A stretch of 36,462 nt of DNA from an uncultured Bacilli bacterium (GTDB taxonomy: Bacteria > Bacillota_I > Bacilli_A > RF39 > UBA660). Shown here piece after piece: positions 1-36,462 of this stretch. The notes below the pieces were generated by a model. The model saw only the letters and a list, made by a program, of their open reading frames with translations, made no database searches and had not been told where the DNA came from. The DNA lies in NCBI GenBank assembly GCA_944358235.1, contig CALVQL010000004.1:1-36462 (forward strand), in the 5' to 3' direction. The stretch's first letter is position 1. Every line of letters begins with the position of its first letter. Both the position numbers and the translations under genes were made by a program.

Positions 1-1
1 G

Positions 2-245
2 GCACTTTTAGTAGATGATATTTCTAGTGATTTTCGCATTTACGAAAAATCAGCCAAGATATCTTTGAGTATTTTGTGTTTTTCGCTTTTATTAAATATC
101 GCAAAAATTTTTTCAACAAAGCTTATTTTTAGATATGGACACTATATCTAGTGATGAATTAATAAAGAGGATTTTAGATTATTCTCCAGAGGAAGCTGTT
201 AAACAAAAACGTTTACTTATTAATTATTTTAATATTAGTGAATAA
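2..245 (+). pseudogene. 3' end of an unidentified gene, possibly frame-shifted
   Basis: No gene is fully readable before the DUF421 gene. Frame 2 is open from the window edge to a TAG at 149-151 and gives a partly hydrophobic tail. Frame 3 is open from just after about 93 to a TAA at 243-245 and gives a natural-looking soluble C-terminus (DELIKRILDYSPEEAVKQKR). The two frames overlap at an A5T6 run (103-113), where a one-base slip would join them into one C-terminus. I do not recognise the product. It may be a broken gene, an assembly slip, or an unrelated tail plus a 36-aa ORF starting at ATG 135, which has no ribosome-binding site. Confidence 0.3.
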
Positions 246-284
246 AACAGAAAGATAATGCCCATTAATATTGTAGGTGATAAT

Positions 285-929
285 ATGGATTTACTAGTCG
301 TATTATTGAGAACAATATTTTTTTATTTTTTTATTTTGATATGCTTTCGTATTATGGGAAAACGCGAAATAGGGCAACTGAGTATCAGTGATTTGACTAT
401 TTCGATCCTTATCGCCGAATTAGTAGCTATTAGTATTGAGAATCGTGAGGACAATACTATTTTGACGATAATGCCTATTATTTTGCTAGTTATTTTAGAG
501 GTCTTATTTGCTTTTGTTCAGTTAAAGTCCAATCGGTTAAGACGTTTTTTTGATGGGAAACCGAGTATTATAATCGATAAAGGCAAACTGAATCTTTCCG
601 AAATGGTTAAACAACGTTATAGTATCGATGATTTACTCTTGGCATTACGTGCTCAAAATATAAAAAGTATTTATGATATTGATTATGCACTTCTTGAACC
701 AAACGGTAAATTATCGGTCTTTAAGAAAAGTCCCTTTAATATCAATGATGAATATCCGTTGCCATTAATTATCGATGGTACTATCGAAAATAGTACTCTT
801 AATAGTTTGAAAAAATCAAAAAAATGGTTAAACGATAAATTAGCAGAATATAATGTCGCTCTAAACGATATCCTCTATGCCTTTTATAAGGGAAGAACTA
901 TTTATATAGTAAAAAAAGCTAAAAAATAA
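285..929 (+). CDS. DUF421 (YetF/YcaP-type) membrane protein
   Basis: 214 aa. The N-terminal third holds about three hydrophobic helices, the first starting at residue 1 (LLVVLLRTIFFYFFILI). It includes the family-typical MGKREIGQLSISDL stretch after helix 1. From about residue 85 the chain is soluble with the DUF421 core (RRFFDGKPSIIIDKGKL, then ALRAQNI and a YALLEPNGKLSVF strand). The family is known as YetF/YdfR in Bacillus and is widespread, but its biochemical role is unsettled. I chose ATG 285 over ATG 258 because AGGTGA lies just before it (275-280). Length and layout are normal for the family. It is read alone, and the next gene has its own promoter. Confidence 0.85.
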   Translation: MDLLVVLLRTIFFYFFILICFRIMGKREIGQLSISDLTISILIAELVAISIENREDNTILTIMPIILLVILEVLFAFVQLKSNRLRRFFDGKPSIIIDKGKLNLSEMVKQRYSIDDLLLALRAQNIKSIYDIDYALLEPNGKLSVFKKSPFNINDEYPLPLIIDGTIENSTLNSLKKSKKWLNDKLAEYNVALNDILYAFYKGRTIYIVKKAKK

Positions 930-943
930 TTATAAACTTTTAA

Positions 944-972
944 TTGAAAGACTGTGTTATTTATCTTATACT
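944..972 (+). promoter_or_regulatory. Sigma-A-type promoter for the surface protein at 992
   Basis: TTGAAA (944-949), 17 bases, TATACT (967-972). Expected start is near 979, leaving a leader of only about 12 bases before ATG 992. That leader is little more than the ribosome-binding site TAGGTGAT. Confidence 0.6.
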
Positions 973-991
973 AATTATAGTAGGTGATACT

Positions 992-2425
992 ATGAAACGA
1001 AGAGGAATATTTATAGCGATATCGTTATTGGCAGTTGGATTTGCAGCAGTAAGTACGACATTGATAATAAATGGTGGAGCTAGGATAATTGCTGATCAAG
1101 ATAATTTTGACATCTATTTTAGTGAAGCAGTACTCGATAATGTAAGTTCACCCCAACTCATAAGTGAAGACAAGAAAACGATAACGTATACGACCAAAGA
1201 TTTAAAAGTGGCAGGAGAGACATCAGTACTAGATTATGTCGTAACGAATAATTCGACGCAATATGATGCTGAGGTAGAAATCAGTTGTACACCAAGTAGT
1301 ACAGAATACTTGACGATTACCAATGAAATGGATGTCGATATAATAAAAGCAAGCACTAGTGAGGCCGGAACCTTAACGGTAAGATTAAATAAGAATTCAA
1401 CCGAAGAGATAGAAACAGAATTTACATGTACAATAGTAGCGAATGCTGTTGAAAGAGATACAGTTGGTGAAGCGGAGGAAGAGGAAGACTTTTATGCTTT
1501 GCTTACGCAGAATGCCGTTCTTGATAACATTGCAAGTGAATATGTGACGAGTTCTAGAGGAATAGATTTTTCTCTTTCATCAAGTGATACGAATGGTAAA
1601 GGTCTTTATATAATTGCTGATACAGTAAGTGATCCATATCCGATTTATTATTATCGCGGAGACGTTTCCAATAATAACGTTATTTTTGGAAATTTCTGTT
1701 GGAAAATAATTAGAACTACAGATACCGGTGGCATAAAAATGATTTATAATGGAACACCGAGTTCTGATGGAGCTTGCTATAATACTGGCGATGCTTCTGA
1801 AATTCAGAAGAGTGCTTTTAATGAAGATAATTATAATAGTGCCTCAGCTGTCGGATATATGTATGGAACGGATTCAAATTCGTATTATAACAATGATGTT
1901 GAATCCGATATAAAAATTGTAATAGATGATTGGTTTAGCAAAAATCTCAACAACTATGTTTCTTATCTTGAAAACACAGTATATTGTAATGATCGTACTC
2001 TTGAACCAGGATATGGTGATGGAGTTTGGTTTATAGGATATGGTCCGAAATATCGCCTTTCTACTAATAAGACCCCAAGTCTTGCTTGTGAAAATCCAAC
2101 TGATAGTTTTACGATTGATTCTTCCAATGGAAACGGCAAACTTGAATATCCAGTTGGACTTATAACAGCTGATGAAGTAGCATATGCTGGTGGTGGAGAA
2201 TGGATGGGTAATAGTACTTATTATCTATATAGCGACTCATATTATTGGACTTTGAGTCCTTATAATGGGCTACCATCTACGGTATTTGCTGTTGCTCAAA
2301 CCGGTGATTTAACAGGACATTGGACTAACAACGCTTATGGAGTTAGACCTGTAATAAGTTTGAAAAAAGGTGTTCAACTCACTTCCGGAGACGGAAGTTA
2401 TACGACACCATATCGTATAGGTTGA
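992..2425 (+). CDS. Secreted surface protein: anchor/signal module plus lectin-like C-terminal domain
   Basis: 477 aa from ATG 992, preceded by TAGGTGAT; the upstream in-frame codon at 944 lies inside the promoter. Residues 1-25 are a signal-anchor (KRR, then a hydrophobic run ending GFAAVSTTLII). Residues about 26-150 form a strand-rich domain shared with the protein at 9014 (DNFDIYFSE, NSTQYDAEVEISC, EFTCTI). After an acidic linker (EAEEEED) the C-terminal ~290 residues form a second domain with FGNFCWKIIRTTDTGG, YWTLSP and GVRPVISLK. I associate that domain with DUF6273-like/formylglycine-enzyme-like extracellular domains of gut Bacillota, from memory. Cysteine pairs suggest disulfides. 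Role (adhesion or ligand binding) is inference. It is monocistronic with its own promoter and terminator. Confidence 0.65.
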   Translation: MKRRGIFIAISLLAVGFAAVSTTLIINGGARIIADQDNFDIYFSEAVLDNVSSPQLISEDKKTITYTTKDLKVAGETSVLDYVVTNNSTQYDAEVEISCTPSSTEYLTITNEMDVDIIKASTSEAGTLTVRLNKNSTEEIETEFTCTIVANAVERDTVGEAEEEEDFYALLTQNAVLDNIASEYVTSSRGIDFSLSSSDTNGKGLYIIADTVSDPYPIYYYRGDVSNNNVIFGNFCWKIIRTTDTGGIKMIYNGTPSSDGACYNTGDASEIQKSAFNEDNYNSASAVGYMYGTDSNSYYNNDVESDIKIVIDDWFSKNLNNYVSYLENTVYCNDRTLEPGYGDGVWFIGYGPKYRLSTNKTPSLACENPTDSFTIDSSNGNGKLEYPVGLITADEVAYAGGGEWMGNSTYYLYSDSYYWTLSPYNGLPSTVFAVAQTGDLTGHWTNNAYGVRPVISLKKGVQLTSGDGSYTTPYRIG

Positions 2426-2445
2426 CAGGAAATAAAATGTAAAAC

Positions 2446-2480
2446 AAAAATGTAAATAGATAAACTATTTACATTTTTTT
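2446..2480 (+). terminator. Intrinsic terminator after the 992 surface protein gene
   Basis: Perfect 14-bp stem, 2446-2459 pairing with 2465-2478, loop ATAAA, followed by a T run ending at 2480. Confidence 0.85.
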
Positions 2481-2481
2481 G

Positions 2482-2510
2482 TTGCTGTCAAGAAATAGGG
2501 TGTTTATAAT
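2482..2510 (+). promoter_or_regulatory. Promoter for the CPBP-like pair
   Basis: TTGCTG (2482-2487), 17 bases, TATAAT (2505-2510). It begins immediately after the preceding terminator's T run. The start codon at 2529 lies about 12 bases after the expected transcript start. Confidence 0.6.
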
Positions 2511-2528
2511 TTTATTATAGGTGATGAT

Positions 2529-3221
2529 ATGAAAAGTAAAACAATGGGTATAGTTCAGTTACTTCTTAGTATTTTGATATTTGTATTATTTCATCTTTTT
2601 TATTGGCGAGTACTTGCACTCTTTGGTTTTTCTTCCTTAAGTGGTACTAGTTTGATGATTGCAACATTTATTAGATACTTGCTTATTTCACTTATAATAT
2701 TTGTGATTTATTATCGAAACATCAAAAGTGGACAGTCGCGTTTTAATAAGAGCTTCTTAAATAATTTCATTTACTGTCTCGCTTGCTTTATCTTTTTGAT
2801 AATTATTACGATATTATTACATGAGCTATTAAACTACTTAGGTGAAGGACGAGGAATAAGTGTTAACTATAACTTTACTAATTATTTTTCTAAAAAGTTC
2901 ACATTAGATTTTGCACTGAATTTAATGATAGAATGTATTTTCGTACCATTCCTATTGTGTGTGATATTTCCACTGGGATTTTCTAATATCTTTAAAAAAT
3001 CAGGGACAGCATCACTTTTAAGTGCCTTGACTTATGGTGTGTTGTATGGAATAAGTCTCAATACTTCTTTTGAACAAGCAATATTTTACACCCTGACGCC
3101 AGCCTGTATCGTCTTTGCACTGACATATCTTTATAAGACCAATCAAAATATATGGTCAGTAGTTATTACGTATGCATTATATGTATTATTTGGTACATTT
3201 GCCATAAACTATATATTATAG
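2529..3221 (+). CDS. Multi-spanning membrane protein, degenerate CPBP-like
   Basis: 230 aa, about six hydrophobic segments and almost no soluble loops. ATG 2529 follows TAGGTGATG at close spacing. Its second half has the topology of the CPBP (Abi/CAAX-protease-like) family and resembles the next protein, but the zinc-site motifs are missing. The glutamate-pair position reads ECIFVPFLLCVIFPLGF, the FxxxH position reads YGVLYGIS, and there is no HxxxN. It may therefore be a catalytically dead relative or simply another polytopic protein. It lies 7 bases upstream of the intact CPBP gene and shares its promoter, so a joint function is plausible but inferred. Confidence 0.5.
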   Translation: MKSKTMGIVQLLLSILIFVLFHLFYWRVLALFGFSSLSGTSLMIATFIRYLLISLIIFVIYYRNIKSGQSRFNKSFLNNFIYCLACFIFLIIITILLHELLNYLGEGRGISVNYNFTNYFSKKFTLDFALNLMIECIFVPFLLCVIFPLGFSNIFKKSGTASLLSALTYGVLYGISLNTSFEQAIFYTLTPACIVFALTYLYKTNQNIWSVVITYALYVLFGTFAINYIL

Positions 3222-3228
3222 GTGACTT

Positions 3229-4113
3229 ATGGATATAAAAGTAAAAGATATTATCAAATTGGGAATTGCTATGATCTTTTTCGTCTATTTGGCAAGTATT
3301 TTGGTAATTCCTATTGTCTTAATATTCAACTTAGATCTTGAAAGTATTGATTATCAAACATTGACGTTTATCGATATGAGTATTTCATTAATTCAGTGTG
3401 TGATTGTGGTTATATTATTTCATGATCTTCTCAGGGATGACTTTCGGGCACATTTTGTTCCGTTGGAAACATCGCGCATTACAAAATTCTTAGAAGAAGT
3501 AATCGTTGGGTTCGTTTTGTTTATGGTTGTAAAGATGTTAGGTGCTTATATATCGAATATAATCGCCTACATCGTTGGTGTTACTGACCTTACGACTGAC
3601 AATCAAAGTGCAATCGAACTTTTAACCGGAAGTGCACCGGCAATGATGATTATCTCGACAGTCGTTTTGGCACCGATTTTGGAAGAGACTATTTTCCGCG
3701 GTGCAATTAGAAAAGTAATGAAGAATAAAAAGGTATTTATAACTGTAAGTGGATTACTCTTTGGATTGATGCATGTCATCGACAGTGTGACATTTTATGT
3801 AGAACTACTGGTATTGGGAATTGTAATTAGTTATCTTTTGGAACGAAAGGATAAAAAACGATACTATAATGTCGTGCTTGCATCAATCGCCATCATGGCT
3901 TTATTTGCCATCTTCTATTATTTCCAATATGGTAATCTATTATTAGCAATTAAAGGACTCGATATAAGTGAATTAGTCGGCGGAATAACTTACGTTGTTG
4001 CAGGTATATATTTAGCGTACATTTATGTGAAAAAAGATAGTATTTGGCTAAATATTGGTATTCACTCATTGAACAATTTGCTCAGCATGATTCTCATATT
4101 GTTTTATAACTAA
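3229..4113 (+). CDS. CPBP-family intramembrane metalloprotease
   Basis: 294 aa, about eight membrane helices. All three family motifs are present: EETIFRG (EExxxR) near residues 152-158, FGLMH (FxxxH) near 178-182, and HSLNN (HxxxN) near 279-283. These residues form the putative zinc site of the CPBP/Abi family (Rce1-type CAAX processing and bacteriocin self-immunity). The substrate is unknown. ATG 3229 follows TAGGTGACTT. It is the distal gene of a two-gene unit with the degenerate homologue at 2529. Confidence 0.85.
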   Translation: MDIKVKDIIKLGIAMIFFVYLASILVIPIVLIFNLDLESIDYQTLTFIDMSISLIQCVIVVILFHDLLRDDFRAHFVPLETSRITKFLEEVIVGFVLFMVVKMLGAYISNIIAYIVGVTDLTTDNQSAIELLTGSAPAMMIISTVVLAPILEETIFRGAIRKVMKNKKVFITVSGLLFGLMHVIDSVTFYVELLVLGIVISYLLERKDKKRYYNVVLASIAIMALFAIFYYFQYGNLLLAIKGLDISELVGGITYVVAGIYLAYIYVKKDSIWLNIGIHSLNNLLSMILILFYN

Positions 4114-4127
4114 TAATGTAATATAAT
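4099..4127 (+). promoter_or_regulatory. Promoter for the 4157-5600 operon
   Basis: TTGTTT (4099-4104), 17 bases, TATAAT (4122-4127). The -35 lies within the last codons of the CPBP gene. Confidence 0.5.
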
Positions 4128-4156
4128 ATATCGCAAAAAAGAAAGTAAGTGGTTAA

Positions 4157-4642
4157 ATGTCTTATGTATTCGCTAGCCCCTTATTTGATGTCTACTATAG
4201 CGACATAATATATATCATCGCGGTCATTATCTTGTTAATTATGTTCATCTATATCTTGCGATTACTTAAAAGTAGGGAGGACGAAATGAAAAAGGAACAA
4301 CGAGCAAAACTGGATATGCTCGAATTAGAAGCTATAACTAAAAATATCGAAAAAGATTATAAACCAATTAATATTGAACTTACCTCATATGAACAAGAAC
4401 AGGAAAATAATGCTATTATCAGTTATGATGAATTAGTATCCAATAAGAGCGCCAATCAAATTAAATATGATGATTCTTATCAAAGCGATTTAGATATATC
4501 TGTAAAAAAGGTTAATATTAATGAAAATGTTAAATCTTCAAAAGCAGTGAATACCAAGATCGACCTTCCTTTGATGAGTTATGAAAAAGAAGAAGCTTTT
4601 CTTAAAGCTTTGCGCCAACTTCAAAGCGATTTAGCGCGTTAA
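4157..4642 (+). CDS. Single-pass membrane protein with charged cytoplasmic tail, unknown
   Basis: 161 aa. One membrane helix at about residues 15-36 (IIYIIAVIILLIMFIYILRLL) is followed by a Lys/Glu-rich, probably coiled-coil stretch (about 38-70), a low-complexity acidic middle and a C-terminal helix (YEKEEAFLKALRQLQSDL). There is no signal cleavage site and no known domain. The short outside/long inside layout resembles scaffold or septum-associated proteins such as EzrA-like or GpsB-like anchors, but no homology is claimed. The ribosome-binding site before ATG 4157 is weak. It is first in a three-gene unit with the genes at 4648 and 5019. Confidence 0.6.
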   Translation: MSYVFASPLFDVYYSDIIYIIAVIILLIMFIYILRLLKSREDEMKKEQRAKLDMLELEAITKNIEKDYKPINIELTSYEQEQENNAIISYDELVSNKSANQIKYDDSYQSDLDISVKKVNINENVKSSKAVNTKIDLPLMSYEKEEAFLKALRQLQSDLAR

Positions 4643-4647
4643 TTAAT

Positions 4648-5022
4648 ATGTATTTATTAAAATATTTGTTGATTCTTATTGGATGCGAATTTCTATTGAT
4701 GGCACTCCCATTTTTGAGCGGGAATCTATATGTCATCATTTATACATTCGCTATAAATGCCTATCTAACATGGTTTATAATAAAAAAAATAGAAAAGAAA
4801 TATTACTCTAAATATAATGATTTTGCATCACAACTTTACAATATATGTCCACTATTAGGGGTAGCAGTCATCTTTGGTGGAATATTTTACTTTTGGCGTA
4901 CGGCAGCAATGGGAATGTTACTAATATATTATCTCGGTTTATTCGGGGTAGTATACGTAATAAATTTTATATATGTCCTTGATAATGTATATAGTAAAAA
5001 GGATCGGGGTGTCAAAAAATGA
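4648..5022 (+). CDS. Small polytopic membrane protein, unknown
   Basis: 124 aa with four hydrophobic segments (about residues 3-18, 22-45, 66-83 and 87-112) and a short basic loop (KKIEKKYYSKYN) between the second and third. No catalytic motif is visible and I do not recognise the family. The start lies 5 bases after the upstream stop and has no clear Shine-Dalgarno, so translation is probably coupled. Its end overlaps the next gene's start by 4 bases (ATGA), which ties it tightly to the PepSY protein. Confidence 0.6.
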   Translation: MYLLKYLLILIGCEFLLMALPFLSGNLYVIIYTFAINAYLTWFIIKKIEKKYYSKYNDFASQLYNICPLLGVAVIFGGIFYFWRTAAMGMLLIYYLGLFGVVYVINFIYVLDNVYSKKDRGVKK

Positions 5023-5600
5023 AATTATATCAAAAGATTATCATTATCGTCGTAGTCATTTTAACTTTGGTAATTGCTGGCTACTTACTCTTGGAAAGAT
5101 CTCGCTATCTTAGTCGAGAAGATGTTAAGAATATCATCTTGGGGAATATGAATGTCGCCAGTGACGATGTCTTCTTCGATAGTATCGATTTAGAAAGAGA
5201 TAATAACTGTTATGAAGTAGAATTATACTACAATAATAATGAATATGATTATAAAGTTGATGCCGAATCGGGAAAGATAATATATACGAACTTCTATGCC
5301 AAACCATCAGATGATGAACTTACAATTCCGAGTAGTAATATTTCCGATAGTTCTACACAATCGACGACTACTACTGAAAATCGCAATGATATTGGTGTTG
5401 ATGAAGCTATGCGTATCGCTCTTGAAGACGCTAATCTTAAAGAAAGTGACGTTAGAATAATCAAAAAAGAGCGTGAACGCGATGATGGTAGATATGAATA
5501 CGATATCGAATTTGTCTATAATGAATATGAATATGATTATAAAATAGATAGTGAAACAGGTAATATTATTGATTTTAGTCGTGAACACATCTACGATTAA
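5019..5600 (+). CDS. Membrane-anchored protein with two PepSY domains
   Basis: 193 aa. A signal-anchor at residues 5-25 is followed by two PepSY repeats. The first (about 33-92) ends in NEYDYKVDAESGKIIYTN and the second (about 127-190) in YEYDYKIDSETGNIIDFS. Between them lies a Ser/Thr-rich linker (SSTQSTTTTE). PepSY domains are small extracytoplasmic modules, often linked to inhibition of peptidases; the target here is unknown. ATG 5019 overlaps the preceding stop and has GGATCGGGGTG upstream. It is last in its operon and is followed by a terminator. Confidence 0.85.
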   Translation: MKLYQKIIIIVVVILTLVIAGYLLLERSRYLSREDVKNIILGNMNVASDDVFFDSIDLERDNNCYEVELYYNNNEYDYKVDAESGKIIYTNFYAKPSDDELTIPSSNISDSSTQSTTTTENRNDIGVDEAMRIALEDANLKESDVRIIKKERERDDGRYEYDIEFVYNEYEYDYKIDSETGNIIDFSREHIYD

Positions 5601-5602
5601 TA

Positions 5603-5629
5603 AAGGATTTAAAAATCCTTCTTTTTTTT
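5603..5629 (+). terminator. Intrinsic terminator after the PepSY gene
   Basis: Self-complementary AAGGATTT...AAATCCTT (5603-5620) followed by C and eight T. Confidence 0.75.
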
Positions 5630-5682
5630 AAACTAACCAATTTAATTGAAATGACACTATATTAGTGAAAGGTGATGAAATA

Positions 5683-6156
5683 ATGGATGAAATATATAGA
5701 ACATATTATACCCCTGTATATCGTTGGTTTTTAAAAAAGACTCGTCATAAAGAGGATGCTGAAGACTTAACTAATAATGTATTCTTAGCAATATTTACTT
5801 ATTTTAAACAAGACATAAAAGTCAATGCTATGGAAAATCTCATATGGAAGATTGCTCATAATATTTGGTGCAAAAAAGCCAAAAAATATAGCGATGAACA
5901 TAATAATGTTTCTTATGATGAATCTTTAGCTATAGCAACAGATGATGAATCTTTAGACAAAATCATCTATCGTGAAATAATCGACGATTTAAACGAAATT
6001 AATTTGACAGAAAGAGAAAGAACTTCTTTTATTTCCTACTATTGTCATGACCTTTCGATTAAGGAAATAAGTGCGTTATTAAATACGAGTACTAACAACA
6101 TAAAATACTATTTATTTAATGCCAGAAAGAAAGTAAAGGAGAGATATAATGGATAA
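5683..6156 (+). CDS. Small (ECF-size) sigma-70 family RNA polymerase sigma factor
   Basis: 157 aa from ATG 5683; the GTG at 5665 is rejected because AAAGGTGAT lies between the two. Residues 1-72 match sigma region 2 (YYTPVYRWFLKK, EDAEDLTNNVFLAIF for the 2.2 helix, then WKIAHNIWCKKAKKY). Residues about 103-155 match region 4 (LTERERTSFISYY, then a helix-turn-helix IKEISALLNTSTNNIKYYLFNARKKV). There is no region 1 or 3, as in group 4 sigma factors. It overlaps the next gene by 8 bases, the layout usual for a sigma/anti-sigma pair, though that partner does not look like a standard anti-sigma. No terminator separates them. Confidence 0.85.
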   Translation: MDEIYRTYYTPVYRWFLKKTRHKEDAEDLTNNVFLAIFTYFKQDIKVNAMENLIWKIAHNIWCKKAKKYSDEHNNVSYDESLAIATDDESLDKIIYREIIDDLNEINLTERERTSFISYYCHDLSIKEISALLNTSTNNIKYYLFNARKKVKERYNG

Positions 6157-6823
6157 TTTATTAGCAATTGTAAACGAAAAAAAAGTTAGTAAGGGGTTAG
6201 AAAACTATGTTCCTTTATACCCAATGCTACGCAAAGAAGGAGATAATCTCTATATAGGTGTAATGCTCGTCAATAGCGATGAGAATGTCTGGGATTGTGA
6301 TGCAGCAATTATTCCCGAATATTGGGTCCTATTAGATGTCGATAAACACGATGTCGTAAAATTTGCGAATACCGAAGAGGAACCGTTTTTTCAAGGTGAT
6401 ATTACAAAGAGTAACAAGACTCCAAAGAATATGGAAATATCAAAGTATTCTGTAACTAAATCATTACAATATCGCAAATATTTATTAGAAGATATTAAAA
6501 ATGATAAGTTACCACTTCAAAAAAAGTTAGCAGATGCTTTGCATAATGAAATCGAGGTCGATGGAGAAAAAGTAAATCTCGATGAATATGTAATGGCAAC
6601 TATCGAGGCTGAGATAAAGGAACAAGTTGATACCTTAGTGGATATCGTAATACGTGCAAAATATAGTTCAATTTCAATCTATTACGATAATATATTTAAT
6701 CGGATAATCGCCGAATATAAGAATAATGGTCAAATTGATGACGAAAAGATCAACTTGTGTATCGAGGCTATGGATAATTATTATGATGGCGTAATCGGAA
6801 TTGCCAACTTCTTCAATAATTAG
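6149..6823 (+). CDS. Soluble partner of the sigma factor, unknown
   Basis: 224 aa, no signal peptide, no membrane helix and only two cysteines (WDCDA and NLCIE), so no zinc-binding HxxxCxxC motif. Residues 1-90 look strand-rich (DNLYIGVMLVNSDENVWDCD, PEYWVLLDV), and about 100-224 look helical with many Lys/Glu. The ATG overlaps the sigma gene end and lies after AAAGGAGAG. Position suggests it controls or is controlled by the sigma factor. It does not resemble RsiW-like membrane anti-sigmas, and I know no family for it. It could be an anti-sigma of a new type or a target gene. Confidence 0.6.
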   Translation: MDNLLAIVNEKKVSKGLENYVPLYPMLRKEGDNLYIGVMLVNSDENVWDCDAAIIPEYWVLLDVDKHDVVKFANTEEEPFFQGDITKSNKTPKNMEISKYSVTKSLQYRKYLLEDIKNDKLPLQKKLADALHNEIEVDGEKVNLDEYVMATIEAEIKEQVDTLVDIVIRAKYSSISIYYDNIFNRIIAEYKNNGQIDDEKINLCIEAMDNYYDGVIGIANFFNN

Positions 6824-6828
6824 TTAGT

Positions 6829-6858
6829 AAAACAGACTTTTTGTCTGTTTTTATTTTT
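6829..6858 (+). terminator. Intrinsic terminator after the sigma operon
   Basis: AAAACAGAC (6829-6837) pairs with GTCTGTTTT (6843-6851), loop of five T, then a T-rich tail. The right arm also holds the likely -35 of mtaB. Confidence 0.8.
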
Positions 6859-6869
6859 TATGTTACAAT
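6841..6869 (+). promoter_or_regulatory. Promoter of mtaB, overlapping the terminator
   Basis: TTGTCT (6841-6846), 17 bases, TGT-TACAAT (extended -10; -10 at 6864-6869). The -35 lies inside the loop and right arm of the preceding terminator hairpin. Confidence 0.5.
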
Positions 6870-6892
6870 ATGGTGCGAGATGAGGTGTTGGT

Positions 6893-8167
6893 ATGAAAGC
6901 CTGTGTTATTACTCTTGGATGCAAAGTAAATGCTTATGAAAGTGAATATATAAAAGAAGAGTTTAAAAAGATCTCTTACGAAATAACTGATGATGAGTCC
7001 GAAGCAGATATTATAGTAATTAATACTTGTACTGTAACTAATCAAAGTGATGTAAAAAGCCGAAAGCTGATTCGTCATGCTCGTAAGATGAATAAGTCTG
7101 CTATTATCGTCGTTTGTGGTTGTTCTGCTGAACATCATAAGGAAAAACTGATGGATCTCGATATCGATATTTTAATTGGTAATAAAGACAAATCGCGTAT
7201 AGCTTCTTTAGTTGAAAGATATCGCGAAGATCATGATCGAGTCGTAAAGTTTTATGATTTACGTTCGACACCATTTGAAGATATGAAAATCGATAATTTT
7301 GCCGATAAGACTCGTGGTTTTGTTAAAATTCAAGATGGATGTAATAATTTTTGTGCGTATTGCATTATTCCTTTTATGCGTGGGAATATTCGAAGTAAAG
7401 ATCTTGATGTAGCTATATCAGAAGTGAAATGTCTTGCAGACAATGGATATCAAGAAATTGTTTTAACCGGGATTCATACAGGGTCTTATGGTCGTGATAA
7501 AGATTATGATCTCGTCGATTTGATCAGGCAAATTAGTAAAATCGAAAAAATCAAGAGAATTCGCATCTCATCGATAGAGATAACGGAACTTAATGATAAA
7601 TTCCTTGCAGAACTAAAAGATAATGGAAAAATTTGTGATCACTTACATATTCCATTGCAAAGTGGGGACGATGCTATTTTAAAACGAATGGGAAGAAAAT
7701 ATACGATTGCAGAATTTAAAAGCATTGTTAATCGTATCCGCGCAATTCGCCCAGAGATAAATATAACTACGGATTTAATTGTCGGCTTTCCAGGCGAAAA
7801 AGAAGAAAATTTTTTAAATACTCTTGCCAATTTGCGTGATATTGGATTTTCAAAAATTCATACATTTCCTTATTCTGAACGCAGTGGAACGCGAGCAAGT
7901 ACAATGGATGATAAAGTTGATCCAAAGTTAAAAAAAGAACGAGTTCATAAAGTTTTAAAATTATCTGAAGAACTTGAAAATGCTTATTATAAGAAGTTTA
8001 TCGATAAGGATTTAGATGTCTTAGTTGAAGATGGAAATATTGGCTTAACTTCCAATTATATTAAAGTAAACTTGAATAACGATATTCCTTCTAATAGCTT
8101 TGTTACTTGTAAAATTGTTGCTGTCGATAATCTGCAAGTAACTGGTATTATAGATTGCAATAAATAA
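6893..8167 (+). CDS. mtaB: tRNA t6A37 methylthiotransferase MtaB
   Basis: 424 aa, normal length for MtaB (YqeV). It is a radical-SAM enzyme that adds a methylthio group to N6-threonylcarbamoyladenosine at position 37 of ANN-decoding tRNAs. The N-terminal MTTase domain carries its three cluster cysteines at C10 (TLGCKVN), C46 (NTCTVT) and C77 (CGCSAE). The radical-SAM CxxxCxxC is at C150, C154 and C157 (GCNNFCAYC). TGIHTGSYG is the MtaB form of the motif, distinguishing it from MiaB and RimO. A TRAM-like domain occupies about residues 365-424. ATG 6893 follows GATGAGGTG. It is probably monocistronic. Confidence 0.95.
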   Translation: MKACVITLGCKVNAYESEYIKEEFKKISYEITDDESEADIIVINTCTVTNQSDVKSRKLIRHARKMNKSAIIVVCGCSAEHHKEKLMDLDIDILIGNKDKSRIASLVERYREDHDRVVKFYDLRSTPFEDMKIDNFADKTRGFVKIQDGCNNFCAYCIIPFMRGNIRSKDLDVAISEVKCLADNGYQEIVLTGIHTGSYGRDKDYDLVDLIRQISKIEKIKRIRISSIEITELNDKFLAELKDNGKICDHLHIPLQSGDDAILKRMGRKYTIAEFKSIVNRIRAIRPEINITTDLIVGFPGEKEENFLNTLANLRDIGFSKIHTFPYSERSGTRASTMDDKVDPKLKKERVHKVLKLSEELENAYYKKFIDKDLDVLVEDGNIGLTSNYIKVNLNNDIPSNSFVTCKIVAVDNLQVTGIIDCNK

Positions 8168-8183
8168 GGTTTTTAGATATAAT
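8155..8183 (+). promoter_or_regulatory. Promoter for the 8207-9014 gene pair
   Basis: TTGCAA (8155-8160), 17 bases, TATAAT (8178-8183). The -35 lies in the final codons of mtaB. Confidence 0.6.
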
Positions 8184-8206
8184 AAAAAAGAAAATAGGTG
8201 ATTAAT

Positions 8207-8998
8207 ATGACAGATGTAGAAAAAGAAAAAAAACGTGAAGAATATAAAAACAAATATCGTAATACATTAGCTTTTCAAGTGCGCAATAACGGACACTTGA
8301 TTGGTGAAGTAAAAGTAAAAAAACGTAATTTTATAAAGTTTGCAGGAGTATCATTAGCAGCTGGGGCTGCCATTGTAGTAATATCAATTGCTTCTAGTAT
8401 TATCGGTACAAAGGAAACTGAACCGAATGAACCAGTTATAGTAAACCCGATAGGTAAAGATGAAGAGGCGCGTTATAATATCCCATATACGATTAAGCCG
8501 ACAGACACCATATCAGATATCGTATTTTCATATGAAAGTGATACTAACAAAGCATATGACATTATCGATCGCATAGCTGATGCGAGTGATATCAAAAACG
8601 TCAATACGCTACGCGATGGTGCCGAGGTAACTTTGGTCGATGTTCCAGCGAGTAAACTAGAACAATTCGGGTATACTGTGGATTATTCTTTAGTTGATCC
8701 TGAAGATGAATTAAAAGATAGAAAATCTTATGTTGATAAAGTTTTAGTTGTATCTAAGACCCCTGAAACACAAGCTGAATTTGAATTACTACGTGATAAG
8801 AAAGAGTCTTTAGCAGCTCAGTTACGTGATTACTACGGAATTGATGATGCCGAATTAAAGGATTATCTTTTAGATCATTTACTCGAAGAATATCGCGAAC
8901 TATGCGAACAAGTTGAAAAATACACCGGGAAGGATTTCGATAAATATCGTACGATTTATCCATTAGATGAGACATTAGCAGAAGAAAAGACGAAATAA
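8207..8998 (+). CDS. Membrane-anchored protein with a LysM-like domain
   Basis: 263 aa from ATG 8207; the in-frame GTG at 8198 is itself part of the TAGGTG ribosome-binding site. A basic cytoplasmic N-terminus (residues 1-43) precedes a membrane helix (about 46-66, AGVSLAAGAAIVVISIASSI). Next comes an extracellular LysM-like module at about 88-145 (IPYTIKPTDTISDIVFSY, later NTLRDGAEVTLVDVP). The C-terminal third is helical and highly charged, possibly coiled coil. LysM domains bind peptidoglycan glycans; the match here is by pattern and loose. The stop is 15 bases before the DUF285 surface protein, so the two probably share a transcript and an envelope role. Confidence 0.6.
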   Translation: MTDVEKEKKREEYKNKYRNTLAFQVRNNGHLIGEVKVKKRNFIKFAGVSLAAGAAIVVISIASSIIGTKETEPNEPVIVNPIGKDEEARYNIPYTIKPTDTISDIVFSYESDTNKAYDIIDRIADASDIKNVNTLRDGAEVTLVDVPASKLEQFGYTVDYSLVDPEDELKDRKSYVDKVLVVSKTPETQAEFELLRDKKESLAAQLRDYYGIDDAELKDYLLDHLLEEYRELCEQVEKYTGKDFDKYRTIYPLDETLAEEKTK

Positions 8999-9013
8999 CT
9001 TTGGAGTGATTCA

Positions 9014-10492
9014 ATGAAAAAAACGGGGATTGTAATATCTGTGTTGTTATTAGCTATCGGTTTTGCTGCTAAAACAGCAACACTTATGATTGATGGTAAC
9101 AGTAAGATACTTACAGATTTAAACGATTTTGTCGTTTACTTTAGTAATGTAATCGTCGATGGCGAGTCCGATCCGAGTCTTATAAACGATTCTAAAAATC
9201 AATTTATCTTTTCTTCAGATACTTTGATTTCCAGTGGTGATTCGCAAGAATTTCAATATACTATAAGAAATGATTCGACGCAATATGATGCTGAAGTATC
9301 GGTAGAATGTGTACCAAATAGTGTGATCGACATATCTCTTTCTAACAATATGCCAAATTCTTACATCGAAGCAGGATCAGAACAAGATGGAATTATTACA
9401 ATTGAAGCAACTGACGATAATCCCGATATTACAGAATTTACATGCACTCTTAATGTAACAGCAATCGAAAGAACAGAGGCAGGAGGTTCTAAAATATTGC
9501 CGGAGGTTATGTATGTATCTACAACATATCCCGAAGCCATTTGGGAATATAAAGAAGATATAACAAATATAGTAATTCAGGACGAAATGAATGCAATAAC
9601 CGACGCTGCTTATAGCTTTGATATATCAGCCAATGAGGACGGAAGTGTTATGGCATATATGGTAGAAAATAGCGATCAACCAGGTACTTATACGACATAT
9701 ATTCAAGGCGATGGTGGTTTTGCTTTAGGTGAGGATGGAAGTGACTTCTTTCGGGAATTTTCCCAATTAGTGACCATCGAAGGGCTAGAATATCTTGATA
9801 CGTCAAATACTACTAGCTTAGAATCGTTTTTCCGTGATTGTGTTTCGCTTGAATCAGTTGACGTCAGCCATTTTAATACATCTAAAGTAGAGACATTCTA
9901 TAATATGTTTTCTCATTGTGACAAGATAGTGACTGCTGATATAAGTTCATTCGATTTTTCATCAGCGGAAAACATATCAGGAATGTTTGAATATTGTTAT
10001 GCTTTGGAAGAGATAGACTTTGGTTCTTCGACAACCCCTAATTTAATAAGCACATACCAACTATTTTATCATTGTGAATCGCTAAAGCGTGTTGATATAT
10101 CTAATCTTGATACGAGTGATGTACTGGATATGAGTGCTATGTTTTCTTACTGTCGAAGCTTGGAAAGCATAGATTTATCTAATTTTGTGACAACAAGCGT
10201 TAACGATATGTCGAATATGTTTTATCATTGTGAATCTATGGCAAATCTTGATATTTCAAGTTTTGATACATCATCTGTGCTCAATATGACTGATATGTTC
10301 CGAGATTGTAATGTTTTAGAAAATCTTAACTTTAGCAACGCTGTATTCTCTTCTGTTGAAAGTCATACTTATATGTTCCATAACGTAGAAACAGAATTGA
10401 GCATACTTGCCAAAGACGAAGAAGCTGCATCTTGGTTAGAAGAGCGTTTAGCAGAAGATGACATCACTGGAACGGTAACAGTTGCAGGATAA
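9014..10492 (+). CDS. Surface protein with DUF285/BspA-like repeats
   Basis: 492 aa. Residues 1-22 are a signal-anchor (KKTGIVISVLLLAIGFAA). About residues 23-150 match the N-terminal domain of the protein at 992 (DFVVYFSN, NDSTQYDAEVSVEC, EFTCTLNVTAIER). About residues 165-255 resemble the lead-in of DUF285 proteins (EAIWEYKEDITNIVIQD). About residues 255-460 are repeats of the form MFxxCxxLxxIDISxFDTSxV, the leucine-rich-like DUF285/BspA-type surface repeat of mollicutes and gut Bacillota. No sortase motif is visible, so anchoring may be via the uncleaved N-terminus. A role in adhesion is inference. It lies downstream of the LysM-like protein and has its own terminator. Confidence 0.8.
   Translation: MKKTGIVISVLLLAIGFAAKTATLMIDGNSKILTDLNDFVVYFSNVIVDGESDPSLINDSKNQFIFSSDTLISSGDSQEFQYTIRNDSTQYDAEVSVECVPNSVIDISLSNNMPNSYIEAGSEQDGIITIEATDDNPDITEFTCTLNVTAIERTEAGGSKILPEVMYVSTTYPEAIWEYKEDITNIVIQDEMNAITDAAYSFDISANEDGSVMAYMVENSDQPGTYTTYIQGDGGFALGEDGSDFFREFSQLVTIEGLEYLDTSNTTSLESFFRDCVSLESVDVSHFNTSKVETFYNMFSHCDKIVTADISSFDFSSAENISGMFEYCYALEEIDFGSSTTPNLISTYQLFYHCESLKRVDISNLDTSDVLDMSAMFSYCRSLESIDLSNFVTTSVNDMSNMFYHCESMANLDISSFDTSSVLNMTDMFRDCNVLENLNFSNAVFSSVESHTYMFHNVETELSILAKDEEAASWLEERLAEDDITGTVTVAG
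9795..10388 (+). repeat. Tandem DUF285 repeat units inside the 9014 gene
   Basis: About eight degenerate units of 24-25 codons, each with a MFxxC core (MFSHC, MFEYC, LFYHC, MFSYC, MFYHC, MFRDC, MFHNV). The units have diverged at the DNA level, so recent expansion is not obvious. Confidence 0.75.
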
Positions 10493-10499
10493 TATATAG

Positions 10500-10527
10500 G
10501 AATAGTATGATTTACTATTCTTTTTTT
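10500..10527 (+). terminator. Intrinsic terminator after the DUF285 gene
   Basis: GAATAGTA (10500-10507) pairs with TACTATTC (10513-10520), loop TGATT, then seven T. Confidence 0.8.
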
Positions 10528-10539
10528 ATGTGGTAAAAT
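10511..10539 (+). promoter_or_regulatory. Promoter of recD2, overlapping the terminator
   Basis: TTTACT (10511-10516), 17 bases, TGG-TAAAAT (extended -10; -10 at 10534-10539). The -35 lies in the terminator's loop and right arm. Confidence 0.45.
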
Positions 10540-10555
10540 GAACGGAGGTGATACT

Positions 10556-12733
10556 TTGGAATATATCAAGGGTAAATATAAAAGTTCTATTTTTGATGGT
10601 AATAACGGCTATAAAGTCGGACTTTTTCGCGTTAAAGAGGCTAGTGAAGGGTTGGAAGATTTGATAAATAAGACGATAACATTTACTGGTTATTTTCACG
10701 AATTGAATGGAGAAGATGTCTATATATTTAATGGTAATTACATCATGCATGAACGTTTTGGTGAACAATTTCAAGTAAGTAGTTACGAAAGAGTTGAACC
10801 AGAAGGTGCGGATGCCATTATCGAGTTTTTATCATCATCTTTTGTCAAAGGATGTGGTGAAAAAACTGCCCAGAAGATTGTCGATGTCTTAGGAGATGAC
10901 GCGATAAAACTCATTAAAGAAGACAAAAATAACCTCTATAAAGTTGGCCTTACACCTCGTCAAACAGAAAATATATATACGAGTATAATGAATTATTACG
11001 ATTCTGATGAGACGATTATCTACCTTAAATCTTTAGGATTTTCAGTAAAAGAGATAACGACGCTATTAAATCTTTATGGTAATAAAATAAGAAATATTAT
11101 CGATACTGATATTTACACTCTTATCGATTACGTTCCTTTTGATAAATTAGATTCAATATATTTTAAATTATATGATGAGACTAAGGATATTCGTACATAT
11201 GCTTGTCTTGTCGAGACTTTAAAAAGACTTTCTTTTTCAAATGGTGATACATTCTCATATAAAGCAGAAATATATGATTTTATGTTGAATGTCTTTAATA
11301 TCGATCTTTATGATCAAATGGATGAATATATATCGAAGTTAGTTTATCGTGGAATTATTAAAATTTGTGATGAGCGCTATTATCTAATGGAAAATTATCA
11401 GGACGAACAAGCAATAGTTCGACTTCTCAACTTAATAAAAAGTCATAATCGACCACTTACCCGCAATGTCGACAATATCGTCGAAGCAATCCAAAAAGAA
11501 CAGGCACTATCTTATAATAAGGAACAGATTAGTGCTATGAAAACAGCACTCAGCAATTCAGTAACTATTATAACTGGTGGTCCTGGAACAGGTAAAACGA
11601 CCTTAATCAACGGTCTTTTGCGTTTATATCAGGAAATGTCTGATATAACGGATACAAATATGCCGAATAAAGTAGCACTACTTGCTCCAACTGGACGAGC
11701 TAGCAAACGAATGAGTGAGACGACTAATTTCAAGGCCAGTACAATTCATCGTTATCTCAAATGGAATCATGAGACAAATGAATTTGGAGTTAATGAGTAT
11801 AATCCCAATCCTCAAGATTTGATAATTGTCGACGAAGTTAGTATGATCGATACGTCGCTACTTGCCAATCTCTTGCGCGGTATTAGTTCGATGGCTAAAA
11901 TCGTCTTTGTTGGTGATGAAAATCAGCTTCCATCTGTTGGAGCTGGAAATGTCTTAAAAGATTTAATTGACTCGAATGAATTTCCCCATATTCGTCTGAC
12001 ATCAATTTATCGTCAAAGTGAAAATAGTTTTATTCCTATTTTGGCTAGTGAGATAAAAAATGGCGATTTGACGAGTAATTTTGAAGAAAAACGCGACGAT
12101 TATAACTTTTTAAAATGTGATCGTCTGCATATAAAATCGATGTTAAAAGAAATAGTATCACGATCTTTAGAACATGGACTTGACAAGAAAGATATTCAAG
12201 TTTTAGCACCGATGTATAAAGGAGAGAATGGTATCGATAACTTAAATGTTATCTTGCAAGAAATTTTGAATCCGGCATCATACAATCTTGATGAAGTTCA
12301 CATCGGCAAAATCATCTATCGCGTCAATGACAAAGTGATTAATTTACTTAATAATATCGATGAAAACATCTTTAATGGTGATATTGGTTATATTGTCGAT
12401 GTCAATCCGAAAAAGAATAGCGAATTTATGACGGTAGATTTTTACGGTAATTGGGTAACATTTAAACGTGAAGAAGTAGGGCAACTTCGTCACGCCTATG
12501 CTATGAGTATTCATAAGAGTCAAGGTAGTGAATTCAATCATGTTATAATGCCGATTACTAAAGAATATAATAAAATGCTTTATAACAAACTTTTATATAC
12601 TGGAGTTTCACGTGCTAAAAAAAGCCTCGTTATTATTGGTTCACCAGAAGCTTTTGAATATGCCGTTAACAATAACTATAGTATTGAAAGAAAAACTTCA
12701 TTAAAAGAGTTTTTAATGCATAAAAACACATAA
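10556..12733 (+). CDS. recD2: RecD2-type ATP-dependent DNA helicase
   Basis: 725 aa from TTG 10556. GGAGGTGAT (10544-10552) directs this start and lies downstream of the ATG at 10538. RecD2 is a 5'-3' superfamily 1B helicase acting in repair without RecBC. An OB-like N-terminal domain (1-75) precedes helix-hairpin-helix repeats (about 90-210, GCGEKTAQKIVDVLG). The helicase core starts near residue 320 with Walker A GGPGTGKTT (~341) and Walker B LIIVDEVSMID, then GDENQLPSVGAGNVL. The C-terminal motif is AMSIHKSQGSEF. Length is typical for the family. Monocistronic apart from a 43-aa ORF just downstream. Confidence 0.93.
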   Translation: MEYIKGKYKSSIFDGNNGYKVGLFRVKEASEGLEDLINKTITFTGYFHELNGEDVYIFNGNYIMHERFGEQFQVSSYERVEPEGADAIIEFLSSSFVKGCGEKTAQKIVDVLGDDAIKLIKEDKNNLYKVGLTPRQTENIYTSIMNYYDSDETIIYLKSLGFSVKEITTLLNLYGNKIRNIIDTDIYTLIDYVPFDKLDSIYFKLYDETKDIRTYACLVETLKRLSFSNGDTFSYKAEIYDFMLNVFNIDLYDQMDEYISKLVYRGIIKICDERYYLMENYQDEQAIVRLLNLIKSHNRPLTRNVDNIVEAIQKEQALSYNKEQISAMKTALSNSVTIITGGPGTGKTTLINGLLRLYQEMSDITDTNMPNKVALLAPTGRASKRMSETTNFKASTIHRYLKWNHETNEFGVNEYNPNPQDLIIVDEVSMIDTSLLANLLRGISSMAKIVFVGDENQLPSVGAGNVLKDLIDSNEFPHIRLTSIYRQSENSFIPILASEIKNGDLTSNFEEKRDDYNFLKCDRLHIKSMLKEIVSRSLEHGLDKKDIQVLAPMYKGENGIDNLNVILQEILNPASYNLDEVHIGKIIYRVNDKVINLLNNIDENIFNGDIGYIVDVNPKKNSEFMTVDFYGNWVTFKREEVGQLRHAYAMSIHKSQGSEFNHVIMPITKEYNKMLYNKLLYTGVSRAKKSLVIIGSPEAFEYAVNNNYSIERKTSLKEFLMHKNT

Positions 12734-12763
12734 TATACTCATAATAATAATGGAGTTGATGTT

Positions 12764-12895
12764 ATGAAAAAAATAATGAAGATAGTAACGCCGACGATTG
12801 CCCTCGGATGCTTAGCAGCAACGACGGTAATGTTGGCTAAAAATAAGAAAAATATGTTAGATATAATAATTGAAGAAATCGAAACAGTAAAATAA
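12764..12895 (+). CDS. 43-aa membrane peptide, unknown
   Basis: A short ORF preceded by TGGAGTTGATGTT. The product has a basic start (MKKIMKI), one hydrophobic segment at about residues 7-25 (VTPTIALGCLAATTVML), a KNKK stop-transfer and an acidic tail (IIEEIETVK). The cysteine after the hydrophobic run (ALGC) loosely recalls a lipobox, but too little chain follows for a lipoprotein. It ends inside a terminator hairpin, so it is the last gene of its transcript, possibly with recD2 31 bases upstream; a possible -10 TATACT lies at 12734-12739. No function is proposed. Confidence 0.5.
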   Translation: MKKIMKIVTPTIALGCLAATTVMLAKNKKNMLDIIIEEIETVK

Positions 12896-12919
12896 TAAAG
12901 AGCCATCTGGCTCTTTATT
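12894..12919. terminator. Bidirectional terminator between convergent genes
   Basis: AATAAAGAGCC (12894-12904) pairs with GGCTCTTTATT (12909-12919), loop ATCT. T-rich on the plus side and A-rich on the other, so it can serve both the 43-aa ORF and the minus-strand transglutaminase gene, whose stop lies in it. Confidence 0.8.
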
Positions 12920-13841
12920 TTAATTCTAGATAAATCGATTTATCAAATGTATGATCGCTGATATCAAATTCTTCTAATGTCTGTGTATTGATCAAGAAAA
13001 ATTTGTGTAACAGATTATCTACCGAATGATCTTCACTTACTGGATCATCCCAGGTAAGATCGAGATGCAACCATTCATTATCGAGATATAATGCGTTCCA
13101 AACATGAGTATCACTTGCTACTTTGAAATTGGGAATATCGAGGCGATCAAGTATAATTGCCATGGCATCAGTATATCCACTACAGATTGCATATCCATCA
13201 AAAAGGGGACCATTTGCTTTAGAAGAGTTATGTGGGGTTTCATCATCATTGGGAGTAGTAGCATATGCTTCATCGTATCTTGTAGTATTGATTATATAAT
13301 CGTGAAATGCATAAATTATATCTTCTTTTTCCATTTCATCGGTGACAAGTTCGTTCCACAACTCATCGATTTTGGCATTGATATTAGAGATATCCTCATC
13401 AGTATAAAGGTGAGTAACTTCGATCGTAACTTCTCCGGCAGTATCGTATAATACTCGAAGTGTTGTAAAATTATTAAATGGTGCGACAAAGTTCCCTAAT
13501 GTAGTTAATACATCGACGTTTTCGGAATCACTAATTTTCTCTACATCGCTAATGCAATCGAGATATTCATTTGGACAGTAAAATGTAAAAGTATCATATC
13601 CGGCATCTAAAACTGTATAAAATATGTTTAGTAAATCTTGATAATTGTAAGGTACAAAATCATCCGTTATTTGCACAAATTCATAATTCTGAGTACGTGA
13701 ATACGTATTTTTCTTAGCAACGGCAACTTCTGGAGTTTCGTTAAATAAACTAGCTGTAAAGCTGACGATATCATCGAGCTTATATACGACTAATACAGTC
13801 AGTAAAATACATATAAGAAATGTGAAAATGCGTCCTTTCAT
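12915..13841 (-). CDS. Extracytoplasmic transglutaminase-like protein
   Basis: 308 aa. An N-terminal signal-anchor (residues 4-22, IFTFLICILLTVLVVYKL) is followed by a ~150-residue unassigned domain. A transglutaminase-like core starts near residue 205 with the presumed triad Cys in GYAICSGYTDA, His in SDTHVWNALYLD and Asp in WLHLDLTWDDP. Such TGL domains of bacteria often act as cysteine proteases or crosslinkers at the cell surface; the substrate is unknown. Start at 13841 is supported by GGTGATGCT upstream on the minus strand. It is 48 bases downstream of rpsT in the same direction but separated by rpsT's terminator. Confidence 0.85.
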   Translation of the reverse strand: MKGRIFTFLICILLTVLVVYKLDDIVSFTASLFNETPEVAVAKKNTYSRTQNYEFVQITDDFVPYNYQDLLNIFYTVLDAGYDTFTFYCPNEYLDCISDVEKISDSENVDVLTTLGNFVAPFNNFTTLRVLYDTAGEVTIEVTHLYTDEDISNINAKIDELWNELVTDEMEKEDIIYAFHDYIINTTRYDEAYATTPNDDETPHNSSKANGPLFDGYAICSGYTDAMAIILDRLDIPNFKVASDTHVWNALYLDNEWLHLDLTWDDPVSEDHSVDNLLHKFFLINTQTLEEFDISDHTFDKSIYLELK

Positions 13842-13875
13842 AGCATCACCAATATCATCATATCATAGTGACAAT

Positions 13876-13907
13876 AAAAAAAGAAATGCTTAATTAGCCA
13901 TTTCTTT
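13876..13907 (-). terminator. Terminator of rpsT
   Basis: On the minus strand AAAGAAATG (13907-13899) pairs with CATTTCTTT (13888-13880), followed by T. The rpsT stop codon lies within the loop. Confidence 0.75.
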
Positions 13908-14156
13908 AACTTTTTTATTTAATCTTGCTTTTTGTCTAGCACAAGTATTCTTTTTTATCAATCCTTTAGAACAAGCTTTATCAATATTTACAATAAATGT
14001 TTTAAGCTCTTTATTAGCTAGCTCAACATCTTTTTCTTTGATCGCTTTTTCACATCTTTTCATTGAATTTTTTACTCTTGCTGTAAAGTCATTATTAGCA
14101 ATAGTTTGAGCTGCATCAGTCTTTACTGATTTCTTAGAACTTGCAATATTAGGCAT
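13890..14156 (-). CDS. rpsT: Ribosomal protein S20
   Basis: 88 aa from ATG 14156, typical S20 length. The longer reading from 14216 is rejected because GGAAGGAG lies just before 14156 and the extra residues cover the promoter. S20 is a primary-binding protein of the 30S subunit, contacting 16S rRNA. The sequence begins MPNIASSKKSVKTDA, has the basic helix TARVKNSMKRCEKAI, and ends in the ACSKGLIKKNTCARQKARLNKKV helix typical of the family. It is a single-gene unit with its own promoter and terminator, opposite to the flanking dacA-nusB block. Confidence 0.96.
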   Translation of the reverse strand: MPNIASSKKSVKTDAAQTIANNDFTARVKNSMKRCEKAIKEKDVELANKELKTFIVNIDKACSKGLIKKNTCARQKARLNKKVKEMAN

Positions 14157-14187
14157 TGTTTTCGCTCCTTCCTTAAATACATATACG

Positions 14188-14216
14188 ATTTTATCAAAAA
14201 AAATGATAAAAATCAA
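14188..14216 (-). promoter_or_regulatory. Promoter of rpsT
   Basis: On the minus strand TTGATT (14216-14211), 17 bases, TGA-TAAAAT (extended -10; -10 at 14193-14188). The AT-rich spacer includes eight T. Confidence 0.6.
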
Positions 14217-14308
14217 ACTATTTTGTACAATTTATGGTATATCTATATCATAAATATGTAATAAATGTGAAATATTTTCCCTTTTTAGCTAATATAAGAT
14301 GTTTTCCC

Positions 14309-14335
14309 TTGCCAAAAAGTCATTAATATTATAAT
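14309..14335 (+). promoter_or_regulatory. Promoter of the candidate RNA at 14342
   Basis: TTGCCA (14309-14314), 15 bases, TATAAT (14330-14335). Both hexamers are good; the spacer is two bases short. Predicted start is near 14342. Confidence 0.5.
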
Positions 14336-14341
14336 ATATAA

Positions 14342-14527
14342 GTCCCATAGGGAAGTATTTATTATGGTTTATCAATTGTCGATGTGGATAAAAGTTTTAA
14401 AAATATTTCTTAACTACAATACAAATGATATGTATTCCTTTTTTATCTTTATTTATTTCGCTATCTATGTTTCTACATTGACAATTGGTATAAATAAGAA
14501 AATAGAAGAAACACTTCTATTTTTTTT
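14342..14527 (+). ncRNA. Candidate structured RNA, about 185 nt
   Basis: The 411-base gap between rpsT and dacA holds a unit with promoter, structure and terminator but no convincing gene. A 13-bp stem pairs 14373-14385 with 14475-14487 across 89 bases, with one G.U pair. An outer TATTTAT/ATAAATA helix (14356-14362 with 14490-14496) extends it. An inner hairpin pairs 14418-14423 with 14431-14436. A terminator closes at 14501-14527. Length and the long rod-like fold recall 6S RNA, but I see no decisive sequence signature, so identity is open. A 66-codon ORF (14364-14564) overlaps it but reads through the terminator and has non-native codon use. Confidence 0.45.
14501..14527 (+). terminator. 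Intrinsic terminator ending the candidate RNA
   Basis: AATAGAAG (14501-14508) pairs with CTTCTATT (14514-14521), loop AAACA, then T to 14527. No annotated plus-strand gene lies directly upstream, so it needs a transcript to terminate. Confidence 0.8.
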
Positions 14528-14568
14528 ATATATTACTAATTTGTGCATATATTTTATCAGGTGAGTAT

Positions 14569-15702
14569 ATGAAAAAGATAATTATTTTAATGTTAGCAAT
14601 TTATTGTATTTTTCCTTTAAAAGTATTAGCTTTAGCAGATTCTGCTAAATCAAGCATTTTAATTGAGGCTTCTAGTGGGACGATAATTCACGAAAGCGAA
14701 GCCGATTTAGAACTACCTATGGCCAGTATGACGAAAATGATGACATTACTGATAATAATGGAATATATTGATTCGGGAAAAATTGCTCTTACGGATAATG
14801 TTCCAATAAGTGAAAATGCAGCTTCAATGGGAGGAAGTCAGGTATATCTCGAAGCAAATACTTCGATGAGTCTCGATACTTTATTAAAAGCTGTTTGTAT
14901 TGCCAGTGCCAATGATGCTGCTGTTGCATTAGCAGAATATGTGGCGGGATCTGTCGATAAGTTTGTCGAAATGATGAATGAAAAAGCGAAAAGCTTGGGA
15001 CTTAATCATACTAATTTTGTAAATGTTCATGGTCTGGATGCTGAAAATCACTATTCATCAGCACACGACATGGCTTTTATTGCTAAAGAATTATTAAAAC
15101 ATGAACTGATATTACAGTATTCATCGATTTATGAAGACTATATAAAACATCCTGATGGAACGAATACATGGATCGTAAATACTAATAAGCTAATCAACTA
15201 TTATGAAGGACTTGATGGCCTAAAAACAGGTTATACTATCGATAGTGGTTACTGTATAACGGCAACGGCAAAGCGAAATAATATGCGTCTAATAAGTGTT
15301 GTTATGGGCGAAGAAAATAACAATATTCGTAATCAAGATACGATTGAATTGCTAAATTATGGTTTTGCCAATTATAAGATGGAAACTATTGTCGATCGGG
15401 ATGATGATTTAGGAGTAATTCCAGTTAAATTCGGGAAAAAGGAAAGTGTTAAATTAAAGCTCATCGAAGATGCTGTCGATTTAGTTAACATTGTCGAAGA
15501 AAATAGTTATTCATATGAATTAGTTTATGATGACGTTACTGCGCCAGTCTATGTCGGTGATGTCGTCGGTCAAGTCAATATATATGCTAACGAAGTAAAG
15601 ATTAATAGTTATGATCTTACTGTAAGTGAAAGCGTCGAGAAGGCCAACTTCTTCGATTTATATTTTCGTAATATCAAAAAATTGTTAAAAGGAAGCAACT
15701 AA
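14569..15702 (+). CDS. dacA: D-alanyl-D-alanine carboxypeptidase (S11 family, PBP5-type)
   Basis: 377 aa, typical low-molecular-weight PBP. It trims the terminal D-Ala from peptidoglycan stem peptides outside the membrane. Signal peptide at residues 1-22 (KKIIILMLAIYCIFPLKVLA). Catalytic motifs are S53-M-T-K56 (ASMTKM), SAN (CIASANDAAVAL) and KTG (GLKTGYT). The C-terminal ~110 residues are the strand-rich PBP5 domain (VKLKLIEDA, VYVGDVVGQVNIY), ending in an amphipathic-helix-like FFDLYFRNIKKLLK that would dock on the membrane. ATG 14569 follows CAGGTGAG. The upstream terminator makes its own promoter likely, but none is clear. Confidence 0.94.
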   Translation: MKKIIILMLAIYCIFPLKVLALADSAKSSILIEASSGTIIHESEADLELPMASMTKMMTLLIIMEYIDSGKIALTDNVPISENAASMGGSQVYLEANTSMSLDTLLKAVCIASANDAAVALAEYVAGSVDKFVEMMNEKAKSLGLNHTNFVNVHGLDAENHYSSAHDMAFIAKELLKHELILQYSSIYEDYIKHPDGTNTWIVNTNKLINYYEGLDGLKTGYTIDSGYCITATAKRNNMRLISVVMGEENNNIRNQDTIELLNYGFANYKMETIVDRDDDLGVIPVKFGKKESVKLKLIEDAVDLVNIVEENSYSYELVYDDVTAPVYVGDVVGQVNIYANEVKINSYDLTVSESVEKANFFDLYFRNIKKLLKGSN

Positions 15703-15748
15703 TTACTCATTTTATCTGCCAATTTTTCTTTAATTATAAAGTGTTATA

Positions 15749-15757
15749 TGATATTCT
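15749..15757 (+). promoter_or_regulatory. Extended -10 promoter before the RDD gene
   Basis: TGA-TATTCT (15749-15757) with no clear -35, 22 bases before ATG 15779. Confidence 0.3.
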
Positions 15758-15778
15758 AATTGGTAGGTAGGTGATATT

Positions 15779-16405
15779 ATGGGCTATCGATATAAACGAA
15801 TTTTTGCATTCATTCTCGATTTACTTTTAGTCGTGTTTTTGAGTACGTGTATGTCAGAAGTGGAGTTTTTTAATCCCCTTAAATATGATTACCATGAAAC
15901 ATATATCGAATACAATGAAGTGTATAATGATAATTACAATGATTTTATTGCCGGAAATATTTCTCCGACAGAATTTCTTTCCAATATGACACCATATATC
16001 TATCGCGTTGAAACGACTTCACTGTTCCAATATCTGTGGTATTTAATCTTTTTCTTTCTATATTTTGTGGTATTTGCATATTTTACTGGAGGACAAACTT
16101 TAGGCAAAAAGTTATTTAATTTAGAAGTTAGAAGTATCGATGATAGTAAAGTTAGCTTCAAGTCTTTAGCAATTAAAGCACTTTTTAATGGATCTTCTTT
16201 TGCCTATGGCATGAATATTCTCATTATAATAAATGTACTTATGATAGTATTTATCGATAATCAAAATGTTTTCTTTCAGTTAAATACTATTTTCTCATCT
16301 CTTGCTCTAATTTATGAGATTGTCTTTATTCTCATGTTCGTTTGGCGTCGCGATCATCGAACTGTTCACGATATTATATCCAAGACGAAAGTTTGCGAAA
16401 AATAA
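15779..16405 (+). CDS. RDD-family membrane protein
   Basis: 208 aa with about four membrane segments. Residues 1-22 hold the RDD-type start (GYRYKRIFAFILDLLLVVF, the Arg-Ile-...-Asp pattern). A hydrophilic outside loop (about 30-85) follows, then GGQTLGKKLFNLEV and WRRDHRTVHDIISKT near the C-terminus; these are standard conserved blocks of the family. RDD proteins are proposed transporters or membrane partners; function is unproven. GTAGGTAGGTGAT precedes the ATG. Adjacent to dacA and nusB in one direction, but each gap (61-76 bases) could hold a promoter. Confidence 0.85.
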   Translation: MGYRYKRIFAFILDLLLVVFLSTCMSEVEFFNPLKYDYHETYIEYNEVYNDNYNDFIAGNISPTEFLSNMTPYIYRVETTSLFQYLWYLIFFFLYFVVFAYFTGGQTLGKKLFNLEVRSIDDSKVSFKSLAIKALFNGSSFAYGMNILIIINVLMIVFIDNQNVFFQLNTIFSSLALIYEIVFILMFVWRRDHRTVHDIISKTKVCEK

Positions 16406-16433
16406 CATTTTATTTTCTATTTTTTCCTTTATA

Positions 16434-16442
16434 TGATATAAT
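16434..16442 (+). promoter_or_regulatory. Extended -10 promoter of nusB
   Basis: TGA-TATAAT (16434-16442) without a good -35, 24 bases before ATG 16467. Confidence 0.45.
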
Positions 16443-16466
16443 GTAGGTCATGAAAGAAGGATTCTA

Positions 16467-16865
16467 ATGAGCGTTACGAGAAGTGAACTACGTGAAAAAG
16501 TTATGACGATTTTATATCAAATTTACTTATATCGTAAGAATAACATTGCATACGATATTGATTCAGTCATAAAAGAGAATATAGAAATCGATAATGAATT
16601 TGTAAAAGATATGGTCTATGGCGTTATTACTTATACTGACGAACTTGATAGAATCGCTAATGAACTTCTCAATAATTGGACGATTGATCGCCTTGATGCG
16701 ATGGGAGCTGTAATCCTCCGTATGGGAATATATGAATTAAAGTATACTGAAACACCAGATCTTGTAGTTATAAATGAAGCTATTGAACTTGCTAAAAGAT
16801 ATAGCGATGAAAATGTTCGCAAGATGATCAATGCAGTATTAGATAAATTAATTAATCAAGAATAA
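16467..16865 (+). CDS. nusB: Transcription antitermination protein NusB
   Basis: 132 aa, full-length and all-helical. NusB with S10/NusE binds boxA RNA and supports antitermination, chiefly in rRNA operons. Recognisable blocks are RSELREKVMTILYQIYL at the N-terminus, DMVYGVITYTDELD, LLNNWTIDRLDAMGAVILRMGIYEL and the C-terminal VVINEAIELAKRYSDEN helix. ATG 16467 is chosen over the ATG at 16450 (different frame) because AAGAAGGA lies 7 bases before it. In Bacillus nusB lies upstream of xseA-xseB and spoIVB; the same order is kept here with different genes between. Confidence 0.95.
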   Translation: MSVTRSELREKVMTILYQIYLYRKNNIAYDIDSVIKENIEIDNEFVKDMVYGVITYTDELDRIANELLNNWTIDRLDAMGAVILRMGIYELKYTETPDLVVINEAIELAKRYSDENVRKMINAVLDKLINQE

Positions 16866-16884
16866 GCTTTAACGCTTTTTTTTT
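16864..16884 (+). terminator. Weak terminator after nusB
   Basis: Short AAGC/GCTT stem (16864-16867 with 16874-16877) and a run of nine T. The stem is only 4 bp, so termination may be partial. Confidence 0.4.
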
Positions 16885-16896
16885 AGGGGGAATTAT

Positions 16897-17841
16897 ATGG
16901 AATCGTCATTAGAAAATAAAATCAAAAAGATGTTTTCAGAATATCAAAATGATGTCATTTTTGACAATTTACCGTTATTTTTTACTCTCGCGTATGAATT
17001 AAAAGAGAACCTAAAAAATTATTCGTTCACTTATGATGTAATGAAAATTCCGGAAACTGATATTCATGAAGTGATGAACAACGTATTTGCATATTATGAA
17101 TCGATAGGTATTAAATGTCCCTTTGAAGATTTGTTATTATCATCTCATCTAAAATTAAGAGGACTTCCATATAAAAATGATTGCCAGTATATAGAAAACA
17201 ATCTTTCTCGTGGTATGATTTATTATAATAATGGAGAATACTATGTCGTTTTATATCTTTTGGGACTTATGAGTGATGCTTTTAATATCGTTCATGAATT
17301 AAGCCATTATAATAACGTTCCAATTGGAATAAGAAATCAGTATAGTCATTTATTTACTGAAGCAATTGCCAGTGCTGAAGAGTTTCTCTTTGCCGACTTT
17401 ATCGAACAAAGAGGGATGAAAGAAATAGCATCATTATGGTATCAATATCGTCTAGATAATTTTTTCAAAACAGCAAATATTGCATTAGCCATCTTCAATG
17501 TTTTAACCTCATGGGGATATATAGATGATATTGGTATTTCGCCAAATTATGAAATATCTTCTGATGATTTTAAAATTTGTCAGAAATATTTCTTAAAAAA
17601 TAATTATGATTTTCATCATATATGTTGGTATTTAATGGCTTATTCGTTGAGTCCGTTTCTATTTTTCGAACTTGAAAGAGTCGATTCTAAAGGCGCTTTA
17701 TTAAAAGAGTGGTATAATAAAATAAACTACAATGATATATCGTCGATATTTAGCAGTATGGGCTTAAATGATCTCGGTGATGAAGATCGCGTCAAATTGA
17801 AAAAATCATTGATTGCTCTTATAAAAAGTCGTAAAATTTGA
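16897..17841 (+). CDS. Short M3/PepF-like zinc metallopeptidase
   Basis: 314 aa, soluble. The active-site region reads FNIVHELSHYNN (H133-E134-L-S-H137), and 18 residues on TEAIASAEEFLFADF supplies a third-ligand glutamate (E155). The HExxH plus E(A/V)AS layout resembles oligoendopeptidase F (family M3), whose members are about 600 aa. This protein is half that and begins only ~130 residues before HExxH. Flanking segments are helical. It may be a minimal M3 relative; the substrate is unknown. The ribosome-binding site is AGGGGGA before ATG 16897. It follows nusB by 31 bases and may be partly cotranscribed through the weak terminator. Confidence 0.6.
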   Translation: MESSLENKIKKMFSEYQNDVIFDNLPLFFTLAYELKENLKNYSFTYDVMKIPETDIHEVMNNVFAYYESIGIKCPFEDLLLSSHLKLRGLPYKNDCQYIENNLSRGMIYYNNGEYYVVLYLLGLMSDAFNIVHELSHYNNVPIGIRNQYSHLFTEAIASAEEFLFADFIEQRGMKEIASLWYQYRLDNFFKTANIALAIFNVLTSWGYIDDIGISPNYEISSDDFKICQKYFLKNNYDFHHICWYLMAYSLSPFLFFELERVDSKGALLKEWYNKINYNDISSIFSSMGLNDLGDEDRVKLKKSLIALIKSRKI

Positions 17842-17866
17842 CATTACATTTACTTTGGTATAAAAT
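17838..17866 (+). promoter_or_regulatory. Promoter for the coiled-coil phosphoesterase gene
   Basis: Consensus TTGACA (17838-17843), overlapping the upstream stop codon. It is followed by TGG-TATAAA (-10 at 17859, 15-base spacer) or TAAAAT (17861-17866, 17-base spacer). Confidence 0.6.
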
Positions 17867-17893
17867 AGCAACCAATTAAAGAGGGGTGGAGCC

Positions 17894-19726
17894 ATGTTAA
17901 ACCAATTAGAAAAGGTACAACTTTTAAAAGCTATTCGTACAAGAGAGTTTGGAGAGTGCCATATAGATAAAATTCTTCCGGGATACTCTAATGACACATT
18001 AGTAGAAGTTCAAGAATTTTTCATCGATTATTTGTATAAGCAATTATCTGGTGAAAAGAAAAATGGGGAGAAATTCCTATCGAAACTGAGTTATTTTATC
18101 AATAGCATCACCTCGGAATTCTGTTATCGTGAATATCAAATCTCTGATGAATTATATAACCGATTAACGGGAATGAAGCAAGTGTTTGAAGAATATGTCG
18201 CCCGCAATAACCTTCAGGTAGGGGAAGACCTGGAACACTTGATAGAAGATATGGGACGTCTATGTACTCGCAACGTCGTCACTTGTACAACTCCTAATAC
18301 AATCGTTGAAAGTGAAGAACAGGAAATAGATCCACCAAAGCCGGAGGATGCTAATATAGAAGAAGAGGTTGAAAGCGAAGTTGACGAAAATCGTGATCGT
18401 GCGATGCTAAAATATAAAAAGACGATTGAACGTCTTCGTAATGAGCGCCAAGCTTTGAACGAACGTTGTGAACAACTTGCTACCGATATCCAAAATCTTG
18501 AAACTATAGCAAATACTAGAACTAAGGAGCATGAACAACTCGTTTCTGAAGTATCATCTTTGAAAAAAGATCTTCAAGCTGCTAAAGAGACAGCAATTAA
18601 AATAGGATTGGAAAATCAAAAATTAACTAGTAAATACTCACAATTAACTAGCGAATACAATCATGTTGTTAAAGTAAATGCCGCTACAGAAAAGGAAAAT
18701 CGTGAACTTACTGAGCGAATGAGCATTTTTGATAAATTGTCCGACGAAAATAAAAGATACATAGAAAATGAGAATGCTAGAAAACGCGAACTGGAACTCG
18801 AAAAAAAGATAATAAAGTTTTTAACGGGGAATACAGCTACAATCGAACAGATTAAAGCCTATATTGAAACGTCGTTTGGTGAAATTGAAGTAGGAGAAAT
18901 TTATCATGCTTTAGAAGCTGTTGGACATTATATTCCGATAACGAATCCGGATGAAATAACATGGCCCCGTTTATATTCTATAACTTCCCAAAACTATATG
19001 CGTGATCAACGTTTTACAATTGGTCTTGCCTCAAAACAACGACATATCGATATTCTGGCCACTGCTGATTATCATATAGGTGATGATCGTGTAGAAACGC
19101 TTCCTGCTCTCGATGCCGTCTATGAATACGCGGCGAGTAATGGAATCCCTCTGATTTTAAATTTAGGTGATGTCTTTCATCTCGATAATTATGACGATGC
19201 CGGTAAGGTGCAAGAATTATCGGAATTAGTCAAGAAAAATATGCCGTATGACGCTAATATTCACCAAGCGATTTTAGGTGGTAATCATGATCGTCATGGC
19301 TTTAAATATGGTATCGATCTTATTGGGGAATTGACTCGCGATCGTGAAGATCTAATTGATATCGGGTATGATCGAGCAGTAGTGAACTTTTCTGGTATCA
19401 AAGACAGTATAATTCTTTGTCACTTACCACTAAAAGATATTATTAAAGGTTCGGTTTTTCAAGAATCCGATAAGAATTCGGATTATGCTAAAAGTCCGTA
19501 TATTACATTAGGTGGACATGTTCATAAGAGTATCATCAATATTGCCGATGCTTATGCTGTCGTACCATCATTGAGCAAGGATCACTATCAAAATGGAGCA
19601 TACCATTTGCGAATAAACTTCGATCATGGAAATATAACCAGTATAATCATATCTACATTAGAATATACTGAAAAACTTCATAAAACTAACGAGATTGTTT
19701 ATAAAAAAATTCCTAAGAAGAAATAA
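17894..19726 (+). CDS. Coiled-coil metallophosphoesterase, Mre11/SbcD-like motifs
   Basis: 610 aa, no membrane segment. A helical N-terminal domain (1-125) and acidic linker (~136-165) precede a long coiled coil (~170-310, e.g. KKTIERLRNERQALNERCEQ). A possible winged-helix module (~312-345, TIEQIKAYIETSFGEIEVGEI) follows. The calcineurin-like phosphoesterase covers ~380-580, with all two-metal motifs: DYHIGDD, GDVFHLDN, GGNHDRHG, CHLPLKD and GGHVHKS. DxHxG...GDxFH...GNHD most recalls Mre11/SbcD nucleases, but there is no SbcC/Rad50 here and the coiled coil is in the same chain. GGGGTGGAG precedes ATG 17894. It lies directly upstream of xseA-xseB, so a DNA-end or repair role is inferred. Confidence 0.7.
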   Translation: MLNQLEKVQLLKAIRTREFGECHIDKILPGYSNDTLVEVQEFFIDYLYKQLSGEKKNGEKFLSKLSYFINSITSEFCYREYQISDELYNRLTGMKQVFEEYVARNNLQVGEDLEHLIEDMGRLCTRNVVTCTTPNTIVESEEQEIDPPKPEDANIEEEVESEVDENRDRAMLKYKKTIERLRNERQALNERCEQLATDIQNLETIANTRTKEHEQLVSEVSSLKKDLQAAKETAIKIGLENQKLTSKYSQLTSEYNHVVKVNAATEKENRELTERMSIFDKLSDENKRYIENENARKRELELEKKIIKFLTGNTATIEQIKAYIETSFGEIEVGEIYHALEAVGHYIPITNPDEITWPRLYSITSQNYMRDQRFTIGLASKQRHIDILATADYHIGDDRVETLPALDAVYEYAASNGIPLILNLGDVFHLDNYDDAGKVQELSELVKKNMPYDANIHQAILGGNHDRHGFKYGIDLIGELTRDREDLIDIGYDRAVVNFSGIKDSIILCHLPLKDIIKGSVFQESDKNSDYAKSPYITLGGHVHKSIINIADAYAVVPSLSKDHYQNGAYHLRINFDHGNITSIIISTLEYTEKLHKTNEIVYKKIPKKK

Positions 19727-19748
19727 TCACATGATTATTTCTTCTTTT
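19715..19748 (+). terminator. Terminator after the phosphoesterase gene
   Basis: 15-base arms (19715-19729 and 19732-19746) fully complementary, the top closing as a small loop, ending in TTTT. The stop codon of the upstream gene lies in the left arm. Confidence 0.75.
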
Positions 19749-19749
19749 A

Positions 19750-19758
19750 TGTTATAAT
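19750..19758 (+). promoter_or_regulatory. Extended -10 promoter of xseAB
   Basis: TGT-TATAAT (19750-19758), starting two bases after the terminator; -35 unclear. Confidence 0.45.
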
Positions 19759-19778
19759 TAATTTGAGGATGTGATAAT

Positions 19779-21062
19779 TTGGAACAATCAGAAATAAAAT
19801 ACTATACTGTCACACAATATAATCAGGCGATAAAGAACTTTTTGGATTCTAAAGAGGAATGTCAAGATGTTCACATTCGTGCTGAAATATCGAATTATAA
19901 GGGACACACTCGTGGACATCTTTATTTTACTTTAAAGGATGAAGAGTCCCGAATAAATGCCGTCATGTTTGCTTCCTCGGCATCTACCTTGGAATTTACC
20001 CCCAAAGATGGTGATGAAGTTTTAGTCGATGGACGAATAAGTGTCTATGTTCCTAATGGGGGATATCAAGTTTACGTTGAAAGAATGCACTTGGCAGGAA
20101 ATGGCGATCTTTTACGCAAGTTAGAAGAGTTAAAAGAGCGTCTTGCTAAGGAGGGATTATTTGATCCGGCACATAAAAGAGCAATTCCCAAATATCCCGA
20201 GCGCATTGGTATTGTAACAGCACCAACTGGTGCAGCTATTCGCGATATTTTGAGTACTATTAAAAGGAGATTTCCCTTATGTGAGACCATTTTATTTCCG
20301 GCTTTAGTACAAGGAGAAGAGGCTAAATTTGATGTCGTAAGACAGATAGAAAAAGCTCAGGAGTATGATCTAGATGTTTTAATCGTTGGACGAGGCGGTG
20401 GATCGATCGAAGATCTATGGGCATTCAACGAAGAGATCGTCGCCAGAGCAATCTACAACTCGAAAATTCCGATAATATCAGCAGTGGGGCATGAGATAGA
20501 TTTTACGATTGCTGATTTTGTCGCTGACCTCCGTGCTCCAACACCAACGGGAGCTGCTGAAATGGCGGTCCCGAACGTCAGTGATCTTATCAATTATCTC
20601 GAACAAATTCGTATTCGTTTGAATAAAAGCGTTACTAACAAGATAACGATACTGGATAGACAGATAAAAGCTTTAGCAAATTCTTATGTTTTATCAAATC
20701 CCTTAGCATCGTTTGAAATTCGTGAACAAAAACTCGATGGTCTTATCGGACGCTTAAATCAGACGATTGTCCATAAATTGGAGTTAGCAAAACGTCGCTA
20801 TAATAATGTCTTGTCGAATCATATTCTAACTAATCCGGAAGACATGCTTATAAAATATAATAATGCATTAGAACTCAATATAAATAAGCTAGAGTTACTA
20901 AATCCATTAAACGTTTTGAAAAAAGGATATAGTGTTTTAGAAAAAGATAATACAATAATTCGTTCGATAAATGATATTAAGATTAAAGATAATATCAATA
21001 TAAAATTAATCGATGGGCATATATCTGCCACAGTAAAAGGAGTAGAGAATAATGGAAAATAA
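19779..21062 (+). CDS. xseA: Exodeoxyribonuclease VII large subunit
   Basis: 427 aa from TTG 19779, supported by GAGGATGTGAT upstream. ExoVII degrades single-stranded DNA from both ends into oligonucleotides, with one XseA and several XseB per complex. The N-terminal OB-fold covers about 5-100 (CQDVHIRAEISNYKGHTRGHLYF). The catalytic domain carries YPERIGIVTAPTGAAIRDI, LIVGRGGGSIEDLWAFNEE and SAVGHEIDFTIADFVADLRAPTPTGAAEMA. A coiled-coil C-terminal region ends in LKKGYSVLEKD and a short strand domain. Length is normal. It overlaps xseB by 11 bases. Confidence 0.97.
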   Translation: MEQSEIKYYTVTQYNQAIKNFLDSKEECQDVHIRAEISNYKGHTRGHLYFTLKDEESRINAVMFASSASTLEFTPKDGDEVLVDGRISVYVPNGGYQVYVERMHLAGNGDLLRKLEELKERLAKEGLFDPAHKRAIPKYPERIGIVTAPTGAAIRDILSTIKRRFPLCETILFPALVQGEEAKFDVVRQIEKAQEYDLDVLIVGRGGGSIEDLWAFNEEIVARAIYNSKIPIISAVGHEIDFTIADFVADLRAPTPTGAAEMAVPNVSDLINYLEQIRIRLNKSVTNKITILDRQIKALANSYVLSNPLASFEIREQKLDGLIGRLNQTIVHKLELAKRRYNNVLSNHILTNPEDMLIKYNNALELNINKLELLNPLNVLKKGYSVLEKDNTIIRSINDIKIKDNINIKLIDGHISATVKGVENNGK

Positions 21063-21270
21063 AAAATTTGAAGAACTAATAACTGAACTCGAAGTAATCG
21101 TCAAAGAACTCGAAAGTGGAAATGACGATTTAGAAAAATCTATCGAAAAATATACCGAAGCGATGAAAATGGTCAAAATCTGTAATGATAAATTGAAGAA
21201 TGCCACAGAATCTGTAAATAAGATTCTCAAGGATAATGACATTCTCGAACCGTTTGAAATAAATGAATAA
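21052..21270 (+). CDS. xseB: Exodeoxyribonuclease VII small subunit
   Basis: 72 aa, typical XseB. It is a helical hairpin that decorates the XseA coiled coil. Family signature residues are visible: KFEELITELEVIVKELESG at the N-terminus, then DLEKSIEKYTEAMKMVKICN and a final amphipathic helix. ATG 21052 overlaps the xseA end, with GGAGTAGAG upstream inside xseA, so translation is coupled. It is last in the operon and is followed by a strong hairpin. Confidence 0.96.
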   Translation: MENKKFEELITELEVIVKELESGNDDLEKSIEKYTEAMKMVKICNDKLKNATESVNKILKDNDILEPFEINE

Positions 21271-21293
21271 AACTCTCGTTAGAGAGTTTTTTT
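21269..21293. terminator. Bidirectional terminator between xseB and the convergent 759-aa gene
   Basis: AAAACTCTC (21269-21277) pairs with GAGAGTTTT (21282-21290), loop GTTA, then T. The minus-strand gene's stop codon lies in the loop. Confidence 0.8.
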
Positions 21294-23558
21294 AACTTCT
21301 TTATTAGCAAGTTCATCTTTAGTATATTTTACATATTCGTTATCATCAGCGGAAATACCTTCTTTGTCTGCTACATCATTGATAAAATGATGTATTGTAT
21401 CCGGTAATGAGTTGTATAGCATATCCCAAGAAAAATATTTGGAAGTATCTTCTAAAGCTTTTCCGTAGTAGTATAGACCACCTAAATCTTCAAACGCCTG
21501 TCTGATTAAGTTTTTATTCGAGTTATATGAATAATATTCATAAAGAATAGTTCCTAGATAATCGAAATAATCATTGATAATTCGAGTTATATCGTTTGGT
21601 AAAGTTTTATCCAAACTATTATAATAATTCTTGGTCAATTTCATATTTTGATAACCAGTTTTTCGATAATAATCAGCATTCAAATGTAAAAGACCGGTCT
21701 TGATATCGATTTGATTTTCCTGCTCAAGATTAGAAATTAATTTTTTGACATTTTTGTCAGCTTTTTTCATGTAATTTTCCGAAACCTTGATTGAAATTTC
21801 GATTTTCTTTTGCCGCCAAACCTTCGACAATTTCTCCAGTTTTAGACTTTTCGTAATTAGTTTTCTGATAGTAGTAAATAATGAACTATCTTTTAAAACG
21901 TCAGGCTTTATAAAGAATAATTGACAGAATTGCTCGATGCTACAGCTTTCGAAAAAACGCAATAGTTTATCTAAAGATGCAAGATCTATATATAAGCGAT
22001 CAGCATAAGTTATTTCGTGTTTATATTTTATTTCTTGTGGTGAGACGATATTTTCAGAGGCATGTCTCTTAGTAGCATAACGCAACCCTATTTTATTTTT
22101 CGTAAGTTCACTTATAAAAACGTCAGGTTTTAATATCCCGTTATTTAAAGCTCGAACAATTTCTAAATTATCGTTAAAAATAATGTTATTTCCGTTAGAA
22201 AAACCGAGCATTATACCCTCGTATTCTGGAAAACGGGTGTTATTTTGGATGGAGAAAAAATGATATTCTAAAGATTTGCTTTCATCTTGCGGAATGCCCC
22301 TTGAAAGACCAGCAAGTAAATTATTATCGAACGTCGTCATATTACACAATATTACGTCGCTATTACCTTTTTCTTTGGAAGGCAGATTGAGAAGATATAT
22401 ATCTGAAATATCGGTTGTATAATTATAATTTTTAAGATATATACATTTATCTAAGATTTTAAACGGATTTACAAGTGTTTGATTAATGCTGACGAGACTT
22501 TGAATACTTTCCTTTAAAAAAAGGCCATATACTAATAATAAATCGAAACTCTCTAAAGATTGTTCACTTTTTATTACCTCGCAAATTAGGTATTCATAAA
22601 ATCTCTCGAGTTTTTCTTGCAAATCGAAAATTAAATCAAATCTCCTCGTTGAAACATTACTCTTTAAAAGATTTTCTACTTTTGCAAATGTATTTTCCTT
22701 TTTGGATCTCTCGTTATCTGTAAGGAGATCGCTATATTCAATACCTAATAGCGAAAGATTTTCTTTTATGAGCCTATCAAATATCTTTGCTAATTGTGAT
22801 GATTGTAAATTTGCGATATCTTCGTTTGGATACTGCTTTTTAAAAAGCCAACATAGTAATAATTCCTTATTATAATTACGCGTTGTTCTAATGCTAGCTG
22901 ATAGACCAGAGAATATGTCATTTATTCTGTTAATAGCGTCTATAATAGCGCCATCACGTTTGTAAGAATTGTACATAATAAAGAAAAGTAGGTGTAGTTG
23001 AAATATATCTGATGTATTGTCTTTTTTATAGATTTCGCCATTTCGGAGTAAAAGTTTTAATTCTTCGTTTGTCGCCGATAATTCCGTAGTTACTTTTTTA
23101 TAGTTTTGTTGAAAAAAAGTGAGAAGTTTTTTTGTTAATTCCGATTCCTCGTCATTTATATGCTCGGATTTTACTAATCCGATAAGATGTGAATCGTGTA
23201 AATCCATAGAGTATGTCAATCCTTCATCATCATCAACATAAAAACGCCGACCAGCAATAAATAGTTGATAATTTCTGAGAGCAGAAGCGATGATGTTTGG
23301 CAAATCTTTGATTAGTTTATTAAACGCTTTTTTAGGAACACTGATTGATTTTTCTTTAGCATTTTCCCTTTTTTTGATGTTGAATATCAATTCCGAACCG
23401 TTTTCTTTATAAGCCAGTATATCAGACGCACTTGAATAAGCTATTTCAATCATATTCTTCGTATATCTTTCTAAATCTTCATCGGATAAATTATCATCAT
23501 GAAGAGAAATACATAAATTCCAAAAATAATTGTACAAAAACGACTTATTATCTGGCAT
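21279..23558 (-). CDS. 759-aa protein of unknown function
   Basis: 759 aa, predicted soluble and largely helical, with no signal peptide or membrane helix. I recognise no domain. There is no P-loop, no HExxH, no nuclease motif and no transposase or recombinase catalytic pattern. It is Asn/Lys/Ser/Leu-rich, with basic helices in the final third (SKVWRQKKIEISIKVSENY, KKADKNVKKLISNL). Codon use is more AT-biased than in flanking genes (few GTC-GAT runs), which could reflect a different origin. ATG 23558 follows AAGGATGGAT on the minus strand. It is the only minus-strand gene in a 12-kb plus-strand block and is transcribed divergently from 23646. Confidence 0.65.
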   Translation of the reverse strand: MPDNKSFLYNYFWNLCISLHDDNLSDEDLERYTKNMIEIAYSSASDILAYKENGSELIFNIKKRENAKEKSISVPKKAFNKLIKDLPNIIASALRNYQLFIAGRRFYVDDDEGLTYSMDLHDSHLIGLVKSEHINDEESELTKKLLTFFQQNYKKVTTELSATNEELKLLLRNGEIYKKDNTSDIFQLHLLFFIMYNSYKRDGAIIDAINRINDIFSGLSASIRTTRNYNKELLLCWLFKKQYPNEDIANLQSSQLAKIFDRLIKENLSLLGIEYSDLLTDNERSKKENTFAKVENLLKSNVSTRRFDLIFDLQEKLERFYEYLICEVIKSEQSLESFDLLLVYGLFLKESIQSLVSINQTLVNPFKILDKCIYLKNYNYTTDISDIYLLNLPSKEKGNSDVILCNMTTFDNNLLAGLSRGIPQDESKSLEYHFFSIQNNTRFPEYEGIMLGFSNGNNIIFNDNLEIVRALNNGILKPDVFISELTKNKIGLRYATKRHASENIVSPQEIKYKHEITYADRLYIDLASLDKLLRFFESCSIEQFCQLFFIKPDVLKDSSLFTTIRKLITKSLKLEKLSKVWRQKKIEISIKVSENYMKKADKNVKKLISNLEQENQIDIKTGLLHLNADYYRKTGYQNMKLTKNYYNSLDKTLPNDITRIINDYFDYLGTILYEYYSYNSNKNLIRQAFEDLGGLYYYGKALEDTSKYFSWDMLYNSLPDTIHHFINDVADKEGISADDNEYVKYTKDELANKEVKKTL

Positions 23559-23581
23559 AGGTATCCATCCTTAGTATAATC

Positions 23582-23611
23582 AGTATAGCATCTCTGGCAA
23601 TTGACAGTCAA
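23582..23611 (-). promoter_or_regulatory. Promoter of the 759-aa gene
   Basis: On the minus strand TTGACT (23611-23606), 18 bases, TGC-TATACT (extended -10; -10 at 23587-23582). Its -35 shares the palindrome at 23599-23613 with the opposite promoter. Confidence 0.55.
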
Positions 23612-23629
23612 TTTTTTATGTGATAATCT
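23601..23629 (+). promoter_or_regulatory. Promoter of the 121-aa gene
   Basis: Consensus TTGACA (23601-23606), 17 bases, TGA-TAATCT (-10 at 23624-23629). It overlaps the divergent promoter at its -35. Confidence 0.5.
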
Positions 23630-23645
23630 TTAAGCGGTGGTGGAT

Positions 23646-24011
23646 ATGGACTATGCTTATTCGAAGCTTCTTGGACAAAAGTATATGATACTGGAAAATT
23701 GTCTATTTCGAATTCGGCACAAAGATACTATAAAGTTGACACAATATCAGATAATTGCTATGTTTTTAAACGATATCGTTCCCGAAGAAGCGGATTATCC
23801 ATGTTATGACGACTATTTTGACTCTTTGCTTGAACGGGGAATTTCCGAACAAGGAGATATCGTCTATACCTTTTCCAAAGAGGAATTTGAACGTTTTTAC
23901 TCAAAAATTCAAAGTGGACGTCTTACCGATGCAAAGAACGCTCAGGTATTCGAGTATCTTAAAAGCGTGTCTCTTGAACCTGCTACAGTAACACATCATC
24001 AACGATTTTAA
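23646..24011 (+). CDS. 121-aa soluble protein, unknown
   Basis: From ATG 23646; the in-frame GTG at 23637 lies in the ribosome-binding site GGTGGTGGAT. The product is acidic and helical (DYAYSKLLGQKYMILENCLFRI, TQYQIIAMFLNDIVPEEADY, FSKEEFERFYSKIQSG). It has no membrane segment and no recognised domain. The size and helical make-up would suit a small adaptor or regulator, but nothing in the sequence proves it. It shares a double promoter with the 759-aa gene and ends in a UUCG-capped terminator, so the two form a divergent pair. Confidence 0.55.
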   Translation: MDYAYSKLLGQKYMILENCLFRIRHKDTIKLTQYQIIAMFLNDIVPEEADYPCYDDYFDSLLERGISEQGDIVYTFSKEEFERFYSKIQSGRLTDAKNAQVFEYLKSVSLEPATVTHHQRF

Positions 24012-24034
24012 ATATCACTTCGGTGATATTTTTT
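24010..24034 (+). terminator. UUCG-loop terminator
   Basis: AAATATCAC-TTCG-GTGATATTT (24010-24031) followed by T. The extra-stable tetraloop closes the stem. Confidence 0.85.
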
Positions 24035-24075
24035 ATATTATTTTATTTTTTGGACATAATAATAATGGTGGTATT

Positions 24076-25041
24076 ATGAAAAAATGGAAATTATTGCTAG
24101 TGGGACTATTACTATTAAATCCTTTGAGTGTTATGGCGTATTCCACACATATAATACCTGGTGGTGAAAATATTGGAATAGAGGTCTACTCGGAAGGTAT
24201 ATTGGTAATAGGTTTTTATAAAGTAGGGGATAACTATAATAAAAACGAGCTTAAAATAGGAGATAGAATTATCAAAGTTGCCGATGAAGAAGTCAATACT
24301 GTCGATGAATTAGTTACATTAATCGATAAATATCAAGAAGGCGGTATTGTTCCTTTGACAATATTAAGAGATGATAAGACGATTACTATCGAATTTGAGC
24401 TTATTAGTGATGCCGATATGTATAAAACGGGACTCTATGTAAAAGATTCTATCAGTGGAATAGGGACTCTTACATATATCGATCCTAATACAAAAATATA
24501 TGGAGCTCTAGGACATGAGATAATCGAAAGTAATTCTAATTCAAAAATCGAAGTGCGTACAGGTACAATTTTTAAGAGTGCTGTATCGAGTATCGATCGC
24601 TCTGTTGACGGAACCCCCGGTACTAAAAATGCTCGTTTTTATTCTAACACCGTTTATGGAACGATTACTAAAAATACCGAACACGGTATTTACGGTGAAT
24701 ATGATGATTTACTCGATAAAGAACTCGTCGAAGTAGGAGATCCTAGTGACCTAAAATTGGGAAAAGCCTATATAAGTACTGTTATTAAGGATGAAGACGT
24801 CGATGATTATGAGATAACGATTACGAAAATAGATGAAAAAAACGATGTAAAAAATATCTACTTTGAAATTACGGATAATCGTCTTTTAGATGCCACAGGT
24901 GGAATTGTCCAAGGAATGAGTGGATCGCCTATTCTTCAAGATGGAAAAATATATGGAGCAGTTACCCATGTCGTCATCGAAAATGTCAAAAAAGGATATG
25001 GTATATTTATAACGACGATGTTAGAAGAAGGAGAAAAGTGA
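24076..25041 (+). CDS. spoIVB: SpoIVB-type serine protease (family S55) with PDZ domain
   Basis: 321 aa. Signal peptide at residues 1-21 (KKWKLLLVGLLLLNPLSVMA). A PDZ domain covers about 40-115 (KIGDRIIKVADEEVNTVDEL). The protease domain has His in GALGHEI (H147), Asp in ITDNRLLD (about D267) and Ser in GGIVQGMSGSP (S284), matching the H/D/S triad of SpoIVB. In Bacillus it cleaves SpoIVFA to start sigma-K activation. It is shorter than B. subtilis SpoIVB (426 aa), mainly before the PDZ. Whether this organism sporulates cannot be told. Position after nusB and xseAB matches Bacillus order, but the usual recN and spo0A neighbours are absent. Confidence 0.9.
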   Translation: MKKWKLLLVGLLLLNPLSVMAYSTHIIPGGENIGIEVYSEGILVIGFYKVGDNYNKNELKIGDRIIKVADEEVNTVDELVTLIDKYQEGGIVPLTILRDDKTITIEFELISDADMYKTGLYVKDSISGIGTLTYIDPNTKIYGALGHEIIESNSNSKIEVRTGTIFKSAVSSIDRSVDGTPGTKNARFYSNTVYGTITKNTEHGIYGEYDDLLDKELVEVGDPSDLKLGKAYISTVIKDEDVDDYEITITKIDEKNDVKNIYFEITDNRLLDATGGIVQGMSGSPILQDGKIYGAVTHVVIENVKKGYGIFITTMLEEGEK

Positions 25042-25059
25042 TAAAATATCACTTTTTTT
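25034..25059 (+). terminator. Terminator of spoIVB
   Basis: AAAAGTGATA pairs with TATCACTTTT around an AAA loop, followed by T. The spoIVB stop codon is in the left arm. Confidence 0.8.
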
Positions 25060-25088
25060 CGTGTTTAATTTTATTTTCCTAAAAAGTA

Positions 25089-25097
25089 TGCTATAAT
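25089..25097 (+). promoter_or_regulatory. Extended -10 promoter of the GNAT-like gene
   Basis: TGC-TATAAT (25089-25097), no good -35, 26 bases before ATG 25123. Confidence 0.5.
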
Positions 25098-25122
25098 ATT
25101 TACATACTAGGATGTGATTACA

Positions 25123-25935
25123 ATGCTCAGAACATTAACGGCACAAGATAAGGATTTATTACGGGCATTCTTTGCTAGTTTGGGTCATCAGAATCCAGAA
25201 CATATCCAGCATATAATCGATACTTTGGGTACGACATCTATCGTCACTGTCAATCAACATGAAGATAAGATAACTTCTCTGGTGGTGACGACTTTGATAA
25301 AAAATGAGTATTATTTAGGAGATGTCGTAATTACCAATATCGATTTAGAAGAGATAAGAGCATTATTACGTTATACTATTGAAGTATTGCGGGATGATGA
25401 ACGAGGTCTTTGTATCTTATATGATAATTCTCCGTATAGTGAACAGATGAATGAGATTCTTCTCAAGGCCGGATTTAAGTGTAACTATCTTAACTACACT
25501 TACGATAACAAATCTTCGAAAATCGAGCCGATACACAGTGAAATAGTGATAAACGACAAGAGTGATGCTGTTCGCCGATATATTTTTGAGAATTATGAAA
25601 GAGTTATGAGATCTAACGATCTTTATCAAGGGTATAACACGATATCAAAAATGCAGGAATCGGATATTCGCTTTGACAATAGTAATATCGTCATAGCCAA
25701 GCGCCAAAACGAAATTTTAGGGGTTGCTCGCTTCAATCTTATAACTGATGAAATATACATTAGTATGCTCTATGCATCGGATAAAAGCATTTATATCGAT
25801 CTTATAAATATGATAAAAAATCTTACTAATCGTAATTTGAGTGTTGGGGTACTTCCAGTTAGAAAAGAACTCATGGAAATATTACATGAGTTGGGGTTTA
25901 AAAAAAGTCATTCAGAATATGTATTAAAATTTTAA
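25123..25935 (+). CDS. GNAT-like protein, probably two-lobed
   Basis: 270 aa from ATG 25123, preceded by AGGATGTGAT; the GTG at 25114 is within that site. The N-terminal half (residues 1-120) has a GNAT-like order (EDKITSLVVTTLIKNEYYLGDVVI, then ILLKAGFKCNYLNYTY). The C-terminal half (~135-270) repeats it (ILGVARFNLITDEIYISMLYAS, then MEILHELGFKKSHSEYVLKF). The acetyl-CoA-binding R/QxxGxG/A loop is not evident in either half, so activity is doubtful. It could be a degenerate acetyltransferase or a sensor fold. It is cotranscribed with the membrane protein at 25957 (21-base gap). Confidence 0.5.
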   Translation: MLRTLTAQDKDLLRAFFASLGHQNPEHIQHIIDTLGTTSIVTVNQHEDKITSLVVTTLIKNEYYLGDVVITNIDLEEIRALLRYTIEVLRDDERGLCILYDNSPYSEQMNEILLKAGFKCNYLNYTYDNKSSKIEPIHSEIVINDKSDAVRRYIFENYERVMRSNDLYQGYNTISKMQESDIRFDNSNIVIAKRQNEILGVARFNLITDEIYISMLYASDKSIYIDLINMIKNLTNRNLSVGVLPVRKELMEILHELGFKKSHSEYVLKF

Positions 25936-25956
25936 TAGGAGAAAAAGAGGTTAATT

Positions 25957-26649
25957 ATGAAGAAAAAGGAAAACAGAAAATTAAACAATATGGCTTTATT
26001 TGTCATCGTCGTTATGATTTTATTTATGTCGATTGTCAGTATCGAACTTATTACGATACTTTATCGTGATCGTGAAGCCGCTAAGATAACGCCGGTAACT
26101 AACGACATCAAGAAAGATGAACAGAATAACACATATGATATATCGAACTTGACATTTACTGATTTGACACTAACTAATGAGGCAACTTCTTTACAAGATA
26201 TGTGTTCTAATGGATGTAATATAAAAATATCGATGTATGGCATGGATTATTATTACATTATCGAATATACTGATGGATCGTATATTATGAATATCGTCAA
26301 AGACAATACGCGTTTACTATCTGATAAGAATCTAGGAACGTCTATAGCAAATGCATATTTCCGAAATTATATGAATTATATTATGTTCTATAATATCATC
26401 GAAGATACTAATTTCCGTTATGATTACGCTAATGTCATCGACAATCGTGCTTCTTTAGATGAATTTTCAAGTCTTGATAGTGGTGAGATGGAGTTTACTG
26501 AAGAGGGTATAATATATTATTATGATGTTTGTGAAAACAATGGCGATGGAGCAAACAATGCTAAGAAAGTTAAAGCAATACGTCTTCCTTTTAGTTTGAC
26601 GCCTTCTGTCATAAGTACAGAGTATGTCGATTATAGTTGGTGTGAGTAA
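25957..26649 (+). CDS. Membrane-anchored extracytoplasmic protein, unknown
   Basis: 230 aa. A basic start (KKKENRKLNN) and one membrane helix (about 13-35, LFVIVVMILFMSIVSIELITILY) place the remaining ~190 residues outside. The external part has aromatic-rich strands (MYGMDYYYIIEYTDGSYIM) and a cysteine pair (DMCSNGCNI) plus C-terminal cysteines (DVCENNG, YSWCE). No known domain is recognised. It is last in a two-gene unit with the GNAT-like gene and is closed by a terminator. Confidence 0.6.
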   Translation: MKKKENRKLNNMALFVIVVMILFMSIVSIELITILYRDREAAKITPVTNDIKKDEQNNTYDISNLTFTDLTLTNEATSLQDMCSNGCNIKISMYGMDYYYIIEYTDGSYIMNIVKDNTRLLSDKNLGTSIANAYFRNYMNYIMFYNIIEDTNFRYDYANVIDNRASLDEFSSLDSGEMEFTEEGIIYYYDVCENNGDGANNAKKVKAIRLPFSLTPSVISTEYVDYSWCE

Positions 26650-26674
26650 AGACATGATTATCGTGTCTTTTTTT
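26648..26674 (+). terminator. Terminator of the 25123-26649 unit
   Basis: AAAGACATGA (26648-26657) pairs with TCGTGTCTTT (26661-26670) with one T.G pair, loop TTA, then T. Confidence 0.75.
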
Positions 26675-26702
26675 GTCAATAAAAGAGTAAAATTTAAAAA
26701 AT

Positions 26703-26733
26703 TTGATGTTTTTCATATAATTATTGGTATAAT
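26703..26733 (+). promoter_or_regulatory. Promoter of the Hpt/receiver pair
   Basis: TTGATG (26703-26708), 19 bases, TGG-TATAAT (extended -10; -10 at 26728-26733). Confidence 0.45.
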
Positions 26734-26756
26734 ATAATCAGAATAGAGGTATGATG

Positions 26757-27110
26757 ATGGATACAAGTATTTTGACGAATAATGGAGTCGATATCAATAA
26801 AGGCCTTGAATTACTTGGCGATATGGAGATGTATAATGATACCTTAAGGGATTTTCTGACGGAATCGGAAACCCGTATCCCTAATATCATAAATTATTTT
26901 AATAATGGTGATATGCCGAATTATGCTATTCTCGTTCACGCGATGAAAAGCGATTCGAAATATTTGGGATTTGATAAATTAGCAGAACTATCTTATAATC
27001 ACGAAATGGCCAGTAAGGAAGGTAATGTAGCCTACGTTGGTGAACATATCGAAGAACTTTTGACTGAGGCGAATCGTATTATTGCTTTAATAAAACAGTA
27101 TTTAGGATAA
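26757..27110 (+). CDS. Stand-alone histidine phosphotransfer (Hpt) protein
   Basis: 117 aa from the third of three consecutive in-frame ATGs (26751, 26754, 26757), the one best spaced from AGAGGT. The helical Hpt core contains the phosphorylatable His61 in LVHAMKSDSKYLG, the usual HxxKSxxxxLG context. The preceding helix (LRDFLTESETRIPNIINYF) and following helix (LAELSYNHEMASKEGN) match the four-helix bundle. Hpt proteins relay phosphate between receiver domains. The receiver protein begins 13 bases downstream in the same transcript and is the obvious partner; no histidine kinase is in the window. Confidence 0.85.
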   Translation: MDTSILTNNGVDINKGLELLGDMEMYNDTLRDFLTESETRIPNIINYFNNGDMPNYAILVHAMKSDSKYLGFDKLAELSYNHEMASKEGNVAYVGEHIEELLTEANRIIALIKQYLG

Positions 27111-27123
27111 GGTGGTTGATGAT

Positions 27124-27846
27124 ATGGATTTAAATAGTATTGTTGCTAAAATACCTACTATAGTAGTACATCTTTTTGATGATATATTTGTAGTAAAAAA
27201 GAGCGATGATAGAGCTTTTCATGTCCAATACACCCCAGATAAATTAAAAGTAGATAAGACGATGTCTTATGAAGAATTTAAACATACTATAGACGAATAT
27301 CAAAAAGATGTTCATGAATGCATTGAAGAAAATGAAAGAATAATTATTCCTATTAAGAAGGAAAATGGCTTATCTAAAATCTTATGGCTAGAAACAGAGG
27401 AAGAAGTTAAATATATATTTGTTTTAAAAGGCGAATCGGAAAAAAATTGTTCTGGCGAAAAGAAGATGATATTAGTCGCCGATGATTCACCAGTTATCAC
27501 TAAATTCTTCGAAAGAATCTTTAAAGATCAATACGAAGTTTTGATTGCTAAAGATGGTGATGAAGCAATTAAATTGATCGAAGAAAATCTTGATAAACCT
27601 CTTATTGGTGCTTTTCTTGATTTACAGATGCCGATAAAGACCGGATATCAAGTACTTGACTATTTAAAAGAACATAATTTGTTCTCTAAAGTTCCTATTT
27701 CAGTAATATCTGGTGAGGATAGTGCTGATGGAATTGCCCGTGTAACTGGATATGACATTGTCGATATGCTTCAAAAACCATTTAGTGCTGACGCCGCTCG
27801 TGCGATCGTCGAAAAAACAGTTCGCTTCAGTGATAAAAACAATTAG
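27124..27846 (+). CDS. Receiver protein with N-terminal PAS-like domain
   Basis: 240 aa from ATG 27124; the GTG at 27112 precedes the site AAGGTGGTTGAT and is rejected. The receiver domain (~113-235) has the acidic pair D120-D121 (VADDSP), phosphoacceptor D166 (FLDLQMP), S196 at the switch position (VISGED) and K218 (LQKPF). The N-terminal ~105 residues resemble a PAS-type fold by pattern (DIFVVKKSDDRAFHVQY, KDVHECIEENERIIIPI, YIFVLKGE). There is no DNA-binding or enzymatic output domain, so it likely acts through protein contacts in a phosphorelay with the upstream Hpt. It ends in a strong terminator. Confidence 0.85.
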   Translation: MDLNSIVAKIPTIVVHLFDDIFVVKKSDDRAFHVQYTPDKLKVDKTMSYEEFKHTIDEYQKDVHECIEENERIIIPIKKENGLSKILWLETEEEVKYIFVLKGESEKNCSGEKKMILVADDSPVITKFFERIFKDQYEVLIAKDGDEAIKLIEENLDKPLIGAFLDLQMPIKTGYQVLDYLKEHNLFSKVPISVISGEDSADGIARVTGYDIVDMLQKPFSADAARAIVEKTVRFSDKNN

Positions 27847-27851
27847 TTGTT

Positions 27852-27882
27852 AAAAAGAATGTAATTTACATTCTTTTTTTTT
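27852..27882 (+). terminator. Terminator after the receiver gene
   Basis: 12-bp stem, 27852-27863 with 27867-27878, loop ATT, then T to 27882. Confidence 0.85.
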
Positions 27883-27922
27883 GGCGATCAACATATTATA
27901 AATTGGTAATTTAATTAAAAAG

Positions 27923-27931
27923 TGTTATAAT
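27923..27931 (+). promoter_or_regulatory. Extended -10 promoter of the 27956 gene
   Basis: TGT-TATAAT (27923-27931), no clear -35. Confidence 0.45.
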
Positions 27932-27955
27932 AATGCAATACGAAAGGAAATGTTT

Positions 27956-28702
27956 ATGGAAAAAAAGATTTATCTATCTGATGATATTGCTGAACGTTTA
28001 ATTAAAATGGGTGGTCCTTTTCCAAATGCTGAGGAAGCTACATATGTACTTCGTTACTTTTTACGCAGTAATTTTATAAGAATTTATGGAAAAGACCCAG
28101 TTATTGCTAATGATAAAAGTGACGAAGTTGAAATAACTACTGTCAAAGGCAGAATAATTCTAACTTCTCTTTTTGATCCGGATGAATTAGTCATTAGTAG
28201 AAGTAAAAATATGATATCTGGTAACAAAAAGGGATCGGATGAAAGGTTCTTTATCTCGATGCCAGCGCATAATCAACTTAGTAACGAGCTTTATTACGAT
28301 GTTACCGATTCTACTATGAGTGTCCAAGAGTGTAATGTCGATTTTGACAATTCGGAATTTCAATATAAAGAGGGAAATTACACTATGACAGAGGTTAATA
28401 TTCCTAAAATAGAATATCATTATATCGGAACATTAAAACCTATTAATGCTAAATATCATGGAAGTGAGATTTTTGAATTAACTCAGCAATATCCTAAAGT
28501 TGAAAGACCATCATCACTTATAATGCGTTTTATCGATGGAATTAAAAATAATAATTTGGTTTTAATTCCAACTCCTGATGATGTTGAAAATCCTTTTCAG
28601 TTTTGTGAAGTCGTCTACACTCGACTTCATGAAGAAGCTAATAAAGTTAGTCTAGCTAATAATCCGGACGCAGCTAAATTAACGAAGAAATCGATGGAAT
28701 AA
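27956..28702 (+). CDS. 248-aa soluble protein, unknown
   Basis: ATG 27956 is chosen over 27950 because GAAAGGAAA lies at better spacing. The first ~40 residues look like a small helical domain (DDIAERLIKMGGPFPNAEEATYVLRYF). The middle is strand-rich (EVEITTVKGRIILTSLFDPDELVIS, EVNIPKIEYHYIGTLKP). The C-terminus is helical and polar. There is no membrane segment and no known motif. It is expressed alone with its own promoter and terminator. No family is recognised. Confidence 0.55.
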   Translation: MEKKIYLSDDIAERLIKMGGPFPNAEEATYVLRYFLRSNFIRIYGKDPVIANDKSDEVEITTVKGRIILTSLFDPDELVISRSKNMISGNKKGSDERFFISMPAHNQLSNELYYDVTDSTMSVQECNVDFDNSEFQYKEGNYTMTEVNIPKIEYHYIGTLKPINAKYHGSEIFELTQQYPKVERPSSLIMRFIDGIKNNNLVLIPTPDDVENPFQFCEVVYTRLHEEANKVSLANNPDAAKLTKKSME

Positions 28703-28707
28703 TTTAT

Positions 28708-28753
28708 GATATAAACTCTGTTTACGACAAAATGGATGTTTATATCTTTTTTT
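28708..28753 (+). terminator. Terminator after the 27956 gene
   Basis: GATATAAAC (28708-28716) pairs with GTTTATATC (28738-28746) over a 21-base loop, then seven T. Confidence 0.65.
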
Positions 28754-28754
28754 A

Positions 28755-28783
28755 TTGACTTAATAGAAAATATATTGTATAAC
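28755..28783 (+). promoter_or_regulatory. Promoter of the GntR-ABC operon
   Basis: TTGACT (28755-28760), 17 bases, TATAAC (28778-28783). Confidence 0.7.
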
Positions 28784-28803
28784 TGTATTAAGCAAGTAAT
28801 ACA
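28784..28803 (+). promoter_or_regulatory. Likely GntR operator (inverted repeat)
   Basis: TGTATTA (28784-28790) and TAATACA (28797-28803) form a perfect 7-base inverted repeat with a 6-base centre. It sits directly after the -10 over the expected transcript start and touches the ribosome-binding site. Autoregulation by the first gene product is the natural reading, as for YtrA-type regulators. Confidence 0.6.
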
Positions 28804-28814
28804 AGGAGGTGCAT

Positions 28815-29180
28815 ATGAAGTTCGATTTTAATGGCGATAAACCGATTTATAAACAACTTGTCGAAGTTCTGAAATACGATATTGCTACTGGTGAATATCA
28901 AGCCGGTGATAAATTACCGTCAGTTAGAGAATTTTCGGCGATGTTTTTTGTCAATCCTAATACTGTTCAAAGGGCTTTAAATGAGTTAGAAGATGAAAAA
29001 TTAATAATTACTAACCGTACTTCTGGTAAGTTTGTGACAGACGATCATAAATTGATCGATAATCAGAAGAAATCATTGGCGATAAAAGCTCTTGAAGAAT
29101 GCCTAAAAAAATTAGAACGTTTAAATATTAGCGATGAACAGGTCATAAAGTATATCAAAGATAGAAGAGAGGAAAAATAA
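28815..29180 (+). CDS. GntR-family (YtrA subfamily) transcriptional regulator
   Basis: 121 aa from ATG 28815 after the strong AAGGAGGT. A winged helix at residues 5-70 carries YtrA/GntR hallmarks: KPIYKQLVEVLKYDIATGEYQAGDKLPSVREFS, then VNPNTVQRALNELEDEKLI. The C-terminal ~45 residues are two short helices (KSLAIKALEECLKKLERLNI), as expected for the YtrA subgroup, which lacks a ligand domain. These proteins repress the ABC-transporter genes downstream. The next gene starts 1 base after its stop. The operator at 28784-28803 supports autorepression. Confidence 0.93.
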   Translation: MKFDFNGDKPIYKQLVEVLKYDIATGEYQAGDKLPSVREFSAMFFVNPNTVQRALNELEDEKLIITNRTSGKFVTDDHKLIDNQKKSLAIKALEECLKKLERLNISDEQVIKYIKDRREEK

Positions 29181-29181
29181 A

Positions 29182-29877
29182 ATGAGTTTAGTAGAATTTC
29201 ATAATGTCGATAAAAACTATGGAGCAAAGAAAGCTTTAAGTGATATTAATTTAAAGATCGAACGAGGACATATTTATGGACTTTTAGGACCAAACGGAAG
29301 CGGAAAAACAACATTAATTAAGCTAATCAACGATCTTTTAACTCCGACTAGTGGAGAAGTTTTGATTAATGGATTAAAGCCCGGTGTAGAAAGCAAGAAA
29401 ATAATCTCTTATCTTCCGGAAAGAACGTACCTTAATATGAATTTAAGAGTCGAAGAAGTAATAGCTTATTTTAAAGATTTCTATACGGATTTTGATGAGG
29501 ATAAAGCTCATAAATTGCTCGATAAGTTAAAAATAGACAGTAAAACTAAATTAAAAACCTTGAGTAAGGGAACAAAAGAAAAAGTTCAATTGATACTTGT
29601 AATGAGTCGAAAAGCCGACCTTTACATCTTAGACGAACCGATAGGTGGAGTCGATCCGGCTAGCCGTGATTATATTTTAAATACAATACTAGAAAATTTT
29701 AATGAAGGCTCGAGCATGATTATCTGTACCCATCTTATTGCCGATATAGAACGTATTTTAGATGATGTTATCTTTATCAATGACGGCAAAATTGTTTTAA
29801 ATGAAAGTGCTGAAGAAATTCGCAGTGTTCGTAAAATGACGATTGATAATCTATTTAGGGAGGAATTCAAATGTTAG
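29182..29877 (+). CDS. ABC transporter ATP-binding protein
   Basis: 231 aa, one nucleotide-binding domain. Walker A GLLGPNGSGKTT lies near residue 35, signature LSKGTKEKVQL near 132, and Walker B LYILDEPIGGVDP near 153, followed by the H-loop in IICTHLI. It energises the permease at 29871. The YtrB-like setting suggests drug, peptide or cell-wall-stress related transport, which is inference. ATG 29182 follows AGAGAGGAAAA. Its end overlaps the permease by 7 bases. Confidence 0.95.
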   Translation: MSLVEFHNVDKNYGAKKALSDINLKIERGHIYGLLGPNGSGKTTLIKLINDLLTPTSGEVLINGLKPGVESKKIISYLPERTYLNMNLRVEEVIAYFKDFYTDFDEDKAHKLLDKLKIDSKTKLKTLSKGTKEKVQLILVMSRKADLYILDEPIGGVDPASRDYILNTILENFNEGSSMIICTHLIADIERILDDVIFINDGKIVLNESAEEIRSVRKMTIDNLFREEFKC

Positions 29878-30656
29878 CAAAGTTGATGAAATATGATTTA
29901 AAGAGTTTGTTAAAAGGGGTATTACCAATCTATCTTATAGGAATTGTTCTCGCAATAGTATCACGTTTATTTGATGTCTTAGTAGATCATCTATCCTTTT
30001 TAAGTATTCCTGCTGGATTCATGCTATTTTTCTTCATTTTAGCTATGATAGCAATACCATTCTTTACTTTAGGAATAGTCGTTATGAAATATTATAATAC
30101 GATGGTTAAAGATGAAGCATATTTAACTCATACATTGCCGGTAAAGAAGAGTACTCTTGTTCTTTCTAAGATTATCGATGGTTTCATTTTGATGGTGATA
30201 TCAACAATAGTAATAATTCTCTGTATTGCTATTCGTCTTTTCATGATCGACGGTGTATTTACAGCATTAAAAGAGGTTTGGCTTAGCTCTGTTGAAGTGC
30301 TTGGACTATCTTTCTGGATAATCATCATAGTTGCTTTCTTCTTAGGATTTATTTCCTTCTTCACCTGTGTATTTGCTGCAATCTCTTTTGGACAGAAACA
30401 CAATAACAATAAATTTATCATGTCCTTTGTCTATTACATAGCAATTTATTATATAAATCAGATAGTATCAGTAGTTCTATTGATCGTTCCGGTATATTTA
30501 AATAAGTCGTGGTGGAACACTTTAAATTCAGAAAATGTTTCAATTGAATTTATAAACGGTTATCTTTTAGTTGCTTTAGTAATAAGCCTAGTCATGTCAG
30601 CAGTTTACTATTTTATAACCGTCAACAATATGACTAAAAAATTAAATCTCGAATAA
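29871..30656 (+). CDS. ABC transporter permease
   Basis: 261 aa with about six membrane segments, grouped in pairs (e.g. VLPIYLIGIVLAIVSRLF, GFMLFFFILAMIAIPFF, FILMVISTIVIILCIAI). It begins with the cytoplasmic MLAKLMKYDLKSLLKG typical of ABC-2-type permeases partnered to YtrB-like ATPases. The motif DEAYLTHTLPVKKSTLVLSK near residue 80 is common in this group. AGGGAGGAATTC precedes ATG 29871 within the ATPase gene end. Last gene of the gntR operon. Substrate unknown. Confidence 0.88.
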   Translation: MLAKLMKYDLKSLLKGVLPIYLIGIVLAIVSRLFDVLVDHLSFLSIPAGFMLFFFILAMIAIPFFTLGIVVMKYYNTMVKDEAYLTHTLPVKKSTLVLSKIIDGFILMVISTIVIILCIAIRLFMIDGVFTALKEVWLSSVEVLGLSFWIIIIVAFFLGFISFFTCVFAAISFGQKHNNNKFIMSFVYYIAIYYINQIVSVVLLIVPVYLNKSWWNTLNSENVSIEFINGYLLVALVISLVMSAVYYFITVNNMTKKLNLE

Positions 30657-30679
30657 AAGGAAGTCTTAGACTTCCTTTT
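30655..30679. terminator. Bidirectional terminator
   Basis: AAAAGGAAGTC (30655-30665) pairs with GACTTCCTTTT (30669-30679), loop TTA. It lies between the convergent permease and 127-aa genes; T tracts are short on both sides. Confidence 0.75.
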
Positions 30680-31061
30680 AATATAATCTTCTTTGGGGAA
30701 ATTTTATAAGTTTCTTTTCAGCAACCAAGGCTTCTTTCTTTAAAAAGTTTTCGTAAATATGCATAGCTTTTACTAAATCAGATTCGATAACGTTAGGATC
30801 TTTATATAACTCGATAATATAAGTAGTATTAGCATAGACTTCTGGTATTATAAGACCGGATTCATCTCTATTTATTAAGAATATTTCATCACCAGTTCGC
30901 ATATCAAAAAAATGCTTATCGAGAAATAGAACTTTTCTGATTTGGACTTTCTTTCCGGAACTTTCACAGATAAGTAATTTGCTATTCAGATCGATATCAG
31001 AATATCTGACTGTCTCTGCTAATAAAATGTTGGTTTTCTTTATTACATATGAATTTGACAT
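30678..31061 (-). CDS. 127-aa protein of unknown function
   Basis: From ATG 31061, preceded on the minus strand by GAGGTGA at ideal spacing; the GTG at 31070 lies inside that site. The product is soluble. The N-terminal ~85 residues are strand-rich (SKLLICESSGKKVQIRKVLFLDKHFFDMRTGDEIFLI), suggesting a small beta-barrel. The remainder is helical with a basic end (KKLIKFPQRRLY). No family is recognised. The promoter is an extended -10 on the minus strand. Confidence 0.55.
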   Translation of the reverse strand: MSNSYVIKKTNILLAETVRYSDIDLNSKLLICESSGKKVQIRKVLFLDKHFFDMRTGDEIFLINRDESGLIIPEVYANTTYIIELYKDPNVIESDLVKAMHIYENFLKKEALVAEKKLIKFPQRRLY

Positions 31062-31086
31062 CCATTTCACCTCAAGTACGATAAGT

Positions 31087-31095
31087 ATTATAGCA
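31087..31095 (-). promoter_or_regulatory. Extended -10 promoter of the 127-aa gene
   Basis: On the minus strand TGC-TATAAT (31095-31087), no good -35. Confidence 0.5.
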
Positions 31096-31132
31096 TATTT
31101 TAAAAAATATTAGCATAAAATAGAATATCGGT

Positions 31133-31161
31133 TTGAAAATATCTAATATTTGTGATATTAT
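31133..31161 (+). promoter_or_regulatory. Promoter of the 31188 gene
   Basis: TTGAAA (31133-31138), 17 bases, TGA-TATTAT (extended -10; -10 at 31156-31161). Confidence 0.6.
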
Positions 31162-31187
31162 AAATGACAATTTAAGGGGGAGTGATT

Positions 31188-31721
31188 ATGAAAAAGAGTA
31201 AAGGAATATCTACCATTACCGATGCTTTTAAGGAACTTGAATTAAAAAAAGAAGCGTACTTAAAGCATCGTTATACAAAATATGTCGTCGATTACAAATT
31301 TGATGGCGATAACATTCGCGTTTTTTCTAATATTGGAAATTATCGAACTGTGAAAAACACTCGTAGCAATCTTTCTAAAATCAATCGTGCAATCGTCAAA
31401 AACAAAATCGATATTGCTCACAAGATTGATGATTATGAAAATACTAGTAAAGAACGAGCTTTGATGCTTTTGTTTAATTTGCTTATGGTTTCTGTTTGCG
31501 GTGGAATTGTCGTATTATCTTTCTTTTCTGGTGTGTATCTGTTTTTCTTATTATCTTTAGTATTGTTCTCATTAATCAGTGCTGCTGCATTTATCATGTC
31601 TTTAAATACATACGTCAAAGTAAGTGAAATTCAAGAATTAAAACGTATTACTGGATACAAAAAATCAAATGAATTTCAATTACCGAAAATAAATGTAAAG
31701 TTCTTAAAAAACCGTAATTAA
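31188..31721 (+). CDS. Two-helix membrane protein, unknown
   Basis: 177 aa from ATG 31188; the GTG at 31182 lies within the ribosome-binding site AGGGGGAGTGAT. A basic cytoplasmic N-terminal part (1-85, including KYVVDYKFDGDNIRVFSNIGNYRTVKN) precedes two closely spaced membrane helices (~89-109 and ~113-135). A second cytoplasmic tail rich in Lys follows. No known domain. Monocistronic with its own promoter and terminator. Confidence 0.6.
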   Translation: MKKSKGISTITDAFKELELKKEAYLKHRYTKYVVDYKFDGDNIRVFSNIGNYRTVKNTRSNLSKINRAIVKNKIDIAHKIDDYENTSKERALMLLFNLLMVSVCGGIVVLSFFSGVYLFFLLSLVLFSLISAAAFIMSLNTYVKVSEIQELKRITGYKKSNEFQLPKINVKFLKNRN

Positions 31722-31729
31722 CGGTTTTT
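31707..31729 (+). terminator. Terminator of the 31188 gene
   Basis: AAAAACCGT (31707-31715) pairs with ACGGTTTTT (31721-31729), loop AATTA. It overlaps the stop codon; the T run is short. Confidence 0.65.
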
Positions 31730-31733
31730 ATTA

Positions 31734-31742
31734 TGCTATAAT
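31734..31742 (+). promoter_or_regulatory. Extended -10 promoter of the NlpC/P60-mntP unit
   Basis: TGC-TATAAT (31734-31742), directly after the terminator; -35 poor. Confidence 0.5.
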
Positions 31743-31761
31743 TTATATAGGAATGATGGAT

Positions 31762-32829
31762 ATGAAAAAAGCACTTTTACTTTTATTATGCATCTTAGTA
31801 GTAGCAGCAGTTGGTGGATTCTTGTGGTATACCGATGATGAGATCCACGCTGCTCTTAATTATCAAAAACCAAACATTGTCATAGAATTAGATCGCGATA
31901 ATATATATTTAGCAGTAGGTGAAAGTATTACCATTAATGCTAATCGTAGTGATCTTGATTGGTCTTCATCTAATTCGGAAATTGCAACAGTTGAATCGGG
32001 AATTATTACGGGTTTCTCAGCTGGAGAAGTCGTAATTTCTGCCAGTAAAGCCGATACTTCAGAAAGTATTAATGTCATAGTAACAGATCTTATTACGACA
32101 CCGGTTATCGATAACGATAAAGAATATTTAAAATGCAATCAATATACTGAAGAAGAAGCAGAATTACTCGATAAATTGCTCGCTTATCGTATTGATGAGG
32201 CTGGATACAAAACGCGTGCTGGTGCCGTTGCTGCTGCTCGCTTCCTCGTATTGGAATTTCCATATCGCATAAGTTATTTCTATGAAAACGGTCGCCTAGA
32301 AACAGCAGGTGGACGTAAATATGTCGATGGCGAGGGACGTTATTATCATGTTGGCTTATACTTAAGTGAAAGTAAGTTTAAAGATCTCGAAGCGAGTCTT
32401 TATGGCCCAGCTATCTGGGGCTGTCCGTTATATTCTTGGGTTGTAAATACGACAAGTAGTAATGGCCTTGATTGTAGTGGATATGTTTCTTGGGCTTTAT
32501 ATAATGCTGGATTTGATGTCAAAGATGGAGGAGCAGGAATTAATCCCGAAAAAGATACCGATCTTGACGATTTAGGAACTCGTCTTACCATAAATTCTGA
32601 AAATCTTGACAGCGGAAAAGTTAAAGTTGGTGACTTGATGAGTACCTATGGCCATATTGGGATTTTAATAGGAATGGATGACGAACATTACTATGTTGCA
32701 GAATCACTGGATTACGACATTCATGTCAATACCTATACACGTCAAGAACTATTAGATAGTGACTGGATGTACGTTATTTTATTAGATGAAGTTTATGAAG
32801 AGGATGGTAATTTAACGAATATGTGGTGA
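31762..32829 (+). CDS. Secreted NlpC/P60 cell-wall hydrolase with Ig-like (Big_2) domain
   Basis: 355 aa. Three in-frame ATGs (31753, 31756, 31762) are possible; the last gives the normal signal start MKKALLLLLCILVVAAVGG. A bacterial Ig-like Big_2 domain follows at about 38-110 (NIYLAVGESITINANRSDLDWSSSNSEIATVESG). The C-terminal half is an NlpC/P60 cysteine-peptidase domain with nucleophile Cys in GLDCSGYVSWAL (~residue 238) and His in YGHIGILIG (~297). Such enzymes cut peptide bonds in peptidoglycan. A membrane-anchored or released form is equally possible. mntP starts 11 bases downstream. Confidence 0.85.
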   Translation: MKKALLLLLCILVVAAVGGFLWYTDDEIHAALNYQKPNIVIELDRDNIYLAVGESITINANRSDLDWSSSNSEIATVESGIITGFSAGEVVISASKADTSESINVIVTDLITTPVIDNDKEYLKCNQYTEEEAELLDKLLAYRIDEAGYKTRAGAVAAARFLVLEFPYRISYFYENGRLETAGGRKYVDGEGRYYHVGLYLSESKFKDLEASLYGPAIWGCPLYSWVVNTTSSNGLDCSGYVSWALYNAGFDVKDGGAGINPEKDTDLDDLGTRLTINSENLDSGKVKVGDLMSTYGHIGILIGMDDEHYYVAESLDYDIHVNTYTRQELLDSDWMYVILLDEVYEEDGNLTNMW

Positions 32830-32840
32830 AGGAGAAAACC

Positions 32841-33401
32841 ATGAATATATTTGAGTTAATTGTTTTAGGTCTAGCACTTAGTATGGACTCTTTCGCAGCA
32901 GCTGTCTCGAAAGGTATTGAAGTAACTAATTTGAATATAAAAAAGATGCTAATTATTAGCATTTGGTTTGCGATATTTCAAGCAATGATGCCCTTAATAG
33001 GGTACTTTTTAGCAAATATTTTAAAAGGCTGGTTATTAAGTGTCGATCATTGGATTTCTTTTTTTGTGCTATTATATTTAGGGATAAATATGATTAAAGA
33101 AGCAAAGGAAGATGCTGCATCTGATTGTGATAGTTTAGCATTTCGGGCAATGCTAGTCATATCTATAGCGATAAGTATTGATGCTTTTACAGTTGGAATA
33201 ACTTATTCGTTTTTAAATGTCGATATCTTTCTTGCAACATTAATAACTTTTTTAGCAACATTCATAACAACTATGCTTGGGACTAAAATCGGCAATATCT
33301 TCGGGAGCATATTAAATGAAAAAGCCCTTGTTTTAGGAGGATTGGTATTGATAAGTCTAGGAATAAAGATATTGCTAGAACACTTAGAAATACTCCCTTG
33401 A
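32841..33401 (+). CDS. mntP: Manganese efflux pump MntP
   Basis: 186 aa from ATG 32841 after AAGGAGA; the upstream in-frame start at 32823 would overlap the previous gene. MntP (YebN, DUF204) exports Mn2+. Six membrane helices are visible with the family motifs LALSMDSFAAAVSKG near the N-terminus and ISIAISIDAFTVGITYSF near residue 110, the two Asp-containing repeats thought to bind Mn. It lies in an operon with the NlpC/P60 gene, 11 bases downstream. There is no room for the yybP-ykoY manganese riboswitch often found before mntP. Confidence 0.93.
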   Translation: MNIFELIVLGLALSMDSFAAAVSKGIEVTNLNIKKMLIISIWFAIFQAMMPLIGYFLANILKGWLLSVDHWISFFVLLYLGINMIKEAKEDAASDCDSLAFRAMLVISIAISIDAFTVGITYSFLNVDIFLATLITFLATFITTMLGTKIGNIFGSILNEKALVLGGLVLISLGIKILLEHLEILP

Positions 33402-33438
33402 ATTTGCTATCTTATATTATAGAAATAGAGGTAATAAA

Positions 33439-35274
33439 ATGAGACGTAGGATTGTAGTAATTATTGTAACAGTTATCACTATCATCTTGGGAATAATTAT
33501 CTTTTTTGTGTATAAGAATAAAACTCTTGAAATCACATATCCTTTAGATGATCTTATCGAACGTCAAGCTCAAACTGATGATTTAATAAGAGCGAGTTTA
33601 TCAGAAAATTATACCTTAAATAATCCCAAAGTAATCGTCAATCCTTACGAAATAAGTCCATTAACAGCTCTCGTGATCTTTAATACCGAAGACGATATCT
33701 CATATGATATCTATGTCAATAATAACTTCCTTTATACGACAACTAAGACAAAGGAGCATCTAATTCCCATTTATTTGCTTCAGGCCAATTATAAAAATAT
33801 AGTACGCTTAGTCGGAAGTGATGATTCTTCTAAAAATCTTGAAATAACGACAGAACTATCTGAAGAAGTTACTACTAAATTAGACGTTTCAAAGACCGAT
33901 TCCGATCCGAGAAAACTATACTTTACCTCATCATCGACTTCTGCTTTGCTTTATGCGGCTTTTAATAGTACTGGTGAATTAGTGTGGCAACTTAATATTG
34001 CCAGTCAGGGAAGTATTGAGCCACTACAAGATGGAACTTTTCTTGTTGGTGTTGAGGAATATATTAGTGATAAAGTTTCTAATTTTACGGGAATTTATCG
34101 CATCGATTATATGGGAAAAATAATTAGTAGGTATGATTCCAAATACATGTATCACCACGATATGCAAGCCCTAAGTGATGGGACAGTTTTAATTGCGGGC
34201 GACAGTATGGACAAGAACAAAAGCCACATGTCTTTAGTATATCGTCTCGATCTGGATACGGGAAATATAATCGACTTCATCGATATCGACGATGTATTTA
34301 CAAGCTTAAGTGAAGATTATTCGGAATATCGTCTTTCTCTACCATGGGGAATGGGGATAAATTCTATTTATTATGATGAAGAAACTAAAAACTTAGTTAT
34401 ATCATTTCGTTGTATGAATATGGTCATGTCTATAAATTATGATACCCATAAGATAAATTGGATTTATAGCAATTATGAAGATACTCCAGAATTTTTACAT
34501 CAGTATCTTTTAACACCAACTGCTGATACTCCAATGCCTTATGGTCAACACGAAGCTAGAATGATCGATAATAATACTTTAACTATTTATAACAATGATT
34601 TTGATGAAAAAAATAATACCGAAAAATATCTTTCATACTTTTCCACTAATCAAGCTTCGGCCTTGGTATTAGATATTAATATTGATGATATGACGATTTC
34701 TAAAGTCGATTCTATAGAAGAACCATCACAAAAATTTTCCTATGCTCTTGGAGGTTTTAAAAAATATGATGATTATCAACTCGTAACATTTTCTTATTTA
34801 TTTACTGATAGTGCTATTAATAATAACGAAAGTATTTATGAATTTATCGATAATACGTATTCCAATATTGTTCTATATGATTCTGATAAAAACGTCATCT
34901 TTGATGCTGATATTTCTGATCGCCTTTTTAGAACGAGTCTTGAATATTTACCTGATGAAATATCGAACTATTCATTAAAAAATTATACCTATTTTAATAA
35001 TGAAGATAAGAGTGTTTTAATTGATAGTGAAGAATTATCTAAAAATGCTAAAGATTATCCTAATATCGTAAAATTTTATCAAAACAGTGTTGCTGTTGAT
35101 TTAGATCCTGAAAGTTATCAGGAACTATCTATTGTTCTAATCGGAGAAGAAAATTACGTTATACCATATTTAAAGGGACGTACATATTATGATATAAATC
35201 CTGGAAAATACGACGTATATCTGATTATCGATAATGTAAGCTATAGAGTTGATCTGTGTATTCTATTCACTTAA
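33439..35274 (+). CDS. Membrane-anchored arylsulfotransferase-like (ASST) protein
   Basis: 611 aa. A signal-anchor (about 4-25) is followed by an Ig-like ASST N-terminal domain (~70-145, YEISPLTALVIFNTEDDISYDIYVNN). A beta-propeller follows (~155-480) with YHHDMQALSDGTVLIAGD (H239-H240), YRLDLDTGNIIDFIDIDD and GQHEARMIDNNTLTIYNND (H371). ASST enzymes move sulfate between phenols without PAPS through a catalytic histidine. The His positions fit the family, but the conserved arginine after the second His block is not obvious, so activity is uncertain. The C-terminal ~120 residues are an extra strand-rich domain. The end overlaps the convergent gene by 8 bases. Confidence 0.75.
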   Translation: MRRRIVVIIVTVITIILGIIIFFVYKNKTLEITYPLDDLIERQAQTDDLIRASLSENYTLNNPKVIVNPYEISPLTALVIFNTEDDISYDIYVNNNFLYTTTKTKEHLIPIYLLQANYKNIVRLVGSDDSSKNLEITTELSEEVTTKLDVSKTDSDPRKLYFTSSSTSALLYAAFNSTGELVWQLNIASQGSIEPLQDGTFLVGVEEYISDKVSNFTGIYRIDYMGKIISRYDSKYMYHHDMQALSDGTVLIAGDSMDKNKSHMSLVYRLDLDTGNIIDFIDIDDVFTSLSEDYSEYRLSLPWGMGINSIYYDEETKNLVISFRCMNMVMSINYDTHKINWIYSNYEDTPEFLHQYLLTPTADTPMPYGQHEARMIDNNTLTIYNNDFDEKNNTEKYLSYFSTNQASALVLDINIDDMTISKVDSIEEPSQKFSYALGGFKKYDDYQLVTFSYLFTDSAINNNESIYEFIDNTYSNIVLYDSDKNVIFDADISDRLFRTSLEYLPDEISNYSLKNYTYFNNEDKSVLIDSEELSKNAKDYPNIVKFYQNSVAVDLDPESYQELSIVLIGEENYVIPYLKGRTYYDINPGKYDVYLIIDNVSYRVDLCILFT

Positions 35275-35788
35275 TCAACATTTCTTTAATCGATATCAAT
35301 TTGGTAATTGTTAAAATATTATCTAGAATAAATATGATAGTAACAATTATCGTAATTGCTCGAGGAATCTTGCTTACTATCTTGTCACTATGTTTCTTTA
35401 TAAATAATATATATAAAACGGAAAAAACACTCCATAACAATGATGTTCCAACTGAGATATGTTTTCCAACATTTAATGGAAGTGGGGTATAATCCCATAA
35501 GGGATATCCATAAAGCTTTTCTAGGAATAATCCACCGCCAAATTCAAGAAGACTTAATATAAAAAAGTTTAAGATAAAAAGTGTGATAAGTCTTCTTTTT
35601 TTATCGCTTATCTTAGTACTCAAATAGTTATAGAGTAAGATAGTTATTAATACTCCCGAACCATAAAATGGCGTCCACCATAAATATAAAAAGCCACTAT
35701 ATTTATGAATGTTAAATATATAGAAGATAAGAGTTTCAAAGAAAAAACCAAATATAGAAAACAAAAAAAAGTTATTGAGATAGTACAT
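35267..35788 (-). CDS. CmpB-type putative ABC-transporter permease (PF06541-like)
   Basis: 173 aa with five hydrophobic segments. ATG 35788 is preferred over 35800 because GGTGGT on the minus strand lies 6 bases before it. The signature LLEFGGGLFLEKLYGYPLWDY (here 70-90), followed by PLNVGKHISVGTSLLWSV, matches the membrane family named ABC_trans_CmpB, whose transport role is unproven. WTPFYGSGV near residue 42 is also typical. It converges on and overlaps the ASST gene by 8 bases, so the two transcripts are antisense at their ends and no terminator hairpin separates them. Confidence 0.8.
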   Translation of the reverse strand: MYYLNNFFLFSIFGFFFETLIFYIFNIHKYSGFLYLWWTPFYGSGVLITILLYNYLSTKISDKKRRLITLFILNFFILSLLEFGGGLFLEKLYGYPLWDYTPLPLNVGKHISVGTSLLWSVFSVLYILFIKKHSDKIVSKIPRAITIIVTIIFILDNILTITKLISIKEMLIK

Positions 35789-35838
35789 TATAACCACCAT
35801 TTATAGGGTACATCTATTATTATTTTATATACGGAAAT

Positions 35839-35867
35839 TTGACAAAAAAATGATAACCGAGTATACT
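35839..35867 (+). promoter_or_regulatory. Strong promoter of the last gene
   Basis: Consensus TTGACA (35839-35844), 17 bases, TATACT (35862-35867). Best match to a vegetative promoter in the window. Confidence 0.75.
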
Positions 35868-35897
35868 ATGTCACGTATAAAAAAGGGGGGAATTATA

Positions 35898-36462
35898 ATG
35901 GAATCAGCAATCGCTCGCTTTTCGGATTATTTACAAGAAAGAATTGATACTGAGGTTAAGAGAGAAGTAAAAAAAGCATTTGACAATACCGATGTCGAAG
36001 GTATTGCTAAATCATTATCGCTTATGGAAAATAGATCATTTTCATTAGATGATGCATTGATGTCACGAGTTGATGAAGTATATGGCAATCTCGATAAAGA
36101 GAAGGTTGAAGGCGATATTTTTTTTGCTTATAAAATTGTAAAAATATTATCGATGAATCTCGTCGATTTGATCAGAAGTCATGAATTTTTTGATGAGTTT
36201 GAATTACTTTCGAAATACCTTTTAGAATCACCCTTACGCGTTATGGAACGCTTTCAAGTCATATTATTTATGATTGAGAAAAATATTGCGGCAGGTATTT
36301 TAATGCCCAATACTAGATTTGTAAATTCTAATGATAGTGAGAATTTCTCTTTTGATGATAACTTACTATATTTTTCACATTATGAGAACTTTTCGCCGGA
36401 AGACGACATATCTAAGATGAGCAATGATAAAAAATTAGTTAATGAAACCGATAACTTAGAAC
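35898..36462 (+). CDS. Unknown protein, 5' part only (cut by the window end)
   Basis: 188 codons are visible from ATG 35898, which follows AAAGGGGGGAATT. The protein is helical and acidic with no membrane segment (MESAIARFSDYLQERIDTE, SFSLDDALMSRVDEVYGNLDKEK, DIFFAYKIVKILSMNLVDLIRS). The last ~45 visible residues are Asn/Ser/Asp-rich and look disordered. No domain is recognised in the part seen. It is driven by the strongest promoter in the window. Confidence 0.7.
   Translation, partial: MESAIARFSDYLQERIDTEVKREVKKAFDNTDVEGIAKSLSLMENRSFSLDDALMSRVDEVYGNLDKEKVEGDIFFAYKIVKILSMNLVDLIRSHEFFDEFELLSKYLLESPLRVMERFQVILFMIEKNIAAGILMPNTRFVNSNDSENFSFDDNLLYFSHYENFSPEDDISKMSNDKKLVNETDNLE

What the first reader, a model, noticed from the sequence alone, without database searches (positions are those of the whole stretch)
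14309..14527. Promoter-stem-terminator unit before dacA looks like a ~185-nt non-coding RNA
A TTGCCA/TATAAT promoter, a 13-bp long-range stem (14373-14385 with 14475-14487), an extending helix, an inner hairpin and a U-tract terminator lie in a gap with no convincing gene. The terminator has no other transcript to end. Length and rod-like folding fit a 6S-like RNA, though no sequence signature proves it.
Basis: partly seen in the sequence, partly recalled or inferred. Interest (0 to 1): 0.6.

Follow-up and report, generated by a model that had tools for sequence, protein, structure and literature searches.

The report
Orphan copy of unrecognised bacterial RNA

Summary
The stem, terminator and open gap are real; the promoter is weaker than stated (15-nt spacer). 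It is not 6S: the genome's 6S candidate lies elsewhere, and the window has no Rfam hit. It is not coding. Homologues in 12 other genomes of two genera of one family form an undescribed structured RNA of roughly 280-420 nt (no Rfam hit). They share an AATTGGTATTTTACA/TATAAT promoter, a 5' hairpin, AAAAGGG repeats (27 seen, 1.5 expected), a long closing stem P1 with compensatory changes, a near-invariant strand TTTCTTAACTACAAAAACAAACCATATAAA, a hairpin and a terminator. In all 12 the RNA follows a viperin-family radical-SAM gene and a LysR regulator; all seven RNA-less congeners lack both. TAAC-N5-GTTA operators, absent from control loci, lie upstream of the RNA promoter and at the radical-SAM operon promoter. 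The window keeps P1 (19/19 pairs, including its own T-A to C-G double change) and the strand, but has lost the enzyme, regulator, operators, repeats and hairpin: a shortened orphan. Best reading: a LysR-co-induced, trans-acting structured RNA of a viperin-like module. Co-regulation is inferred from sequence; what the RNA does is unproven.

The parts
14309..14337 (+). candidate sigma-70 promoter: TTGCCA 14309-14314, TATAAT 14330-14335 (15-nt spacer) or TAATAT 14332-14337 (17-nt spacer)
   Evidence: Sequence; scan gives 9/12 with no excess over shuffles. The relatives' AATTGGTATTTTACA/TATAAT promoter and LysR-type operators are absent here.
14342..14527 (+). predicted RNA, about 186 nt (transcription start inferred from the promoter)
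   Evidence: MFE z -4.07 (folded 14345-14530); covariance model R2 match 14366-14506, 67.3 bits, E 8.8e-9 (R2 contains this sequence). A model built without it (R1) gives 22.7 bits, E 0.019 at 14368-14512.
14370..14388 (+). P1 closing stem, 5' arm (TATCAATTGTCGATGTGGA)
   Evidence: Pairs 19/19 with 14472-14490 in the window; 4 of the 19 pairs show changes on both sides across 13 sequences, two of them only in the window (C-G for U-A at column 15/180; A-U for C-G at column 23/172).
14406..14431 (+). conserved unpaired strand TTTCTTAACTACAATACAAATGATAT
   Evidence: Aligned to the near-invariant TTTCTTAACTACAAAAACAAACCATATAAA of 12 relatives.
14472..14490 (+). P1 closing stem, 3' arm (TCTACATTGACAATTGGTA)
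   Evidence: As for the 5' arm.
14499..14527 (+). terminator-like hairpin AAAATAGAAG-AAACA-CTTCTATTTT plus T-run
   Evidence: Folds in the MFE; a hairpin followed by a T-run found by script in 11 of 12 relatives and visible by eye in the twelfth.
14569..15702 (+). dacA-like D-Ala-D-Ala carboxypeptidase gene (neighbour, not part of the RNA)
   Evidence: ORF 377 aa; close homologues in congeners.
13890..14216 (-). rpsT (30S protein S20) ORF, divergent neighbour and syntenic anchor (TTG start as listed; a later ATG is likelier)
   Evidence: ORF listing; an rpsT homologue lies divergently on the far side of the module in 11 of the 12 module loci.

Best explanation
The unit is the window's member of an undescribed structured non-coding RNA family. 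In its complete form the RNA is the third part of a locus [(CYTH) - viperin-family radical-SAM enzyme - LysR regulator] - RNA. Shown here: conserved sequence and covarying structure; fixed synteny; joint presence and absence; matching T-N11-A (TAAC-N5-GTTA) operator-like sites at both promoters. Inferred: the LysR protein binds those sites and co-induces the enzyme operon and the RNA. The RNA, closed by P1 and ended by its own terminator, then acts in trans, its near-invariant unpaired strand and purine AAAAGGG repeats being the binding surfaces for a target RNA or protein, so it works as a co-regulated regulatory or scaffold RNA of the module. In this genome the enzyme and LysR genes are gone from the locus (and not found elsewhere in the 86%-complete assembly). 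The RNA survives as a shortened orphan with a different promoter: P1 and the core strand kept; the hairpin, repeats and operators lost.
For: Homologues. Covariation: 6 pairs with double changes against 1.5 in shuffles; 92% of cells paired against 33-49% with slid partners. Synteny: radical SAM - LysR - RNA in the same order in all 12. Co-occurrence: close radical-SAM match and module LysR in 12/12 full-RNA genomes and 0/7 RNA-less congeners (p 1e-4 ignoring phylogeny). Operators: 21 exact sites in 44.4 kb of module loci, 0 in 92 kb of control loci; 55-56 or 77 bases before the RNA's -35 in 10 of 12, and at the radical-SAM operon promoter in genus g63. None near a paralogous LysR. Viperin family: PADLOC pVip E 7e-41, phmmer best hit viperin 5VSL, top 20 Foldseek hits on PDB all viperins, TM 0.7-0.8. 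The RNA core is far more conserved (a strand of about 30 nt nearly invariant) than the enzyme (37-47% identity to the G006 enzyme across genera).
Against: No transcript data. No target found: the conserved strand has no shared complementary site in the module. Joint presence could partly reflect physical linkage, since one deletion removes all parts. Two of 12 module loci have no exact operator, and exact operon-promoter sites were found only in genus g63. A third genus (G142) has CYTH, a broken radical SAM and LysR but no detectable RNA. The radical SAM scores under NCBI's viperin cut-off (123.9 against 180).
Confidence: 0.66

Rival explanations
1. The window copy is a decaying relic: the module lost enzyme and LysR, and the RNA is now non-functional even if still transcribed.
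For: It has lost the operators, AAAAGGG repeats, 5' hairpin and conserved hairpin; it matches a model built from congeners only weakly (22.7 bits). Its dacA sister G002 has no RNA.
Against: P1 pairs 19/19 including compensatory changes unique to this genome; a promoter-like site and a terminator remain; TTTCTTAACTAC is intact.
Confidence: 0.35
2. Cis-acting leader (riboswitch or attenuator) of the downstream gene: P1 and the terminator would switch dacA/RDD expression.
For: Always on the same strand as the next gene and ended by a terminator just before it; riboswitch-like pattern of conserved core with variable arms.
Against: The downstream gene changes: dacA in the window and three other g1 genomes, another stretch with its own terminator before dacA in G001 and G003, RDD in g63. 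No antiterminator pairing conserved between P1 and the terminator is apparent. Co-occurrence follows the upstream genes, not dacA.
Confidence: 0.12
3. 6S RNA.
For: Length and rod-like fold of the window copy only.
Against: 6S match elsewhere in this genome and most relatives; no 6S match here; relatives' RNAs are about 280-420 nt with other conserved blocks.
Confidence: 0.02
4. Small protein gene (66-aa frame 14364-14564).
For: An open frame exists in the window.
Against: No family match; relatives have stops in all frames, 1-2-nt indels inside the most conserved block, and no ORF over 30 aa.
Confidence: 0.02

Closest known systems
OxyR/OxyS-type arrangement (LysR-type regulator controlling a nearby trans-acting small RNA; from general knowledge)
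   Same: RNA gene beside a LysR-type regulator gene, with T-N11-A sites upstream of its promoter and its own terminator.
   Different: Here the RNA follows the regulator on the same strand, is larger and has a near-invariant core and AAAAGGG repeats; no sequence relation tested; targets unknown.
Prokaryotic viperins (pVips)
   Same: The neighbouring enzyme has the viperin fold and the CxxxCxxCF cluster motif.
   Different: Scores under the NCBI viperin cut-off; paired with LysR (and CYTH in genus g1) and with an RNA. Two literature searches found no such pairing.
6S RNA (RF00013)
   Same: Size and rod-like fold of the shortened window copy.
   Different: A separate 6S match exists in the genome; no model match here; different conserved core.
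Structured RNAs of unknown function found by comparative genomics (kind described in e.g. PMC2864571; abstract only seen)
   Same: Conserved core, covarying stem, variable arms, independent terminator.
   Different: Not in Rfam 15; found so far in two genera only and tied to one protein module.

Membership tests
6S RNA (RF00013) | Covariance-model match at the locus | tested here: not met
   No match at gathering or at E up to 10, nor in relatives at E up to 5.
6S RNA (RF00013) | The genome's 6S is this locus and no other | tested here: not met
   Own-genome match at C31:10699-10871, E 1.1e-7.
6S RNA (RF00013) | Binding of RNA polymerase holoenzyme, pRNA synthesis | not testable with these tools
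   Needs biochemistry.
New RNA family proposed here | Covariance-model match (R2; the window is one of its 13 sequences) | tested here: met
   Window 67.3 bits, E 8.8e-9; independent model R1 only 22.7 bits, E 0.019.
New RNA family proposed here | P1 long-range stem with compensatory changes | tested here: met
   Window pairs 19/19; C-G double change at column 15/180.
New RNA family proposed here | Conserved hairpin followed by AATACAC and ATTCTTTG | tested here: not met
   Missing in the window; the AATACAC/TATACAC block is present in all 12 others.
New RNA family proposed here | Adjacent viperin-like radical SAM and LysR with TAAC-N5-GTTA operators | tested here: not met
   None in the window; genes present in 12/12 full-length members, exact operators in 10/12.
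Prokaryotic viperin (neighbour gene in relatives) | Viperin fold and radical-SAM cluster motif | tested here: met
   Foldseek top 20 all viperins, TM 0.7-0.8; CxxxCxxCF invariant.
Prokaryotic viperin (neighbour gene in relatives) | NCBIfam NF038283 score at or above the curated cut-off | tested here: not met
   123.9 against 180 bits.
Prokaryotic viperin (neighbour gene in relatives) | Production of 3'-deoxy-3',4'-didehydro-nucleotides, anti-phage activity | not testable with these tools
   Needs enzymology and phage assays.
LysR-controlled small RNA (OxyS-like) | LysR-type T-N11-A sites at the RNA promoter | tested here: met
   Exact sites 55-56 or 77 bases before the -35 in 10/12 relatives, none in controls; not in the window.
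LysR-controlled small RNA (OxyS-like) | Base-pairing targets in trans | tested here: inconclusive
   No conserved complementary site within the module; whole genomes not scanned.

The most novel reading that the evidence does not exclude
The RNA is a working component of a viperin-family defence module: co-induced with the enzyme by the LysR regulator, it serves as the module's trigger sensor, target-selecting RNA or scaffold. As far as I know that would be the first viperin system with a dedicated non-coding RNA.
Probability: 0.2. Interest if true: 0.85.

Novelty: new variant of a known kind. Interest (0 to 1): 0.6.

Why it matters
It adds an Rfam-absent structured RNA family with a core more conserved than its protein neighbours, and ties it by synteny, co-occurrence and predicted shared operators to a viperin-family enzyme. 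If confirmed, bacterial viperin-like modules may be RNA-linked and LysR-induced, which is directly testable. The window also gives a natural experiment: an RNA that outlived its protein partners.

Tried and rejected
6S. Coding frame. Rfam families at relaxed thresholds gave only chance matches. Pattern scan of viral contigs and BLAST of plasmids and phages: nothing. First model R1 across 243 family genomes (strict filters) found only G006 and G073 and missed the window itself, so that negative is weak. Wider R2 searches of order and family failed on the server, so the host range beyond two genera is open. L066, a pattern hit, is a chance match in coding DNA. Alternative pairing of the P1 5' arm with the invariant strand (seen in some MFEs) is not kept in the window or in the GATGTAG variants. 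Complementarity of the invariant strand to the radical-SAM leader: strong in one species (z -5.0), not conserved. AAAAGGG repeats could pair with the 16S anti-SD tail (-7 to -8 kcal/mol, weaker than a true SD; the tail sequence was taken from general knowledge): noted, not pursued. Paralogous LysR loci lack both RNA and operators.

Full report
Observation. The terminator-like hairpin 14499-14523 is followed by T's to 14527. The promoter is less good than stated: TTGCCA to TATAAT is 15 nt apart, and such sites are no more common in this region than in shuffles. The inner hairpin is not conserved.

Not 6S. Rfam gives nothing here, while RF00013 matches this genome at C31:10699-10871 (E 1.1e-7, 42.7 bits, just under the cut-off), and most relatives carry a 6S match elsewhere.

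Not coding. The 66-aa frame has no family match. Aligned relatives have 1-2-nt indels within the best-conserved block and no ORF above 30 aa.

A conserved RNA. Upstream DNA of dacA in congeners revealed a common element. DNA, pattern and covariance searches found it in 5 further genomes of this genus (g1: G001, G003, G005, G006, G008) and 7 of a second genus of the family (g63). Complete members run from an AATTGGTATTTTACA/TATAAT promoter (near-identical in 11 of 12) through a 5' hairpin (ACTTGAA/TTCAAGT), purine linkers with AAAAGGG repeats (27 found, 1.5 expected), stem P1, the strand CCAATAATAATTTCTTAACTACAAAAACAAACCATATAAATTT (its TTTCTTAACTAC and AAACAAACCATATAAA blocks invariant outside the window), a hairpin with AATACAC on its 3' side, and a terminator; approximate lengths are 276-419 nt for the 11 whose terminator the script found. 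No Rfam hit on any member.

Covariation. On 13 sequences, 6 pairs show changes on both sides (shuffled mean 1.5, 0 of 500 as high), 92% of cells pair, and slid partners give 33-49% (the independent MAFFT alignment gives the same picture). P1 has four such pairs: U-A to C-G in G073, U-A to C-G in the window, A-U to U-A in three genomes, and C-G to A-U at the inner end of P1 in the window. The hairpin stem has two. The number of events is small and the sequences are related, so this is good but not overwhelming support.

Neighbourhood. In all 12 full members the order is radical SAM - LysR - RNA, with rpsT divergent on the far side in 11 of 12 (the fetched stretch of G003 does not reach it), and a CYTH gene first in genus g1. 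The radical SAM is of the viperin family: PADLOC pVip E 7e-41, best PDB sequence match viperin, AlphaFold model (pLDDT 87) with the 20 best Foldseek hits all viperins; it is below NCBI's viperin cut-off. Seven congeners without the RNA (G002, G004, G007, G206, G273, G276, G277) have only distant radical-SAM hits (E 2e-12 or worse, or none) and at best a LysR paralogue of 48% identity or less. In g1 the dacA tree puts the losses on at least two lines, with moderate support. Linkage means one deletion can remove all parts, so the count overstates independence.

Shared control. TAAC-N5-GTTA, a LysR-type T-N11-A palindrome, occurs 21 times in 44 kb of module loci and never in 92 kb of control loci (4 against 0.11 expected in one locus). 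Upstream of the RNA it sits 55-56 or 77 bases before the -35 in 10 of 12 loci. At the radical-SAM operon promoter exact sites are found in genus g63 only, including inside the -35/-10 spacer. The third genus G142 has one just after its LysR gene, where a protein gene, not the RNA, follows. LysR binding itself is inferred.

The window copy. It lacks the enzyme, LysR and operators, the 5' hairpin, the repeats and the conserved hairpin, but keeps P1 (with its own compensatory changes) and TTTCTTAACTAC. A model built without it recognises it only weakly (22.7 bits, E 0.019), so its membership rests on the shared block, the P1 sequence and the position. Whether it still works is open: I give 0.35 to a relic.

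Mechanism. Most likely the LysR protein co-induces the enzyme operon and the RNA, and the RNA acts in trans through its exposed conserved strand and purine repeats. The regulatory part is inferred from operator placement; the action of the RNA is a hypothesis, and my target tests within the module were negative.

Novelty. No Rfam family, and no paper found joining prokaryotic viperin with LysR or CYTH (only an open-access library was searched). It is a new RNA family in a recognisable kind of arrangement.

Noticed in passing
L079:3217-13829 (congener G006, contig C2): In congener G006 dacA is split near its SxN motif (SANDVAV) by about 9.4 kb that carries a large serine recombinase (Resolvase, Recombinase, Zn-ribbon domains) and what looks like conjugation-gene remnants; dacA-like matches are also in two pieces near codons 105-130 in G010, G017, G029, G030, G032 and G034, so dacA may be an integration hot spot in this family.
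   Followed up: partly
L130, L131, L132 and module loci of genus g1 (e.g. L094, L095): CYTH-domain (cyaB-like) homologues recur beside viperin-like radical SAM genes in several genera of the family, a possible functional pairing.
   Followed up: no
L140:2834-4484 (G142 C6): A third genus has CYTH, a viperin-like radical SAM with an in-frame TAA, and LysR, with an operator and a promoter-like site after LysR but a protein gene where the RNA would be.
   Followed up: partly
G000:C31:10699-10871: Likely 6S RNA of this genome scores 42.7 bits, just under Rfam's 46.4 cut-off, as do those of several relatives.
   Followed up: no
L076:9818-10918 (G004): In G004 the rpsT-dacA gap holds other sequence (an apparent coding stretch) instead of the module, suggesting that this gap is a variable site.
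   Followed up: no
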